A DNA stretch of 64,000 bases, taken from Thermohalobaculum sediminis (GTDB lineage Bacteria > Pseudomonadota > Alphaproteobacteria > Rhodobacterales > Rhodobacteraceae). Made by a program: the position numbers and the translations under genes. Each line of letters opens with the position of its first letter. Within the stretch, counting starts at the first letter, position 1. This document shows positions 1-64,000 of the stretch, in pieces. The notes below the pieces were generated by a model, which made no database searches, was not told where the DNA came from, and worked only from the letters and a program-made list of their open reading frames with translations. The stretch spans positions 62,001 to 126,000 of the forward strand of contig NZ_JAMFKN010000005.1 in assembly GCF_023487995.1 (NCBI RefSeq). The letters are read 5' to 3'.

Positions 1-1141
1 CGATCTGGTAGACGCGCCCGCCGTCGTCGTAGCGGAACTTGATCTTCTCGCCGCCCGAGCCGTGCAACATGACGGCGCGCGCGAAATCCGGCAGGTCGCG
101 CCACGGCACGACCGGGCTGAACTCGTAATGCGCCGCCAGGCCCTCGATGGTCTGGCGGAAATATGGCGTCTTCGATTTCGACCAGGGCGCGAGCGCGCCG
201 TCCATCAGGCTCACGGTGTCGTCGGGCACCACCAGCCGCTCGTCGAAGAACAGCTCCTGCCCCAACCCGTCGCAGTCGGGGCAGGCGCCGAAGGGCGCGT
301 TGAAGGAAAACAGCCGCGGCTCGATCTCGGCGATGCTGAAGCCCGACACCGGGCAGGCGAATTTCTCCGAGAATGTGATCCGCTCGGGCTCGGGCGCGGT
401 GCCGTCCTCGACGGGCGATGGCGCCATCTCTATGATCGCGATGCCGTCCGCGAGCTTCAGCGCGGTCGAGAAGCTGTCGGCCAACCGGGGCTCGAGCCCC
501 TCGCGCACCACGATGCGGTCGACCACCACGTCGATGTTGTGGCGGAACTTCTTGTCGAGCTCGGGCGCGTCCTCGATCTCGTGGAACGCGCCGTTGACCT
601 TGACGCGCTGGAAGCCCTGCTTCCTGAGTTCAGCGAATTCCTTGCGGTATTCGCCCTTGCGGTCGCGCACGACGGGAGCGAGCAGGTAGGCGCGCGTGCC
701 CTGCGGCATCGCCATCACCCGGTCCACCATGTCCTGCACCTGCTGCGCCTCGATCGGCAGGCCGGTGGCGGGCGAATAGGGGGTGCCGGCGCGGGCGAAC
801 AGGAGCCGCAGGTAGTCATAGATTTCCGTGACCGTGCCCACCGTCGAGCGCGGGTTGCGCGAAGTGGTCTTCTGCTCGATCGAGATGGCGGGGCTCAGTC
901 CCTCGATGTGGTCGACCTCGGGCTTCTGCATCATCTGCAGGAACTGCCGGGCATAGGCCGAGAGCGATTCGACATAGCGCCGCTGCCCCTCGGCATAGAT
1001 CGTGTCGAAGGCGAGCGACGACTTCCCCGAGCCCGAAAGCCCGGTGATGACCGTCAGCCGGTCGCGGGGAATGTCGACGTCGATGCCCTTGAGGTTGTGC
1101 TCGCGCGCCCCCCGCACCGAGATGAACTTCTGCTCAGCCAT
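1..1141 (-). CDS. uvrA: UvrABC excinuclease subunit A, N-terminal part (gene runs off the left edge)
   Basis: UvrA is the damage-recognition ATPase of nucleotide excision repair; it dimerises and loads UvrB on damaged DNA in the cytoplasm. The first 380 residues are visible, starting from an ATG at 1141. Seen: Walker [10 protein letters not shown] at residues 34-42, the segment [18 protein letters not shown] that follows it in all UvrA proteins, and the first zinc-module remnants CPVSG (Cys263) and CPDC (Cys287, Cys290). The CPxC of the E. coli type reads CPVS here, which I recall as common in alphaproteobacteria. The gene faces away from lrgA, and an SOS-type box lies 72-86 bases upstream of the start. 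The signature and second ATPase domain lie outside the window. Confidence 0.97.
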
Positions 1142-1212
1142 GCGAATCCGTGCCTCTCGGGGTTCCCCGCAGACATAACGCCTCGGGCGGGATTTGCGAG
1201 TCGGCGGAGTGT

Positions 1213-1227
1213 AAACAAAACATGAAC
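1213..1227 (-). promoter_or_regulatory. LexA (SOS) box of alphaproteobacterial type upstream of uvrA
   Basis: Read toward uvrA the site is GTTC-ATGTTTT-GTTT, that is GTTC-N7-GTTY, one base from the GTTC-N7-GTTC direct repeat bound by LexA in Rhodobacter and relatives. It sits 72-86 bases before the uvrA ATG in a short stretch that is less GC-rich than its surroundings. Known biology: uvrA is an SOS gene in this group. Binding itself is inferred. Confidence 0.7.
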
Positions 1228-1343
1228 ATTTGCAAGCGCGCGAGATTTCGGCGATGCGCCGCCCGGGCCTTGGCGCCGCGCGCGCCGGCATGTGACACTC
1301 GTGGCCGGCGCGCATCGGGCGCCGTCGGGCTCGCGGAGGCGGC

Positions 1344-1697
1344 ATGGTCTTCTATCTCACCCTCATTCTCGCCTGCCAGCTTGCCGGCGAGATCGTCGTC
1401 AAGGCCGCGGGGCTTCCGCTGCCGGGGCCGGTCCTCGGTATGGTGATCCTGTTCGCGGGGCTGATGCTGCGCGGCCTGCCCGACGGGCTTGCGCGAGTGG
1501 GCGATGCATTGCTCGGGCACCTCTCGCTCCTGTTCGTGCCGGCGGGGGTGGGCGTGATGCTCCACGCCGGCCTGCTGGGCCGCGATTGGCTGCCGATCGC
1601 GGCGGCGCTGGTGGTATCGACCCTGCTGACGGTCGCTGTCACCGGGCTGGTGATGGCGCGCCTCAACCGCGAGCGCGGGCCGGAGGACGGGCGGTGA
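1344..1697 (+). CDS. lrgA: LrgA/CidA-family membrane protein
   Basis: A small holin-like integral membrane protein of the CidA/LrgA family, 117 residues with about four hydrophobic segments; the family normally has 115-150 residues. The N-terminal half carries the typical [14 protein letters not shown] segment (residues about 24-37). LrgA works with LrgB; roles proposed for the family are murein hydrolase control, programmed lysis, and in plants and some bacteria export of glycolate or pyruvate-type carboxylates. The ATG at 1344 is followed by a stop that overlaps the GTG of lrgB, so the two are translationally coupled. Whether this pair controls lysis or transport cannot be read from the sequence. 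Confidence 0.88.
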
Positions 1698-2413
1698 GCG
1701 GTGACATGCGCGACATCTGGGTCTATCTGGCGCGCGAGCCGCTGGTGCACCTGACGCTGACGCTCGCGGCCTTCCAGGCGGGGTCGTGGGTCTATCGGCG
1801 CGGGCGGATGAACCCGCTGCTCAACCCTGTGCTGATCGCGGTGGTGCTGGTGGTGTCGGGGCTGCTGGTCACCGGGACCTCCTACGATGCCTATTTCGAG
1901 GGGGCGCAGTTCGTGCATTTCCTGCTGGGGCCGGCCACCGTGGCGCTGGCGATCCCGCTCTACCGGCAGGTCGAGAAGGTCCGCCGTTCGGCCCTGGCGC
2001 TGGGGGTGTCGATCGTCACGGGCTCGCTCGCGGCCTCGGCCAGTGCGGTGGCGGTGGCCTGGGGCCTCGGCGCCTCGCGCGACACGCTGATCTCGGTCGC
2101 GCCGAAATCGGTCACGGCGCCCGTGGCGATGGGCATCGCCGAGAGCCTGGGCGGCCTGCCCTCGCTCACTGCAGTGCTGGTCATCCTGACCGGCATCCTC
2201 GGCGCCATGCTGGGTCCCTGGGTGCTGACGCTGGTGGGCGTGCGCGACTGGGCGGCGCGGGGGCTTGCGATCGGCACCGCCAGCCACGGCATCGGCACGG
2301 CTCGGGCATTGCAGGTGAACGAGGTGGCGGGCGCCTTCGCGGGCCTCGCGATGGGGCTCAACGCGCTGGCGACCGCGCTTCTGCTGCCGCTGCTCGCGCG
2401 GCTGGTGTTGTAA
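1694..2413 (+). CDS. lrgB: LrgB-family membrane protein
   Basis: Integral membrane protein of the LrgB/CidB/PLGG1 family, 239 residues from a GTG at 1694 that overlaps the lrgA stop (GTGA); an ATG at 1706 is the alternative start. It has about six to seven hydrophobic segments and the family motifs SVAPKSVTAPVAMGIAE (central) and TASHGIGTARALQ (C-terminal). The length fits the family (about 230 residues). LrgA and LrgB form one functional unit, so this is a two-gene operon. No dedicated regulator such as LytSR or a LysR protein is adjacent. Confidence 0.92.
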   Translation: MSGDMRDIWVYLAREPLVHLTLTLAAFQAGSWVYRRGRMNPLLNPVLIAVVLVVSGLLVTGTSYDAYFEGAQFVHFLLGPATVALAIPLYRQVEKVRRSALALGVSIVTGSLAASASAVAVAWGLGASRDTLISVAPKSVTAPVAMGIAESLGGLPSLTAVLVILTGILGAMLGPWVLTLVGVRDWAARGLAIGTASHGIGTARALQVNEVAGAFAGLAMGLNALATALLLPLLARLVL

Positions 2414-2491
2414 GGCGCGGCTTCGGACTGGACAGGGCCGCGGCGCCGCGCCACTCGGCGGGGACAGGCGCGAACATTCGGGGAGGAGGCC

Positions 2492-3526
2492 ATGCAGATC
2501 GGGCGAATCCTGCGCTACCCGCTCTGGGCGCTCGAGGTGCTTGGCCCGACCAAGTCCTTCGCGCGCAATCCGATCCTGGGCAGCCCGCGGCTCAACCGGA
2601 TGGGACTGCATGTCTGGCGGCTGTCCACCGCGCACAGGATGGCGGCGATGCGCCGGGCACGGCTGGGCTCGCGCATCGACCCGGACCAGCGCAGGGCGTT
2701 CGACCGGGACGGCTTCTTCGTCATCCACGACTTCCTGCCCGCCGACGCATGGCGCAGGCTGAGCGAGGAGACGTCGGCCCTGCGCTTGCCGGCGCGCGAG
2801 ATTCGCGAGGGGCAGACGGTGACGCGTCAGCTCCTGCTCACGCCGCGCACGCTCGCGCGCCTGCCGCAGACGCGCGCGGTGGTCGGCGGTCGCGGCATCA
2901 ACGATCTGGTGCGCTATGCCGGCGCGACGGCGAGCGCCCCGGTCTGGTTCTACCAGACGGTGATCGCCGATCCCGCGCGCAGCGAGGCCGACCCGCAGAC
3001 CGAGCTTCATTCGGACACCTTCTTCCCGACCTCGAAGGCATGGCTGTTCCTGCACGACGTGGGCGAGGAGGACGGCCCCTTCGCCTACGTGCCCGGCTCG
3101 CATCGCCTGACGCCACGGCGCCGCGCCTGGGAGCATCGCGCCAGCATCGACGCCGCGGACGACCCGCGCTCGAACCACCGCGGCGGCAGCCTGCGGCTGG
3201 GGGCGGAGGACCTCGAGGAGATGGGCTTGCCGGCGCCGGTGCGGATGTGCGTGCCGGCGAACACCCTGATCGTTGCCGATACCCATGGCTTCCACGGCCG
3301 TAGTCCCAGTCCGCGTCCCACCGTGCGGGTCGAGCTGCACGGCCATCTGCGAACCAATCCGTTCCTGCCGACCGCCCTGCTGGACGCGAAGTCCTGGCCG
3401 TTCATCCGCGACCGCCAGCTCGACATCGACGCGGGGATGCACGAATTCGCCGTCCGCCGGTTGGGCGCGCGGCGCAAGTGGCACTGGACCGGGCCCGTCG
3501 CGCTGGACGCGCCCGCCTCGGTCTGA
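2492..3526 (+). CDS. Phytanoyl-CoA dioxygenase (PhyH)-family Fe(II)/2-oxoglutarate oxygenase
   Basis: A 344-residue protein with a PhyH-type double-stranded beta helix. The iron ligands are visible as HSD (His173, Asp175) and a distal histidine in DTHGFHGRS (His265 by the His-x10-Arg rule, His268 as alternative), followed by Arg276 for 2-oxoglutarate. The segment DRDGFFVIHDFLP (residues 71-83) is the usual start of the fold; about 70 residues precede it. PhyH proteins hydroxylate diverse small molecules, and the substrate here is unknown. The preceding purine-rich stretch (gggaggaggcc) is the ribosome site. It stands alone between lrgB and ssb, and no biosynthetic partner is nearby. Confidence 0.82.
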   Translation: MQIGRILRYPLWALEVLGPTKSFARNPILGSPRLNRMGLHVWRLSTAHRMAAMRRARLGSRIDPDQRRAFDRDGFFVIHDFLPADAWRRLSEETSALRLPAREIREGQTVTRQLLLTPRTLARLPQTRAVVGGRGINDLVRYAGATASAPVWFYQTVIADPARSEADPQTELHSDTFFPTSKAWLFLHDVGEEDGPFAYVPGSHRLTPRRRAWEHRASIDAADDPRSNHRGGSLRLGAEDLEEMGLPAPVRMCVPANTLIVADTHGFHGRSPSPRPTVRVELHGHLRTNPFLPTALLDAKSWPFIRDRQLDIDAGMHEFAVRRLGARRKWHWTGPVALDAPASV

Positions 3527-3618
3527 AGCTGGCGCCGCGTCATGGTGTGGCGCCGGCGCGAGGTGGCGGATAAGGTGCGCCCAGAGGCAGATTCGAGGCG
3601 CAGGAGGGAGGCCGCAAG

Positions 3619-4125
3619 ATGGCTGGCAGCGTGAACAAGGTGATCCTGATCGGCAATCTGGGCCGCGACCCCGAGGTGCGCTCGTTCCCGAGCGGGGGGC
3701 GGGTCTGCAACCTGCGCATCGCGACATCCGAGAACTGGCGCGACCGCGAGACCGGCGAGCGAAAGGAGCGCACCGAGTGGCACTCGGTCGCGATCTTCTC
3801 CGAGCCGCTGATCAAGGTGGCCGAGAGCTATCTGCGCAAGGGCTCGAAGGTCTATCTCGAGGGTCAGCTCGAGACGCGCAAATGGCAGGACCAGTCCGGG
3901 CAGGACCGCTACACGACCGAGGTCGTGCTCAGGCCTTACCGCTCCGAGCTCACCATGCTGGACGGCCGCGGCGAGGGCGGTGGCGGTGGCGGCGGCTTCA
4001 GCGGCGGGCGCGACGACTTCGGCGGGGGTCAGGGCGGTGGCCAGGGCGGCGGCGGCAGCTATGGCGGCGGACGCGGCGGTGGCGGCGGCGGGCGCGGCGA
4101 TGTCGACGACGACATCCCGTTCTGA
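3619..4125 (+). CDS. ssb: Single-stranded DNA-binding protein
   Basis: SSB coats single-stranded DNA and recruits replication and repair proteins through its acidic tail. The 168-residue product begins [20 protein letters not shown], the standard opening of the OB fold (residues 1 to about 112), continues with a glycine-rich linker (about 118-158) and ends in DDDIPF, the canonical partner-binding tip. An AGGAGGGAGG ribosome site precedes the ATG. In many bacteria ssb lies beside uvrA; here the lrgAB pair and a PhyH oxygenase lie between them. I found no SOS box directly before ssb. Confidence 0.97.
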
Positions 4126-4137
4126 GGCGGATCGGCA

Positions 4138-4458
4138 ATGGCGCACGATCACGACCACGATCACGAGCACGGACCCGGCTGCGGCCATGCGCACGAGGCC
4201 GAGGATCCTGGCCGGGCCTTCTTCGACATCGCCGACCAGTTCATCGCCGTCGCGAACCGGCTGGCGGACGAGGTGCCGGCGTCGCGCATCTCGGCCGCCA
4301 TGATGTATGCGACGGCGCGGTTCAACGCCTTCCTCGCGCAGACCCAGGGTGTCGAGGCGGGCGAGATGGACGAGGCGACGGTGGCCTATTTCCGCGACGA
4401 GTACGAGCGGATGCTGCGCGAGAATCTGGGCCAGTCGCTGGTCGCGAAGCAGAACTGA
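4138..4458 (+). CDS. DUF3144-family protein with histidine-rich N terminus
   Basis: A 106-residue protein. From about residue 27 it matches the DUF3144 pattern (FFDIADQFIAVANRLADEVP, then an AAMMYATARFNAF helix and an acidic C terminus); the function of the family is unknown. The first 20 residues are exceptional: nine histidines alternating with Asp/Glu (HDHDHDHEH, then GCGHAHE), a pattern typical of Zn, Ni or Co binding. The gene starts 12 bases after the ssb stop and is probably co-transcribed. The metal-binding extension is seen; a role in metal buffering is inference. Confidence 0.72.
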   Translation: MAHDHDHDHEHGPGCGHAHEAEDPGRAFFDIADQFIAVANRLADEVPASRISAAMMYATARFNAFLAQTQGVEAGEMDEATVAYFRDEYERMLRENLGQSLVAKQN

Positions 4459-4476
4459 GCGCCACGCGGCCCGGTC

Positions 4477-5160
4477 TCAGGCGATCGCGATCAGCTTGTC
4501 CGCGCGACGGTAGCGCCGCTCGATCCGGAGCGTTACGAGCGCGAGGGCGACCCAGCCACCATGGAACAGGATGCCTGCGAGCACCACGAGCTCGCCAGGT
4601 ACAGGCCCGATCGTCGCGCGCTCGAAGATCTGCGCCCCGTATTCGAGAGGCGTGGGGTGGATCGCGAGCTTGCCATAATAGGCGATCGCCTGCACCATCA
4701 GGATATACGCATAGTTCTTCCGCAGCCGCCGGCCTACGGCGCGGAGAAAGCTGATGTGGAAGCGCGGCCGGGCATAGTCCTGCGCGAGGAGCCTGTTCCA
4801 CTGGCCATCCATCGTGACGCCTTCGCCGCGGAGGAGGGGTGCGTAGATGTCCGTCTCCATCAGCCGGCAACGCGCCCGCCAGACGTTGAAGTAGCGGTAG
4901 CGCCGCCCCTCGAACAGAAGGAAGACGACGACCAGCAGCCCGACCAGCACCAGCGGCAGCGGCGATGCCTCGGGGCCGGAATAGGAAATCGTGAGGGCAA
5001 TCCCCGTGGTCACCACCGCCCAGTTCGTCGTGTTGTCCAGGCGCGAGCGCCAGATCGTCGAGCGGTAGACCTCGCCGCGGTAGAGATGCGCGATGGCGCC
5101 CAGCTCGGGGCTCGAGAAGGTCGTCGCCGGTGCCCCGTCCGGCATGCGGTCGTCGGGCAT
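4477..5160 (-). CDS. DUF2270-family integral membrane protein
   Basis: A 227-residue predicted inner-membrane protein with about four hydrophobic segments, two near residues 42-85 and two near the C terminus. Residues around 86-110 (EGRRYRYFNVWRARCRLME) match what I recall of the DUF2270 family, whose function is unknown. I chose the ATG at 5160 because AAGGGGG lies just upstream; an in-frame TTG at 5202 would add 14 residues that encode the duplicated ribosome-site sequence and is less likely. It converges on the ssb-DUF3144 pair and diverges from gyrA. Confidence 0.75.
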   Translation of the reverse strand: MPDDRMPDGAPATTFSSPELGAIAHLYRGEVYRSTIWRSRLDNTTNWAVVTTGIALTISYSGPEASPLPLVLVGLLVVVFLLFEGRRYRYFNVWRARCRLMETDIYAPLLRGEGVTMDGQWNRLLAQDYARPRFHISFLRAVGRRLRKNYAYILMVQAIAYYGKLAIHPTPLEYGAQIFERATIGPVPGELVVLAGILFHGGWVALALVTLRIERRYRRADKLIAIA

Positions 5161-5161
5161 C

Positions 5162-5185
5162 GTTTCCCCCTTGGTTTCCCCCTTA
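5162..5185 (-). repeat. Tandem 12-base duplication of a ribosome binding site
   Basis: Two adjacent copies of GTTTCCCCCTTR (plus strand), 11 of 12 bases identical. On the minus strand each copy reads YAAGGGGGAAAC, so the gene starting at 5160 has two strong Shine-Dalgarno sequences in tandem. Confidence 0.7.
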
Positions 5186-5382
5186 AGATGTTTTTCCCGC
5201 AAGCTTAGCGCAGACGCCGCAGCAGCGACAGATCACCTGCGGACGTTTCGAGATCCGGTGGTTTTTCGCAGCTCTTCCCGCAATATCCTGCGTCTGGTGC
5301 TTGCCCGGCCGAAGGCCCGCGTCCTATACTCGGCCGCCAGAGAACGAGACCCGGGCCGGGCAGCCGGGCAAGGGGATTTCCG

Positions 5383-8133
<2,751 letters not shown>

Positions 8134-8152
8134 TGGCGCGCGGGGCGGAACC

Positions 8153-8779
8153 ATGCTGATCGGCGAAGGCGCGAAGGTCTGGAACGTCAATCCGCTGGTC
8201 GTGTCGGTCGATGCCTTCCTGTCGGCGGTGGAATGCGAGGCGGTCATCGAGCTGGCGCGCGGGCGGTTGCAGCGCGCGACGGTGATCAACAGCGAGCACC
8301 GCATCGAGGTCTCGGAGAAGCGGACCAACTCGCATTGCGTGATCGCTCCGCAATCGGACCCCGCGCTCGCCGCGCTCTGCCTCAAGCTGGGCGTCCTCCT
8401 GCGGATGCCGTTCGCGAATGTCGAGGGCGTCTCGGTGCTGCACTACACGCCGGGGCAGGAGTTCACCGTCCACTCGGACGGATTCTCGCTGGCGCGCGGG
8501 CCCAGCTATGTCGAGGCGATGGAGGCGAATGGCGGCCAGCGCCTGTTCACCACCATCTGCTATCTGAACGATGTCGAGGAAGGGGGCGCCACCGCCTTTC
8601 CGGTGCTGGGCCCCACGGTCGCGCCAAAGCGAGGGCGGCTCCTGATCTTTGCGAACACGCTTGCGGGCTCGCGCGATGTCACGGGCCTCGCCAACCACGC
8701 TGGAACGCCGGTCACCCGGGGCGAGAAATGGGCGGCCACCGTTTGGTGGCGCGAGCGCGCCTGGACGCCGCCCGCCTGA
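8153..8779 (+). CDS. Prolyl-4-hydroxylase-like Fe(II)/2-oxoglutarate oxygenase
   Basis: A 208-residue protein of the prolyl 4-hydroxylase alpha-subunit (P4Hc) class. The iron ligands are HSD (His107, Asp109) and His182; Lys192 is placed to bind 2-oxoglutarate, and EGGATAFP (143-150) is the usual loop that follows YLNDV. Bacterial members hydroxylate proline or other residues in target proteins, or free amino acids; the substrate is not identifiable here. The ATG at 8153 lies 20 bases after the gyrA stop, so it may be transcribed with gyrA. It converges on the cys operon. Confidence 0.85.
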   Translation: MLIGEGAKVWNVNPLVVSVDAFLSAVECEAVIELARGRLQRATVINSEHRIEVSEKRTNSHCVIAPQSDPALAALCLKLGVLLRMPFANVEGVSVLHYTPGQEFTVHSDGFSLARGPSYVEAMEANGGQRLFTTICYLNDVEEGGATAFPVLGPTVAPKRGRLLIFANTLAGSRDVTGLANHAGTPVTRGEKWAATVWWRERAWTPPA

Positions 8780-8801
8780 GGCCGTGCGGCGCGCGGTCCG
8801 C

Positions 8802-9572
8802 TCAGAACGGCCCCGGCAGGCTCGCGGCGCTGCGGATCCAGCTCTCGCCGTCAAAATGGATGCCGCATTCGACCTTGGCCTGGCCGCGCCAACGCCCGGC
8901 GCGGGGATCCTCGCCCTCGCCCACGGGCGAGGTGCAGGGCGCGCAGCCGATCGATGGGTAGCCCCGCGCCACCAGCGGATGGCGCGGCAGGCCGTGGCGG
9001 TCGATATAGGCCGCCGCATCCTTCGCATCCCAGAGCGCGAGCGGGTTGATCTTCATCCGCACCGTTCCGGCCTCGACCTCGAAGGGCTCGAGCGCCGCGC
9101 GTGTCTGCGACTGGTAGCGTTTGCGGCCGGTGATCCAGGCCGCGAAGGGCTGGAGCGCGCGCTGAAGCGGCAGCGTCTTGCGGATGTCGCAGCAGCCGTC
9201 GGTGTCGCGCCGGTGCAGCCTGCCGTCAGGGTCCGCAACTGTGAGGTCGCGCGGATCGGGCCGGATCAGCCGCACGTCCCGCAGGCCGAAGCGCGCCGCG
9301 AGATCGCGCTGGTAGGCCAGCGTCTCGGGGAACAGCATGCCGGTCTCGAGGAACAGCACCGGCAGATCGCGCTCGATGTGCGAGAGCATGTGCAGCAGCA
9401 CGACCGACTCGGCCCCGAAGGACGAGACGAGCGCGACCTCGCCGCGGTCGTGCACGGCCAGCGCCTCGGCCAGCACTTCCTCGGCGCTGCTCTCGCCATG
9501 GATCCGGTTGAGCGCGGCGGCGCTCGCGGCGGCGCTCATCCGGCGGATGGGGCGGGAAAGACCGTCAGCCAT
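8802..9572 (-). CDS. cysH: Adenylyl-sulfate (APS) reductase, CysH family, Fe-S type
   Basis: Reduces activated sulfate to sulfite with thioredoxin or glutaredoxin. The 256-residue protein has the four cluster cysteines of the [4Fe-4S] form (Cys127-Cys128 in GCCDIRK, Cys210 and Cys213 in GCAPC) plus the catalytic Cys236 in ECGIH. This marks it as an APS reductase rather than a cluster-free PAPS reductase. The ATG at 9572 overlaps the end of the upstream DUF934 gene by 8 bases. It is the last gene of the minus-strand operon. No ATP sulfurylase or APS kinase gene is in the window. Confidence 0.95.
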   Translation of the reverse strand: MADGLSRPIRRMSAAASAAALNRIHGESSAEEVLAEALAVHDRGEVALVSSFGAESVVLLHMLSHIERDLPVLFLETGMLFPETLAYQRDLAARFGLRDVRLIRPDPRDLTVADPDGRLHRRDTDGCCDIRKTLPLQRALQPFAAWITGRKRYQSQTRAALEPFEVEAGTVRMKINPLALWDAKDAAAYIDRHGLPRHPLVARGYPSIGCAPCTSPVGEGEDPRAGRWRGQAKVECGIHFDGESWIRSAASLPGPF

Positions 9573-10056
9573 GATCCGCGCTCCGGGCGTCGAGGATCGA
9601 GGCGCGGGCCCCCGTCCGCCCGCGCTGGTAGGCGTGGCCGGCCCGGGCGATCGCGGCGAGCCAGTGCTCGGCCGGCTGACGCGCGGCCAGCGCGTCGGGG
9701 ATCTCGACCTCGTCGAAGCCGCATTCCAGGAGATAGGCGAACTGGTCCGCGATGACCGGCCCGGCGGCGCGCAGCCGCCCGGTGTAGCCAAGCTCCCGCA
9801 GCCGCCGCGCGATCGAGAAGCCGCGCCCGTCGTTGAAGGCCGGGAAGTCGATCGAGATCAGCGCGAGCCGCGAGAACTCGCTCGCCAATGCGGCGGCGTC
9901 GGCGGTGTTCGGCAGATGCACGCCGAGAGGCGCATGGTCGAGCCCGGCCAGCCGGTCGGGGTCGACGATCGCCGGGCCGTCCGGCAGGGGCTCGTCCCGC
10001 TGCACCCGCACCCACGGGTCGGCGATCGGGCCGCCGCGGTCAATGAGCAGGCTCAT
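9565..10056 (-). CDS. DUF934-family protein of the sulfite-reduction operon
   Basis: A 163-residue protein of the DUF934 family, which is found almost always between cysI and cysH in proteobacteria and is presumed to help sulfite reduction, perhaps as an electron-transfer or assembly factor. Seen: VHLPNTAD near residue 47, then SRLALISIDFPAFNDGRGFS and ARRLRELGYTGRLRA, the core of the family. Translational coupling is strong: its start overlaps cysI by 17 bases and its end overlaps cysH by 8. No catalytic residues can be assigned. Confidence 0.9.
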   Translation of the reverse strand: MSLLIDRGGPIADPWVRVQRDEPLPDGPAIVDPDRLAGLDHAPLGVHLPNTADAAALASEFSRLALISIDFPAFNDGRGFSIARRLRELGYTGRLRAAGPVIADQFAYLLECGFDEVEIPDALAARQPAEHWLAAIARAGHAYQRGRTGARASILDARSADHG

Positions 10057-11701
10057 AGAGCGCCTCCCTGAACGGCTCCATGCCAACGCGGCGGTAGGTC
10101 TGCAGGAAGGTCTCGCGCCGCGACGTGCGCAGCTCGAGATAGCGGTCGACCAGGGTCTCGATGACGCCCGGCACCTCGTCGAATGCGAAGCCCGGCCCGG
10201 TGCGCTCGCCCAGCGATGCATCGGCCCCGGCATGGCCGCCGAGTGTGATCTGGTAGCTCTCGACCCCCGCCTTGTCGATGCCGAGGATGCCGATATGCCC
10301 GACGTGGTGGTGGCCGCAGGCATTGATGCAGCCCGAGATCTTGATCGCGAGCGGCCCGATCTCGGCCTGCCGGCGCGGATCGCCGAAACGGCGCGAGATC
10401 GCCTGCGCCACCGGGATCGAGCGGGCGGTGGCGAGCGCGCAGTAGTCGAGACCGGGGCAGGCGATGATGTCGGTCACGAGGCCGCGGTTCGGGGCGTCGA
10501 GCCCCACGCCCGCAAGGCCCCGGAACACCTTCGGCAGATCGCCCAAGCCGACCGAAGGCAGCACGATGTTCTGCTCGTGCGTCACCCGCAGCTCCGCCCC
10601 CGAATGGGCCTCGGCCAGATCCGCGAGCACGCGCATCTGCTCGGCCGTGGCGTCCCCCGGCACGCCGCCCACCGGCTTGAGCGAGACCGTGACGGCGCGA
10701 TAGCCGGGCACGCGGTGGGGGTGGGTGTTCTGCCCGACCCAGGCGGCGAAGGCGGGATCTGCCTTGAGTGCACGCTCGAAGCCCGCGTCCTCCGCGGGTC
10801 GCGCCGGCAGGGGGGCGGGCGCGAAATAGGCGGCGATGCGGGCCACCTCGGCCTCGGGCGCGGCAATGGCGGCGCGGTCGAGCCGGGCGAACTCCTCCTC
10901 CACCTGCCGGCGATATTCCTCGATTCCGAGCTCGTGGACCAGGATCTTGATGCGCGCCTTGAACTTGTTGTCGCGCCGGCCGTGCAGGTTGTAGACCCGC
11001 AGAGCGGCCTCGAGATAGGGCAGCAGGTCGGCCTTCGGCAAGAAGGCGCGCAGTTCCTTGGCCAGCATCGGCGTGCGGCCCTGGCCGCCGCCCACAAGCA
11101 CGCGATAGCCTACCTCGCCCGCGTCGTTGCGCACGATGTAGAGGCCGATGTCGTGGGTCGCCACCGCCGCGCGGTCTTCCTCGGCCGCGCTGACCGCGAT
11201 CTTGAACTTGCGCCCGAGGAAGGTGAATTCCGGGTGCAGCGACGACCACTGGCGGATCAGCTCGCAGGTCACGCGCGGGTCCTCAATCTCGTCGGGCGCG
11301 ACGCCCGCGAGAGGGTCGGAGGTGGTGTTGCGGATGCAATTGCCCGAGGTCTGGATCGCGTGCATCTCGACGGACGCGAGCGCGTCGAGGATGTCGGGCA
11401 CGTCCCTCAGCTTCGGCCAGTTGAACTGGATGTTCTGGCGCGTCGTGAAATGGCCGTAGCCGCGGTCCCAGCGCTCGGCGATCTCGGCCAGCATGCGCAT
11501 CTGCCGCGACGACAGCGTGCCATAGGGGATCGCCACCCGCAGCATGTAGGCGTGAAGCTGCAGATAGAGCCCGTTCATCAGGCGAAGCGGTTTGAACTCG
11601 TCCTCGGTGAGGCTGCCCGCAAGGCGGCGCCCGACCTGGTCGCGGAACTCGGCCACGCGGGCGCGAACGAAGCCCGCATCGAATTCGTCGTAGCGATACA
11701 T
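10040..11701 (-). CDS. cysI: Sulfite reductase hemoprotein (nitrite/sulfite reductase family)
   Basis: Siroheme and [4Fe-4S] enzyme that reduces sulfite to sulfide by six electrons; 553 residues. The cluster cysteines that also bind siroheme are Cys415 and Cys421 (CPGLDYC) and Cys458 and Cys462 (GCINACGHHH). Both half-domains of the nitrite/sulfite reductase fold are visible (for instance YGHFTTRQNIQFNWP near residue 82 and THEQNIVLP near 374). There is no flavoprotein cysJ beside it, so electrons probably come from ferredoxin or from the neighbouring DUF934 protein (inference). An assimilatory nitrite reductase is less likely given cysH in the same operon. Confidence 0.94.
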   Translation of the reverse strand: MYRYDEFDAGFVRARVAEFRDQVGRRLAGSLTEDEFKPLRLMNGLYLQLHAYMLRVAIPYGTLSSRQMRMLAEIAERWDRGYGHFTTRQNIQFNWPKLRDVPDILDALASVEMHAIQTSGNCIRNTTSDPLAGVAPDEIEDPRVTCELIRQWSSLHPEFTFLGRKFKIAVSAAEEDRAAVATHDIGLYIVRNDAGEVGYRVLVGGGQGRTPMLAKELRAFLPKADLLPYLEAALRVYNLHGRRDNKFKARIKILVHELGIEEYRRQVEEEFARLDRAAIAAPEAEVARIAAYFAPAPLPARPAEDAGFERALKADPAFAAWVGQNTHPHRVPGYRAVTVSLKPVGGVPGDATAEQMRVLADLAEAHSGAELRVTHEQNIVLPSVGLGDLPKVFRGLAGVGLDAPNRGLVTDIIACPGLDYCALATARSIPVAQAISRRFGDPRRQAEIGPLAIKISGCINACGHHHVGHIGILGIDKAGVESYQITLGGHAGADASLGERTGPGFAFDEVPGVIETLVDRYLELRTSRRETFLQTYRRVGMEPFREALYEPAH

Positions 11702-11711
11702 GGCGAGGCCC

Positions 11712-12026
11712 TCAGGCGGCGACGTCGAGCAGTGCCGCCGGCCCGACCGGGATCGTGGTCGCGCGCGATGCCTTGATCTGCTCGCGCCGCGCGATGGGCC
11801 AGGGCGTGCCGCCGGCGAGGTTCACCTCGACGGCGTAGGCGCCGACCACGAGGTTCGCGCGCTCCGCCGCCACGCCGCGCGCGGCAAGCGCCTCGGCCTC
11901 GGCCGGGGTGGTGGCAACGGCCGCCCTCGCGATCTCGCGGACCCAGGTATCGGTGCCGAGATAGACGCTGTCGCCTTCGACGAGATCGTTCGCCGCAAGA
12001 ACGCTGGGGATGAACGCCTTGGCCAT
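11712..12026 (-). CDS. DUF2849-family protein, first gene of the cys operon
   Basis: A 104-residue protein matching DUF2849, a small family found at the head of cysI-DUF934-cysH operons in alphaproteobacteria; its function is unknown. Seen: a beta-rich pattern with LGTDTWVREIARAAVA near residues 23-38 and VVGAYAVEVN near 60. It ends 10 bases before the cysI start. In related genomes a siroheme synthase (cysG) often precedes this gene; here it is absent and folP faces the other way. Confidence 0.85.
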   Translation of the reverse strand: MAKAFIPSVLAANDLVEGDSVYLGTDTWVREIARAAVATTPAEAEALAARGVAAERANLVVGAYAVEVNLAGGTPWPIARREQIKASRATTIPVGPAALLDVAA

Positions 12027-12084
12027 ATCGTGGTCTCCCGTGACTGGGGCGCCGGAATCACCTTCCGGGCGGTGCTTGCGCCTT

Positions 12085-12175
12085 AGGTAGCAATCAAGTT
12101 TGTGGAATGCAATAAATTACGAATTATGTAGCATTAATATATTAAATAACTTTTTTTATAAGTTAAAAAGATCTC
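12085..12175 (-). promoter_or_regulatory. AT-rich control region of the cys operon with two dyads
   Basis: This is one of the most AT-rich stretches of the window, between the divergent DUF2849-cys operon and folP. It holds a perfect 12-base palindrome TTAATATATTAA (12134-12145) and a perfect inverted repeat TAACTT-N7-AAGTTA (12147-12165), immediately adjacent. Such dyads suit an Rrf2- or LysR-type operator; which regulator binds is not known. The only obvious candidate in the window is the Rrf2 gene next to cysK. Confidence 0.55.
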
Positions 12176-12211
12176 TTTGACCGTGCGCGTCCCTTCGGGT
12201 ATCCGCGCGCC

Positions 12212-13252
12212 ATGCCGCCAAGCTCCTACCGCCGCTATGCCCGTCCGGTCCCGTGTGCCGATGCCCGGCCGGGCGCGTGGCGTCTTGCCGGCGGGCCGCT
12301 GTGGTTCCGCGAGGTCGAGGTGCTGCGGCGCGGCGCGCCGCCCGAGGTGCTGCCGGTGGATGCGGCGCTCGCGCTGTCACCGTCGCTCGCGCGGGCCGTG
12401 AGCCGGGCGGGGGCGCCGCGCCACCCGGTCGCCGGGCTCGACCTGTCGCATCCGGTGATCATGGGCGTGCTGAACGTGACGCCCGACAGCTTTTCCGACG
12501 GCGGGCGCCATTCGGCGGCGCGTGACGCGGTCGAACACGGTCTGGAGATGGCCGCCGCGGGGGCCGCGATCATCGACATCGGCGGCGAGTCGACCCGGCC
12601 CGGCGCCCTGCCGGTGGCCGAGAGCGAGGAACTCGCCCGGGTCCTGCCGGTGATCGAGGGGCTGAAATCCGCGGGCTGTCCGGTGCCGCTGTCGATCGAC
12701 ACGCGCAACGCGGGCGTGGCGCGCGCGGCGCTGGCGGCGGGGGCCATGCTGTTCAACGACGTCTCGGCCCTGACGCACGACCCCGCGAGCCTTGGGGTCG
12801 CGCGCGAGGCCCCGGCCGTCTGCCTCATGCACGCGCTCGGCGACCCGCAGACGATGCAGCAGGACCCGCGCTATGACGATGTGCTGCTGGACGTCTATGA
12901 CTGGCTCGACGCGCGTGTCGAGGCGGCCGAGCAGGCGGGCATCGCCCGCGCGCGGGTGCTGGTCGATCCGGGCATCGGCTTCGGCAAGGCGCTCGAGCAC
13001 AATCTCGCATTGCTCCGGCGCCTGTCGCTGTTCCACGGCCTGGGCTGCGGGCTGCTGCTGGGCGTCTCGCGCAAGCGCTTCATCGGCACGCTGTCGGGCG
13101 AACCTGAGGCCGCGCGTCGTGCGCCGGGCTCGATCGCCGCGGGGCTTTCCGGCCTCGATCAGGGCGCACATGTGATCCGGGTGCACGACGTGGCCGAGAC
13201 GGCGCAGGCCGTGGCGGTCTGGCGCGCGCTGAGGGAGGGAGGGCAGAGATGA
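12212..13252 (+). CDS. folP: Dihydropteroate synthase
   Basis: Condenses dihydropterin pyrophosphate with p-aminobenzoate in folate synthesis. The signature [14 protein letters not shown] lies at residues 85-98, and the second signature appears as [15 protein letters not shown]. The product (346 residues) is longer than E. coli FolP (282) because of an N-terminal extension of about 75 residues without a recognisable domain; similar extensions occur in Rhodobacteraceae. A start near residue 77 is unlikely because the upstream frame stays open and coding-like. The stop overlaps the glmM ATG (ATGA), the classic folP-glmM arrangement. Confidence 0.96.
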
Positions 13253-14592
13253 CCCGCAAGCTCTTCGGGACCGACGGCATCCGCGGCCGGGCGAACACCG
13301 ATCCCATGACCGCCGAAGTGGCGATGCGGCTGGGCATGGCGGCTGGCCGGCACTTCAGCACGGGGACGCGGCGGCACACCGTGGTGATCGGCAAGGACAC
13401 GCGGCGGTCGGGCTACATGCTGGAATATGCGCTGGCGGCGGGGTTCGTCTCGGTCGGCATGGACGTGCAGATGCTGGGGCCCATCCCGACGCCCGCCGTG
13501 GGGATGCTGACGCAGTCGCTGCGCGCCGACGTGGGCGTGATGATCTCGGCCAGCCACAACCCGTTCGAGGACAACGGCATCAAGCTGTTCGGCCCCGACG
13601 GCTACAAGCTGTCGGACGAGATCGAGGCCGAGATCGAGCGCCTGATGGAGGCGCCGGTCGACCTCGCCCCCCCCAGCCGGATCGGCGTCATGGAGAGGCT
13701 CGACGACGGCCATGCGCGCTACATCGAGTTCGCCAAGGCGACGTTTCCCCGGCGCCGCGGCCTCGACGGGCTCAAGGTGGTGATCGACTGCGCAAACGGC
13801 GCGGCCTATTCGGTCGCCCCCCGCGTGCTGTGGGAGTTGGGCGCCGAGATCGTGAAGATCGGCGTGAACCCTAACGGCGAGAACATCAACCGCGGCTGCG
13901 GCTCGACCGACCCCGCGGCTTGCCAGAAAGCAGTGCTCGAAGCGGGCGCCGACATCGGCATCGCGCTCGATGGCGACGCCGACCGGGTGCACTTGATCGA
14001 CGAGAAGGGCCGGGTGATCGACGGCGACCAGATCATGGCGCTGATCGCCACGCGCTGGGCCGCGGCCGGGCGGCTGGCGAGGAACACGCTGGTCACCACG
14101 GTGATGTCGAACCTGGGCCTCGAGCGGCTGCTGGCCGCGCAGGACATCGCGCTGGTGCGCACCCGCGTCGGCGATCGCTATGTCGTCGAGGCGATGCGCG
14201 AAGGCGGCTACAACCTGGGCGGCGAGCAGTCGGGGCATGTCGTGCTCGCCGACCATGTCACCACTGGCGACGGCCTGCTGGCGGCGCTGCAGGTGCTCGA
14301 CGCGGTGGTCACCGAGGGGCGCCCGACCTCCGAGGTCTGCGCGATGTTCGAGCCCTTCCCCCAGCTCCTGAAGAACGTCCGCTTCCAGGCGACGGCCCGT
14401 CCGCTCGAGGACGCTGCGGTGCGCGCGGCCATCCGGGAGGGCGAGGCGGCGCTGGGCGCGACCGGCCGGCTGGTGATCCGTCCCTCGGGAACCGAGCCGG
14501 TGATCCGGGTCATGGGCGAGGCGGAGGACCCCGCCCGCCTCGCGGCCGTCGTCGATTCGATCTGCGAGGCCGTGACGCGGGCGGCCGGTTGA
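13249..14592 (+). CDS. glmM: Phosphoglucosamine mutase
   Basis: Interconverts glucosamine-6-phosphate and glucosamine-1-phosphate for UDP-GlcNAc, peptidoglycan and LPS synthesis. The 447-residue protein starts [16 protein letters not shown]; the phosphorylated serine is Ser102 in [13 protein letters not shown], the Mg-binding loop is DGDADR (241-246), and the phosphate-binding end is [12 protein letters not shown]. The length matches the family (about 445). It is coupled to folP by a 4-base overlap and converges on argC. Confidence 0.98.
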
Positions 14593-14596
14593 GGGG

Positions 14597-15523
14597 TCAG
14601 AGCCCCTCGGCCTCGTCGATCCCCAGCATCAGGTTGAGGTTCTGCACCGCCGCGCCTGACGCCCCCTTGCCGAGGTTGTCGAGCACCGCGATCAGCACCA
14701 CGCGCCCCGACGCGGCGTCGCCATGCACCGAAAGCTCGAGCATGTTGGTGCCGTTCAGGTGCTGCGGGTCGATGCGCGCGCCGTAGTGGTCGGGCTCGAC
14801 CACCGTCACGAAACGGCTCGCGGCGTAATGCGCGCGCAGGGCCTCGGCCAGGTCGCGGGCTCTGGGCGTGCCGGGCAGGGTCGCGAGATGCAGCGGCACC
14901 TGCACGATCATGCCCTGCGCGAAGCGACCCACCGAGGGCACGAAGATCGGCGTGACCGAAAGCCCCGAGTAGACCCGCATCTCGGGCAGGTGCTTGTGCG
15001 ACTGCGCCGTGCCATAGACGAAGAAGTCGCCAGCCGTCCCCGCTGCGAACTCCTCGATCATCGACTTGCCGCCACCAGAATACCCGCTGACCGCGTTGAT
15101 CGAGACCGGGTGATCCGCGGGCAGAAGCCCCGCATCGACCAGCGGCCGGATCAGCGCGACCGCGCCGGTCGGGTAGCATCCGGGGTTCGACACGCGCCGC
15201 GACGCGGCCACGGCAGCGGCCTGCCCGGGGGTCAGTTCGGCGAAGCCGTAGACCCAGTCGGGATCGACCCGGTTCGCGGTGCTCGCGTCGATCAGCCGGG
15301 TGCCGAGGTTGTCGCACAGCGCCACCGCCTCGCGCGCCGCCTGGTCGGGCAGGCAGAGGATGGCCACGTCCGCCGCGGCGAAGGCCTCGCGCCGGGCCTC
15401 GGGATCCTTGCGGCGCTCGCTTGCCACGCGGATCAGGTCGACATCGGCGCGTCGCTGCAGCCGCTCGCGGATCTGGAGTCCGGTCGTGCCTGCCTCGCCG
15501 TCGATGAAGATCCTGTGCGCCAT
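14597..15523 (-). CDS. argC: N-acetyl-gamma-glutamyl-phosphate reductase, short (type 2) form
   Basis: NADPH-dependent third step of arginine synthesis. The 308-residue product is the short ArgC type (about 310 residues) rather than the 340-residue form. Seen: an N-terminal nucleotide-binding fold ([12 protein letters not shown], 7-18), the catalytic Cys116 in [10 protein letters not shown], and the C-terminal segment [17 protein letters not shown]. The ATG at 15523 is chosen because upstream in-frame codons read as low-complexity Pro/Arg. Other arg genes are not in the window. Confidence 0.95.
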
Positions 15524-15632
15524 TCCGGACGCCTCCCCTGAGCTGCGCCCGACCGTCGGGCGCGCCCATTCCGTTAGCGCCATCGCGTCGTCCGGGCAAG
15601 GATGCGCTGCACCGGGCGGCCCGGGCGGGTGT

Positions 15633-16676
15633 TCAGGCGGGCATGGCCGTTGCCGCGGAAATGCGGCCGCCCGCGATGCGCCCGGCGGCCGTGTCGGGCG
15701 AGACGCCCTCGGCCTCGGCCTCGGCGAGGATCTCGAGCAGGGTGTCCGGAATGCTTTCGAGCCGGGCCTTCGCCTCGGCGTCCGCAAGGCCCGCGAAGGG
15801 CCGCGCGACCGAGATCAGGCCGCCCGCGTTCACCAGATAGTCGGGCGCGTAGAGGATGCCGCGCGCCAGCAGCCGCGCGCCGTCGGCGGGCGTTGCAAGC
15901 TGGTTGTTCGCCGCGCCGCAGACGATGGGCGCGGCAAGCTCCGGGATCGTCGTCGCGTTGAGCACGGCGCCCAGCGCGCAGGGCGCGAACACGTCGGCGG
16001 GCGTCCGGTGGGCGTCGTCCGGCGCGACCGCGCGTGCCGCCCCGCGGGCAAGCGCCGCCTCGACCGCCTCGGGCCGGATGTCGGCGACGCTGACCTCGGC
16101 GCCCGCGTCGATCAGGTGCGCGGCAAGGCTTGCTCCCACATGGCCGAGTCCCGTGACGGTCACCCGCAGCCCTTCGAGGCCACGGCCGAGGCGGTAGCGC
16201 GCCGCCGCCCCGATCGAAAGGAACACGCCCCGCGCCGTCCATGGCGAGGGGTCGCCGGCGCCACCCGAGACGCCCGAGACATGGCGGGTCTCTCGCGCGA
16301 TCTCGTCCATGTCGGCGACGGTGGCGCCCACGTCCTCGGCGACGATGTAACGCCCGGCGAGGCGCTCGACCGCGCGGCCCATGGCGCGCATCATCGCGGG
16401 CGTCTTGGGCCGATCCGGCGCGACCATCATCACCGACTTGCCTCCGCCAAGCTTCAAGCCCGCCAGCGCGGCCTTGAAGCTCATCCCGCGCGAGAGGCGC
16501 AGCACGTCGGTCACGGCCTCGGCCTCGGAGGCATAGCTCCAGATCCGGCAGCCGCCGAGCGCGGGGCCCAGCATCGTGTCGTGGACGGCGATGATCGCGC
16601 GCATGCCCGATGCGGCGTCATGGGCGAATACCACCTGCTCGTGATCGTCGAAATCGGGATGGGTGAACAGTTCCAT
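15633..16676 (-). CDS. Leucine/valine dehydrogenase-like amino-acid dehydrogenase
   Basis: NAD-dependent oxidative deaminase of the Glu/Leu/Phe/Val dehydrogenase superfamily, 347 residues, the usual size of leucine dehydrogenase. The two catalytic lysines fall at Lys68 (MSFKAALAG) and Lys80 (LGGGKSVM), the same numbering as in Bacillus leucine dehydrogenase; EDVGAT (114-119) carries the catalytic Asp. The Rossmann motif is GLGHVG (176-181). Substrate choice among leucine, valine and phenylalanine cannot be fixed by eye. The ATG at 16676 follows a GGGGAGG ribosome site. It would start branched-chain amino-acid catabolism. Confidence 0.85.
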
Positions 16677-16827
16677 GGGCGACCTCCCCGGCCATTCTGG
16701 TGTCGTTGGCACGCAGGATGGCGGGCGCGCGCGATCACATCAAATGACGGTTCGTTCTGTCGCGCCGGCCGCGCGGCATCGGGCTGGACGGGCTGCGGGC
16801 CAAGGTGCCGCGAAAGAAAGTTTCGCG

Positions 16828-17454
16828 TCACGACATGGAGTTTTCGCCATCGCCGGCCGGCGCGCGAATCACCCCTCGGAGCGGCTTGACCAGCAGTACC
16901 CAGTCGCGCCCCGCGCCCTGCCAGCGGCCGCGCACCATGGCCCGCCGCGCGCGCTCGGCATAGCCCGTGCGCTCGTAGAGGCGGCGGGCTCCCTCGTTCG
17001 CATCGGCCACGATGATGCTCATGGCCGGGCAGCCTTCGTCGCGCGCAATCTCCTCGGCGAGCCCCAGAAGCCGCGAGCCGAGGCCCCGCCCTCGCGCCTC
17101 AGGGTAGGCGGCGAGGACGTTCACATACCATGTCGAGGGCACGAGGTTCTCGAGTTCGATCAGGGGCACCACCTCGGGCGGAAGGTCGCCGGTGATCTCT
17201 TCGGGCTCGGCGCCGACCGCATAGCCGGTGAGGGCCGCGCGCACGCCGTCCCCCTCGTCTGCCACGACGATGAGGGCGCTCGCGGTCTTGTCGGCCTGAC
17301 GCCTGCGGCCAACCTCCCACGGATCCTCGCCCGGCGCGGCCATGCCGGTCCAGAGCGTGAGCGGCAGCCCCTCGCCCGCGAAGTTCACGAGATCCGCCAG
17401 TGCGGGCGCATCGTCCCGGGTCGCGAGGCGGAAGGGGAAGGGAAGCTCGATCAT
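16828..17454 (-). CDS. GNAT-family N-acetyltransferase
   Basis: A 208-residue protein with a single GNAT domain. The acetyl-CoA binding motif A appears as ARGRGLGSRLLGLAEE (near 128-143), preceded by the beta strand WYVNVLAAYPE and followed by IIVADANEGARRLYERTGY, the standard motif B and the bulge. The start at 17454 (ATG, MIELPFPFRLATRDD) gives the normal opening of the fold; longer in-frame starts add low-complexity sequence. The substrate is unknown. It is divergent from the GST gene. Confidence 0.85.
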   Translation of the reverse strand: MIELPFPFRLATRDDAPALADLVNFAGEGLPLTLWTGMAAPGEDPWEVGRRRQADKTASALIVVADEGDGVRAALTGYAVGAEPEEITGDLPPEVVPLIELENLVPSTWYVNVLAAYPEARGRGLGSRLLGLAEEIARDEGCPAMSIIVADANEGARRLYERTGYAERARRAMVRGRWQGAGRDWVLLVKPLRGVIRAPAGDGENSMS

Positions 17455-17632
17455 CGCGCGGCTGCCATCCTGCTGCACCGATCCCGCGATACTGTCACGC
17501 AGGCCTCGGCGCGGCCACCCTTCGCGCCCGTTCACGCAATGGCGTCTTGCGCCGCGCCATGCGGTGCTGTTTCGCTGGCGTCGCTGCCCCCGCGCGAGCC
17601 GCCCGAGACCGTAGCCGACCCCGGAGAACGCC

Positions 17633-18253
17633 ATGATCACCCTGCACCTCGCCCGCCATACCATCTCGCTCGCGGCGCTGATCGCGCTCGAGGAGGCGGG
17701 CGCCAACTACGAGCTTCGCTGGATCGACTTCAAGACGGCCGAGCAGCGCGGTCCCGGCTATCTCGCGATCAACCCCAAGGGCCGCGTGCCCTCGCTGGTG
17801 ACCGAGCGCGGCATCCTGACCGAGACGCCGGCCATTCTCGCCTTCATCGCGCAGACCTACCCGCAGGCGCGGCTTGCGCCGGTCGATGATCCCTTTGCCT
17901 TTGCCGAGGTGCAGGCGCTGAACTGCTATCTCGCCTCGACTGTGCACGTCGCGCACGCCCATCGGATGCGCGGTTCGCGCTGGGCCGACGACCCTGCCGC
18001 CATCGCCGAGATGAAGCGCAAGGCGCCCGAGGTGGTGACGCAGGTGTTCGAGTTGATCGAGCGCGACCTGCCCGCCGATGGCTGGGCGGTGGGCGGGGCC
18101 TTTTCGATCGCCGACGCCTACCTGTTCACGCTGGCGCAGTGGCTGGAAGGCGACGGCGCCGATGTCGCGAAACTGCCCAAGGTGCTGGCGCATCGCGAGC
18201 GGGTGAGGGCCCGACCCGCGGTGGCACGGGCGCTGGCGATCGAGAAGGGCTGA
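17633..18253 (+). CDS. Glutathione S-transferase family protein
   Basis: A 206-residue cytosolic-type GST: thioredoxin-fold N-terminal domain (residues 1 to about 78) with the cis-proline segment GRVPSLVTERG and the glutathione-gamma-Glu contact TETPAILAFIA, then an all-helical C-terminal domain with GAFSIADAYLF, the N-capping box of GSTs. The likely activating residue is Thr10 or Ser12 in ARHTISLAAL. Bacterial GSTs detoxify electrophiles or act in catabolism; the substrate is not predictable. It stands alone upstream of the serC promoter region. Confidence 0.9.
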   Translation: MITLHLARHTISLAALIALEEAGANYELRWIDFKTAEQRGPGYLAINPKGRVPSLVTERGILTETPAILAFIAQTYPQARLAPVDDPFAFAEVQALNCYLASTVHVAHAHRMRGSRWADDPAAIAEMKRKAPEVVTQVFELIERDLPADGWAVGGAFSIADAYLFTLAQWLEGDGADVAKLPKVLAHRERVRARPAVARALAIEKG

Positions 18254-18294
18254 CACAGGGCCCGGATGCGACACCTGCGGCTCCGCTTGCGACA

Positions 18295-18406
18295 TCAACC
18301 CGGTTGACGCGACCCCCGACCCGCGCGTAAGCGGTTCGTGGGTGCGCCGCCGGCAGGGCGGGTGGCGGCGGACTCAGGAATCCCGCCCTGACGACGGAGC
18401 GCGTCC
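18295..18406 (+). promoter_or_regulatory. serC promoter, operator-like palindrome and structured leader (probable serC RNA motif)
   Basis: A perfect palindrome TCAACC-C-GGTTGA (18295-18307) overlaps a TTGACG -35-like hexamer (18304-18309). Downstream, the leader holds a 9-bp GC stem CAGGGCGGG (18354-18362) / CCCGCCCTG (18382-18390), then GGAG eight bases before the ATG. A conserved serC leader RNA motif has been described upstream of serC-serA operons in alphaproteobacteria (established knowledge); that this is an example is inferred from position and hairpin only. The stem close to the ribosome site suits control of translation or attenuation. Confidence 0.5.
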
Positions 18407-19582
18407 ATGACGTTCCCCTCCACGCCCGAGCTGCGTCCTCGGCGTCCCGAATTCTCCTCAGGTCCCTGTGCGAAGCGTCCCGGCTGGTCGGCCGAGACGG
18501 TGGCGGCGCGCGCCTTCCTCGGCCGCTCGCACCGCGCCGCGGCCCCCAAGGCGCAACTGAAATCGGTGATCGACCGCACCGCCCGGCTGCTGGGCGTCCC
18601 CGCGGGCTACCGCGTCGGCATCGTGCCCGCCTCCGACACCGGCGCGGTCGAGATGGCGATGTGGTCGATGCTGGGCGCGCGCCCGGTCGACATCCTGGTG
18701 TGGGAGAGCTTTGGCGCGGGCTGGGCCACGGATGCGGTCAAGCAGCTCAAGCTGGCCGACTGCCGGGTGATCGAGGCGCCCTATGGCGCGCTGCCCGACC
18801 TGACCACGGTGCGGCCCGAGGCCGATGTGGTGTTCACCTGGAACGGCACCACCTCGGGCGCCCGGGTGCCCGATGCCGGCTGGATCGCCGCCGACCGCGA
18901 AGGTCTGACGATCTGCGACGCAACCTCGGCCGCCTTCGCGCAGCCGCTCGACTGGGGCAAGCTCGATGTCGTCACCTTCTCGTGGCAGAAGGTGATGGGC
19001 GGCGAGGGTGCGCATGGCGTGCTGGTCCTGAGTCCCCGCGCGGTCGAGCGGCTTGAGAGCTTCGTGCCGCCCCGCCCGCTGCCCAAGATCTTCCGCCTCA
19101 CCAAGGGGGGCAAGCTGATCGACGGCATCTTCGCCGGCGAGACGATCAATACCCCCTCGATGCTGGCGGTGGCCGATTACGATGATGCGCTGGCCTGGGG
19201 CGAGGGCATTGGCGGGCTGCCCGCGCTGATGGCCCGCGCGGATGCGAACTTCGCGGCGTTGCAGGGCTGGGTCGACCGCGCGCCGTGGGTCGAGAACCTG
19301 GTGGCCGAGGCCGCGCATCGCTCGAACACCTCCGTCTGCCTGCGGCTCGTCGATCCCGCGGTCGCAGCACTCGACGACGCGGGGCAGCGGGCCTTCGTCA
19401 AGGCGATGGTGAGCGCGCTCGAACGCGAGGGCGTGGCCTTCGACATCGGCGGCTATCGCGATGCGCCGCCGGGCCTTCGGATCTGGTGCGGCGCCACGGT
19501 CGATGCGGCCGACATCGAGGCGCTGACGACCTGGCTCGACTGGGCGTTCGAGACCGTGAAGGCCCAGCGCGCCGCCGCCTGA
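18407..19582 (+). CDS. serC: Phosphoserine aminotransferase
   Basis: PLP enzyme that makes 3-phosphoserine (serine synthesis) and acts in pyridoxal phosphate synthesis. The 391-residue protein has the PLP lysine Lys195 in [15 protein letters not shown], and opens with [15 protein letters not shown], the usual N-terminal substrate loop. It is the longer alphaproteobacterial form (about 390 residues versus 362 in E. coli). It precedes serA with a 114-base gap containing a strong hairpin, and is probably controlled by the leader just upstream. Confidence 0.97.
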
Positions 19583-19590
19583 GGCCCCGG

Positions 19591-19614
19591 CCCCCTCCCG
19601 CCAGCGGGAGGGGG
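19591..19614 (+). terminator. Hairpin between serC and serA
   Basis: Perfect 10-bp stem CCCCCTCCCG / CGGGAGGGGG with a CCAG loop, 8 bases after the serC stop. There is no U-tract, so it may be a processing or partial-termination hairpin that sets the serC:serA ratio rather than a full terminator. Confidence 0.55.
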
Positions 19615-19696
19615 CGTCAGCGTCACCGACAGCAGCATTGCGGCGACCGGCGAGAGGCACCGCCCCCGGACCGCCCCCGAACGAAGGACGTAAGAC

Positions 19697-21289
19697 ATGC
19701 CCAAGGTTCTGATCTCGGACGAGCTTTCCCCCGAAGCCGTCGCCATCTTCCGCGACCGCGGGATCGAGGTCGATTTCCGCCCCGAGCTTGGCAAGGACCC
19801 CGCGGCGCTCGCGGACGTGATCGGCGCCTATGACGGCCTCGCCGTGCGCTCGGCCACCAAGGCAACTGCCGCGATCATTGGCAAGGCCGCCAATCTGAAG
19901 GTGATCGGCCGCGCCGGGATCGGCGTCGACAACATCGACCTCGCGGCCGCCTCGGCCCGCGGCATCGTGGTGATGAACACGCCCTTCGGCAATTCCATCA
20001 CCACGGCCGAGCACGCCATCGCCATGATGTTCGCGCTCGCCCGCGAGATCCCCGCCGCCAATGCCTCGACCCATGCGGGCAGGTGGGAGAAGTCGAAGTT
20101 CATGGGCGTCGAGATCACCGGCAAGACGCTGGGGGTGATCGGCTGCGGCAACATCGGCTCGGTGGTCGCATCGCGCGCCTGCGGGCTCAGGATGAAGGTC
20201 ATCGCCTACGACCCCTTCCTGGGCGAGACCCGGGCGCGGGAGCTGGGCGTCGAGAAGATCGAGGAGGTGGACGATCTGCTCGCACGCGCCGATTTCGTGA
20301 CGCTGCACCTGCCCAAGACCGACAAGACCGCGAACCTTCTCGGCCGCGAGCGGATCGGGCGCATGAAGAAGGGCGCGCGCCTCATCAACTGCGCCCGCGG
20401 CGGGCTGGTTGACGAGGCGGCGGTGGCGGATGCGGTTCGATCCGGCCATCTGGCGGGCGCGGCGTTCGACGTGTTCGCGGTCGAGCCCGCGAAGGAGAAT
20501 CCGCTGTTCGGCCTCGACAACGTGGTGGTCACGCCGCATCTGGGTGCCGCCACCACGGAGGCGCAGGAGAACGTCGCCCTCCAGATCGCCGAGCAGATGT
20601 CCGACTACCTGATCGCCGGCGCCATCTCGAACGCGATCAACGCCCCCTCGATCACCGCCGAGGAGGCGCCGATCCTGCGCCCTTGGGTGCGCTGCGCCGA
20701 GGTGCTGGGCAGCTTCGCCGGCCAGCTCACCGAGGAGCCGATCACCGAGATCGAGATCGAGTATGTGGGCCGCGTGGGCGAGCTGAACCTCAAGCCCCTG
20801 ACGGCCGCTCTGACCGCAGCTCTGCTGACGCCGCAAATGGGCGAGGGGGCGGTCAACATGGTCTCGGCCCCGGTTCTCGCCCGCGAGCGAGGGGTCAACA
20901 TCGCCGAGACCCGCAAGGACGCGCAGGGCGCCTATGGCACCTACATGCGGCTTCTGGTCACCACCCCGGACAAGACCCGCTCGGTCGCGGCCACGCTGTT
21001 CTCGGACGGCAAGCCCCGCATCATCCAGATCAAGGGCATCGGCATGGAGGCCGAACCCCAGCCCCACATGCTCTACACCGTCAACACCGACCAGCCGGGC
21101 TTCATCGGCGCGATCGGCATGACCACGGGCCGGCTCGGTATCAACATCGCGACCTTCGCGCTGGGTCGGGCGGAGAAGGGGGGCGAGGCGATCACACTGA
21201 TGGGCGTGGACGAGCCGCTCTCGCCCGCGACCCTCGAGGAGATCCGGGCCCTGCCACAGGTGCGCGAGGCCAAGGCGCTGGCTTTCTGA
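19697..21289 (+). CDS. serA: D-3-phosphoglycerate dehydrogenase
   Basis: First step of serine synthesis, NAD-dependent. The 530-residue product is the long (type 1) form: substrate and nucleotide domains (1 to about 315), an intervening domain, and a C-terminal ACT domain (about 450-530) for serine feedback. Seen: GVIGCGNIGSVVASRA (Rossmann), NCARGGLVDEAA, and the catalytic-histidine segment VVTPHLGAATTEAQENVA. An ACGAAGGACG site precedes the ATG. It follows serC in one transcription unit that ends at the hairpin at 21313-21338. Confidence 0.98.
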   Translation: MPKVLISDELSPEAVAIFRDRGIEVDFRPELGKDPAALADVIGAYDGLAVRSATKATAAIIGKAANLKVIGRAGIGVDNIDLAAASARGIVVMNTPFGNSITTAEHAIAMMFALAREIPAANASTHAGRWEKSKFMGVEITGKTLGVIGCGNIGSVVASRACGLRMKVIAYDPFLGETRARELGVEKIEEVDDLLARADFVTLHLPKTDKTANLLGRERIGRMKKGARLINCARGGLVDEAAVADAVRSGHLAGAAFDVFAVEPAKENPLFGLDNVVVTPHLGAATTEAQENVALQIAEQMSDYLIAGAISNAINAPSITAEEAPILRPWVRCAEVLGSFAGQLTEEPITEIEIEYVGRVGELNLKPLTAALTAALLTPQMGEGAVNMVSAPVLARERGVNIAETRKDAQGAYGTYMRLLVTTPDKTRSVAATLFSDGKPRIIQIKGIGMEAEPQPHMLYTVNTDQPGFIGAIGMTTGRLGINIATFALGRAEKGGEAITLMGVDEPLSPATLEEIRALPQVREAKALAF

Positions 21290-21312
21290 GCCGGGCCAGA
21301 TGCCGCCGGCGA

Positions 21313-21338
21313 CCCCCGTTTCGTGCGTGAAGCGGGGG
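21313..21338 (+). terminator. Terminator-like hairpin after serA
   Basis: Stem CCCCCGTTTC / GAAGCGGGGG (10 bp with one G-U pair) with a six-base loop, followed by TTATCC; it starts 24 bases after the serA stop. The weak U-run makes it a probable rather than certain intrinsic terminator. Confidence 0.6.
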
Positions 21339-21511
21339 TTATCCATCTCGTTCATGGCGCTTGTCTTGATCGTCCTCAGATCTGGCGTCCCATCGCGCGG
21401 ACAGCCGAGGATGGCGCGCGCCGCGAGCCGCTGCGATCGACCGGTTGCGGGACTTGCATTCCCGCCGGTCCGCCCCGAGCATCGGGCGACGCAAGAGCCG
21501 AGGAGTCGCCC

Positions 21512-21754
21512 ATGCCCGAACAGCCGATCCCCGCGCAGAAAGCCCCGTTCCCGGTCGAGGTCGAGGAGGGCAAGACCTATTTCTGGTGCGCCTGCGGTCG
21601 GTCCGCCCGGCAACCCTTCTGCGATGGCAGCCACAAGGATACCGGGCTGGTGCCAGTGAGATACACCGCCCAGAAGGCAGGAAGGGTGTTCTTCTGCGGC
21701 TGCAAGGCGAGCGGGAAGAAGCCGCTCTGCGACGGAACGCACAACCGCCTGTAA
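21512..21754 (+). CDS. Dual CDGSH iron-sulfur domain protein
   Basis: An 80-residue protein with two CDGSH-type [2Fe-2S] motifs: WCACGRSARQPFCDGSH and FCGCKASGKKPLCDGTH, each supplying Cys3-His1 ligation. Tandem single-chain CDGSH proteins are the prokaryotic MiNT-like type, thought to transfer clusters or electrons or to sense redox state. The ATG at 21512 gives the standard start; an in-frame extension upstream is low-complexity. It lies just before the convergent FNR-type regulator. The function is not established. Confidence 0.9.
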   Translation: MPEQPIPAQKAPFPVEVEEGKTYFWCACGRSARQPFCDGSHKDTGLVPVRYTAQKAGRVFFCGCKASGKKPLCDGTHNRL

Positions 21755-21842
21755 GGCATCGCGCCCCGGCCAAGTTGCCGGGCATGGAAGTACATCGCGA
21801 TCGACCGAGCGGCGCGGCGACGACGGCGGCGCCCCTGCGCCG

Positions 21843-22595
21843 TCAGCCGGCCACGCTCTCGCCCGTTGCCGCAAGTTCCTCGAGCCGCGCGATGTCGCGG
21901 ACGCGGAAGCGGCGCGGATCGATCAGCTCGATCACGCCGTCCGCCACGAGCCGCGAGATCTGCCGGCTCACGGTCTCGAGCGAAAGGCCAAGGAAGTGCC
22001 CGATATCGACGCGGGTGAGCGGCAGCTCGTAGACCGGCCGCGTCCCGCGCAGCGTGTGTCGGCAGCCGAGCTTGTCGGCGCGGCGGATCACGAAGAGCAG
22101 GAAGCTCGCCACCCGCTCGATCCCCGACTTGCGGCCCAGCACCACCATCCAGTCGCGCGCAGCGTCGAGCTCGTGCAGCACTTCCGTCAGGAGCGCGTGC
22201 TCGATGTCCGGGTCCTTGCGCAGCAATGCCTCGAACGCGGCCTTGTCGAAGCTGCAGAGCTCGGTGTCCCTGATCGCGACCGCCGTGAGCGAGCAGGTCT
22301 CGGCGAAGGTGCAGCCGAGGAAGTCGGAGGGGTGCATCAGTCCCACGATCTGCTCGCGCCCGTCGGGCAGGAGCTTGGACAGCCGCACGAGGCCCGAGAT
22401 CAGGCAATGAACCTCGCGGCTTGGGGCGCCTTCGGACGAGATCACGCGGCCCGCGGGGACCTGCCGTCGGTGCGAGATCCGGCCGAGCGCGTCGATCGAC
22501 CGCTCGCCGAGCGCGGCGAAGAGCCCGAGGTGATGCACATTGCAGATTTCGCAGGCGGGGGCGGTTCTGAGGGCGCGATGGTTCAACAGCGACAA
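21843..22595 (-). CDS. Crp/Fnr-family regulator, FNR type with atypical cysteine set
   Basis: A 250-residue oxygen or redox regulator. It has a cyclic-nucleotide-like sensor domain, a dimer helix and a C-terminal helix-turn-helix with LSLETVSRQISRL, whose ETVSR recognition-helix motif is that of FNR. N-terminal cysteines Cys15 and Cys18 (ACEICNVHH) and internal Cys114 (ELCSF, aligned with E. coli Cys122) are present, but the fourth cluster ligand (E. coli Cys29) aligns with Gly24; His21 and His22 lie nearby. It may be FnrL with a changed ligand or a non-cluster sensor. It diverges from apt. Confidence 0.85.
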   Translation of the reverse strand: MSLLNHRALRTAPACEICNVHHLGLFAALGERSIDALGRISHRRQVPAGRVISSEGAPSREVHCLISGLVRLSKLLPDGREQIVGLMHPSDFLGCTFAETCSLTAVAIRDTELCSFDKAAFEALLRKDPDIEHALLTEVLHELDAARDWMVVLGRKSGIERVASFLLFVIRRADKLGCRHTLRGTRPVYELPLTRVDIGHFLGLSLETVSRQISRLVADGVIELIDPRRFRVRDIARLEELAATGESVAG

Positions 22596-22752
22596 CCTCC
22601 CCTGACGGGCGCGCGGCTGCGCCCCGTATCATTGCTTGAAGGTGGGTGTACGGCGCGGGGCTGTCAACCAACGCGCCGGCGCAGCGGTCCCTCGGGCGTT
22701 GAGTTTCCAACGCGCCCGACTATGATCGCGCCGCCGCAGCGAGAGAGAGCCG

Positions 22753-23292
22753 ATGAGCGAGACGCGCCCGATCAAGGACTATATCCGCACGATCCCCGAT
22801 TTCCCGATCCCCGGGGTGCAGTTCCGGGACGTCACCACGCTGTTCAACGACGCGACGGGCTTGCGGCAGGCGGTGGATGCGCTGGCCAACCCGTTCACCG
22901 GGGACCGGCTCACGACGGTCGCGGCGATGGACGCGCGTGGCTTCATCCTGGGCGGCGCGGTCGCCTACAAGCTGGGCCTGCCCTTCGTGCCGATCCGCAA
23001 GAAGGGCAAGTTGCCGGGCGCGACCGTGGCCGAGGCCTATTCGCTGGAATATGGCGAGGCGATCGTCGAGATCCATCACGACGCCTTCGACGCGGGCGCC
23101 CGGGTGCTGCTGGTCGACGACCTGCTGGCGACCGGGGGCACGGCGGTTGCGGGTGCCAAGCTGATCGAGCGGCTGGGCGGGCACATCGTGGCGGCGGCCT
23201 TCGTGGTGAACCTGCCGGATCTGGGCGGCGAGGCGCGGCTCAGGGCAATGGGGATCGACGTGCTGACGCTGTGCGACTTCGACGGGGACTGA
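22753..23292 (+). CDS. apt: Adenine phosphoribosyltransferase
   Basis: Salvages adenine to AMP using PRPP. The 179-residue protein has the PRPP-binding motif VLLVDDLLATGGTA (near 118-131), the family opening IRTIPDFPIPGVQFRDVT and the flexible loop with RKKGKLPG. The length matches E. coli Apt (183). A GAGAGAGAG ribosome site lies just before the ATG. It is divergent from the FNR-type regulator, with 157 bases between. Confidence 0.97.
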   Translation: MSETRPIKDYIRTIPDFPIPGVQFRDVTTLFNDATGLRQAVDALANPFTGDRLTTVAAMDARGFILGGAVAYKLGLPFVPIRKKGKLPGATVAEAYSLEYGEAIVEIHHDAFDAGARVLLVDDLLATGGTAVAGAKLIERLGGHIVAAAFVVNLPDLGGEARLRAMGIDVLTLCDFDGD

Positions 23293-23374
23293 GCCGGCCG
23301 CCGTTGCGATCCCGTTCTCGCGCGGGCGGGGAGCCTGCGAGAGTGACCCAGCCTTCCCGCTCGAGGAGCCGCCC

Positions 23375-24973
23375 ATGAACGCCGCCGAGATCATCGCCGC
23401 CCGCCTCCATGCTGCGGGCGTGCGCCACGCCTTCGGCATCCCGGGCGGCGAGGTCCTGACGCTGATTGACGCGCTGGTGCGGGCCGGCATCCGCTTCCAC
23501 CTCGCGAGGCACGAGAACGCGGCCGGCTTCATGGCCGAGGGGGCATGGCACGCGACCGGGGCGCCGGGTGTGCTGGTCGCGACGGTGGGGCCGGGCATCG
23601 CCAATGCCTTCAACGTGGTGGCGAATGCCGAACAGGACAGGGTGCCGCTGATCGTGATCTCGGGCATGGTCGATCCTGCGGTCGCCATGACCTACACGCA
23701 CCAGGTGTTCGACCATGGCGCGGTCTTCGCGCGGGTCTGCAAGGCGAGCTTCACCGCCGCCTCCGGCGCGGTGGACGTGATGGTCGACAAGGCGATCGGC
23801 ATCGCCACCTCGGGCCGGCCGGGGCCGGTGCATATCGACCTGCCGATCAAGGTGGCAGCGGGCGAGGAGCCCGCCCCGCGCGGCGTGCTGCGCGGCCCCG
23901 TGCTGCCGACCGCGCCCGCGCCGGGCGAGGCGCTCGACCGCGCGCGCGAGATGCTTGCGGCGGCGCGGCGGCCCGTGATCGTCGCGGGGCTCGACGTGCT
24001 GAACGAGCCGGGCGGGGCCGAAGCCCTGCGTGCCTTCGCCGAGGCGGGTGGCATTCCCGTGGTGACCACCTACAAGGCCAAGGGCGTGCTGCCCGAGGAT
24101 CATCCGCTATCCCTTGGCGGGCATGGCCTCAGCCCCAAGGCCGACGCGATCCTGCTGCCCTTGCTGCGCGAGGCGGATGTCGTGATATCCGCCGGCTATG
24201 ACCCGATCGAGATGCGCATCGGCTGGCGCGACCCGTGGGACCCGGCGCGAGCGATCGAATTTGTCCATGCGCCCAACACCCATGACATGCACCATGCGGG
24301 GCTCTCCTGGGTGTGCTCGGTCGCGGGCGGGCTCGCGGCGCTGGGACGGGTGGGCGAGGGGCTGTGGCCATGCGGCACGCCGGGGGCGGTGCGCGCGCGG
24401 CTTCTGGAGGCGTTGCGTCCGAAGGCAGACTGGGGCCCCGATGTCGCGATGGCCGAGATGCTGGTCGTGCTGCCCGGGGACGCGGTGGCGAGCGTCGACA
24501 GCGGCGCGCACCGGATCCTGCTGAGCCAGCACTTCTTCGCACGTCACCCGCGCGCGCTGATCCAGTCCACCGGGCTCTGCACCATGGGCTGCGCGCTGCC
24601 GCTGGCGCTGGGGCACCGGATCGCGGCGCCCCAACGCCCGGCGGTCGCGTTCATGGGCGACGGCTGCGCCGAGATGGTGCTGGGCGAGCTTGCCACCCTG
24701 CGCGACTCCGGCGAGCCCGTGGTGGTGGTGGTGTTCGTCGACCGATCCCTCGCGCTGATCGAATTGAAGCAGCGCAAGGAGGGGTTGCATAACGCGGGCG
24801 TCGATTTCGGCCGCACCGATTTCGCGGGCCTCGCACGGCTCTTCGGCGGCATTGGCGTGACGGTGCGGGGGCCGGGCGAGGCGGGCCCGGCGCTCGAGGA
24901 CGCGCTCAGGGCCAACCGCTTCACGCTGATCGAGGTGGAAATCCCGCGCCGGGCCTATGACGGGCTGATCTGA
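23375..24973 (+). CDS. Thiamine-pyrophosphate enzyme of the acetolactate synthase-like superfamily
   Basis: A 532-residue enzyme with the three-domain layout of acetolactate synthase / benzoylformate decarboxylase: N-terminal Pyr domain with the activating Glu47 (LARHENAAGFMAEGA), central domain, and C-terminal PP domain with GDG at 428-430. The end of the metal-binding motif is unusual: where NN is usual, the sequence reads VFVDRS (Asp456). True IlvB is longer (about 570-590), and no ilvH regulatory subunit follows, so this is probably a paralogue acting on another 2-oxo acid (such as an oxalyl-CoA, sulfopyruvate or phosphonopyruvate-like substrate). The substrate is unknown. Confidence 0.8.
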   Translation: MNAAEIIAARLHAAGVRHAFGIPGGEVLTLIDALVRAGIRFHLARHENAAGFMAEGAWHATGAPGVLVATVGPGIANAFNVVANAEQDRVPLIVISGMVDPAVAMTYTHQVFDHGAVFARVCKASFTAASGAVDVMVDKAIGIATSGRPGPVHIDLPIKVAAGEEPAPRGVLRGPVLPTAPAPGEALDRAREMLAAARRPVIVAGLDVLNEPGGAEALRAFAEAGGIPVVTTYKAKGVLPEDHPLSLGGHGLSPKADAILLPLLREADVVISAGYDPIEMRIGWRDPWDPARAIEFVHAPNTHDMHHAGLSWVCSVAGGLAALGRVGEGLWPCGTPGAVRARLLEALRPKADWGPDVAMAEMLVVLPGDAVASVDSGAHRILLSQHFFARHPRALIQSTGLCTMGCALPLALGHRIAAPQRPAVAFMGDGCAEMVLGELATLRDSGEPVVVVVFVDRSLALIELKQRKEGLHNAGVDFGRTDFAGLARLFGGIGVTVRGPGEAGPALEDALRANRFTLIEVEIPRRAYDGLI

Positions 24974-25374
24974 TACCGGCTCGCACTGACTGGAACCGAG
25001 CCGGGAAGACGCCGCTGCCCCGGTCCCGCGCCGGGGCCTCGATGGGATCACCCAAGGCAGGTGGCCCGGGGGTCAAGCGCGCGGCACGCAGTCTGGCCTG
25101 AGCCGCGTAAGCCCGGATCAGCGCAACGTGGCATGAGGGGGCCACCCAAACTCGCGGCGGGTCAAGGATCGCCGCAGGCGACGGTCGCAAGCCGCTTGTC
25201 CCCGGATCAGGTCCTGGGCAGCGAGTTGATGCGCCGCGAGCTTCGGATCACCCTCGCCGAGAAGCGACCCTGCCGCTTCCCCCCAGCCACAACAACCGGC
25301 TCGCAGAGCGCCGCAAGGCGCTTTGAGAGCGCATGACTCGGTCGCGGGGCAGCGCCCCGCGACGCCGCTGAATT
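24974..25374. other. Intergenic region without a gene
   Basis: About 400 bases between the convergent TPP-enzyme and glycerate-kinase genes. Both strands contain only low-complexity open frames without ribosome sites. The only structure I see is the hairpin at 25341-25363. A short stretch (around 25110-25130) has a generic alternating sequence that could be a decayed repeat, but I see no second copy here. Confidence 0.5.
25341..25363 (-). terminator. GC hairpin downstream of the glycerate kinase gene
   Basis: Perfect 10-bp stem GTCGCGGGGC / GCCCCGCGAC with an AGC loop, 11 bases after the minus-strand stop at 25375. There is no clear U-tract on the minus strand. It probably ends the DMT-glycerate kinase transcript. 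Confidence 0.55.
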
Positions 25375-26649
<1,275 letters not shown>

Positions 26650-26656
26650 GGGCACG

Positions 26657-27670
26657 TTATTTGCCCTCATCCCCGGCGGCTGTCCACGGGGCATCGGCGG
26701 CGGCCTCGGCGGGGCCGGCGACGCGGGGGCGCGCGGCGCGGCCCTCGCGGCGGGCGACGAACGCCCCCGAGACCGCGATCAGCGCCATACCGGCCAATGT
26801 CTGCGGCGCCGGCAACTCGTCCCAGAAGGCGAGGTCGAACACCGGCATGATGGCGAGGTAGCTATACTCGAAGGGGGCGATGCGGCTCGCCTCCTCGCGC
26901 CGATAGGCCTGGATGCTCGACATCATGCCGCAGACATGGGTCACGGCGGTGCCGACCATCACCGCGAAGACCGCGATCCCCGCATGGTGCCAGCCGGTCG
27001 CGATGAAGGGCAGGGCTGCGCGCGTTGCGGCGTCGAGCGGCAGCAGGCTCACCGCCGCGATGCCGGCAAGCCCGATGACGGTGTAGAGGATGTTATGCGT
27101 GAAGGTCAGCGCGATCGAGGATTCTCCCACGCAGCGCCAGCGCGTGGTGATCACGCCCAGCGCGTAGCACACCGCCGCCGCCAGCGGCAGCAGCACGGCA
27201 AGCTGGATCTCGCCCGACGCCGGCCGGATGATCAGCAGCACACCGCAGAAGCCCGCGATCACCGCCACGATGCGCCGCGGCCCGATCTGCTCGCCCAGGA
27301 TCAACGCGGCCAACACGGTGATCAGCAAAGGCCCGATGAAGAAGGCCGACACCGCCTGCGTGAGCGTGAGGAACGGCAGCGACGCGTAGAAGAACAGATA
27401 GGCGCCCGAGAACACGACGGATCGGATCAGCGGCCAGCGCCACCGCGTGGGCAGGAGCGTCTGCCCGCCAAGGATGGCGCGCGCGACGACAGCGAGGATG
27501 AGAAGCGTCGCCGCCGAGCGCACCGTCTGAAGCTGCCACAGCGACACCTCTCCGGCGATCGCCTTGACGCTCGCGTCCTGCACCGCAAAGCAGAGCATGG
27601 CGAACAGGATCAGGCCGATCCCGCCCGCGTGCCGCCCGGGGGCGGCGCTCTCCTCGGTCGCGGTCGTCAT
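26657..27670 (-). CDS. DMT-superfamily (EamA/RhaT) transporter
   Basis: A 337-residue inner-membrane protein with two EamA domains and about ten hydrophobic segments. The first repeat begins GLILFAMLCFAVQDASVKAI and shows the family LQTVRSAATLLIL segment; the second follows after about residue 160. A soluble Ala/Pro-rich tail of some 30 residues ends the protein. DMT members export metabolites, amino acids or drugs; the substrate is unknown. It is co-directional with the glycerate-kinase gene, 7 bases upstream of it, so a joint role with a glycerate-like metabolite is possible but unproven. Confidence 0.88.
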   Translation of the reverse strand: MTTATEESAAPGRHAGGIGLILFAMLCFAVQDASVKAIAGEVSLWQLQTVRSAATLLILAVVARAILGGQTLLPTRWRWPLIRSVVFSGAYLFFYASLPFLTLTQAVSAFFIGPLLITVLAALILGEQIGPRRIVAVIAGFCGVLLIIRPASGEIQLAVLLPLAAAVCYALGVITTRWRCVGESSIALTFTHNILYTVIGLAGIAAVSLLPLDAATRAALPFIATGWHHAGIAVFAVMVGTAVTHVCGMMSSIQAYRREEASRIAPFEYSYLAIMPVFDLAFWDELPAPQTLAGMALIAVSGAFVARREGRAARPRVAGPAEAAADAPWTAAGDEGK

Positions 27671-27703
27671 CGCGGCCCCTCCTCGGGCGTCAGGATGCGG
27701 GCA

Positions 27704-27772
27704 GGGCGCGCGCCCGGTCGCGCGCCTTCGCGGCGGATCGCGTCGCGAAGGCGCGCGACCGGGCGCGCGCCC
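27704..27772 (-). terminator. 29-bp perfect inverted repeat between gyrB and the DMT gene
   Basis: Left arm 27704-27732 and right arm 27744-27772 are exact reverse complements over 29 bases, separated by an 11-base loop (27733-27743). The arms are almost pure GC. The structure begins 3 bases after the gyrB stop. It lies where a gyrB terminator belongs but is about three times longer than a usual stem and lacks a U-tract. It could be a Rho-independent or processing structure or a mobile miniature repeat; no target duplication is obvious. Confidence 0.7.
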
Positions 27773-27775
27773 CCG

Positions 27776-30184
<2,409 letters not shown>

Positions 30185-30228
30185 TCAGGTCCTGACCCGT
30201 ATCGTTGTCATGTTGCGCCGCGGCCCGG

Positions 30229-31377
30229 TCAGGCGGCGGCGAGGTGCGAGCGGCCATCCGACTCGCTCACGGCGATCATCCGGGCGCCGTCCAGCCCGTC
30301 GAACAGCTCCGGCCCGGTGCCGGTCATCCAGGCCTGCGCGCCCAACGCCCCGATCTCGGCGTGGAGCGCATGCCTGCGCCCGGCGTCGAGATGGGCGGCC
30401 ACCTCGTCGAGCAGCAGGATCGGCGCGGCCCCAGTCGCCTCGGCCAGCGCCCTGGCATGGCCCAGCACCAGCGAGATGAGGAGAGCCTTCTGCTCGCCCG
30501 TCGAACAAGCCCGCGCCGGCATTGCCTTTTCGGCATAGACGGCCTCGAGATCCGAGCGGTGCGGCCCGTCCAGCGTGCGTCCCGCCGCCGCGTCGCGGGC
30601 GCGCCCGAGGGCCAGCGCGCGCGCCAGCCCCGCCGCTTCCTCAGCCTCCAGCGTGTCGGGATCGCCCCCTTCGGCAAGGGCTTGATGAAAGCGGGTTTCC
30701 ATGTCTCCCAAGATAGCCAGATCGGCGCGCGGAAACAATGTTTGCGCCCCCCGCTGGGCCGCGACGAGACGGATCAGCGCGGCGGCGCGTGCCCGGGCGA
30801 TCCGGGCGCCGAGGCGGGCCATCTGCGCCTCGATGCCGCCGAGCCAGGCGTCGTCCCAGGGCGGCTCGCGCAACAGGCGGTTGCGGGCGCGCATGGCCTT
30901 CTCGTAGCCTGTCGCGGCCTCGGCGTGGCTGGGGGTGAAGCCCATGGTCAGGCGGTCGAGGAAGCCGCGCCGCTCGGTCGCGCCCTCGGTCCACAGGCGG
31001 TCCATCGCAGGGGTAAGCCAGACCATGCCGACGAGTTCGGCCAGCCGCGTCTGCGGCGCGGGCTTGCCGTCGATCTCGACCGAGCGCCGCGTCTCGCCCT
31101 CGCCCTCGACGCCGGTGACGATCTCGACTTCGGCCGTGGGCGTCTCGACCTCGGCGCGGATGCGCCAGCCGGGCCCGCCGCGGCGCGGGATCTCCTCGGC
31201 CCCCGCCCGTCGCAGGCCGCGTCCGGGCGAGAGCATCGAGACCGCCTCGAGCAGGTTGGTCTTGCCGGCCCCGTTCGGCCCGTGGAGCGCGACCGAGGCG
31301 CCGCCGGTCTCGACCGTGGCAGCGTCGTAGGAGCGGAACTGCGCGAGGCGCAGGCTGAGGATGGCGGATCGGCTCAT
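30229..31377 (-). CDS. recF: DNA replication and repair protein RecF
   Basis: SMC-like ATPase that loads RecA at single-strand gaps with RecO and RecR. The 382-residue product has Walker A GPNGAGKTN (33-41), the ABC signature STGEQKALLI, and Walker B ILLLDEVAAHLD. Residues GRGLRRA after the Walker A helix are typical of RecF. It sits between dnaN and gyrB in conserved order, 91 bases after dnaN. Confidence 0.96.
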   Translation of the reverse strand: MSRSAILSLRLAQFRSYDAATVETGGASVALHGPNGAGKTNLLEAVSMLSPGRGLRRAGAEEIPRRGGPGWRIRAEVETPTAEVEIVTGVEGEGETRRSVEIDGKPAPQTRLAELVGMVWLTPAMDRLWTEGATERRGFLDRLTMGFTPSHAEAATGYEKAMRARNRLLREPPWDDAWLGGIEAQMARLGARIARARAAALIRLVAAQRGAQTLFPRADLAILGDMETRFHQALAEGGDPDTLEAEEAAGLARALALGRARDAAAGRTLDGPHRSDLEAVYAEKAMPARACSTGEQKALLISLVLGHARALAEATGAAPILLLDEVAAHLDAGRRHALHAEIGALGAQAWMTGTGPELFDGLDGARMIAVSESDGRSHLAAA

Positions 31378-31468
31378 GGCTGCGGTCCGGCGGGCGGCGA
31401 CGTGGCGACGTCCCCGCGCCGGAGGGTGCGCGCCGCAGCATCGGGGCGCATGGCGCGCGCGGGGCCCG

Positions 31469-32587
31469 TCAGACCCGCATCGGCATCACGACATAGACGG
31501 CCGAGAGGTCCTCGCCCTCGCGCACCAGCGTCGGCGCGCCGGGGTCGGCGAACAGGAAGACCGCGTTCTCGCGGTCGATCTGGCCGGCGATCTCCAGCAG
31601 GTAGCGCGCGTTGAAGCCGATCTCGAGCGGCTCGTCGTCATAGGCAACCGTCAGCTCGTCGGCGGCCGAGCCTGCCTCGGGCGAGTTGACCGAGAGGCCC
31701 AGACGGTCGTGATCGAGGCTGAGCTTGACGGCGCGCGAGCGTTCCTGACTGACGGTCGCGACGCGGTCGACGGCGCGGGCGAACTCCTTCGCGTCCACCT
31801 CCATCTTGCGGCTGTTGGCGGTGGGGATCACGCGGGAATAGTCGGGGAAGGCGCCGTCGATCACCTTCGAGGTGAGCACGAGCCCGTCGACCGAGAAGCG
31901 GATCTTGGTCTCGGAGACCGAGATCGCCACCTCGCCGTCGTCCGCCTCCAGCAGCTTGCGAAGTTCGCCCACGGTCTTGCGCGGCACGATCACGCCGGGC
32001 GCGCCGTCGGCGCCGTCGGGCAGGGGGGCGTCGATCCGGGCGAGGCGGTGGCCGTCGGTCGCGACCGCGCGCAGCACCGGGCCCTCGGCGCCCTCCGCGA
32101 CATGCAGGAACACGCCGTTGAGGTAGTAGCGCGTCTCCTCGGTCGACACCGCGAATTGCGACTTGTCGAACAGCCGGCGCAGCGTCGGCACCGGCGCGGC
32201 GTAGGAGACCCGGTACTCGCTCGAGGCCATCACGGGGAAGTCCTCGCGCGGCAGCGTCGCGAGCGAGAAGCGCGAGCGCCCTGCGATCACGTCGAGCCGG
32301 CCCGAGGCCGTGTCGGCGATGAGCTGAAGCTGCGCGCCCTCGGGCAGCTTGCGCACGATCTCGAACAGCAGGTGCGCGGCCACGGTGGTGGCGCCCGCCT
32401 GCTCGACCATCGCGGGCAGGCGCTCGATCACCTCGATGTCGAGGTCGGTCGCGCGCAGGCTGACGCTGCCGCCCTCGGCCTCGATCAGCACGTTCGCGAG
32501 GATCGGGATGGTGTTCTTGCGCTCGACCACGCCCTGGGCGCGGCTCATGGCCTTCAGAAGCTGGGCGCGTTCGATCGAGACCTTCAT
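31469..32587 (-). CDS. dnaN: DNA polymerase III beta subunit (sliding clamp)
   Basis: Ring-shaped processivity clamp, 372 residues, three repeated clamp domains. Seen: MKVSIERAQLLKAMSRAQGV and ERKNTIPILANVLI at the start, DGHRLA in the second domain, and the C-terminal VYVVMPMRV, the standard end that forms the partner-binding pocket. I placed the start at 32587 (ATG), four codons inside a longer frame, because this matches the clamp N terminus. It lies 130 bases after dnaA. Confidence 0.97.
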   Translation of the reverse strand: MKVSIERAQLLKAMSRAQGVVERKNTIPILANVLIEAEGGSVSLRATDLDIEVIERLPAMVEQAGATTVAAHLLFEIVRKLPEGAQLQLIADTASGRLDVIAGRSRFSLATLPREDFPVMASSEYRVSYAAPVPTLRRLFDKSQFAVSTEETRYYLNGVFLHVAEGAEGPVLRAVATDGHRLARIDAPLPDGADGAPGVIVPRKTVGELRKLLEADDGEVAISVSETKIRFSVDGLVLTSKVIDGAFPDYSRVIPTANSRKMEVDAKEFARAVDRVATVSQERSRAVKLSLDHDRLGLSVNSPEAGSAADELTVAYDDEPLEIGFNARYLLEIAGQIDRENAVFLFADPGAPTLVREGEDLSAVYVVMPMRV

Positions 32588-32717
32588 CGCGTGATCCATT
32601 CCCTCGCGAAGGCGGCCCGCTTGGGGCCGCCCGGCAGATTTTTCGGGACACCCAGACTAGTCAAATCCGGGGCCGGATCAATGCCAGAATGCCACAAGAT
32701 GCAGGGGTCGGAGGGGC

Positions 32718-34112
32718 TCACCCCTCCAACATACGCCGCAGAAGCTCGACATCCTCGGAGAGCTGACCGTCGCTCTCGCGCAGGCTCTCGATCTTCTTGA
32801 CGGCGTGGATCACGGTGGTGTGGTCGCGCCCACCAAAGCCGCGGCCGATTTCGGGCAGGCTCTTCGAGGTCAGGGTCTTGGCGAGATACATCGCCACCTG
32901 CCGCGGCCGGGCGACGGCGCGCGCGCGCCGCGCCGACACGAGGTCGGAGAGGCGCAGGTTGTAGTGGTCGGCGACGCGGCGCTTGATCTCGTCGATCGTG
33001 ACCTTGCGCTCGGCGGCGCGCAGCAGGTCCGCGAGGCATTCCATGGCCATGTCGAGGTCGATCCGCCGCCCCACCAGCGAGGCGAAGGCGACGAGGCGCG
33101 TCAGCGCCCCCTCGAGCACGCGGACATTCGAGTTGATGCGGTGCGCCAGCATCTCGAGCACCTTGGGGTCGAGCACGATCTCGGGATGCGTCGCCATGAT
33201 GCGCTCGGCCTTGGAATGCAGGATGCCGAGGCGCAGCTCGTAATCGGCGGGGTGGATGTCGACCACGAGGCCCCATTGCAGGCGTGAGCGGATCCGCTCC
33301 TCGATGCCCTCGATGCGGTCGGGCGAGCTGTCGCCAGAGATCACGATCTGCTTCTTCTGGTCGATCAGCGCGTTGAAGGTGTGGAAGAATTCCTCCTGCG
33401 TCGAATCCTTGCCGGCGATGAACTGCACGTCATCGACCATCAGCACGTCGACCGAGCGGAATTCCTCCTTGAAGGAGAGGGTGTCGCGGAACCTGAGCGC
33501 CTGGATGAAGCGGTACATGAACTGCTCGGCCGACAGATACAGCACCTTCACCCCGGGGCGCGTGGCCTGCAGGTGCGAGGCGATCGCGTGCATCAGGTGC
33601 GTCTTGCCGAGGCCGACGCCGCCATGCAGGAACACCGGGTTGAAGCTCGCGTCCGGGCAGTCGGCCACGCGGCGCGCGGCGGCGTGTGCAAGCTCGTTCG
33701 GCTTGCCGACGACGAAGCTGTCGAAGGTGAAGCGCGGGTCGAGCGGGGCCGAGTTCAGGACCCGGTCGGTCTCGGGCAACGGCGCCGGGACGGCGGGCGC
33801 CGACGGCGCGACCATCGCGGGCTCGGGGAGCCGGATCGGTGCGCGCAGGACGCGGTCCTGCACCACGACCTGAATGCGGCGCACCTCCGGCTCGGCATGG
33901 CCAAGCATCCGGACGAGCGCCTGGCCGAAATTGCGCTCGATCCAGTCGGCAAGGAATCGGGTGGGCGCGACCAGGGTCGCGAGATCCTGGCTGAGGCCGA
34001 CCAGCGAAACCTGGCCGAGCCACTGCTCGACCGCCTTATCGCCGAACTCGCGCCGCGCCATGATCAGAACGTCGCGCCAGACCCCCTCCAGCCCGCTGAC
34101 GGAACCAGACAT
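32718..34112 (-). CDS. dnaA: Chromosomal replication initiator DnaA
   Basis: AAA+ protein that melts the origin. The 464-residue product has an N-terminal oligomerisation domain (1 to about 85), a short Pro/Ala-rich linker (about 95-118), Walker A GGVGLGKTH (164-172), Walker B VDVLMVDDVQFI, and the C-terminal DNA-binding signature GGRDHTTVIHAVKKI. The ATG at 34112 follows AGGAAAGGAG; an upstream in-frame ATG (34139) is less well placed. It heads the minus-strand dnaA-dnaN-recF-gyrB group. Confidence 0.98.
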   Translation of the reverse strand: MSGSVSGLEGVWRDVLIMARREFGDKAVEQWLGQVSLVGLSQDLATLVAPTRFLADWIERNFGQALVRMLGHAEPEVRRIQVVVQDRVLRAPIRLPEPAMVAPSAPAVPAPLPETDRVLNSAPLDPRFTFDSFVVGKPNELAHAAARRVADCPDASFNPVFLHGGVGLGKTHLMHAIASHLQATRPGVKVLYLSAEQFMYRFIQALRFRDTLSFKEEFRSVDVLMVDDVQFIAGKDSTQEEFFHTFNALIDQKKQIVISGDSSPDRIEGIEERIRSRLQWGLVVDIHPADYELRLGILHSKAERIMATHPEIVLDPKVLEMLAHRINSNVRVLEGALTRLVAFASLVGRRIDLDMAMECLADLLRAAERKVTIDEIKRRVADHYNLRLSDLVSARRARAVARPRQVAMYLAKTLTSKSLPEIGRGFGGRDHTTVIHAVKKIESLRESDGQLSEDVELLRRMLEG

Positions 34113-34595
34113 GGCGGCGCTCCTTTCCTGCAAAGGCATCTTCCCACCCCCGACTTGAACCACTCCTCATGCCTGCTCGCCCTCACGAAGATCGACCGGT
34201 TCGGTCCCGGTTCTGTCGCCTGCGCCCGGTTGGTCCGGGTCGTCGCCGTTGGAAGTCCCGATCCCCGCCCGGGCCTGTCCGGGGGAGGTTCGGCGGGAAA
34301 CGCCCAGCCCTCATCGGGTCCGCGCCCGATGATCCACGCCACACATCACCACGCGGCCGCACACGCCGCCAACTGCCGGGCTTGCGCCCCCACTTTGCCA
34401 CCCGGTGCGCCCTTTCGGGCCCCGCGGTGGCGCAAAGCGTGAGCGGTTCTCGCCCCTCGCCGTCGTCTCGGTCAGGAAAACATTCTCGCCACAGGCCATG
34501 CGGCCCGCTTGCGAAGTGCACTGTGCTCCTGACCTCCGGGATCTTGGCGTCCCGTGTCGTTCTGCCGAGTTAACGGGCCCGGCGCCCGAATTCCG
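34113..34595. other. Noncoding region upstream of dnaA
   Basis: About 480 bases between dnaA and the rhodanese gene, still fairly GC-rich. I looked for DnaA boxes: the best hit is TGATCCACG at 34330-34338, one base from the Caulobacter G-box TGATCCACA and two from TTATCCACA, and it is isolated. It must contain the dnaA promoter. No tRNA or small gene is recognisable. Confidence 0.5.
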
Positions 34596-35057
34596 TCAGC
34601 TCTGCCGCCACGGCAGGCCGCGCGTCTTCCAGCCGTTCAGCGTGCCGCGATGACCGTCCGAATCGAGGTCGCCCTCGAAACCCTCGGCGACATTGGTGCA
34701 GTGCTCGAGGCCGCTGCCGGGCCCGATCGCCTCGGCCACGGCGCGGGCCGCGGCCAGCGAGCGTGCCCCCGAGCGGCAAATGAAGAGGATTCGCGACGGC
34801 ATCCTGCCGCCGTCCCGCCGCAGCGCTTCGGCCACCGAGTCGACGAAGCCGGGATTGGGGGTCATCGCGGGGAAGCTGAGCCACTCGATCGGCCAGACCT
34901 GGCGCCCGAGCGCCGAGAGGTCCGGCAGGCCCACGAAGCTCCATTCGGCCCGCGTGCGCACGTCCACGAGCTGGGCGGAAGGGTCGGTCTCGAGAAGGTG
35001 CCAAGCCTCGCCTGGGTCAACCACATCGACCGTCACGCCAAGCCCTGCCGACATCAT
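34596..35057 (-). CDS. Rhodanese-like domain protein
   Basis: A 153-residue single-domain rhodanese. The active-site loop is CRSGARS with Cys94, and the N-terminal VDVRTRAEW is the standard rhodanese motif. Between them is the usual PNPGFVDSVAEAL helix. Such proteins move sulfane sulfur. I used the first of two adjacent ATG codons (35057; second at 35054), which follows GGGCGGAG. It lies between dnaA and rpsT on the same strand. Confidence 0.88.
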   Translation of the reverse strand: MMSAGLGVTVDVVDPGEAWHLLETDPSAQLVDVRTRAEWSFVGLPDLSALGRQVWPIEWLSFPAMTPNPGFVDSVAEALRRDGGRMPSRILFICRSGARSLAAARAVAEAIGPGSGLEHCTNVAEGFEGDLDSDGHRGTLNGWKTRGLPWRQS

Positions 35058-35416
35058 CTCCGCCCTGTCCGTTTCTGTTCTGCCACGCCAAGCCGAACTA
35101 AGCTCCGGGCAAGATTCGGGGCAACAGGAATCCGACCCGATCGGGCAAGAAATTCGACCAATTGGGCGGGAAGAATCTCTAACGTTATTTCGGAATGGCA
35201 AGTAACGCCGCGTCGTTCGATTGACGCAGCCGCACGATTGATCGGTCATTATTTGTGAGATCGTCCCTGGAGCGCGGGAAGATGAGGCGACACGATTCCA
35301 CAGAATCGTCTTTTCGACAACCGGTCCGAAACGCGAACATCTCGGTTCGATGACAGTGATGCAAAAACGCCGCCCCGGGGTGAGGCGGCGCCGATGCGTG
35401 CCCGTCAGTGCGGGGG
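35058..35416. other. Relatively AT-rich noncoding region with clustered GANTC sites
   Basis: About 360 bases between the rhodanese and rpsT genes, visibly less GC-rich than its surroundings. It has five GANTC (CcrM methylation) sites at 35113, 35128, 35173, 35294 and 35303, a perfect dyad ACGATTC-CACA-GAATCGT (35292-35309) that contains two of them, and a direct repeat CGATTGA at 35218 and 35235 (17 bases apart). I found no consensus DnaA box; TTTTCGACA near 35311 is two bases off. The rpsT terminator lies at its right end. It may be a cell-cycle-regulated promoter or part of an origin. Confidence 0.5.
35363..35390 (-). terminator. Intrinsic terminator of rpsT
   Basis: On the minus strand: stem CGCCGCCTC / GGGGCGGCG (9 bp with one U-G pair), loop ACCCC, then TTTTT. 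It begins 27 bases after the rpsT stop and is the clearest Rho-independent terminator in the window. Confidence 0.88.
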
Positions 35417-35683
35417 TCAGGCCGACAGCTTGCCGATCCGGTGATGCAGGCGCGAGACCTTGCGGCTGGCCGTGTTCTTGTGCAGCACGCCCTTGGTCAC
35501 GCCGCGCATGATCTCGGGCTGAGCGGCCTGGAGCGCCGCGAGCGCGGTCGCCTGGTTGCCGGTCGCGATCGCCTCCTCGACCTTGCGGATGAAGGTGCGG
35601 ATCCGCGAGCGGCGCGCCTTGTTGATCTCGGTGCGCTTGAGCGTCTGACGTGCGCGCTTCTTTGCCTGCGGATTGTTGGCCAT
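35417..35683 (-). CDS. rpsT: 30S ribosomal protein S20
   Basis: An 88-residue, lysine/arginine-rich, all-helical protein that binds 16S rRNA. It starts [13 protein letters not shown] and contains the family [19 protein letters not shown] end. The length matches the family (about 87). Gene order echA-rpsT-dnaA is common in this group. It has its own terminator. Confidence 0.98.
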
Positions 35684-35772
35684 CTTGATCGTCCGTATCC
35701 TCGATTCCGGGTGAGCGGCGTCCTTAGCTCAAAGCCCGCCGCCCGTCAACTGCTGCCCCCGGGCAGTCTCGG

Positions 35773-36549
35773 TCACTGTCCGCGGAACTGGGGGGTCCGC
35801 TTCTCGACGAAGGCGTCCATGCCTTCCTTCTGGTCCTCGGTCGCGAACAGCGCGTGGAAGAGGCGCCGCTCGAAGCGCACGCCCTCGGCCATCGTGGTCT
35901 CGTAGGCGCGGTTCACCGCCTCCTTCGTCGCCATCACCGCGAGGGGCGACTTGTCGGCGATCTTGGCGGCGGTGGCGATGGCTTCGTCGACCAGTTCGTC
36001 GGCCGGTACGATCCGGCTCACCAGGCCCTTCCGCTCGGCCTCGGCCGCGTCCATGAAGCGTCCGGTGAGATTCATCTCCATCGCGGTCGACTTGCCGACG
36101 AAGCGGGTGAGGCGCTGCGTGCCGCCCGCGCCCGGCATGACGCCCAGATTGATCTCGGGCTGGCCGAACTTGGCGGTGTCGGCGGCCAGAATGAAGTCGC
36201 ACATCATCGCGAGCTCGCAGCCCCCGCCCAGCGCGTAGCCGGCGACCGCGGCGATGACGGGCTTGCGGACGCGCGTCACCGCCTCCCATTCCGAGGTGAT
36301 GAAGTCCTCGCGGTAGACGTCTACGAAGGACTTGGGCCGCATTTCCTTGATGTCGGCCCCGGCGGCGAAGGCCTTCTCCGAGCCGGTGATGACGATGGCG
36401 CCCACGTCCTCGTCCGCGTCGGCCCTGGCGAGCGCCTCGCCGAGTTCGCGCATCAGCGCCGAGTTGAGCGCATTAAGCGCCTTGGGGCGGTTCAGTCGGA
36501 TCAGCGCGACGTGATCGCGCGTCTCGACGATGATGTTCTCGTAGGCCAT
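35773..36549 (-). CDS. Enoyl-CoA hydratase
   Basis: Crotonase-fold enzyme of fatty-acid beta-oxidation, hydrating trans-2-enoyl-CoA. The 258-residue protein carries both catalytic glutamates at the positions of the short-chain (mitochondrial-type) hydratase: Glu112 in [11 protein letters not shown] and Glu132 in FGQPEINLG, followed by [13 protein letters not shown]. The oxyanion-hole segment [11 protein letters not shown] is at 61-71. The length is typical (about 258). It precedes rpsT by 89 bases on the same strand. Confidence 0.94.
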
Positions 36550-36637
36550 CGGGGTCCTCCGGCTGTCTGGCGGGGCCTGACGGCGCCGCGCAGGGTGTAG
36601 CCCTCGCGGAACGCCCGATCAAGTGCGGGGCGCGGGC

Positions 36638-37489
36638 TCAATGCTGGCATTTCGCGCAGTAGAAGGTCGAGCGGCCCGCCTGCACGATGCGCCGGATGGT
36701 GCCGGCGCATCCCTGTCGGCGGCACGGCTCGCCGTCGCGATCATACACGAGGAACGCGTGCTGGAAGTAGCCGAGCTCGCCATCCGCCTGCCGGTAGTCG
36801 CGCAAGCTCGATCCCCCGGCGGCGATGGCCTCGGACAGCGTCGCGCGGATCTCGGCCACCAGCCGCTCGATCCGGGCGGCCGAGATCGCGCCCGCCATCC
36901 GCGCGGGGTGGATGCCGGCACGGTGCAGCGCCTCGGAGACATAGATGTTGCCCAGCCCCGCCACCGTGCGCTGGTCGAGCAGCGCGGCCTTGATGGGCGT
37001 CATCCGGCCCGCGAGCCTTGCCGCCAGAACCGGGGCCGAGAAGTCGTTGCCGAGCGGCTCCGGCCCGAGGCGGGCGAGCCAGGGATGCGCGGACAACGAC
37101 TCGGTCGGCCACAGGTCCATCGCACCGAAGCGCCGGGCATCGTTGTAGACGATGCGCACACCGTCCCCGGTGGTCAGGATCACGTGGTCGTGCGGCCCCG
37201 GAGCGGGCGTCGCATGGTGGAACTCTCCCATCATCCGGCCCTCGATCAGCACGCGGCCCGTCATGCCGAGATGGATCAGCCACGTCTCGTCGCCATCAAG
37301 GCTCGCGAGGATGAATTTCGACCGCCGTCCCAGCGCCCCGACGCGCCGGCCGGTCAGGCGCTCGGCGAATCGCTCGGGCAGGGGCCAGCGCAGGTCGGCG
37401 CGGCGCTGTTCGACCCGCGCGAGCACATGCCCGGCGAGCACGGGCTCGAGCCCGCGGCGCACCGTCTCGACCTCGGGCAGTTCGGGCAT
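36638..37489 (-). CDS. mutM: Formamidopyrimidine-DNA glycosylase
   Basis: Bifunctional base-excision enzyme that removes 8-oxoguanine and cuts at the abasic site. The 283-residue product starts [10 protein letters not shown]; Pro2 and Glu3 are the catalytic residues and Lys58 in RRSKFI is the conserved lysine. The C-terminal zinc finger has CRRQGC and FYCAKC. It diverges from ubiE, a conserved alphaproteobacterial arrangement. Confidence 0.97.
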
Positions 37490-37651
37490 GGGGTCCTCGG
37501 AGGATCGGATGGCGGATGCCGACCTGTGTCGCCCCTTGCCGCGCCGCGATCAAGGGGCCTGCGCGGGCGCGGCGCCGGGATTGCGACAAAGGGGCCGGCG
37601 CGGCGCCGGCGCAGTAGCGCGGGGCGCACATCCGCGCTATCTGTCGGCCCC

Positions 37652-38404
37652 ATGAGCGAGAACAGCCCCCGCGAGACCCATTTCGGGTTCCAGACCATCC
37701 CCGAGCACGAGAAGGCGGGGCGCGTGCACGGCGTCTTTTCCTCGGTCGCCGCGCGCTACGACCTGATGAACGACCTGATGTCAGCGGGCGTCCATCGCCT
37801 CTGGAAGGACGCGCTGATCGACTGGATGGCGCCGCGTCGCGGCATGCGGCTTCTGGATGTGGCGGGCGGCACGGGCGACATCTCTTTCCGATTCCTGCGC
37901 TGCGTTAAGGGCGAAGGCGAGGCCGTCGTCTGCGACATGACCGAGGCGATGCTGCGCGAGGGCGCGCGCCGGGCCGAGGCGCGGGGCATCCACGGGCTCG
38001 ACTGGGTGACGGGCGACGCGATGCGCCTGCCTTTCCCCGACTGCAGCTTCGACGCCTACACCATCGCCTTCGGCATCCGCAACGTCACGCGCATCGAGGA
38101 CGCGCTGGCGGAAGCCTTCCGCGTGCTCAGGCCCGGCGGGCGGTTCCTCTGCCTCGAGTTCAGCCAGATGCCCGTGCCGATGCTGCAGAAGCTCTACGAT
38201 CTCTATTCCTTCAACGTCATTCCGCCGATGGGCCGGGCGGTGACGGGGGACCGCGACAGCTACCAGTACCTGGTCGAGTCGATCCGCAAGTTCCCCGATC
38301 AGGAGACATTCGCCGGCATGATCCGCGCGGCGGGCTTCGAGCGCGTGGCCTATCGCAACCTCTCGATGGGGATCGCGGCGATCCACTCGGGCTGGCGTCT
38401 CTGA
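37652..38404 (+). CDS. ubiE: Ubiquinone/menaquinone biosynthesis C-methyltransferase
   Basis: SAM-dependent methyltransferase of ubiquinone synthesis, 250 residues. Seen: [20 protein letters not shown] opening, [19 protein letters not shown], motif [12 protein letters not shown], and the C-terminal signature with [16 protein letters not shown] start it at the ATG 37652; the long frame upstream is spurious. It is followed by ubiB after 3 bases, so they form a ubiquinone operon. Confidence 0.97.
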
Positions 38405-38407
38405 GCG

Positions 38408-39967
38408 ATGGCGAATCCCGTCTCGCACCTCTGGCGCCTGTTCCGCACCGGCGCGACCTTCGAGCGGACGGGCGCGATGCGGGTGATCCTCGACGAGCTC
38501 GAGATCACCGGCTGGCCGCGGCTCGCGATCCGCGCCATCGCGCGGCCCTTCGGCTGGTTCGGCCGCGACGGCGATCCCGGCCTGCCGCCGGTTGCCCGCG
38601 CGCTGCAGGCGATGGGCCCGGCCTATGTGAAGTTCGGGCAGGTGCTGTCCACCCGCCCCGACGTGGTGGGCGACACCATCGTGGGCCAGCTTCGCTACCT
38701 GCAGGACCGCCTGCCGCCCTTCCCGCTGCACGAGGCCCGCGCCGCGATCGAGGAGGAATTCGGCCAGCGCGCCTGGGAGATGTTCGACGACCTGGGCGAG
38801 CCGGTGGCCGCGGCCTCGATCGCGCAGGTCCACCCCGCGACCTGGCGGCCTACCGGCGAGAAGGTGGCCGTCAAGGTGCTGCGCCCGGCGATCCGTGCGC
38901 AGTTCCGCCGCGACATCGGCGCATTCTACTTCATCGCCCGCTCGCTCGAGCTGGTCGTGCCGCAGGCCCGCCGCCTGCGCCCCACTGCGGTGGTCGCCCA
39001 TTTCGAGGGCGTGGTGATGACCGAGCTCGATCTCAGGCTCGAGGCCTCGGCGGCGAGCGAGTTTCGCGAGAACGCGGCCGGCGACGAGGGCTTCCGAGTG
39101 CCCGCGGTGTTCTGGCCGGGCACCGGGCGGCGGGTGCTGACGCTCGAGTGGATCGACGGGATGCCGCTCGACCCCGTGATCGTCGCGGGTGCGGGCATCG
39201 ACACGCAGGACCTGGGGGCGCGGATCATCCAGGTGTTCCTGCGCCACGCGCTGAGGGACGGCTTCTTCCATGCCGACATGCACCAGGGCAACCTGCGCGT
39301 GGCGCCCGACGGCACGCTGATCGCGCTCGACTTCGGCATCATGGGTCGGCTCGACGCGATCACCCGGCGGCATTACGCCGAGATCCTCTACGGCTTCATC
39401 ACGCGCGATTACCGCCGTGTCTCGGAGGTGCATTTCGAGGCGGGCTATGTCCCCGCCGACCGCGACGTCGAGGCCTTTGCCCAGGCGCTGCGCTCGATCG
39501 GCGAGCCGATCCACGGGCAGGATGTGAGCCAGATCTCGATGGCCAAGCTCCTCGCCTACCTGCTCGAAAACACCGAGCGCTTCGGCATGGAGACGCGGAC
39601 CGAGCTGATCCTGCTTCAGCGCACCATGGTGGTGGTCGAGGGGGTGGCGCGCACGCTGGACGCGCGCACCAACATCTGGGAGGCGGCGAAGCCCGAGGTG
39701 GAGGGCTGGATCCGCGAGAACCTGGGACCCCGCCGGGTGCTGGCCGACCTTGCCGAGACGGCGAAGGTGATAGCGCGCCTCGGGCCCCGCCTGCCGGGCG
39801 TCGCCGAGGAGCTGCTGATGCTGGCCGAGGAGATGCGGACCCGCCGCCTGCGCGGGCCGCTGGCCGTCGATGTGCGCGAACTGCCGGCGCAAGGGCTGCT
39901 GCGCCCCCGGCTCGTCGCCTTCGCGGCGGGGGCGGCGGTCGCGGGGATCGTCGCCTGGCTGGTCTGA
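38408..39967 (+). CDS. ubiB: Ubiquinone biosynthesis protein UbiB (ADCK-like kinase family)
   Basis: Atypical membrane-associated kinase/ATPase needed for ubiquinone production. The 519-residue protein has the KxGQ motif as KFGQ (75-78), the N-terminal extension typical of UbiB, a kinase-like core with VAVKVLRP and HADMHQGNL, then a hydrophobic C-terminal anchor (about residues 500-518). It follows ubiE by 3 bases; ubiE-ubiB-coaBC-dut is a familiar alphaproteobacterial order. Confidence 0.96.
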   Translation: MANPVSHLWRLFRTGATFERTGAMRVILDELEITGWPRLAIRAIARPFGWFGRDGDPGLPPVARALQAMGPAYVKFGQVLSTRPDVVGDTIVGQLRYLQDRLPPFPLHEARAAIEEEFGQRAWEMFDDLGEPVAAASIAQVHPATWRPTGEKVAVKVLRPAIRAQFRRDIGAFYFIARSLELVVPQARRLRPTAVVAHFEGVVMTELDLRLEASAASEFRENAAGDEGFRVPAVFWPGTGRRVLTLEWIDGMPLDPVIVAGAGIDTQDLGARIIQVFLRHALRDGFFHADMHQGNLRVAPDGTLIALDFGIMGRLDAITRRHYAEILYGFITRDYRRVSEVHFEAGYVPADRDVEAFAQALRSIGEPIHGQDVSQISMAKLLAYLLENTERFGMETRTELILLQRTMVVVEGVARTLDARTNIWEAAKPEVEGWIRENLGPRRVLADLAETAKVIARLGPRLPGVAEELLMLAEEMRTRRLRGPLAVDVRELPAQGLLRPRLVAFAAGAAVAGIVAWLV

Positions 39968-40150
39968 CGCCGGGCGCGACCTGCGGCGCCACCCGATCAA
40001 CCGATTCGCAATCCGGCGCCGCCGCGCGGCGAGCGCGCGCGATCTTGGCGGTTGAACCGCGCGCGGCTTCAAACTACAAAGTTCAGCCGGAATTTCACGC
40101 AATCCCCTCGCAGGTTGGCAATCGCGCGAGGGATTAACAGGGCCGGGCAG

Positions 40151-41371
40151 ATGTCGCTGGAAGGCAAGCGTATCCTGCTGATCGTCGGGGGCGGCATCGC
40201 GGCCTACAAGTGCCTCGAGCTGATCCGCCTGATCCGCAAGGCGGGCGGCGCGGTGACCCCGGTGCTCACGCGCGCGGCCGAGCAGTTCGTGACCCCCCTC
40301 AGTGTCGCTGCGCTGGCCGAGGAGAAGGCGCATACGGCGCTGTTCGACCTCACCGCCGAGGCCGAGATGGGGCATATCCAGCTGAGCCGCGTTGCCGACC
40401 TCGTGCTGGTGGCGCCTGCCACCGCCGACCTGATGGCGAAGATGGCGCAGGGGCATGCGGACGACCTTGCCTCGACGCTCCTGATGGCGACCGACACGCC
40501 CGTGCTGATCGCGCCTGCAATGAACGTGCGGATGTGGGAGCACGCGGCGACGCGGCGCAACCTTGCCACGCTGGCGGACGACGGGATCGCGGTGGTGGGC
40601 CCGAACGAGGGCGACATGGCCTGCGGCGAATACGGGTTCGGGCGGATGGCCGAGCCTGCCGAGATCCTCGCCGCCATCGCCGCGCGGCTCGCGCCCGCCG
40701 GGCCGCTGACGGGACGCCGGGTGCTGGTGACCTCCGGCCCCACGCACGAGCCGATCGACCCGGTGCGCTACATCGCCAACCGCTCGTCGGGGGCGCAGGG
40801 GTCGGCGATCGCCGAGGCGCTGGCGGCGCTGGGGGCCGAGGTCGTGTTCATCACCGGACCCGCCAGCGCGCCGATGCCGAAGGGCGCCCGCATCTTAGCG
40901 GTCGAGAGCGCCCGCGAGATGCTGGCCGCGGTCGAGGCGGCGCTGCCGGTCGAGGCCGCGGTCTTCGCCGCCGCGGTGGCCGACTGGCGGGTCGAGGGGG
41001 CGGGGGCATCCAAGATCAAGAAGGACGGCTCGGGCCGCTGCCCGGAGCTGAAGCTGACCGAGAACCCGGACATCCTCAGGACCGTCAGCCACCTGCCCGC
41101 GGGCGCGCGCCCCGCGCTGGTGGTGGGCTTCGCCGCCGAGACCGACGACGTGATCGCGAACGCCACGAAGAAGCGCGCCCGCAAGGGCTGTGACTGGATC
41201 GTGGCGAACGACGTGCGCCCGACCACGGGCATCATGGGCGGGGCCGAGAACGCGGTGACGCTGATCACGCCCGAGGGTGCCGAGGACTGGCCGAGGGCCT
41301 CGAAGGCCGAGATCGCGCGCCGGCTTGCCGCGCGGATCGCCGCGCATCTGGCGGGGGAGGGGGTCGCATGA
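40151..41371 (+). CDS. coaBC: Bifunctional phosphopantothenoylcysteine decarboxylase/synthetase
   Basis: Makes 4-phosphopantetheine for coenzyme A. The 406-residue product has an N-terminal FMN decarboxylase (CoaC) with His75 (EMGHIQLS), Asn125 (PAMNVRMWE) and Cys158 ([10 protein letters not shown]), and a C-terminal CoaB synthetase (from about 190) starting [20 protein letters not shown]. The ATG at 40151 is preferred over an in-frame start 33 codons upstream. A dyad-like TTGAA-N11-TTCAA lies in the gap at 40052-40072. Its stop overlaps dut (ATGA). Confidence 0.96.
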
Positions 41372-41835
41372 CACTGGAAATTCCGGTCACGCCGCTCGGA
41401 CACCACGACCCGGCGCTGCCGCTGCCCGCCTACGAGAGCGAGGGGGCGGCCGGCATGGACCTGCGCGCCTCGCTGATGCCCGAGGACCGCGCCGGCGGCA
41501 TCGCGCTGCCGCCGATGGGCCGGGCGCTGATCCCCACGGGGCTCGCCATGGCCATCCCGTCGGGCTTCGAGGGGCAGGTGCGGCCGCGTTCTGGCCTCGC
41601 CGCCCGGCAGGGGATCACGGTGCTCAACGCGCCGGGAACCATCGACAGCGACTTTCGCGGCGAGGTGCGGGTGCTGCTGGTCAATCTCGGGCCGGAAACC
41701 TTCCGAGTGCGGCATGGCGAGCGCATCGCGCAGCTTGTCATCGCCCCCGTCACGCGGGCGGCGATGGTGCGGGTGGGGGCGCTTGGCGACACCGCGCGGG
41801 GGGCGGGCGGCTTCGGCTCGACCGGGCGGGGCTGA
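41368..41835 (+). CDS. dut: Deoxyuridine 5'-triphosphate nucleotidohydrolase
   Basis: Trimeric dUTPase that keeps uracil out of DNA and supplies dUMP. The 155-residue product has the five motifs: [36 protein letters not shown] and the flexible C-terminal [12 protein letters not shown]. The length is typical (about 150). It is coupled to coaBC by a 4-base overlap. Confidence 0.97.
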
Positions 41836-41862
41836 GACGGAACGGGGAGAGGCGCAAGGAAG

Positions 41863-42315
41863 ATGCTGAGACTGTCGCGCAAGACGATGCTGGCTCTCGA
41901 GGCGGTGCTGGACGTGGCCTACAACGCCCGGCCCGACCCGGTGCAGTCGAAGGAGATCACCAAGCGGCAGGGCATCCCGCAGCGATATCTCGAGCATGTC
42001 ATGCAGTGCTTCGTGCGCCACGGCATCCTCAAGGGCGTTCGCGGGCCGAAGGGCGGCTACACGCTGGCGCGAGAGCGGCGGCGCATCACCGTGGGCGACA
42101 TCGTGCGCGTCGTCGACCAGATCGATGCCGAGTCGGATGCCGAGCCGCTGAGCCAGGCGCCGCTGGGCGAGCAGGTCATCCAGCCGCTGTGGACCGAGAC
42201 GCGCGACGCGGTGCTGGACAAGCTCGATTCGATCACCATGGAGGATCTTTGCCGGCGCGCGCAGGAACTTGGCGTGCCGCATGGCTCGAAACCGACGCCG
42301 GACTTTACCATTTGA
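41863..42315 (+). CDS. Rrf2-family transcriptional regulator without Fe-S cysteines
   Basis: A 150-residue winged-helix regulator of the Rrf2 family, with RYLEHVMQCFVRHGILKGVRG and GPKGGYTLAR, the wing motif of IscR, NsrR, RirA and CymR. The three clustered cysteines that bind Fe-S in IscR/NsrR/RirA are missing; only two isolated Cys are seen, in MQCFV and EDLCRR. CymR, the cysteine-metabolism Rrf2 regulator of Bacillus, also lacks them and works with CysK. Here the gene lies 33 bases before cysK, so a CymR-like role is a fair inference. Confidence 0.85.
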   Translation: MLRLSRKTMLALEAVLDVAYNARPDPVQSKEITKRQGIPQRYLEHVMQCFVRHGILKGVRGPKGGYTLARERRRITVGDIVRVVDQIDAESDAEPLSQAPLGEQVIQPLWTETRDAVLDKLDSITMEDLCRRAQELGVPHGSKPTPDFTI

Positions 42316-42348
42316 GGGATAGACCAACGCTCTTTCTAAGGGGGACGC

Positions 42349-43302
42349 ATGTTCGAGGCGGCGCCGCGCGGGCGGATCTATGACTGTATCACCGAGACGA
42401 TCGGATCGACGCCGCTTGTGCGGCTGAAGCGTCTCCCGGCCGAGGCCGGGGTCGGTGCCGAGATCCTTGCGAAGCTCGAATTCTTCAACCCGCTGTCGTC
42501 GGTCAAGGACCGCATCGGCGTGAGCATGATCGAGGCGATGGAGGCCCAGGGCCGGATCGGCCAGGGCGCCGTGCTGATCGAGCCGACCTCCGGCAACACC
42601 GGCATCGCGCTCGCCTTCGTCGCCGCCGCCAAGGGCTACCGGCTGATCCTGGTGATGCCCGAATCGATGTCGATCGAGCGGCGCAAGATGCTGGCCCTGC
42701 TGGGTGCCGAGCTGGAGCTGACCGACGCCGCCAAGGGCATGAAAGGCGCGATCGCGCGGGCCGAGGAGCTTGCCTCCACGATCCCGGGCGCAGTGATCCC
42801 GCAGCAGTTCGAGAACCCCGCCAACCCGCAGGTCCATGTCGAGACCACCGCCGAGGAGATCTGGGCCGACACCGGCGGGCAGGTGGACGTGCTGATCTCG
42901 GGCGTCGGCACGGGTGGCACGCTCACCGGCGTCGGCCGGGTGCTGAAGGCGCGCAACCCCAATGTGCGCATCGTCGCGGTTGAGCCCGAGGACAGCCCCG
43001 TGCTGTCGGGCGGCGCGCCGGGCCCGCACAAGATCCAGGGGATCGGCGCGGGCTTCGTGCCGGGCATCCTCGAGCGCGGGCTGATCGACGAGGTGCTGAC
43101 GGTGGCGAACGAGACCGCCTTCGAGATGGCCCGCCGTCTGGCGAGGCTCGAGGGCATCCCCGGCGGCATCTCGTCGGGCGCGGCGATCGCGGCGGCGCTG
43201 GAGGTGGCCGAGCGCAAGGGGATGCAGGGCAAGCGCATCGTTGCGATCCTTCCGAGCTTTGCCGAGAGGTATCTCTCGACCGCGCTGTTCGACGGGCTCT
43301 GA
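42349..43302 (+). CDS. cysK: Cysteine synthase A (O-acetylserine sulfhydrylase)
   Basis: PLP enzyme that joins sulfide to O-acetylserine. The 317-residue protein has the PLP lysine Lys53 in [20 protein letters not shown], and [13 protein letters not shown] for PLP phosphate. A GGGGGAC site precedes the ATG. It is co-transcribed with the Rrf2 regulator upstream and possibly with the small membrane protein and MoeB/ThiF gene downstream. It uses the sulfide made by cysI-cysH at 8.8-11.7 kb. Confidence 0.96.
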
Positions 43303-43324
43303 GGCCCGCCGCGGCGGGGGAGCC

Positions 43325-43630
43325 ATGCTGTTCCCGCTCATCAAGCTCGCGCTGTTCGGCGTCGGCTGGCTGATCGCCCGCGCGGCGATCCGGGCGGCAC
43401 GGCGCGCCGGCGCGCTCGACGCCCCCGCGGCCCGGGGCGTGATGCGCGCGGCGCTCGCGCTTGTCGTCGGGCTCTACTGGTATCCCGAACTGGTCTGGGC
43501 GGCGGCGCATCCCGGCGCGGTGGCACGGGGCTTGGGCTATCTTGGCTTGACGGCGCTGCCCGTGGGGGGTTTCGTCCTGTTCCTGCGCTGGGCGCATCGC
43601 CGCGCGAGGCAGGCCGGGAGGGACCGATGA
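43325..43630 (+). CDS. Small hypothetical membrane protein
   Basis: A 101-residue protein with three hydrophobic segments (about residues 3-18, 42-60 and 72-88) and a very basic C terminus (RWAHRRARQAGRDR), suggesting an inner-membrane protein with positive end inside. I recognise no family. It starts 22 bases after cysK and its stop overlaps the next ATG (ATGA), so it is translationally coupled to the MoeB/ThiF gene. Confidence 0.6.
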   Translation: MLFPLIKLALFGVGWLIARAAIRAARRAGALDAPAARGVMRAALALVVGLYWYPELVWAAAHPGAVARGLGYLGLTALPVGGFVLFLRWAHRRARQAGRDR

Positions 43631-44391
43631 GCTTCGACCGCGACGAGCTGGAGCGCTATGCGCGCCACATCGTGCTGCACGAGATCGGCGGCCCCGGCCA
43701 GCAGCGGCTCAAGCGCGCGCGCGTGCTGGTGGTGGGGGCGGGGGGCCTTGGCTCGCCCGCGATCCTCTATCTTGCGGCGGCGGGCGTCGGGCGGCTCGGG
43801 GTCGTGGACGACGACGAGGTGAGCCTGTCGAACCTCCAGCGGCAGGTGCTGCACCACACCGACGAGGTGGGTGCCCCTAAGACCGAGAGCGCCGGGCGCG
43901 CCGTGGCGCGCCTCAACCCGCATGTCGAGGTGGTGCCCCATGCCCTGCGGCTGGACGAGGAGAATGCCGCGTCGATCCTCGCGGACTACGATCTCGTGCT
44001 CGACGGGTCGGACAATTTCTCGACGCGCTACCTCGTGAACCGGGCGGCGGCGCGGTTGGGCAAGCCGCTGGTTTTCGCGGCCATCGGACGGTGGGAGGGG
44101 CAGGTCGCGGTGTTCGACCCCGCGCGCGGCGGGCCCTGCTACGAATGCATCTTCCCCGAGCCGCCGGCGCCCGGCCTCGTGCCGGCCTGCGCCGAGGCCG
44201 GCGTGCTGGGTGCCATGGCGGGCGTGGTGGGCGCGATGCAGGCGGTCGAGGCCGTGAAGCTGATCGTGCAGGCGGGCGAGCCGCTGCGCGGGCGGCTGAT
44301 GCTCTACGACGCGCTGGGGGCCGAGGCGCGCGTGATCCGCGTCAGGCGGCGCGAGGGCTGCGCGGTCTGCGCGGGCGCCGGGCAGAGCTGA
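43627..44391 (+). CDS. MoeB/ThiF-family adenylyltransferase (E1-like)
   Basis: A 254-residue E1-like enzyme that adenylates the C terminus of a ubiquitin-fold sulfur carrier (MoaD, ThiS or CysO-like). Seen: nucleotide loop GAGGLGSP (37-44), VDDDEVSLSNLQRQVLHHT, and the zinc cysteines CYEC (171, 174) and CAVC (245, 248). It lacks the C-terminal rhodanese domain of long MoeB forms. Placement after cysK points to sulfur-carrier activation; molybdopterin or thiamine synthesis are both possible. No MoaD or ThiS gene is beside it. Confidence 0.9.
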   Translation: MSFDRDELERYARHIVLHEIGGPGQQRLKRARVLVVGAGGLGSPAILYLAAAGVGRLGVVDDDEVSLSNLQRQVLHHTDEVGAPKTESAGRAVARLNPHVEVVPHALRLDEENAASILADYDLVLDGSDNFSTRYLVNRAAARLGKPLVFAAIGRWEGQVAVFDPARGGPCYECIFPEPPAPGLVPACAEAGVLGAMAGVVGAMQAVEAVKLIVQAGEPLRGRLMLYDALGAEARVIRVRRREGCAVCAGAGQS

Positions 44392-44465
44392 CGGCCGCTC
44401 GGGCGCGGACCCGTGACGGCTTACGCTGCGGGACCGCCTGCCTCGCCGCAGCCCGCACGCATCCG

Positions 44466-45656
44466 TTACTCGGGCAGGATATCGACCCAAACCAGCCGGT
44501 GGTCCGAGGATGCAGGCTCGCGCCCCCCTTTCACGAGGGCGGCAAGAGGATCGCCCTTGCCGGGCCAGAACACGCCCGCGCCCGCGACCGTCAGGTCCGC
44601 CGAGGACAGGAGGTAGTCGACCCGCAGGTTGCCGGGGCCGGGCGCATCGCGCCAGTCCGCGGTGTCGGTGGCGTGCGGGCCGCGATGGCGCGCATTTGCG
44701 CCGCCTTGCCGCGCCGACGCCTCGGCCGCGCCGGGGCTTTCGGGCGCCGGGTCGCGCAGGCGGGGATGGGCAAGCAGGGCCTCGATCGCGTCGCGCCTTG
44801 CCTCGCCGTCAGCGGGGTCGGCATTGAGGTCGCCCGCGACCACGAAGCGGTCGCCGGGGCCAAGCCCGCCGGGGGCGCCCGCATCGTCCGTGAGCCAGCC
44901 CGCACCGTCGATCATCGCGCCAAGAAGCCTGATCTCGTCGGCATTGCGCGCGCCGTTGCGGTCCTCGGGGCCGTCGAACACGGGCGGCGTGGGATGGGCG
45001 GCCAATAGGTGCAGCCTGTCTCCGCCCGGCAGGGTCGCGGGCACGATCCAATGCGATTTCGAGCTGAGGCGAAGGGCCTGCCACACCGCGTCGTCGTGGA
45101 ACGGGCGACCGCCGGGGTGCCGGGGGCGGCGTGCCTCGGGCAGCGCCGACCAGAGGAACAGGCGGTAGCTGCGCGCCTCGCCCAGCGGCAGGCGGCTGAG
45201 GACCGCCATGCCGTACTGCCCCGGAAACATCCCGAAGCCCCAGGCATCCTCCGCCCCCATACGCCGCCCGTCGCCGTCGAGATCGATCCCCGAGGGCTCG
45301 CCCGAATTCACCCGTCCCTGGAAGCGGTGGGGATAGGCGAGGCCCGGCAGGTCCGCGACGCCCCCGGCCAGCAGCGCCGCGAAGGCAGCAAGCGCGCGCC
45401 CCTCGGGGTCGCGGTCGAACTCCTGCAGCAACACGATGTCGGGCCGGACCCGAAGCAGGATCTCGGCCACCGCCATCACCTGCGGCGCGCGCTTGAGGAT
45501 GTCCTGCTCCAGCAGCCCCGCGCCACGGCGCGACAGCGCGGTGTTGAAGGTCGCGACCCGCACCGCGCCCTCGGCGCGCCCAAGGTCGAGCGCCGCCCCC
45601 CGGTCGGGCGCGGCGAGGGCGAGCGCGAGCGCGACGGCGGCGCCCGCCCGGCGCAT
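44466..45656 (-). CDS. Exported endonuclease/exonuclease/phosphatase-family protein
   Basis: A 396-residue protein with an N-terminal signal peptide (hydrophobic residues about 6-17, ending near AALD at 23), then the EEP (DNase I/Mg phosphodiesterase) fold: RVATFNTALSRRG, DIVLLQEFDRD, GDLNADPADGEA and SSDHRLVWVDI, which carry the Mg and catalytic residues (Asn, Glu, Asp-Asn, Asp-His). It could be a nuclease, a sphingomyelinase-like lipase or a phosphatase; the substrate is unknown. Its ATG shares a base with the leuD stop, so it is coupled to leuD, an odd partner. Confidence 0.8.
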   Translation of the reverse strand: MRRAGAAVALALALAAPDRGAALDLGRAEGAVRVATFNTALSRRGAGLLEQDILKRAPQVMAVAEILLRVRPDIVLLQEFDRDPEGRALAAFAALLAGGVADLPGLAYPHRFQGRVNSGEPSGIDLDGDGRRMGAEDAWGFGMFPGQYGMAVLSRLPLGEARSYRLFLWSALPEARRPRHPGGRPFHDDAVWQALRLSSKSHWIVPATLPGGDRLHLLAAHPTPPVFDGPEDRNGARNADEIRLLGAMIDGAGWLTDDAGAPGGLGPGDRFVVAGDLNADPADGEARRDAIEALLAHPRLRDPAPESPGAAEASARQGGANARHRGPHATDTADWRDAPGPGNLRVDYLLSSADLTVAGAGVFWPGKGDPLAALVKGGREPASSDHRLVWVDILPE

Positions 45657-46270
45657 CAGGCTCCCGCGAGCCAGGGGGTCCGGGTCGCGCGCTTCGCCTC
45701 GAAGTCCGCGATGGCGTCCGCCTTCTCCATCGTGAGGCCGATGTCGTCGAGCCCGTTCAGCAGGCAGTGCTTGCGGAAGGGATCCACCTCGAAGCCGATC
45801 GAGCCGCCATCGGGGCCGGTGATGGTCTGGCTCTCCAGATCGACGGTCACGATGGCGTTGGCGCCGCGCTCGGCGTCGTCCATCAGCTTGTCGACCTCCT
45901 CCTGCGGCAGCACGATCGGCAGGATGCCGTTCTTGAAGCAGTTGTTGTAGAAGATGTCCGCGAACGAGGGCGCGATCACGCAGCGGATGCCGAAGTCGAG
46001 AATCGCCCAGGGGGCGTGCTCGCGCGACGAGCCGCAGCCGAAATTCTCGCCCGCGACGAGGATCTTGGCATCGCGGTAGGCGGGCTTGTTCAGCACGAAA
46101 TCGGGGTTCTCGCGCCCATCGCTGTCATAGCGCATCTCGCTGAACAGGCTGACGCCGAGGCCTGTGCGCTTGATCGTCTTGAGGAACTGCTTGGGGATGA
46201 TCATGTCGGTGTCGACATTGATCTGCGGCAGGGGCGCGGCGACGCCGGTGAGCTTGGTGAACTTGTCCAT
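45656..46270 (-). CDS. leuD: 3-isopropylmalate dehydratase small subunit
   Basis: Small subunit of isopropylmalate isomerase in leucine synthesis, 204 residues (family about 200). Seen: [17 protein letters not shown] opening and [15 protein letters not shown], the aconitase swivel-domain signature. It follows leuC by 17 bases. Its stop overlaps the ATG of the EEP-family gene by one base. Confidence 0.97.
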
Positions 46271-46287
46271 GGTCTCTCTCCCCCGCC

Positions 46288-47691
46288 TCAGGCGATCTCG
46301 CGCACGTCCGTCAGCCGCCCGGTGATCGCGGCGGCGGCGGCCATGGCCGGGCTCATCAGATGGGTGCGGCCCTTGTAGCCCTGCCGCCCCTCGAAATTGC
46401 GGTTCGAGGTCGAGGCGCAGCGCTCGCCCGGCGCAAGCTGGTCGGGGTTCATGCCAAGGCACATCGAGCAGCCGGCCATGCGCCAGTCGAAGCCCGCCTC
46501 GATCAGCTTTCGGGCGATACCCTCCTCCTCGGCCTGCTTGCGCACGAGGCCCGAGCCGGGGACGATCATGGCGCGCAGGCCCGCCTTGACCTTGTGGCCC
46601 TCCATGACGCGGGCGACCTCGCGCAGGTCCTCTATCCGGCCGTTGGTGCACGAGCCGATGAAGACCGTGTCGATCTCGATGTCCGAGAGCCGCATGCCGG
46701 GCGTGAGGCCCATGTAGTCGAGCGCGCGCCGGGCGGCTGCCTGCTTGCCCTTGTCGGCGAAGTCCTCGGGGTGCGGCACGGTCGCGGTGATCGGCAGCAC
46801 GTCCTCGGGGCTGGTGCCCCAGGTCACAACGGGAGCGATCTTCGCGGCGTCGAGCGTCAGCACCCTGTCATAGGTCGCGCCCTCGTCCGAGAACAGAGTG
46901 GCCCAGTAGGCCATCGCCTTGTCCCAGTCATCGCCCTTCGGCGCGTGCGGACGGCCCTTGAGGTAGGCAAAGGTCTTTTGGTCCGGCGCGATCAGGCCCG
47001 CGCGGGCGCCGCCCTCGATCGCCATGTTGCAGACCGTCATGCGGCCTTCCATCGACAGCGCCCGGATCGCCTCGCCGCAATATTCGATGACATGGCCGGT
47101 GCCGCCGGCGGTGCCGGTCTCGCCGATGACGCTGAGCGTGATGTCCTTCGCGGTCACGCCCGTGGGCAGCGTGCCGGTGACCTCGACCTTCATGTTCTTC
47201 GACTTCTTCTGGATCAGCGTCTGGGTCGCCAGCACATGCTCGACCTCGGAGGTGCCGATCCCGTGGGCAAGCGCGCCGAAGGCGCCATGCGTTGCGGTGT
47301 GGCTGTCGCCGCAGACGATGGTCATGCCGGGCTGGGTCAGCCCTTGCTCGGGCCCGATGATGTGGACGATGCCCTGCCGGATGTCGGCGACGTCGAAGAT
47401 CTCGATGCCGAAGTCCTTGGCGTTCTGGCGCAGCGCCTCGACCTGGATGCGGCTCTCCTCGTCCTTGATGCCCTTCGCGCGGTCGAGGTCGGTGGGCACG
47501 TTGTGGTCGGGCACGGCGGTGGTCGCCTCTGGGTGGCGCACGCGGCGGCCGGCCATGCGCAGCCCCTCGAAGGCCTGCGGGCTGGTGACCTCGTGCACCA
47601 GATGGCGGTCGATGTAGAGGAGGCAGGTGCCGTCCTCGGCCTCGTGGACCACGTGGGCATCCCAGATCTTGTCGTAGAGCGTCTTGGCCAT
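46288..47691 (-). CDS. leuC: 3-isopropylmalate dehydratase large subunit
   Basis: Aconitase-family [4Fe-4S] subunit, 467 residues (family about 466). Seen: [15 protein letters not shown] opening, [27 protein letters not shown] and [10 protein letters not shown], whose cysteines bind the cluster. It pairs with leuD 17 bases downstream. leuA and leuB are not in the window. A short frame lies upstream in the presumed leader. Confidence 0.98.
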
Positions 47692-47992
47692 GGGTCTCTT
47701 GTCCTGAAACTGGCGGTCGGGTGGGGCGAGCGGGTGAGAACCGCGCTCAGCCGCCCGAAAGGCCGGTCGCCGCGCAGGCGAAGAACCGCCAGGGCAGGCG
47801 GGCCCGGTCGCTCGGCGCGAAATCCATCGAGGCGGATGTGGTCATGGCCCGGGTTCTACTCAAGCGCGGGCGTTCCGGCAAGCGGGGGCGGATGGGATGC
47901 TTCGCGCTCGCCCGGTGCCGCCGCGCGATGCGAGGGCTGTGGCGCGGGCGAGCGATCCGGGGACCGAGGCCGGTCCGTCCCGGGGAGTTCGA
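47692..47992. other. Region upstream of leuC
   Basis: About 300 bases between leuC and the small membrane protein gene, containing the presumed leuC promoter. The only candidate gene is the 32-codon frame at 47747-47845. I see no leucine-rich leader peptide or terminator-antiterminator pair. Confidence 0.4.
47747..47845 (-). CDS. Possible small ORF upstream of leuC (32 aa)
   Basis: An ATG-started frame of 32 codons, 55 bases before leuC, with a mixed composition (two Phe, one Trp in the segment PWRFFACAA) unlike the random low-complexity frames around it. It has only two leucines, so it is not a classical leucine attenuator peptide. I do not recognise it, and a chance frame is possible. Confidence 0.3.
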
Positions 47993-48391
47993 TCAGGTGG
48001 CGGCGGCGCACGCCTCGCGGCCGAGCGCGCGGTGCTCGAGCGCGGCGAGGGCTGCAACCGCCAGCGCCTGCACGGCGACGAAGCCCTGCCCAAGCGCGTT
48101 CGGCGCACCCCAGCCCGAGGCGAGGAGCCCGAGGCTTGCCAACACCCAGCCGAGATTGCCGAGCACCACCATGCGCGCGCCGGTCCTCAGCGGAATGGTG
48201 CCGCGCGCAACGAGCACGATGAACGCAGCAACCGGCAGGAGCGCCACACCCGCGCCGATCAGGAGCCCCTCGGGCAGGGCGGTCAGGCGGGCAAGCGGCC
48301 CGGCGCCGAGGGCGAGCCCCGCGCCCATGACGGCGCAGGCGAGTGCGTCGAGGCGCAGGAGCGTGGTGAGCGGGATGCGGGCGATGGTCAT
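47993..48391 (-). CDS. Small four-helix membrane protein of unknown function
   Basis: A 132-residue protein that is mostly hydrophobic, with four predicted membrane helices (about 13-33, 40-62, 72-92 and 98-118). It begins MTIARIPLTTLLRLDALA. I do not recognise a named family. It diverges from the XRE-type regulator gene at 48527, with 135 bases between, so that regulator is a candidate controller (inference). Confidence 0.65.
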   Translation of the reverse strand: MTIARIPLTTLLRLDALACAVMGAGLALGAGPLARLTALPEGLLIGAGVALLPVAAFIVLVARGTIPLRTGARMVVLGNLGWVLASLGLLASGWGAPNALGQGFVAVQALAVAALAALEHRALGREACAAAT

Positions 48392-48526
48392 GTCGGGGGT
48401 CCTTCCAGTTCCGGCCGCCGGACGGTCCGGCGAGCCTCCCGCCCCGATGGATGCCGCGCGGACCGGGCCGGGTCGATTACCTCACAGGTCATTCTTTCGC
48501 CGCGCCCGGCAGGCTATGGTCGGCCC

Positions 48527-49321
48527 ATGACGGACAGGGGAGACAGCGTCGGCGATCTGATCCGCCACTGGCGCCGAATGCGGCGGCGCAGCCAGCTCGA
48601 CCTCGCGCTGGAGGCCGGGGTGTCGCAGCGGCACCTGAGCTTCATCGAGACCGGCCGGGCGCAGCCGAGCCGCGAGATGGTGGGGCGCCTCGCGCAGGTG
48701 CTGGCTGTTCTGCCGCGCGAGGCCAATGCGCTCTACATCGCCGCGGGGCTCGCGCCCGTTCACCGAGAGCGGCGGGCGGACGACCCCGAGCTTGCGGCGG
48801 CGATGGCGGCGGTCGAGCGCATTCTTGTGGGGCACGAGCCCAACCCGGCGCTGGCGGTCGACCGGCACTGGACGCTGATCCGTGCGAACGGGGCGGCGGC
48901 GCGACTGATGGGCATGGTCGATCCCGCGCTGCGAACGCCGCCCGTCAACGTGCTTCGCCTCAGCCTGCACCCGCAGGGGCTCGCGCCTGCGATCGTCAAT
49001 TTCCGCGAATGGCGCGCCCATGTCCTTCACCGGCTGGGCCGCGAGGCCGAGAACTCGGCCGACCCGGTGATCGCGCGACTGATCGAGGAGCTTGCCGCCT
49101 ATCCCGTGCCGCCGGGGGCGCGTCCGCTTAACCGGCCCTCGGGCCTCGCGGGCGGCGGCATCGCCGTTCCGCTGGAGCTGGCGACCAGCACGGGCGTGTT
49201 GCGCTTCCTCAGCACCACCACGGTGTTCGGCACGGCCCTCGATCTGGGGCTGGCGGAGCTCACGATCGAGTCGTTCTTCCCGCTCGACGACTTCACGCGC
49301 GGCGCCATGGCGGGGACCTGA
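48527..49321 (+). CDS. XRE-family regulator with MmyB-like ligand-binding domain
   Basis: A 264-residue protein with an N-terminal helix-turn-helix (residues about 10-65: LRRRSQ-type helix, then AGVSQRHLSFIETGRAQPS) and a C-terminal PAS-like MmyB-type domain (about 95-260) with RANGAAARLMGMVDP and NVLRLSLHPQGL. Regulators of this type usually control an adjacent dehydrogenase or transporter gene; the ligand is unknown and may be a fatty-acid-like molecule. The ATG at 48527 is the first good start. It is divergent from the small membrane protein gene and convergent with rimI. Confidence 0.88.
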   Translation: MTDRGDSVGDLIRHWRRMRRRSQLDLALEAGVSQRHLSFIETGRAQPSREMVGRLAQVLAVLPREANALYIAAGLAPVHRERRADDPELAAAMAAVERILVGHEPNPALAVDRHWTLIRANGAAARLMGMVDPALRTPPVNVLRLSLHPQGLAPAIVNFREWRAHVLHRLGREAENSADPVIARLIEELAAYPVPPGARPLNRPSGLAGGGIAVPLELATSTGVLRFLSTTTVFGTALDLGLAELTIESFFPLDDFTRGAMAGT

Positions 49322-49325
49322 GGGA

Positions 49326-49781
49326 TCAGCCGAGATCGCGCGCGAGCACCACCGCATCCTCTCGGCTGCCGTCGGGATGGCGGTAGTAGTCGCGGCGGCG
49401 GGCGATCACGGCGAAGCCCCCGCGGGCGTAGAGGGCGCGAGCCGGCGCGTTGCCGTCGGCCACTTCGAGGATCATGCGCGCGGCACCCGCCACGCGGGCG
49501 GCGGCGAGCGCCTCGGCCAAAAGCCGGGCCCCGAGACCACGGCCGCGGCCCTCTGGGCGCACGGCAATGGTGAGGAGTTCGGCCTCGTCTGCGGCCACGC
49601 GGATCAGCGCGCAGCCCCCCGGGGCCAGCAGCAGGACCGCGCCGTCCCGCGCCAGCGCCGCGACCGCCGCCGCATCCCATGCCTGCTCGCGCGTGTCGAA
49701 GCTGGTGGCGAGGATCGATGCGGCCTCGCCCGCCGCCGCCATGTCGAGGGGGTGGGCAAGGCGGCGCAGGGCCGGACTCAT
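49326..49781 (-). CDS. rimI: Ribosomal-protein-alanine N-acetyltransferase-like GNAT protein
   Basis: A 151-residue GNAT of the RimI type (acetylates the N terminus of ribosomal protein S18 in E. coli). Seen: TIAVRPEGRGRGLGARLL (acetyl-CoA loop) and LEVADGNAPARALYARGGF, followed by a RRRDYYRHPDG tail typical of RimI. It overlaps tsaB by 4 bases (ATGA), a common arrangement. Confidence 0.88.
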   Translation of the reverse strand: MSPALRRLAHPLDMAAAGEAASILATSFDTREQAWDAAAVAALARDGAVLLLAPGGCALIRVAADEAELLTIAVRPEGRGRGLGARLLAEALAAARVAGAARMILEVADGNAPARALYARGGFAVIARRRDYYRHPDGSREDAVVLARDLG

Positions 49782-50413
49782 GCGTCGAAGATCTCGGGCG
49801 GGGCCTCGCGCGGCAGGGCCGCGTCCGCGCCGCGCAGGTAGAGCGGCGCGGGCGGCTCGGTGGCGGTTCGACTGGCGCCGAGGCGGGCGATCACCGCGGG
49901 GTCGGGCAGGCCGTGGGCAAGGATCGAGCGCGCCATGCCCGCATCGCCCACGCGGATGGCAAGCGGCGGGATCGCGCCCTCGACAGCGCCTTCGGTCAGC
50001 ACCTCAGGGCGGCCATGGGCGGCGCCGTCGGTAGCGAACCAATGCAGGAACACGGTGCCGGGACGGCCCGTGAGGATCACCGCGACCGGGTGGCCGGGGT
50101 GGTGGTCGCGCGCCTCGGCTGCCAGCGCCTCGAAGCGGCTGACGCCCACCGCCTCGCAGCCGATTCCCAGCGCGAGGCCCCGTGCGGCAGCGATGCCGAG
50201 GCGCAGCCCGGTGAACGAGCCGGGGCCGGTGCAGACCGCGACCTTCGTCACATCCCCAAGCCGCGCGCCGGCCTCGGCCAGCACCGCGTCGATCATCGGG
50301 AACAGCGCCTCGGCATGGCCGCGCTCCATCGCCTCGCGCCGTGCGACGATGTTCGCGCCGGTGTCGAGCGCCACGGCACACTGGCCGGCCGATGTGTCGA
50401 TGGCGAGGATCAT
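49778..50413 (-). CDS. tsaB: tRNA threonylcarbamoyladenosine biosynthesis protein TsaB
   Basis: TsaB pairs with TsaD in t6A37 tRNA modification. The 211-residue product begins MILAIDTSAGQCAVAL and has GPGSFTGLRLGIAAARGLA, the TsaB signature; length is typical (about 220). It is followed by rimI with a 4-base overlap and preceded by nfuA after 36 bases, so the three genes probably share a transcript. Confidence 0.95.
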   Translation of the reverse strand: MILAIDTSAGQCAVALDTGANIVARREAMERGHAEALFPMIDAVLAEAGARLGDVTKVAVCTGPGSFTGLRLGIAAARGLALGIGCEAVGVSRFEALAAEARDHHPGHPVAVILTGRPGTVFLHWFATDGAAHGRPEVLTEGAVEGAIPPLAIRVGDAGMARSILAHGLPDPAVIARLGASRTATEPPAPLYLRGADAALPREAPPEIFDA

Positions 50414-50449
50414 GGGGCGCGCGGGCTCGCCGAATGCGCAGCGTCAGGC

Positions 50450-51007
50450 TCAGAGCCCGACGGGGCGCACCTCGACCACCTCGGGGATGTAGTGGCGCAG
50501 CAGGTTCTCGATGCCGTGCTTGAGGGTCAGGGTCGAGGACGGGCACCCGGCGCAGGCGCCCTGCATGTGCAGGTAGACCACGCCCTTGTCGAAGCCGTGG
50601 AAGGTGATGTCGCCGCCATCCTGCGCCACCGCCGGGCGCACCCGGGTGTCGAGCAATTCCTTGATCTGGCCCACGATCTCGGCGTCCGGCCCGTCATGCG
50701 CGGCATGGCCGACGGTCGGCCCCTCGCCCTGCATGACCGGGGCGCCAGAGGCGTAGTGCTCCATGATCGCGCCGAGGATGGCGGGCTTGAGATGCGCCCA
50801 TTCGGCGTCGCCCTTGGTGACGGTCACGAAGTCGGGGCCGAGAAAGACGCCCGTGACACCCTCGACCGCGAAGATCCGGCTCGCCAGCGGCGAGACCTCG
50901 GCCCCCTCGCGGGTCGGGAAATCGGCCGAGCCCTGCTGCATCACCGGCTGGCCGGGCAGGAACTTCAGCGTCTGCGGGTTGGGCGTCGCTTCGGTCTGGA
51001 TGAACAT
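50450..51007 (-). CDS. nfuA: NfuA-type Fe-S scaffold/carrier protein
   Basis: Delivers [4Fe-4S] clusters to apoproteins. The 185-residue protein has a degenerate N-terminal Nfu_N domain (MFIQTEATPNPQTLKFLPG, to about 90) and a C-terminal NifU-like domain with Cys152 and Cys155 in ACAGCPSST. The ATG at 51007 gives the conserved start; longer in-frame reading is unlikely. An Irr-type iron control element lies 54-70 bases upstream, suggesting iron-dependent expression of nfuA and perhaps tsaB-rimI. Confidence 0.95.
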   Translation of the reverse strand: MFIQTEATPNPQTLKFLPGQPVMQQGSADFPTREGAEVSPLASRIFAVEGVTGVFLGPDFVTVTKGDAEWAHLKPAILGAIMEHYASGAPVMQGEGPTVGHAAHDGPDAEIVGQIKELLDTRVRPAVAQDGGDITFHGFDKGVVYLHMQGACAGCPSSTLTLKHGIENLLRHYIPEVVEVRPVGL

Positions 51008-51060
51008 GTCTGAGGCCTTTCGTCGGGTTGCCCTACAGATGCACCCCGGCCCGAGCGAAA

Positions 51061-51077
51061 TCAAGAATGATTCTAAA
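51061..51077 (-). promoter_or_regulatory. Irr-type iron control element (ICE) upstream of nfuA
   Basis: Minus-strand sequence TTTAGAATCATTCTTGA matches the ICE palindrome TTTAGAA-N3-TTCTAAA at 12 of the 14 defined positions. It ends 54 bases before the nfuA ATG. ICE sites are bound by Irr in Rhizobiales and Rhodobacterales (established). Irr binding here is inferred. Confidence 0.6.
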
Positions 51078-51094
51078 TAACCCGAGCGGATTGC

Positions 51095-51829
51095 TCAGTT
51101 CATGCGGCGCCAGCGCCCGACGCGGTTGCGCAGCGTGATCGCATAGACCAGCAGGTAGCTGTAGAGGTAGAGTTCGTGCATCTCGGCGTCGCGCGGCGAG
51201 ATGTAGGGCAGGTGGCCCGCCTTCCGGCCCGCATCCCACGCCATGTAGAACAGCACCAGCCAGCCCAGCACATGGCAGCTTGCGCCCGGCAGGACGAAGC
51301 GCAGTCGCCCGATCGCGCCGGACGCCCAGCCGCGCGCGAGCGCGATGGGTACGAGCACGCTGCCCACCAGGACCGCGAGGTTCAGCAGCACCCGGGGCTT
51401 GTGGTTGAGCCACGAGGTCGTGTTGTGCAGGTTCGTTTCGTCCTGGCGGTTCACCTCGGCCCAGCCCTCGGGCGTCTCCCAGCCGAAGAAGTGCTGGCCC
51501 CAGCTGTGTTCCTCTCCGGCGATGTAGAAGCAGCCGAGCGCAAGCAGCCCGAGCCAGACCTTCAGGGCCGGCGCGGTTCCAGCCGGCAGACGCAGCAGCG
51601 TGCGCAGCGCGATCAGCGAGGCGGCAAGGGGGATGACGAAATGCGCAAGCTCGATCGCGCCCCAGCCTTCGGCGAAGAGCCGCCGCCAGGTCCAGTCGGG
51701 CGCGGCGTGATGGAGCACCAGCACAGCCACCGCGAAGGCCAGCGGCAGCCACAGCCGCCACACGGCCGCCACCTCGTGGCGGTCCTCGGTCGGGCTCGAC
51801 AGATTGAGACGCGCGGTCGCGCGCTGCAT
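51095..51829 (-). CDS. Conserved-looking membrane protein with GEEHSWGQHFFGWETP motif
   Basis: A 244-residue protein with about six hydrophobic segments. A polar loop carries GEEHSWGQHFFGWETP (about 105-120) and, after a short linker, RQDETNLHNTTSWLNHKPR (about 128-146), rich in His, Glu and Asn. I have seen this in unnamed membrane proteins of marine and soil proteobacteria but recall no function. The ordered acidic and His residues suggest a metal or substrate site. It ends 18 bases from the nfuA Irr-type box. Confidence 0.7.
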   Translation of the reverse strand: MQRATARLNLSSPTEDRHEVAAVWRLWLPLAFAVAVLVLHHAAPDWTWRRLFAEGWGAIELAHFVIPLAASLIALRTLLRLPAGTAPALKVWLGLLALGCFYIAGEEHSWGQHFFGWETPEGWAEVNRQDETNLHNTTSWLNHKPRVLLNLAVLVGSVLVPIALARGWASGAIGRLRFVLPGASCHVLGWLVLFYMAWDAGRKAGHLPYISPRDAEMHELYLYSYLLVYAITLRNRVGRWRRMN

Positions 51830-51906
51830 GGCTCGTCTCCCGGATTTGCGACGATTCCATGTCGCCCGGATGACGCCCCGGTTTCAAGGCCGCTTCACGG
51901 GATCGT

Positions 51907-52362
51907 TCAGCTGATCTCGTCGATGCGCTGGAGGCTGAGTCCGCCGGGCACCACCGTGACGGGCACGCGCATGCGCCCGCCCAGCTTGGCGACGAGGTGG
52001 CTGACGAGGGGGCCGGGGCTCTCGCCCTCGCCCGCGCCGAGCACGAGGACGCCGATCTCGGGGTCCTCCTCGATCATGCGCAGCACCTCCTCGGCTCGCT
52101 TGCCCTCGCGGATGGCGAATTCCGGGGTGATGCCCGCGAGCTTGCGCAGCTCATCGGCCAGCTCGTTCAGCCGCTCCTCGGCCTGCGCCCGGGCCTCGGC
52201 GCGCATCACCTCGGCCACGCCCATCCAGTGCTGGAACTCGTCCGGCTCGATCACGTAGAGCATCAGGACGCCCCCCTCGGTGCGCTGCGCGCGCCGTGCG
52301 GCAAAGCGCATGGCGTTCTGGCATTCGGGGGTCTCGTCGACGACGACCATGAACTTGCGCAT
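51907..52362 (-). CDS. Universal stress protein, single UspA domain
   Basis: A 151-residue UspA-fold protein: MRKFMVVVDETPECQNAM opening, a GVLMLYVIEPDEF beta segment and VLVLGAGEGESPGPLVSHL near the end. The ATP motif of the G-2X-G-9X-G(S/T) type reads GAGEGESPG here and looks incomplete, so it may be the non-ATP-binding UspA class. Neighbouring genes give no clear functional link. The longer frame upstream is spurious, and the ATG at 52362 matches the fold. Confidence 0.88.
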   Translation of the reverse strand: MRKFMVVVDETPECQNAMRFAARRAQRTEGGVLMLYVIEPDEFQHWMGVAEVMRAEARAQAEERLNELADELRKLAGITPEFAIREGKRAEEVLRMIEEDPEIGVLVLGAGEGESPGPLVSHLVAKLGGRMRVPVTVVPGGLSLQRIDEIS

Positions 52363-52459
52363 GGGCGGCCTTCCTCGGTGGTTGCCCAGTGGGCCACTGT
52401 GTCGCGTCCGCAACCTGGGCGCAAGCGCAGGCCGAGGCGGCTTGACTCGCGCGACACAA

Positions 52460-52475
52460 CCTACTAGATGGTAGG
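52460..52475 (+). promoter_or_regulatory. Operator-like dyad over the tetR -10 region
   Basis: CCTACTAGATGGTAGG has perfect 5-bp arms. A TTGACT hexamer at 52442-52447, a 17-base spacer and TAGATG at 52465-52470 form a promoter, so the dyad covers the -10 and transcription would start at or near the ATG 52477. It resembles the site at 53062-53077 (11 of 16 positions in the inverted orientation), as expected for autoregulation by TetR. Confidence 0.55.
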
Positions 52476-52476
52476 C

Positions 52477-53037
52477 ATGAACACGAGGGACGCCCTTCTC
52501 GACTGTGCCGAACGCGCCGCCCGGGCGCGCGGCTATGATGGCTTCAGCTATGCTGACCTCGCGGACGAGATCGGTATCAGGAAGGCCAGCATCCACCATC
52601 ACTTCCCGACCAAGGCGGACCTTGCGCTCGAGCTGATGCGCCGCTACCGCGCGAGCGTCTTCGAGACATTGCAGCGGCTTGCGGCTGATGAGCCGCGCGG
52701 CTCCGGGCGGATCCGCGGCTTTCTCGCGGTCTATCGCGCGGCACTGGGGGGCGGGCAGAGCGCGTGCCTGTGCGTCATGTTCAGCGCCGGGCGCGAGGCG
52801 CTGAGCGACCCGGTTCTGGCCGAACTCAACCGCTTCCACACCGACGCGCTCGCCTGGCTTGCCGACGCCTTCGCCCGGGCGCGCGACGACGGAAGCATCG
52901 CGGACCTTGCCGCGCCGGAGGCCGAGGCCGCGGCATGCCTTGCACTGGTCGAAGGCGCGCAACTCATGGCCCGCGCGGCCACGAGGGTCGAGCTGTTCGA
53001 CGCGGCGGTGGCGCGGCTGCAGGGGCGGCTCGGCTGA
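52477..53037 (+). CDS. TetR-family transcriptional regulator
   Basis: A 186-residue regulator: N-terminal helix-turn-helix (residues about 8-50, with YADLADEIGIRKASIHHHFPTKADL as the HTH) and a C-terminal ligand domain. I chose the ATG at 52477; an ATG at 52468 lies inside the predicted -10 element. There is no ribosome site before 52477 and the predicted transcript start coincides with it, so the mRNA may be leaderless. It lies 49 bases before the SDR gene, with which it probably shares a transcript. Ligand unknown. Confidence 0.9.
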   Translation: MNTRDALLDCAERAARARGYDGFSYADLADEIGIRKASIHHHFPTKADLALELMRRYRASVFETLQRLAADEPRGSGRIRGFLAVYRAALGGGQSACLCVMFSAGREALSDPVLAELNRFHTDALAWLADAFARARDDGSIADLAAPEAEAAACLALVEGAQLMARAATRVELFDAAVARLQGRLG

Positions 53038-53061
53038 CCTGCCCTTTTTTTGGACCGAAAA

Positions 53062-53077
53062 CCTACCTATCAGAAGG
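53062..53077 (+). promoter_or_regulatory. Second operator-like site between tetR and the SDR gene
   Basis: CCTACCTATCAGAAGG matches the inverted first site CCTACCATCTAGTAGG at 11 of 16 positions, including CCTACC and the AG-AGG end. It lies just before the AGAAGGGAG ribosome site of the SDR gene. A plausible TetR-binding repeat, low information content. Confidence 0.4.
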
Positions 53078-53086
53078 GAGACAAGA

Positions 53087-53857
53087 ATGGACTTCAGCGA
53101 CAAGGTGGCGATCGTCACCGGCGGCGGCTCGGGGATCGGCGCCGAGGTGGCGCGGCAGCTGGCGGCGGCGGGGGCGCGCGTGGTGATCAATGGCCGCGAT
53201 GCCGGCAAGCTCGACGCCGCCGCGCGCGCGATCGACCCCACCGGGGACAGCGTTCACGCCGTCGCCGGCGATATCGCGGATCCCCGGACGGCCGAGCGGC
53301 TGGTCGCCGAGGCCGAAGCCCGCTTCGGCGGCGTGGACATCCTGGTGAACAATGCCGGCGTGTTCGAGCCCAAGCCCTTTCTCGAGCTGACCGAGGCCGA
53401 TTACGATCGCTTCCTCGACATCATCCTGAAGGGCAAGTTCTTCATGGCGCAGGCCGCCGCCAGGGCCATGCAGCGTCGCGGCGGCGGCGCGATCGTGCAC
53501 ACGGGCTCGATGTGGGCGCTGCAGGCGGTGGGGGCGACGCCGTCCTCGGCCTATTCGGCGGCGAATGCGGGCGTTCATGCACTGGTGCGCAACCTGGCGC
53601 TCGAACTCGCTCCGCTGGGGATCCGCATCAACGCGGTCGCGCCGGCCGTCGTCGAGACGCCGGTCTACGAGACCTTCATGAGCCCCGAGGAGGTCGCGGC
53701 CGTGCTGCCCGGCTTCAACACCTTCCACCCGCTTGGGCGCAATGGGCAGCCCGGGGATGTCGCCGCGGCGATCCTGTTCCTCGCCTCGCCCGCGGCATCC
53801 TGGATCACGGGGACGGTGCTGCCGGTCGATGGCGGCGTGATGGCCGGCCGCAACTGA
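53087..53857 (+). CDS. Short-chain dehydrogenase/reductase with Asn in place of catalytic Lys
   Basis: A 256-residue classical SDR: NAD(P) motif TGGGSGIG (11-18), NNAG at 88-91, catalytic Ser141 (HTGSMWAL) and Tyr156. The expected YxxxK reads YSAAN, so Asn160 replaces the catalytic lysine; the codon is AAT (53564-53566), one base from AAG. The end (VLPVDGGVMAGRN) is normal. It would use NAD(P)H on an unknown substrate if the residue change is tolerated. The ATG at 53087 follows an AGAAGGGAG site. It is next to tetR and converges on the antiporter gene. Confidence 0.88.
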   Translation: MDFSDKVAIVTGGGSGIGAEVARQLAAAGARVVINGRDAGKLDAAARAIDPTGDSVHAVAGDIADPRTAERLVAEAEARFGGVDILVNNAGVFEPKPFLELTEADYDRFLDIILKGKFFMAQAAARAMQRRGGGAIVHTGSMWALQAVGATPSSAYSAANAGVHALVRNLALELAPLGIRINAVAPAVVETPVYETFMSPEEVAAVLPGFNTFHPLGRNGQPGDVAAAILFLASPAASWITGTVLPVDGGVMAGRN

Positions 53858-53867
53858 GCGCCCTGCG

Positions 53868-53893
53868 CGCGGCGGCGGCAGGACGCCGCCGCG
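53868..53893. terminator. GC hairpin between convergent SDR and antiporter genes
   Basis: Stem CGCGGCGGCG / CGCCGCCGCG (10 bp) with a GCAGGA loop, lying between two stop codons of convergent genes. It could serve both directions; no U-tract is seen. Confidence 0.5.
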
Positions 53894-53895
53894 GC

Positions 53896-56649
53896 TCAGT
53901 CGCCGGCCATGCCGGCACGCCCGCGCTCTGCGTTGCCGGCTCCCTGGTCGTCGGCTCCCGCGGAGGCATCGGCCCGGCTTGCCGGGGGGGCGTCTTCCCC
54001 CCCCGGGCCCTGGGCCGTGCCGCGCCCGGCCGCACCAGGCGGGGTGGCCACGGGCGGCGCATCGCCGCCGCCCCTGTCCCGCTCGTCCGGGTCGCGCGCG
54101 GGCGCGGCATCGCCGCGGTCGGCGACTGCGGGGCGCGCCGCGCGTCCGGCGCCCGCGTTCTCGCCACGGAAGCCCAGGTCGAGCTGGCGCGCGGCCGCCG
54201 CACGGATCGTCGCCTCGATGGCCGGCTCGCGGCGCACGAGTCGGGTGAAATCGTCCCGCGAGAGGCTGAGCAGCCGCCCGAAGCCCAGCGAGACCACCGA
54301 GGTCCGCCGCCGCCGCATCGGGCTCAGCAGCGCGATCTCGCCGAAGAAATCGCCGTTCGAGAGCTGCACGGGCTCGCCCTCGCCGCGGACCTCGAGCGCG
54401 CCCGAGGCGATGAAGAACATCGTGTCGCCGCGCACGCCGGCCTCGAGGACGACTTCCTCGGGCGCGACGAGGCGCGTCCGCAGGCGGCGGGCGATGGCCC
54501 GGCGCTGGCGCGCGTCGAGCCCCTGGAACAGCGGCACCCGCTCGACGAGGTCGCGCGGCTTGAGCGCGAGGTCGAGCCGCGGCGGGCGCGCCAACGGGCG
54601 CTCGCGGCGGTCGAGCTCGGCGGCGAGGTTGTCGTGCAGCTCCTGCCCGATGATGCCGTCGTGCAGCAGGCGGGCGAACTGCTGGCGCTCGCGCCTCACC
54701 GCGGCGCGCAACAACAGCACGCGCTCCATCTCGGCGACGTAGGAGGGGTATTGCAGGTTCACCGCCTCGATCTCCTCCTCGACGCGTTCGAGGCGATAGG
54801 CGATCAGCTCGCGCAGATTCGCGGCGGCGTCCTCGCCGACCATCGGCGCGAGCGTGCCCTCGGCGAAGCGCAGGAGGTCGCGCAGGATGCGCTCGCCTTC
54901 CAGCAGCGCGGTCAGCCGGACTTCGATGCTCTGGCGCAGCGGGCCGTCCCAGCCGGTGAGGCGCTGCACCGCCACGGCGACGCGGAAGGCGCGGGCGGCC
55001 CGCAGGTCGCGCTCGAAGGCCGCTTCGTAGCCGTCGCGGCCCTCGGCGCGGGCGGCATCGACCAGGCGCTCGGCGAAGAGGCGCATGTGGTTGGTGACGC
55101 GCGGCCCGATCGCGCCTTCCTCGAAGGCGCGGCGCACGAGGCGGCCTTCCTGCGCGCCGAGGATGGCGAGGCCGACCTTCAGACGCTCGCCGAAGGGGAT
55201 GCGCTGGCTGCCGGCCGCCGCCTCGGCCTCGCGGCGCTGCTCGGCGAGCACGGCCTCGACGACGGCGATCGTCTCCTCCTCGAGCGCGCGCCGCCGGGCG
55301 AGGTCGGTCACCACCTGGCGGACCCGCTCGATCGACCCCGCGATGATCCGCTCGCGGATCGCGAGGTCGGTGGACGACAGCCGGTCTAGCCCCAGCCGGT
55401 GCGTCACGAAGGCGAGCGTCGAGGCGTTCAGCACCAGCGTAACCAGCGTGAAGGCCGCCGCCAGCGCGCCCACGACGGGGGCGTCGGTGCCCAGCGCGTC
55501 GATCTCGGTCAGCGCGAGCGCGAGCACGAGCGTCACCGCCCCCCGCACCCCGCCCCAGAGCACCAGGACCTTCTGCGGCGTCGTCATGTTCTCGGTCCGC
55601 GTGAAGCTCTCGATCAGTGGCAGCAGTGCGAACAGGATGAAGGCGCGCGCGACGAAGGCGCCGGCATAGACCGCCGGGACCAGCAGGAGCTTGTCCCATG
55701 TCAGGCCCGCGAGCAGCCCGGGCGTCAGGGTGGCGACCAACAGCAGCACGAAGCCGTTGGCCCAGAAGCCCACCTGCGTCCAGACCGCACGCACGGTGGT
55801 CCAGTTGCCGGGCCCCATGCGCACGAAGCCGACCGATCCGGTGAGGCCGCCCGCGAACACCACCGCCACGACGCCCGAGACGCCAAGCCCCGCATCGGCG
55901 ATCAGGTAGGCCCCATAGGCCAGCGCCACGGTCATCGAGGTCTCGGCCACCGCCGAGCGGCCGAGCAGGGGATAGAGCCGCGAGGCGAGATAGCCGACCC
56001 CAAGACCCACGCCCGCCCCACCGGCAAAGCCCTTCAGGAACTCGGTCACCGCGCCGCTGGCGCTGGGTGCCCCAAGCTGGGCCGCGACGCCGAACAGCAC
56101 GGTGAAGATCGCGATGGCGGCAGCGTCGTTGAGCAGGCTCTCGCCTTCCAGGAGCACCATCAGCCGACGCGGCGCGCCGATCTCGCGAAAGGTCGTGACC
56201 ACCGCGGCGGGATCGGTCGTGGCGACCGCGGCGCCCAACATGAGGCACGCGACGATGCCAAGCTCGGACACGCCCCAGACTGCGAGGCCGACCGCGGCCG
56301 TCGCCACCACCACGGCCAGGACCGCGAGCAGCACCACGGCCGCGACGTCGTCGAGCAGCCGGCGCACGTTGATCGCCAGCGCCATCTCGAACAGCAGCGG
56401 CGGCAGGAAGACGTAGAGCAGCGTCTGGCTGTCGAAGGCGAGCGACGTCAGGAACCAGAGGTCGAAATTGTCGACGCCGCTGCCCGAGAGCGTGAACCCG
56501 GTGGCAAGCGCGACCGAGCCGTAGACGATGCCCGAGGCCGCGACGATGACCGGGAACGGCAGGCCAAGCGCGCGCGCGAGCGGCACGCCCAGGGCGACCA
56601 GCGTCATCAGGAGGGCGAACAGCCCGACGGCAAAGACCACGATGTCCAT
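53896..56649 (-). CDS. CPA1 Na+(K+)/H+ antiporter with cyclic-nucleotide-binding domain
   Basis: A 917-residue protein. Residues 1 to about 430 form an NhaP-type CPA1 antiporter with about 12 membrane helices; the ion site is in GAAVATTDPAAV and GESLLNDAAAIAIF (Asp). A cytoplasmic region of some 260 residues follows, then a cNMP-binding domain (about 695-800: RTRLVAPEEVVLEAG, GDFFGEIALLSP, and the phosphate-cassette arginine in MRRRRTSVV). The last 90 or so residues are a Gly/Ala/Pro/Asp-rich, low-complexity tail. Activity is probably gated by cAMP or cGMP. It follows the Usp gene by 107 bases. Confidence 0.88.
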   Translation of the reverse strand: MDIVVFAVGLFALLMTLVALGVPLARALGLPFPVIVAASGIVYGSVALATGFTLSGSGVDNFDLWFLTSLAFDSQTLLYVFLPPLLFEMALAINVRRLLDDVAAVVLLAVLAVVVATAAVGLAVWGVSELGIVACLMLGAAVATTDPAAVVTTFREIGAPRRLMVLLEGESLLNDAAAIAIFTVLFGVAAQLGAPSASGAVTEFLKGFAGGAGVGLGVGYLASRLYPLLGRSAVAETSMTVALAYGAYLIADAGLGVSGVVAVVFAGGLTGSVGFVRMGPGNWTTVRAVWTQVGFWANGFVLLLVATLTPGLLAGLTWDKLLLVPAVYAGAFVARAFILFALLPLIESFTRTENMTTPQKVLVLWGGVRGAVTLVLALALTEIDALGTDAPVVGALAAAFTLVTLVLNASTLAFVTHRLGLDRLSSTDLAIRERIIAGSIERVRQVVTDLARRRALEEETIAVVEAVLAEQRREAEAAAGSQRIPFGERLKVGLAILGAQEGRLVRRAFEEGAIGPRVTNHMRLFAERLVDAARAEGRDGYEAAFERDLRAARAFRVAVAVQRLTGWDGPLRQSIEVRLTALLEGERILRDLLRFAEGTLAPMVGEDAAANLRELIAYRLERVEEEIEAVNLQYPSYVAEMERVLLLRAAVRRERQQFARLLHDGIIGQELHDNLAAELDRRERPLARPPRLDLALKPRDLVERVPLFQGLDARQRRAIARRLRTRLVAPEEVVLEAGVRGDTMFFIASGALEVRGEGEPVQLSNGDFFGEIALLSPMRRRRTSVVSLGFGRLLSLSRDDFTRLVRREPAIEATIRAAAARQLDLGFRGENAGAGRAARPAVADRGDAAPARDPDERDRGGGDAPPVATPPGAAGRGTAQGPGGEDAPPASRADASAGADDQGAGNAERGRAGMAGD

Positions 56650-56692
56650 CGTGGCAGCCTAGCCCCCCCGAGGCGGGCGGCGGAAGGGGTAT

Positions 56693-56752
56693 CCGGGGAG
56701 CATTGCCGCCGCCGCGGCACCTCGCGGTGCCGGCGGCGGCGGGGTTCCCCGG
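56693..56752 (-). terminator. Long GC hairpin between usp and the antiporter gene
   Basis: Outer arms CCGGGGA (56693-56699) and TCCCCGG (56746-56752) enclose a second stem GCCGCCGCCG...GGCACC / GGTGCC...GGCGGCGGC with a small loop. The whole 60-base structure folds nearly end to end. It starts right after the Usp stop at 56757, on the minus strand. Confidence 0.55.
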
Positions 56753-56756
56753 GCGC

Positions 56757-57602
56757 TCAGTGCGACATCAGGATGGGCAGGGCCGAGCCGCGGAGCATGT
56801 CGCGCGTCACGCCCCCGAAGATCTGCTCGCTGAGCTTGGAATGACCATAGCCGCCCATCACGATCATGCCGGCGCCGAAATCGCTCGCATGCGTCATGAT
56901 GCATTCGGCGACCGGCTTGCCCATCGCCGGCAGGCGGTCGACGCTCACCTCGATGCCGTGGCGCGCGATCTGGCGGGCGATGTCGGCGCCCGGCTCCTCG
57001 CCGTAGCGGCCGCTGCCGGCCTTGGGGTCGATCAGCGTGAGCGAGACCGCGTCGGCCGCCTTGAGGAAGGGCAGGGCGTCATGCACCGCGCGCGCCGCCG
57101 TGCGGCCGGCGTCCCAGGCGATCACGATGCGCTGGAAATCGGGGGCCGCGTCGTTGCCGCCCGGCATCACCAGCACCGGCCGGCCCGAGGCGAAGAGCGC
57201 GCCGTCGAGCACCTCGGAATGCAGCCGCTCGCTCTCGCTGTCGGGCAGGGGCTGGCCGACGATGGCGATGTCGCAGTAACGCGCGTTGAGCGCCGCAAGC
57301 TCGGAGATGCCGCCGATCACGCTGGTGTCGCCGCGGCTGTCGGCGCTGAGGCCGGCCGCGGTGATCTGCCCGGCCGCCTTCCCGGCGACGCCGCTGGCAA
57401 TACGGCGCATTTCCTGCACCTGCTCGGACCAGACCTCGATGGCTAGCTCGGCGCCCGCGACGTAGTTGAACGGCGGCTCCTCGAGAAGGGCCACGGCGTC
57501 GAGATGCGCGCCATGCCGTGACGCGAGCGCGATGGCACGTGCAAGGCGGTTGTCGGAGCCGGGCATGCCGTCGACGAAGACGGCGGCGGATCGGAAGGCC
57601 AT
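56757..57602 (-). CDS. Tandem-domain universal stress protein
   Basis: A 281-residue protein with two Usp domains (about 1-145 and 155-281). The second has the ATP-binding signature GGYGHSKLSEQIFGGVT near the end (G-2X-G-9X-G(S/T)), so it probably binds ATP. An FNR-type site (TTGAT-N4-GTCAA) lies 67 bases upstream, overlapping the end of the lysine-acetyltransferase gene. In mycobacteria a Usp is a known substrate of Pat acetyltransferase; the adjacency to a Pat-like gene is therefore notable. Confidence 0.92.
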   Translation of the reverse strand: MAFRSAAVFVDGMPGSDNRLARAIALASRHGAHLDAVALLEEPPFNYVAGAELAIEVWSEQVQEMRRIASGVAGKAAGQITAAGLSADSRGDTSVIGGISELAALNARYCDIAIVGQPLPDSESERLHSEVLDGALFASGRPVLVMPGGNDAAPDFQRIVIAWDAGRTAARAVHDALPFLKAADAVSLTLIDPKAGSGRYGEEPGADIARQIARHGIEVSVDRLPAMGKPVAECIMTHASDFGAGMIVMGGYGHSKLSEQIFGGVTRDMLRGSALPILMSH

Positions 57603-57668
57603 GGGGTTCTCCTCGAATGCAGGCCGGACGGGCCCGGGCAGAATGCGCCGTCAAGGGGGCAGCCCGCG

Positions 57669-57682
57669 TTGATCCGTGTCAA
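57669..57682 (-). promoter_or_regulatory. FNR/FixK-type box upstream of the tandem Usp gene
   Basis: Plus-strand TTGATCCGTGTCAA, minus-strand TTGAC-ACGG-ATCAA: an almost perfect 14-bp FNR/FnrL palindrome (TTGAY-N4-RTCAA), centred about 73 bases before the Usp ATG. It overlaps the stop codon of the preceding acetyltransferase gene. An FNR-type regulator is encoded at 21843-22595. Confidence 0.65.
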
Positions 57683-59016
57683 TCCCGCACGATGCCCGCG
57701 CCGCCCAGATCCAGCGCGACATGTACCGTGCCCTCGGCCGGGCGGGGCTCGGCGCGGAAGCCGAGCTCGGCGCACATCCGCAGCATGGTGCGGTTCTCGG
57801 GCAGGACCTCGCCGTAAAGCTCGCCGATCCCGCTCGCCCGGGCATAGTCGATGAGCCGCGTCATCAGCGCCCAGCCGAGGCCCTTGCCCTTGAGGTCCGA
57901 GCGCACGAGCACCGAATACTCGGCCCGCGCGAGGTCGGGGTCGGCGGCGAGGCGCGACACGCCGAGCAGCCCGCCGGTGCCGGGATCGAGCGCCACGAAG
58001 GCCATGGCGCGGGCGTAGTCGATCTGCGTGAGCTGCGCCAGCATCGCCATGGACGGCCGGCCGATCGGGGCGAAGAAGCGAAGGCGCAGATCGTCCGGGT
58101 CCATCCGCTCGAACGCCTCGAGATAGAGCGGCGCATCCTCGGGCCGGACCGGCCGGCACAGCGCCGTGCTGCCGTCGGCAAGCGCAAGCTCGCCCTCCCA
58201 CTCGGCCGGGTAGGGGCGGATCGCGAGGCGCGGGTTCGGCGCCGCCTCGTCGAGCCGGCCGGGGTCGATGAGGATGCGCGCGTCGAGCGCCACCACGCCC
58301 GAGGCGTCGGCGATCAGCGGGTTGATCTCGAGAGTGGTGATCATCGGGAGGGCGCAGGCGACCTCGCCAAGCCGGATCAACACCTGCGCGATGGCCGCGC
58401 GGTCGGCGGCGGGGCGGCCGGGATATCCGTCGAGCAAGCGCGCGATGCGCGTCCGGCCGATCAGGTCCTGCGCCAGCAGGGCGTCGAGTGGCGGCAGGGC
58501 CAGCGCCTTGTCGTCAACCAGCTCGACCGCGAGGCCGCCCGCGCCGAACAGGATCGCGGGGCCGAACGCCGCGTCCTCGGCCAGTCCCGCGATCAGCTCG
58601 TGCGCGTGGCGCCGGCGCAGCATCTCCTGCACCGTGACGCCGGTGACGCGGGCGCCCGGTGCGCGCGCCGCGACCTCGGCCAACATGCGCGCCGCCGCCG
58701 CCCCGACAGACGCGGGGCTGTCGAGGTCGAGGATCACGCCGCCCGCGTCCGACTTGTGAGCGATGTCGTCGGAAAGCACCTTGAGCGCGAAGCGGGCGAC
58801 GCCGTCGGCGGCGAGCCGCGTCGCGGCCCGCTGCGCGCCGTCGGGTCCGTCGGCGGTCAAGGTGCGCACGCAGGGGATGCCCGCGGCGGCCAGCACCGCC
58901 TTGGCCTCGGCCTCGTTCAGACGGGCCGTGCCGCGCGCCGCCGCCGCGCGGATCGTCCGGCGCGCGGCCTCCCAGTCGGGGCGCGCATCGGGCGCAAGCG
59001 CGGGGGGTACGCGCAT
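57679..59016 (-). CDS. Pka/PatZ-like protein, C-terminal part: ATP-grasp and GNAT acetyltransferase
   Basis: A 445-residue protein equal to the C-terminal half of Pka/PatZ lysine acetyltransferases: ATP-grasp domain of the ADP-forming acyl-CoA synthetase type (about 20-250; HKSDAGGVILDL, ALKVLSDDIAHKSD), then a GNAT domain (about 285-440) with VRSDLKGKGLGWALM for acetyl-CoA and LTQIDYARAMAF before it. The start ATG overlaps the stop of the upstream half (TGATG). The two halves together would give a split version of one enzyme that acetylates metabolic proteins. It may be a remnant of a disrupted gene. Confidence 0.85.
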   Translation of the reverse strand: MRVPPALAPDARPDWEAARRTIRAAAARGTARLNEAEAKAVLAAAGIPCVRTLTADGPDGAQRAATRLAADGVARFALKVLSDDIAHKSDAGGVILDLDSPASVGAAAARMLAEVAARAPGARVTGVTVQEMLRRRHAHELIAGLAEDAAFGPAILFGAGGLAVELVDDKALALPPLDALLAQDLIGRTRIARLLDGYPGRPAADRAAIAQVLIRLGEVACALPMITTLEINPLIADASGVVALDARILIDPGRLDEAAPNPRLAIRPYPAEWEGELALADGSTALCRPVRPEDAPLYLEAFERMDPDDLRLRFFAPIGRPSMAMLAQLTQIDYARAMAFVALDPGTGGLLGVSRLAADPDLARAEYSVLVRSDLKGKGLGWALMTRLIDYARASGIGELYGEVLPENRTMLRMCAELGFRAEPRPAEGTVHVALDLGGAGIVRD

Positions 59017-60047
59017 CAGCCGGTCGAGCAGGCGGCGTCGGCCCCAAGGTCGATGGGGTTGGCCGCCGGCAGGTCGCGCCCGAGGGCCGCGAGAGTCCCG
59101 GGCGAGAGCCGGGCGAGGCGCTCGCCCATGTCGGCAACGGCATCCGCCGCCAGCACGCCCGCGCCGGTGCCATTCGCGATGACCGCGAGCCGGTCGCCAT
59201 CGGCCGCGACGGGGTGGTCGAGGATCTCGGCGGCGTCGAACATCTCCTCGAGATCGCGGATGCGCAGGATCCCCGCGCGATCGAGCGCGGCGCCGACCAC
59301 CGCGTCGGCCGTCGCGTCGCGGTGGCGTCCCGCCTTGAGCGCGATCACCGGCTTGATCCGCGCCGCGGCGCGCGCCGCTGACATGAAGCGGCGCGCATCA
59401 GTGATGCCCTCGAGATAAAGCAGGATGGCGCGCGCCTCGGCGTCGGCCGCGAGATGGTCGATGAGGTCGGCGAGGCAGAGATCCGCCGCCTCGCCCAGCG
59501 ACACGATATGGCTGAAGCCGACGCCGCGCCCGGCCGCCCAGCCGATCATCGCGCCGACGATCGCTCCCGACTGCGACACCAGCGCAAGCCGCCCCGGCAG
59601 CGCCGCGCGGTGCGCGAGCGAGGCGTTTAGGCCGATCGGCGGGCGCAGCAGCCCGACGCTGCCCGGCCCGAGCAGGCGCACACCGTGGCGCCGCGCGGCC
59701 GCGAGCAGGCGCGGGCGCAGCCCGTTCGCATCGGTGATGCCGCCCGAGACGACGATCGCGGTGCGCCCCCCCGCCGCGCCGAACTCGTCGATTGCCGCCG
59801 GCACCGTGCGCGCGGGGCTGACGACTACCGCGAGCGGGGGCATCGGGTCGAGCGCGCCGACCGAGGCGATCGCACGCCGGCCCAGCACGCTGCGATGGCG
59901 GGGATTGACCGGGTGGATGTCGCCGGCGAAGCCGCCCGAGAGGAGGTTCTCGAACACCGCCCGTCCCGGCGAGCCCGTGCGCGCGCTCGGGCCGATCACC
60001 GCCACGGACGACGGCGAGAAGGCTGCGTCGAGGTCGCTGGGCGTCAT
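59016..60047 (-). CDS. Pka/PatZ-like protein, N-terminal part: CoA-binding and ligase-like domains, truncated
   Basis: A 343-residue protein: CoA-binding domain (about 1-125; SVAVIGPSARTGSPGRAVFENLL, 12-34 in part), a first succinyl-CoA-ligase-like domain (about 135-270; LALVSQSGAIVGAMIGWA), and the start of a third domain cut off after NPIDLGADA. The catalytic-His segment (ASHTGALAGSD-like) is absent: KAGRHRDATAD is followed directly by AVVGAALDRAG. Compared with E. coli Pka about 100 residues are missing between the halves. Likely an internal deletion with a frameshift, or a genuine two-gene form. Confidence 0.8.
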   Translation of the reverse strand: MTPSDLDAAFSPSSVAVIGPSARTGSPGRAVFENLLSGGFAGDIHPVNPRHRSVLGRRAIASVGALDPMPPLAVVVSPARTVPAAIDEFGAAGGRTAIVVSGGITDANGLRPRLLAAARRHGVRLLGPGSVGLLRPPIGLNASLAHRAALPGRLALVSQSGAIVGAMIGWAAGRGVGFSHIVSLGEAADLCLADLIDHLAADAEARAILLYLEGITDARRFMSAARAAARIKPVIALKAGRHRDATADAVVGAALDRAGILRIRDLEEMFDAAEILDHPVAADGDRLAVIANGTGAGVLAADAVADMGERLARLSPGTLAALGRDLPAANPIDLGADAACSTG

Positions 60048-60171
60048 CGGCCGCGGCGCTCCGGTCGCTCGCATTCTGCGCCGGGTGCAGGGCAGGGCTG
60101 CCCGGCGCGATCGCGACGCCCTCGGATTCGTGCGAGAGGGTCGCAGGCGCGGGCGCGCGCGGTCAAGGCGG

Positions 60172-61599
60172 TCAAGTCGGCGCAGTTGCGCCGGGCCGCG
60201 CCGGCGCGGGCTCCGCACGGTGTGGCGAGGCGGCGGGGGGTCGGGCCTCGTGGCCGCCGGGGATAGCCGGATCGCGCCACAGCCGCCAGTAGCGCCCGGG
60301 ACGGCACACGCGGCGCACGATCTCGGCGGCGGCGGCGCGTTGTCCCTCGGGGTGGAACAGCGAGCCGCGAATCTGGATCCAGTCGGCGGCGGCGCGCGCC
60401 CAGGCGTCGAACAGCTCCGGGTCGGGCCGTTGCGGCTGGGTCCAGAAGCTGTCGAGCGGGCGTCGATGCGTGAGGCCCGGGATGTCGTAGACCGCGTCGC
60501 CCATCACCCGCACCGGGCAGCCCAGCGAGAGCGCGGTCACGCCGCTCGTGGAATTCGTGGTCACGACGCCATGGGCCACCCGCATCATCGCGGCGAAGTT
60601 GCCGCCCCGGATCGTCTCGACGCGTCGGGCCACGCCATGGGCGCGCGCGATCCTTGCACCCACCTTGCCCCAGTCGGTCAGTCCCGGGTCGAAAGGATGG
60701 ACTTTGAGGACCAGCCGCATGTCGCTCGGCGCATGGCGCGCGAAGGAGGCGATCACCTCGCCGAGCATCTCGGACTGGCTCGAATAATCGCTCGAGGCGC
60801 GGATCTGGTAGTCGGTTTCGAGCTGGAGCGCGACCAAGGTCACCTGATGGCGGCGGGCGAGGCAGTCGCGCTCGACCCGGCGGGCGTGGTGCCGTGTCGT
60901 CCGCGCTCGCCAGAGCCTCGGCAGCCATCCCATGTACTCGACGACCGGCCACACCGCCTTGTCGCTGACGTAGCGCGGGAAGGCGAAGCGGCCGAACACA
61001 TGGGCGAGGTTGAAGCTCACCTCGCAGGCCGCCTCGAGCGCGAAGGGGTGTCCGAAGGCGGGGGCAAGCTCGGGCGGCGCGGGGTTTGCCGAGCTCGCCT
61101 CGGCGGCGAGGCGGCGCAGCGTTTCGGGGTCGCGGCTGAAGCCCGAGTTGCGGCCCATCGCGAAGGGCTCGAGCGTGAGCCAGTCGGGCCGCAGGTAGCC
61201 GTTCTCGACCACCCAGACGCGCAGGTCCCGGCGCCGCCGGGCAAGCCGCTGCGCGGCGAGGTGATAGGGCTGGCGGTCGGCGAAATAGAGGATGTCGGTC
61301 ACGGCCTCGCGCGTCACCAGCTCGTCGAGCCAGCCCTCCCATCGCGCGAGGCTTCCGCGATAGTTCAGCGTCGTGCCGCCGCCGTGCCAGAACAGCCAAT
61401 CGCCGAGCGAGACATTGACGTGCAGGAGCCGCACGCCCGCGGCCGTGAAGCCCTGGCCGAGCACAGACCAGAAGCCCGAGGCCGGGCCCTGCAGCATCAG
61501 GACGGTCTGGCCCCGGTTCCGGCGCGGCCGGGCCTTGGGCGGCGCCGGTGGTTCGGGCATGATCGCGTCGCGCGATCTGAGGGGCTGCGGCAGGTTCAT
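60172..61599 (-). CDS. kpsS: Capsular polysaccharide (K-antigen) biosynthesis/export protein, KpsS/LipB type
   Basis: A 475-residue protein of the KpsS family, beta-Kdo glycosyltransferases that make the lipid-anchor Kdo linker of group 2 capsules. Seen: VLMLQGPASGFWSVLGQGF and VNVSLGDWLFWHGG near the start (family signature), and the C-terminal LVLKVHPFDPGL...NSTSGVTALSLG, the donor-binding region of this GT-B group. GGAG lies before the ATG (61599). It lies close to an SDR and an alpha-oxoamine synthase, as in rhizobial rkp-1 loci. Confidence 0.85.
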   Translation of the reverse strand: MNLPQPLRSRDAIMPEPPAPPKARPRRNRGQTVLMLQGPASGFWSVLGQGFTAAGVRLLHVNVSLGDWLFWHGGGTTLNYRGSLARWEGWLDELVTREAVTDILYFADRQPYHLAAQRLARRRRDLRVWVVENGYLRPDWLTLEPFAMGRNSGFSRDPETLRRLAAEASSANPAPPELAPAFGHPFALEAACEVSFNLAHVFGRFAFPRYVSDKAVWPVVEYMGWLPRLWRARTTRHHARRVERDCLARRHQVTLVALQLETDYQIRASSDYSSQSEMLGEVIASFARHAPSDMRLVLKVHPFDPGLTDWGKVGARIARAHGVARRVETIRGGNFAAMMRVAHGVVTTNSTSGVTALSLGCPVRVMGDAVYDIPGLTHRRPLDSFWTQPQRPDPELFDAWARAAADWIQIRGSLFHPEGQRAAAAEIVRRVCRPGRYWRLWRDPAIPGGHEARPPAASPHRAEPAPARPGATAPT

Positions 61600-61721
61600 C
61601 GGCGGTCTATGCTCCTGCCCGGACAGGGGTCGGAAGAGGTGGCAGGGATGACGGCACCCAAAGGATCGTGGTCATCGGGCGGGCGGCATCGCCGGCCCGC
61701 GTCGCGCGGCGGGGTCGGGCG

Positions 61722-62528
61722 GTGAGCGCGGCCGGCCGCAGCGTCGTGCTGACCGGCGCGTCGGGCGGCATCGGCCGGGCGCTGGCGGTCGAGCTTGCCG
61801 CGCCGGGGGTGGCGATGCTGCTGACCGGGCGCGATGCCGACCGGCTCGCATCCGCCGCCGAGGCCGCGCGCGCGCGTGGCGCCGAGGTCGAGGCGGCGGC
61901 GCTCGACGTGACCGACGCCGCGGCCCTTGCCGCTGCGCTGGCGGCCTTCGACGCGGCGCACCCGGTCGATCTGGTGATCGCCAATGCCGGGATCTCGTCG
62001 GGCCGCCCGCCGGGGATGGCGGCCGAGCCGCCGGGAGCGATGCGCCGGCTGGTCGAGATCAACCTGATGGGCGCGGTCCACACCGTCGAGCCGCTGATCC
62101 CGGCCATGGTCGCGCGCCGGTGCGGGCGGATCGCGCTGATGGGCTCGCTGGCCGGGCTGAGGCCGCTGCCGGACATGCCGGCATACTCGGCCACCAAGGC
62201 CGCGCTGCGGGCATGGGGGACAAGCCTGCGCGGGGCGCTCGCGCCGCACGGGGTGGGCGTCACCGTGATCTCGCCGGGCTTCGTGACGACGCCGATGGCA
62301 CAGCGCCACCGCGGCCTCAAGCCGTTCGAGATGGACGCCGCCCGGGCCGCGCGCATCATTGGCCGCGGCCTTGCGCGCGGGCGCCCGCTCATCACCTTCC
62401 CGCTGCCGCTGGCCGCGCTGATCTGGCTGGGCAACCGCCTGCCGCCCGCGCTCTCGGACCTCGCGATCCGGGCGTTCCGCGCCGAGATCGAGGCCGAGGG
62501 CGGCGCCGGGACGGGCGAGGGGCGCTGA
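61722..62528 (+). CDS. Short-chain dehydrogenase, RkpH-like
   Basis: A 268-residue SDR with an intact catalytic set: TGASGGIGRA, NAG (SNAGIS) and YSATK. A GTG at 61722 is the preferred start; an in-frame GTG at 61668 adds 18 low-complexity residues. It is convergent with the alpha-oxoamine synthase gene and divergent from kpsS. In Sinorhizobium, the SDR RkpH sits with RkpG (alpha-oxoamine synthase) and KpsS-like RkpJ; the same trio is seen here, so a role in modifying the lipid of the capsule anchor is likely. Confidence 0.8.
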   Translation: MSAAGRSVVLTGASGGIGRALAVELAAPGVAMLLTGRDADRLASAAEAARARGAEVEAAALDVTDAAALAAALAAFDAAHPVDLVIANAGISSGRPPGMAAEPPGAMRRLVEINLMGAVHTVEPLIPAMVARRCGRIALMGSLAGLRPLPDMPAYSATKAALRAWGTSLRGALAPHGVGVTVISPGFVTTPMAQRHRGLKPFEMDAARAARIIGRGLARGRPLITFPLPLAALIWLGNRLPPALSDLAIRAFRAEIEAEGGAGTGEGR

Positions 62529-62543
62529 CGGCGGACCATGCCC

Positions 62544-63884
62544 TCAGCCCCTCAGCGCCGCGAGGCGGGCATCCACCTCGGGGATCAGCCGCGCCAGCGT
62601 CGCCACGGCATGGTCGATCTGCGAAGGGACGTGCTCGGAGGTCACGAAGAAGCGCAGCCGGGCAAGCTTCTCGGGGACCGCGGGATAGATGATCGGCAGT
62701 GCGCTGATCCCCGCCTCGTGCAGCAGGTGCGACGCCAGCGCCGCCCGCATCGAATGGCCGAGGATCACGGGCGTCACCGCCGTGCCCTGCGCGTGGCCCG
62801 TGTCGAGCCCCGCGGCGCGCGCGGCAGCAAGGAAGTGCTGGCCGTTCGCCCGCAGCCGCGCGACGCGCTCTGGCTCGCGCAGCATGATCTCGAGCGCCTT
62901 CGCCGCCGCGGCGGCGAGCGGCGCCGCGAGGCCGACCGAATAGACGAAGCCCGGCGCGTTGAAGCGCAGGATGTCGATCAGCGCCTGGCTGCCAGCGATG
63001 TATCCCCCACAGGCGCCCAGGGTCTTGGACAGCGTGCCCATCCAGATCTCGACGCGCCGCGGGTCGATGCCCTGCGCCTCGGCGATGCCTCGCCCGGTCG
63101 GCCCCAGCACGCCGAGGCCATGCGCCTCGTCGACCATGAGCCAGGCGCCGTGGCGGTCCTTGATCTCTACGAGGCGCGCGAGGTCGGGGCTGTCGCCGTC
63201 CATCGAGTAGAGCCCCTCGACCGCAATCAGCACGTTGCGATGCTGGCCCCGGACCTGTCCCAGCCGCTCGTCGAGCCAGTCGTAGTCGTTGTGCGGGAAG
63301 ACGAGGCGGTGCGACCCCGACAGCTTCGCCCCCTCGCCGATCGAGTTGTGCGAAAGCTGGTCCATCAGCACCAGGTCCTCGCGGTCGACCAGGGTCGCGA
63401 GGGTCGTCACGTTGGTGGCGTGGCCCGAGACGAAGGCAAGCGCGCTCTCGGCGCCATGGACCGCGGCAAGGGCCGCTTCGAGCGCCCGGTGGCCGGGCCG
63501 CTCGCCACCCACCAGCCGGCTCGCGCAGGCCGAGATGCCCTGGGTCCGCATCGCCTCGGCGGCAGCGGCCACGACCTCGGGGTGGCCGTTGAGGCCGAGA
63601 TAGTTGTAGGACGCGAAATTGAGCCGTGGCGCGCCATCGATCGCGAGCTCCGGCTCGGGTGGCCCGTCATGCAGCCGGAAGAAGGGCGACGTCATGCCCA
63701 GCATGTCGGCAGCGGCGCGGTGCAACGTCATGGCCTGGTAGCGCGGGAGCGTCGAGAAGTCGAAGGCTGCCGCCGGGGCCGGCGCGTCCTTCGGCACGTC
63801 CGCGCTTGCCGCGCCCCGCTGGCCCGCCCGCCCGCGATGGGCTTCCCGCAGATGGCTGATGAGGGCTGCGCGGGCCTCGCTCAC
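62544..63884 (-). CDS. Alpha-oxoamine synthase-family aminotransferase (RkpG/AONS-like)
   Basis: A 446-residue PLP enzyme of the 8-amino-7-oxononanoate synthase / 2-amino-3-ketobutyrate CoA ligase family. The PLP lysine lies in GTLSKTLGACGG (near residue 280). The N-terminal 65 residues are an extension relative to AONS. RkpG-type members condense an acyl thioester with an amino acid during K-antigen lipid synthesis. GTG start (63884) follows GGGAGGG and overlaps the stop of the upstream gene (GTGA). No bioA, bioB or bioD is nearby, which argues against biotin synthesis. Confidence 0.85.
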   Translation of the reverse strand: MSEARAALISHLREAHRGRAGQRGAASADVPKDAPAPAAAFDFSTLPRYQAMTLHRAAADMLGMTSPFFRLHDGPPEPELAIDGAPRLNFASYNYLGLNGHPEVVAAAAEAMRTQGISACASRLVGGERPGHRALEAALAAVHGAESALAFVSGHATNVTTLATLVDREDLVLMDQLSHNSIGEGAKLSGSHRLVFPHNDYDWLDERLGQVRGQHRNVLIAVEGLYSMDGDSPDLARLVEIKDRHGAWLMVDEAHGLGVLGPTGRGIAEAQGIDPRRVEIWMGTLSKTLGACGGYIAGSQALIDILRFNAPGFVYSVGLAAPLAAAAAKALEIMLREPERVARLRANGQHFLAAARAAGLDTGHAQGTAVTPVILGHSMRAALASHLLHEAGISALPIIYPAVPEKLARLRFFVTSEHVPSQIDHAVATLARLIPEVDARLAALRG

Positions 63885-64000
63885 TGCACCCTCCCGATCC
63901 GCTTCGCCCGGGCGCGGAGCTCCTCGACCGTGTGCTCGCCCACCTCGGCGTCGCCATGCTGCGCCCGCAGGCGCTCGACGGTGGCGTCCGCGGCGTCCGC
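63881..64000 (-). CDS. C-terminal end of an upstream gene (partial)
   Basis: The last 39 codons of a minus-strand gene whose start lies beyond the window; the stop overlaps the GTG of the alpha-oxoamine synthase gene. The visible end (GEHTVEELRARAKRIGRVQ) resembles a short helical terminus and could come from an acyl carrier protein or synthase of the same locus, as in rkp-1 regions, but it is too short to name. Confidence 0.5.
   Translation of the reverse strand, partial: ADAADATVERLRAQHGDAEVGEHTVEELRARAKRIGRVQ

Follow-up and report, generated by a model that had tools for sequence, protein, structure and literature searches.

Lineage-specific breakage as the most likely origin of a split Pka/PatZ-type lysine acetyltransferase gene in Thermohalobaculum sediminis

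A single polypeptide of ~900 residues is typical of the type I GNAT acetyltransferases (Pka/PatZ), but in the window, the whole stretch of 64,000 nucleotides from Thermohalobaculum sediminis that was analysed, the Pka/PatZ-type locus consists of two overlapping open reading frames (ORFs) on the minus strand, which share one base at a TGATG (59014..59018, minus strand), the TGA closing the upstream ORF and the ATG opening the downstream one. Is this a gene broken by internal deletion plus frameshift, or a two-subunit acetyltransferase with a reduced regulatory half, the two options that the first-pass annotation had put forward? In type I enzymes, the synthetase-like half is reported to be catalytically inactive, to bind acetyl-CoA and to regulate the GNAT domain (PMC8556138). 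The role of this large half is only partly understood, and a natural case with a cut-up, faster-changing synthetase half and a conserved ATP-grasp–GNAT half would test GNAT function without the sensor.

All features of the locus given here lie on the minus strand. The upstream ORF (59016..60047, 343 aa) contains a CoA_binding_2 domain (domain 1, PF13380, residues 14-133, 59649..60008, Pfam E 4e-19), a Succ_CoA_lig domain with a shortened swinging loop (domain 2, PF13607, residues 151-276, 59220..59597, Pfam E 1e-41) and a stub of ~62 residues of domain 5. Its C-terminus is NPIDLGADAACSTG, of which the final five residues (ACSTG) are outside the ancestral frame. Pfam analysis found no match to PF19045 (domain 5) in this copy, and PF19045 was present in the intact proteins of two other genomes, G051 and G001, the latter from the same genus. 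The downstream ORF (57679..59016, 445 aa, N-terminus MRVPPA) encodes a complete ATP-grasp domain and a complete GNAT domain in the order found in type I enzymes, with ATP-grasp_5 (PF13549, residues 25-250, 58267..58944, Pfam E 9e-72), in which the HKS motif is retained (H87), ahead of a C-terminal GNAT core (PF00583, residues 331-420, 57757..58026, Pfam E 1e-10). The GNAT domain retains the acetyl-CoA motif SDLKGxGLG (here SDLKGKGLG) and Glu366, which aligned to E809 of PatZ. In the AlphaFold models, confidence was high across almost the whole of residues 1-277 in the upstream ORF, apart from lower values in the shortened loop (241-250), and the domain 5 stub (278-343) had mostly pLDDT 30-70; the downstream ORF was modelled confidently over nearly its entire length (mean pLDDT 90.6). 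Directly 3' of the downstream ORF is a Usp-domain gene (56757..57602), in the same order in G001, which is context and lies outside the enzyme.

The domain order of the two ORFs taken together, CoA-binding, flavodoxin-like, what is left of domain 5, ATP-grasp and GNAT, is the same as in Pka/PatZ/YfiQ and SePat, the type I bacterial lysine acetyltransferases. Both ORFs were collinear with a full-length PatZ-type protein acetyltransferase (PDB 9it0), which shares with them SDLKGxGLG and the Glu aligned to E809; E809, the residue reported for PatZ, is present in the 9it0 alignment. The upstream ORF aligned to residues 4-347 of 9it0 and the downstream ORF aligned from residue 450, with 102 residues of 9it0 (348-449) missing at the split. 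Unlike Pka/PatZ, this copy has two frames, has lost most of domain 5 and has a shortened loop in domain 2. The first-pass annotation had described two frames overlapping at TGATG and together resembling one Pka/PatZ protein, and the ORF calls, the Pfam domains and the alignment to 9it0 all agreed with that description.

The orthologue in G001 (locus L006) is one uninterrupted frame of 904 codons that retains the loop His and domain 5, and its downstream part is 72% identical to the C half studied here. Gene order was common to both genomes (aminotransferase-like gene, SDR, glycosyltransferase-like gene, Pka, Usp, antiporter). Alignment of the two copies indicated three losses in the present one. 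The first, an in-frame deletion of 12 codons (join 59309..59310, exact position alignment-dependent), removed the phosphohistidine loop, which reads HSGALAGSD in G001 and SHTGALAG in most relatives. The second is an in-frame shortening by ~4 codons at LPA/ANP (59061..59064), where G001 has LPPFCSHANP (LPPxxxxNP). The third, a deletion of 298 bp (join 59033..59035), falls between NPIDLGADA and RLLDRLMRVPPA and removed 99 residues with most of domain 5; because 298 is not a multiple of three, it shifted the frame by -1. With G001 taken to represent the ancestor, CCG is common to both ends of this deletion, as a simple deletion would leave; the breakpoints were read from G001 and not from a direct ancestor. 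Thus the upstream frame does end inside its third domain right after NPIDLGADA, and ~100 residues are missing there, as had been noticed from the letters.

The possibility that the interruption is an assembly or base-calling artefact, and that the gene of the strain is uninterrupted, was considered very improbable. Frameshifted Pka copies occur in two other genomes of the class, where sequence error is possible, but the present copy combines a separate in-frame loss of 12 codons with the frame change, the 298-bp loss has a clean join, and completeness of the assembly is given as 100% and contamination as 0.04. The idea of collapsed sequence at the junction did not hold up either, since no direct or tandem repeats that could collapse were found at that site. 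Programmed -1 frameshifting, by which the two frames would be fused into one shortened protein, is barely conceivable: a -1 shift anywhere from the deletion join to the stop would join the frames, but inspection of GACGCCGCCTGCTCGACCGGCTGA revealed no X-XXY-YYZ slippery heptamer, and the product would still be ~100 residues short.

Both the frequency of uninterrupted frames among relatives and the synteny with G001 favoured internal deletion plus frameshift over a designed split. Single frames were found at 106 of the 108 strongly matching loci, the remaining two being this copy and one cut by a contig end (L102), so that all fully readable relatives (106/106) were single-frame. Within the family, a match was found in 23 other genomes, each with an open frame of ~890 aa or longer. 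No relative in the family, the class or GTDB was found with the same split, which is, as judged from these sequences, private to this lineage. A conserved two-gene architecture, absent from every other family, class and GTDB relative, was rejected. Within the class, the frames of L191 (G463:C55) and L192 (G619:C140) were shifted at other sites and the large deletion was absent from both, which may point to independent decay or to faulty sequence in fragmented assemblies, and the frame of G472 appeared to be cut by a contig end. Within the genus, the gene was found in only two of five genomes (this one and G001), and the antiporter in all five. Because so few of the genus genomes carry it, the gene seems dispensable. 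The present genome contains no other full-length Pka.

A true two-subunit acetyltransferase, in which both ORF products are coexpressed and assembled in the manner of archaeal acetyl-CoA synthetase with its alpha and beta subunits, would account for several features of the locus. The archaeal ADP-forming enzyme (PDB 4xyl) is split at the same domain boundary, with the upstream ORF resembling its alpha subunit (4xyl_A) and the start of the downstream ORF resembling, and coinciding with the start of, its beta subunit (4xyl_B). The downstream ORF therefore corresponds to a full set of domains rather than an arbitrary piece. In addition, TGATG permits coupled translation, and domains 1-2 are still modelled confidently. 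Unlike 4xyl, however, the beta half is here fused to GNAT, and the locus has neither the phosphohistidine loop nor the greater part of domain 5. The split occurs in no relative, the N half is changing faster, and domain 5, which in related enzymes completes the CoA pocket of the other monomer (PMC11494057), is mostly gone, its stub being poorly predicted. These points render such an enzyme improbable, and a single-lineage breakage, rather than a new kind of two-part enzyme, is most likely.

The junction itself can be explained without selection for coupling. The position of the new start is Met in 67 of 102 relatives, and the preceding position is Leu in 84 of them; an ancestral CTG ATG (Leu-Met) yields TGA once the frame is shifted. 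The overlap thus came free with the frame change, and TGATG, judged on sequence, need not be an adaptation. No Shine-Dalgarno-like site was found before the downstream ATG (-1.1 kcal/mol, random mean -2.9), and such sequences were present at the starts of the upstream ORF (-5.8), Usp (-8.4) and the antiporter (-9.5). There was also no start codon farther upstream in the frame of the downstream ORF. With the split unshared, the TGATG derivable from an old Leu-Met pair, no ribosome-binding site and most of the subunit-interface domain lost, the earlier suggestion of a two-subunit enzyme with a reduced regulatory half could not be upheld as a conserved design.

In related synthetases, the phosphate is held by the His on the domain 2 loop, and the CoA pocket of each monomer needs domain 5 of its partner to be complete (PMC11494057). 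In this copy the swinging loop with the catalytic His is deleted, and domain 5 is a stub of mostly low pLDDT, so the ADP-forming synthetase reaction is not expected here. Since the loop His was retained in 100 of 102 relatives compared (column of G001 His252), its loss is specific to this lineage among those relatives. The catalytic-His segment is thus absent, as the first-pass annotation had stated, but no loss of acetyltransferase function follows from this by itself, because the segment of 9it0 aligned to the loop (RLLNTTAGMD) also has no His and type I and II enzymes are described as being without the catalytic His (review PMC8556138). The retention of the His in spite of that description suggests that some Pka-type proteins may keep synthetase chemistry.

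In order to compare constraint between the two halves, retention was scored at positions with at least 95% conservation in the relatives. All 23 such positions were kept in GNAT and 39 of 41 in ATP-grasp, compared with 13 of 21 in the domain 5 region (seven deleted). The intact appearance of the GNAT domain was therefore borne out by the PF00583 match, the full set of conserved positions and the Glu aligned to E809. G001 deviates at nine such conserved positions, above most relatives. This genome and G001 (L006) also have G306T in common, in which Thr replaces a Gly of the domain 5 NGGG motif (G306 of G001; window 59160-59175) that is 99% conserved. On the basis of this shared change, relaxation of the synthetase half may have begun in the common ancestor of the two, and, with the nine deviations of G001 also considered, some relaxation may predate the split.

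Pairwise dN/dS with G001 was 0.38 in both halves, which neither dates the breakage nor separates the halves, and lineage-specific branch lengths were therefore used, with relatives as outgroups; the outgroups are only ~50% identical, so that these lengths have wide intervals. Protein branch lengths of this genome versus G001 were 0.382 vs 0.227 in the N half, 0.174 vs 0.328 in the C half and 0.062 vs 0.392 in GNAT alone. The bootstrap ratio of this genome to G001 was 1.80 (1.28-2.99) for the N half and 0.52 (0.25-0.94) for the C half, and in none of 60 bootstraps was the N ratio below the C ratio. Counts of derived residues, this genome versus G001, showed the same trend, with 54 vs 37 in the N half and 37 vs 65 in the C half (Fisher p 0.0015). 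Relative to two control genes, the antiporter (ratio 0.43) and Acs (1.19), the C half was inside the control range, and the N half was clearly above the antiporter and overlapped the Acs interval. Constraint thus seems to have relaxed on the sensor half and persisted on the catalytic half, a pattern that does not date the deletion.

The explanation that we tentatively favour, at a little less than an even chance, is that the sensor half is decaying by deletion beside a complete ATP-grasp–GNAT polypeptide that remains under constraint and may be translated by reinitiation. As the comparison shows, the type I GNAT gene was a single frame in the ancestor of this genome and G001 and was broken in the present lineage by internal deletions: one, in frame, took the phosphohistidine loop of domain 2, and another, out of frame, took most of domain 5 and created a stop codon overlapping the Met codon of a pre-existing Leu-Met pair where two domains meet. 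The missing parts and the faster change suggest that the acyl-CoA-synthetase/acetyl-CoA-sensor half would be unable to work as in PatZ and is probably degenerating. The downstream ORF, with its conserved and catalytic GNAT residues, appears to be under constraint, which is undated relative to the split; some of its product is probably still synthesized through reinitiation at the stop/start overlap, and this protein may serve as a pared-down lysine acetyltransferase under looser regulation. Acs would be the natural candidate substrate, and the genome encodes an Acs with a PKTRSGK motif and a sirtuin.

What this copy cannot do is work as a normal Pka, given the reported regulatory role of the synthetase-like half and the report that E. 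coli PatZ requires its N-terminal region and that its GNAT domain has no activity in isolation (PMC8556138). The same report counts against the favoured explanation, although an ATP-grasp–GNAT polypeptide is a different construct, as do the downstream ATG without a Shine-Dalgarno sequence and the presence of the gene in only two of the five genus genomes. That the downstream ORF encodes a working minimal lysine acetyltransferase, in which ATP-grasp and GNAT operate on their own after deletion has cut them loose from the acetyl-CoA-sensing half, with stop/start reinitiation providing translation, is rather doubtful; if it did, acetylation would be uncoupled from its usual regulation or would answer to the ATP-grasp domain alone.

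The main rival, close behind the favoured explanation and a real possibility, is that the entire locus has recently become a pseudogene: the deletions abolished the enzyme, neither fragment is functional, and the GNAT half has had too little time to decay. The two or three deletions in one gene, the second start without a ribosome-binding site, the reported inactivity of isolated PatZ GNAT (PMC8556138) and the absence of the gene from three of the five genus genomes are all consistent with this, and the locus would then be an ordinary instance of gene loss, the gene being missing from most genomes of the genus. Nor do the open frames speak for function with any force, since only 0.12-0.24 stops are expected per 1% of neutral divergence at this GC content and the antisense frames are open as well. 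On the other hand, the C half has changed more slowly than in G001, GNAT very slowly and the N half faster, an asymmetry that would be unexpected had both halves been freed together long ago; if the large deletion is very recent, the constraint on the C half reflects the time before the split. Single-gene relatives with neutral decay in this copy, the outcome that had been named as fatal to the original reading, were thus found in their first part only: the relatives are single-frame, but neutral decay of the whole gene is not supported, as the ATP-grasp–GNAT half looks constrained.

Opposite the Pka frames, an antisense open frame of 580 aa was observed on the plus strand (window 57676-59418). 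Antisense frames are equally long in G001 and others, and long antisense open frames are expected at this GC content.

Follow-up and report, generated by a model that had tools for sequence, protein, structure and literature searches.

The right edge of the analysed window (64,000 nucleotides, running from base 62001 to base 126000 of its 330,140-bp contig) carries a KpsS-type capsule transferase together with a short-chain reductase (SDR), an alpha-oxoamine synthase (AOS) and the end of a type I polyketide synthase (PKS). Genes were called with a home-made gene caller, one lower-GC stretch being called as plain ORFs, and the features at the edge are collected in Table 1. The initial annotation had likened KpsS, SDR and AOS to the rkpJ, rkpH and rkpG products of Sinorhizobium. 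Pfam and NCBIfam profiles identify all three genes as real, and their homologues in an S. meliloti rkp-1 locus (L206) are 40%, 33% and 48% identical, respectively, of which the 33% SDR match is weak because SDRs are common. The rkp letters used here derive from the L206 gene order PKS-AOS-SDR-I-KpsS and from publications, as the S. meliloti record prints no rkp names. The rearrangement noted earlier is seen in the gene calls, with KpsS and SDR divergent and SDR and AOS convergent.

Table 1. Genes at the right edge of the window, in window positions
Feature	Position	Strand	Basis or comment
KpsS/RkpJ-like beta-Kdo transferase, 475 aa	60172..61599	-	PF05159, RkpJ identity, trees
RkpH/SgaC-like short-chain reductase, 268 aa	61722..62528	+	PF00106; putative 3-ketosphinganine reductase
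RkpG/SgaB-like alpha-oxoamine synthase (AOS), 446 aa	62544..63884	-	putative PKS-fed serine palmitoyltransferase
RkpA/SgaA-like type I PKS, C-terminal 39 codons	63881..64000	-	PKS stop and AOS start share 4 bp (63881-63884)

Because the window ends inside a longer contig, the sequence past its edge could be read. The PKS gene runs on to contig position 133497 and is followed by KpsT-, KpsE-, KpsM-, glycosyltransferase- and KpsC-like genes. Of the two identities proposed for the truncated edge gene, the rkpA-like synthase held, whereas a stand-alone acyl carrier protein (ACP, rkpF) was ruled out, the ACP being a domain of the PKS. KpsS and KpsC, both in this locus, are the only PF05159 genes of the genome. 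The KpsM-like (47 bits) and KpsE/BexC-family (183 bits) genes score under the curated cut-offs. The S. meliloti rkp-1 locus (rkpA-G-H-I-J) shares PKS, AOS, SDR, KpsS and the 4-bp PKS-AOS overlap with the present locus, which differs by its divergent SDR and KpsS genes and by the lack of RkpI. It also holds the kpsT/E/M/C-like and glycosyltransferase genes, while the export genes of S. meliloti lie in rkp-3 according to a review (PMC4881576). These comparisons support reading the edge genes as the rkp-1-type module within a capsule locus of the ABC-transporter kind (KpsSC/KpsMT/KpsE), and all checks named in the initial annotation turned out in its favour. Lipid anchoring of this capsule, as initially proposed, is suggested by the same genes.

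The PKS forms an intact frame of 2538 aa with the domains KS-AT-DH-ER-KR-ACP, the motifs of all six being present, and is 38% identical to its L206 homologue over the best segment. No thioesterase belongs to this architecture, so the chain is presumably handed to the AOS. In a set of 107 loci (the own locus and 106 fetched ones), PKS and AOS lie at most 60 bp apart in 81 of the 98 loci in which both genes were measurable, with the exact 4-bp overlap in 47, and in one relative (L070) the two are fused in a single frame of 2611 aa. The AOS is a PLP-dependent member of its family by profile search. Its PLP lysine K287 as well as H179, D252, H255 and R411 are invariant across 22 AOS including serine palmitoyltransferase (SPT), Kbl and HemA, and it is 52% identical to the AOS of a Pseudomonas PKS-AOS-Kps locus. 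The SDR is of the classical type (PF00106, E=4.7e-43, called start GTG) and 45% identical to the SDR of that Pseudomonas locus. Its 586 matches among sequences of solved structures are uninformative for identity; at the sequence level it is inseparable from generic SDRs, and homology by itself is not enough to assign a substrate.

Fum1 and Fum8, the HR-PKS and AOS counterparts in the fungal fumonisin trio, follow the same enzymatic logic. The parallel for the SDR, FUM13, has been drawn before (PMC12134224); the trio is set alongside here by description, fumonisin being a fungal toxin and not a lipid of a surface glycan. The closest chemistry comes from Pseudomonas fluorescens MYb115, in which SgaA, SgaB and SgaC were reported in 2025 to make C24-C28 sphinganines, SgaB being a serine-specific SPT (PMC12134224). 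Both systems combine an iterative PKS with AOS and SDR. The canonical bacterial SPT pathway (SPT, AcpR and acyl ligase) shares the AOS fold and the presumed 3-keto sphingoid product but uses a stand-alone ACP in place of a PKS. The edge genes are not that cluster, which lies elsewhere in the genome (L024) with an ACP, an SPT scoring 618 bits (cut-off 500) and a fatty acyl-AMP ligase.

We consider it likely that PKS, AOS and SDR make a sphingolipid-like anchor for the capsule of this organism. We infer the product chemistry, by analogy with SgaABC, as well as the serine substrate and the place of the lipid on the capsule. Working iteratively, the PKS would assemble a long-chain saturated acyl group on its own ACP and, having no thioesterase, pass it to the AOS, which would join it to an amino acid, most likely serine, giving a 3-keto sphingoid base. 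Reduction of this base by the SDR would yield an amino alcohol resembling sphinganine. KpsC and a dedicated KpsS lineage would then use a sphingoid-containing lipid, instead of or after phosphatidylglycerol, to carry the Kdo linker, and the capsule would be assembled on that linker and exported. An LtaS/GacH-type RkpI may supply a phosphoglycerol part in many relatives. The match to SgaABC, the association with capsule genes, the KpsS lineage and the kinship of RkpI together make it probable that rkp-1 produces a sphingolipid capsule anchor.

KpsS is the enzyme that meets the lipid. Its match to the Pfam family Capsule_synth (PF05159) has E=3.1e-66 and covers positions 2-308 of the 310 in the profile, and a search against solved structures gave no match up to E=1. 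Its top NCBIfam match is the KpsS model at 174 bits, under the 600-bit cut-off. Since none of 10 further KpsS reach that cut-off, the score is useless as a test of membership: the PKS-free proteins score 327-366 bits (five, from other classes of the phylum) or 280 and 289 bits (two, from the same class), a protein of the own family scores 243, and two from PKS-bearing genomes score 232 and 248. In trees, the KpsS of the window groups with S. meliloti RkpJ, apart from 11 KpsS of its own family. With 18 PKS-bearing and 28 PKS-free rows, the PKS label requires 2 changes on the tree compared with 14.5 in shuffles, and none of 500 shuffles was as low. Three PKS-free genomes have their KpsS within the supported PKS-bearing group, and an AU test of one single PKS-bearing clade gave p=0.08, which neither establishes nor rejects such a clade. 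KpsS is co-inherited with the PKS, and the KpsS of PKS-bearing genomes probably form one lineage. The E. coli group 2/3 capsule, whose KpsS and KpsC act on phosphatidylglycerol, shares the KpsS/C/M/T/E-like set, with Kdo genes in the present genome as well, but the present KpsS is of another lineage. The E. coli capsule is not known to need a PKS or an AOS.

This lineage bears on the alternative that the rkp-1 lipid is an export or assembly factor only and that the finished capsule sits on a conventional phosphatidylglycerol-Kdo. By their titles, one paper reportedly found rkp-1 to be required for secretion of poly-Kdo and another, of 2005, is said to describe a 'phospholipid anchor' on the KPS of S. 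meliloti 1021. A review assigns to the rkp-1 products the synthesis and modification of a specific lipid carrier used in secretion (PMC4881576), and KpsS is described in a review as acting on phosphatidylglycerol. An export-only factor, however, is not expected to alter KpsS, which is a PKS-tied lineage and, in one genome read, operonic with SDR, an RkpI-like gene and PKS. We therefore regard this alternative as unlikely, though it is the strongest competitor of a sphingolipid anchor.

LtaS-type enzymes act outside the cytoplasmic membrane and KpsS acts inside, so the product of RkpI need not be the lipid that KpsS accepts. A profile of the RkpI-like cluster recovers S. meliloti RkpI at 422 bits and, among solved phosphoglycerol transferases, matches GacH (1.3e-34), LTA primase (1e-21) and LtaS (1e-13). 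NCBIfam gave no match for the RkpI-like proteins of L147, L107, S. meliloti and Pseudomonas, and one weak LtaS match for that of L067. By these profile matches, RkpI of relatives is akin to LtaS/GacH-type phosphoglycerol transferases. In the whole genome studied here a profile of the same cluster matches nothing.

The latter observation is among those favouring a decaying or non-functional capsule locus gained by transfer. The KpsT retains Walker A but has lost its signature motif and catalytic Glu, a loss shared by the one same-genus relative read, and the sole 1e-20 match to a normal KpsT elsewhere in the genome is a Wzt-like protein. In that relative (L052) two overlapping frames take the place of a single PKS frame. 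The own PKS frame is nevertheless whole, the AOS is 82% identical in the same-genus relative, and decay seems rather improbable. The search for Kdo genes, advised initially, yielded kdsA (416 bits, cut-off 242) and kdsB (329 bits, cut-off 234) on another contig; they may serve LPS alone. The missing RkpI, the lost catalytic Glu of KpsT and the additional canonical SPT also count against a sphingolipid capsule anchor, as do the reported 'phospholipid anchor', the use of phosphatidylglycerol by KpsS, the opposite membrane sides of LtaS-type enzymes and KpsS, the generic SDR sequence, the PKS-free genomes within the KpsS group, and those PKS loci and PKS-AOS genomes that have no capsule genes.

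A still smaller chance is given to an SgaABC-like secondary metabolite lying merely beside capsule genes, with no functional link. The SgaAB lipids are described as free, host-protective secondary metabolites, the main text containing no match for capsul, rkp, wcb or polysaccharide (PMC12134224), whereas the present trio is placed in a capsule locus. In addition, 27 of 91 PKS loci have neither a capsule gene nor an RkpI-like gene in the stretch read. Against this stand the co-inheritance of KpsS and a strong association at the genome level. In a phylum sample of 398 genomes, 371 of them outside the family of the window, PF05159 occurs outside the family in 14 of 18 genomes with PKS and AOS (4 lack it) compared with 39 of the remaining 353 (Fisher p=6e-10), and among the matches listed its distance to the AOS is no more than 15 kb in at least 8 of the 14. 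Unbiased clustering of neighbours found AOS in 104 loci, PKS in 89 and SDR in 43, followed by a PF00884 membrane protein (28), KpsS (27), Poly_export (22), KpsE (21), KpsT (20) and KpsM (19). The 107 loci include near-copies (AOS at least 97% identical); with L086, L115, L123 and L125 removed, 103 loci remain, 87 with PKS, of which 45 carry a capsule assembly or export gene and 62 when an RkpI-like gene is also counted.

Individual loci point in the same direction. One Pseudomonas plasmid holds PKS, AOS, SDR, 'LTA synthase', KpsS, KpsC, KpsF, kdsB and kdsA together, with LTA-synthase-like, GNAT, KpsC and PhyH genes between SDR and AOS. The sga locus tags (SDR RS19775, AOS RS19800, PKS RS19805) are spaced in the same steps as those of the plasmid (26415, 26440, 26445), which is tag arithmetic and not MYb115 sequence. 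On pII of Paraburkholderia dioscoreae (L208), KpsS-SDR-'LTA synthase'-PKS-LpxC-like-AOS-GNAT lie on one strand, the genes mostly overlapping or adjoining. This Burkholderia-type locus (L208, L145 and others), which we take to resemble wcbQRST, shares KpsS, SDR, PKS and AOS with the present one and adds the LTA-synthase-like gene in one operon, but differs by an LpxC-like deacetylase gene that separates PKS from AOS and by a GNAT gene after AOS, both lacking here.

Finally, the reading of the AOS as the 8-amino-7-oxononanoate synthase (BioF) of the genome in an accidental neighbourhood can be dismissed: bioF is its best NCBIfam model, but at 347 of 426 bits the AOS stays under this as under every equivalog cut-off (SPT models 282/500, 271/640 and 204/670), S. 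meliloti RkpG scores a similar 360 bits, the AOS start overlaps the PKS stop, and the AOS falls outside a biotin pathway because the genome, rated 100% complete, has no bioB scoring above cut-off and its three further AOS genes are HemA, the canonical SPT and Kbl.

An rkp-1-type locus as such was already known; what is proposed here as new and testable is the anchor mechanism. No link between capsules and sphingolipids was found in the literature searched, which included few subscription papers and does not establish absence from print. More tentatively, and with somewhat less than even confidence, a large and so far unrecognised class of Gram-negative capsules (rkp-1, Burkholderia-type, sga and the present locus) may be anchored on a polyketide-made sphingolipid, approximately sphinganine-phosphoglycerol, and not on a diacylglycerol phospholipid. 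RkpI would then either make phosphoglycerol-sphinganine or, outside the membrane, shift phosphoglycerol-Kdo-capsule from diacylglycerol to sphinganine in an anchor exchange, the separate KpsS lineage would have evolved alongside the sphingolipid anchor, and the free 'host-protective' sphingolipids of Pseudomonas would be precursors of capsule anchors. A sphingolipid anchor, if true, would explain the product of the rhizobial rkp-1 capsule genes, so far only a 'specific lipid carrier' in the review (PMC4881576), and joining the Sga chemistry to rkp-1 gives the precise prediction that the capsule carries a C24-C28 sphingoid base. The rule that KpsSC capsules rest on phosphatidylglycerol would not hold in full for many bacteria living in soil, in the sea or with hosts, the reported Pseudomonas lipids would gain a cellular role, and bacterial sphingolipids would gain a structural task not considered so far.

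The contig is 330 kb in size and the window takes up its bases 62001-126000, leaving the sequence to the right of the edge readable. The partial gene at the edge, tentatively taken in the initial annotation for an acyl carrier or synthase (rkpF/rkpA), proved to be the end of a type I PKS with an ACP domain, and the kpsC-, kpsE-, kpsM- and kpsT-like genes that the annotation had suggested looking for are present as well (see table). The catalytic motifs of the KS, AT, DH, ER, KR and ACP domains are all kept, as judged by motif patterns. The domain search listed no thioesterase in the PKS, and the SAM-binding pattern of a methyltransferase was not found in it, this pattern being present in one of 86 PKS examined. 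In the KpsT-like ATPase, Walker A is retained, but neither the ABC signature nor the catalytic Glu is left (DA in place of DE); the protein of a same-genus relative (L052) has DG at this site, and DE is kept in all 19 other aligned family members. The relative's PKS lies in two overlapping frames (L052:1666-9346), reflecting either a sequencing error or a broken gene. Across the whole genome, KpsS and KpsC of the capsule locus are the sole PF05159 (Capsule_synth) proteins. Wzt/Wzm-like transporter genes and, about 12 kb from them, a Poly_export protein on contig C32 form a polysaccharide locus of their own, where G+C is lower (about 0.55 in the left part of the stretch).

Features of the capsule locus and of other loci in the T. 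sediminis genome (C39, the window's contig; C11 and C32, other contigs; L009, L024 and L211, stretches of this genome)
Feature	Position	Description
Type I PKS	last 39 codons only inside window	2538 aa; KS 11-381, AT 542-844, DH 911-1197, ER 1822-2120, KR 2143-2321, ACP 2425-2489
AOS (alpha-oxoamine synthase)		start inside PKS stop, 4-bp overlap
SDR		strand opposite to AOS
KpsS	beyond SDR	inside the window
KpsT-like ATPase	C39:133963-134658 (L009:12964-13659)	right of window
KpsE-like protein	right of window on contig	BexC/CtrB/KpsE family, 183 bits
KpsM-like permease	right of window on contig	
Glycosyltransferase	right of window on contig	864 aa
KpsC-like protein	right of window on contig	681 aa
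Canonical sphingolipid cluster	C11:615420-620839 (L024:5421-10840)	fatty acyl-AMP ligase, reductase-like protein, nucleotidyltransferase-looking gene, ACP, SPT
Wzt/Wzm-like genes	C32:111637-113732 (L211)	ABC transporter
Poly_export protein	C32:125933-127363 (L211)	

A related gene set is found on a single strand of S. meliloti CP090106.1 (titled pSymB), which carries the PKS, the AOS (4-bp overlap), the SDR, an unannotated ORF of 512 residues and a protein of KpsS type; KpsF lies further on. These genes agree with the published rkp-1 set of rkpA (which fuses rkpA-F), G, H, I and J (PMC7902896). Identity to the S. meliloti proteins is 38% for the PKS (best segment), 48% for the AOS, 33% for the SDR and 40% for KpsS, bearing out the earlier reading of the last three as rkpG-, rkpH- and rkpJ-like. 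A role of the AOS in a functional biotin pathway, the alternative raised in the initial annotation, is rejected, as no bioB in this genome passes the cut-off (best score 49.5 against 225 bits); the genome's other AOS genes are HemA, the canonical SPT and Kbl, each above its own cut-off. The observation at the window edge is confirmed and its interpretation supported, the locus being a member of the rkp-1 type.

Within the order, 3 of 196 genomes have the AOS at E<=1e-100, and within the phylum 23 of 398 have it at E<=1e-85, the window's genome counted in both. The PKS adjoins it in 18 of the 22 other genomes of the phylum sample, one of them with a natural single-frame PKS-AOS fusion (L070:9432-17267, a proteobacterium); an adjacent PKS was not found in the other four (G001, G375, G379 and G518). 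A further such fusion, with the AOS match covered by the annotated PKS gene, was seen on Planktothrix plasmid p3 (L209:5581-13179). PF05159 occurs in all 26 other sampled members of the window's family, which is otherwise rich in KpsS/KpsC without the PKS-AOS module. Among the 371 genomes outside the family, it occurs in 14 of 18 with PKS and AOS compared with 39 of the remaining 353 (p=6e-10 by a Fisher test, which ignores relatedness); one of the 14 (G501) has a weak match only (1.3e-17), and in G207, G236, G359 and G499 none was found. By position subtraction among the matches listed, PF05159 lies within 15 kb of the AOS in 8 of the 14, and in the remaining six on another contig or outside those matches.

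Unbiased clustering of 107 loci, which were found via the AOS and so describe its surroundings rather than the share of capsules having it, gave PKS, SDR and capsule genes as its commonest neighbors. Profiles detected KpsC, KpsS, KpsE, KpsM or Poly_export within the stretch read in 47 of 91 PKS loci, and in 64 once an RkpI-like gene was counted alongside (45 and 62 of 87 with near-copies removed); in the limited flank of 27 of the 91, neither was found. Burkholderia-type loci (L062, L089, L099, L102, L120, L126, L135, L139, L145, L157 and L208) have an LpxC-like deacetylase between PKS and AOS, and usually a GNAT gene after the AOS. The L102 deacetylase scores 628 bits with the LpxC-like model PRK13187 (cut-off 423), and the enzyme possibly acts on the lipid's amine. 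Near the AOS of L056, L057, L071, L074, L075 and L093 lies a protein of some 382 residues, with no Pfam match for its L057 copy; in L071, L074 and L075 it occurs without an adjacent PKS.

A KpsS profile trained solely on KpsS from AOS-bearing loci gave 476-566 bits for 11 untrained KpsS from PKS-bearing genomes and 274-490 bits for 28 from PKS-free genomes. In a tree of 46 KpsS (18 from PKS-bearing and 28 from PKS-free genomes), this label changes twice, compared with 14.5 times when shuffled (0 of 500 as low), and the 18 from PKS-bearing genomes all fall in one supported group (96/85), together with three from PKS-free genomes. An RkpG-type AOS was not found in the four top-scoring PKS-free genomes (best 281-322 bits, against at least 690 in true ones). 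In this tree and in one of 57 rows, the window's KpsS groups with S. meliloti RkpJ, far from the 11 KpsS of its own family; judged from these sequences, it therefore appears to have been taken in by the window's lineage jointly with PKS-AOS. KpsS attaches Kdo to lipid (PMC12220298), so if its substrate is the lipid that a given synthase makes, KpsS would be expected to form a lineage linked to that synthase.

In P. fluorescens MYb115, SgaA (PKS), SgaB (AOS) and SgaC (SDR) lead to C24-C28 sphinganines and, by mass, also to what are probably phosphoglycerol-sphingolipids; in vitro, SgaB acts as an SPT specific for serine, the role of SgaC is a proposed one, and 6,101 clusters homologous to sga were found by the authors, whose main text does not mention capsules, polysaccharide, rkp or wcb (PMC12134224). 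A Pseudomonas plasmid (L207) carries PKS, AOS, PhyH, KpsC, GNAT, an 'LTA synthase family protein', SDR, KpsS, a second KpsC-like gene, KpsF, kdsB and kdsA. The phytanoyl-CoA dioxygenase-family gene adjoining its AOS (L207:16240-17283) could serve in sphingoid-base hydroxylation. The SDR, AOS and PKS tags advance by identical steps on this plasmid (26415/26440/26445) and in MYb115 (19775/19800/19805), and by this locus-tag arithmetic the sga cluster itself is probably a capsule locus. A sphingolipid anchor for the T. sediminis capsule would carry its chemistry over from SgaABC by analogy; the SDR of its own locus is generic.

In the S. meliloti locus, the ORF between SDR and KpsS falls in a 28-locus PF00884 cluster of RkpI-like membrane proteins (422 bits with the cluster profile). 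The top solved proteins matching this profile, GacH (1e-34), LTA primase (1e-21) and LtaS (1e-13), transfer phosphoglycerol, and one of the eight solved matches is an uncharacterised protein. T300 and G468-D469-H470 are conserved in the cluster, and about five hydrophobic segments were seen at the N-terminus of the one member checked. Finding a phosphoglycerol transferase next to sphinganine genes agrees with the phosphoglycerol-sphingolipids that MYb115 probably makes. The active site of LtaS-type enzymes faces outward, which suggests that RkpI would act either in a later decoration or in moving the phosphoglycerol end of the capsule off diacylglycerol and onto sphinganine. The profile search found no RkpI-like gene in the window's genome, so the last step would differ or be missing there.

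The S. meliloti anchor is reportedly a phospholipid, going by the title of a cited paper, and could be either glycerol- or sphingoid-based. As a canonical SPT cluster lies elsewhere in the T. sediminis genome, whole-cell lipid tests would be confused, and this species may produce sphingoid bases of two kinds. The fresh part is the proposed mechanism, which renders an old question testable.
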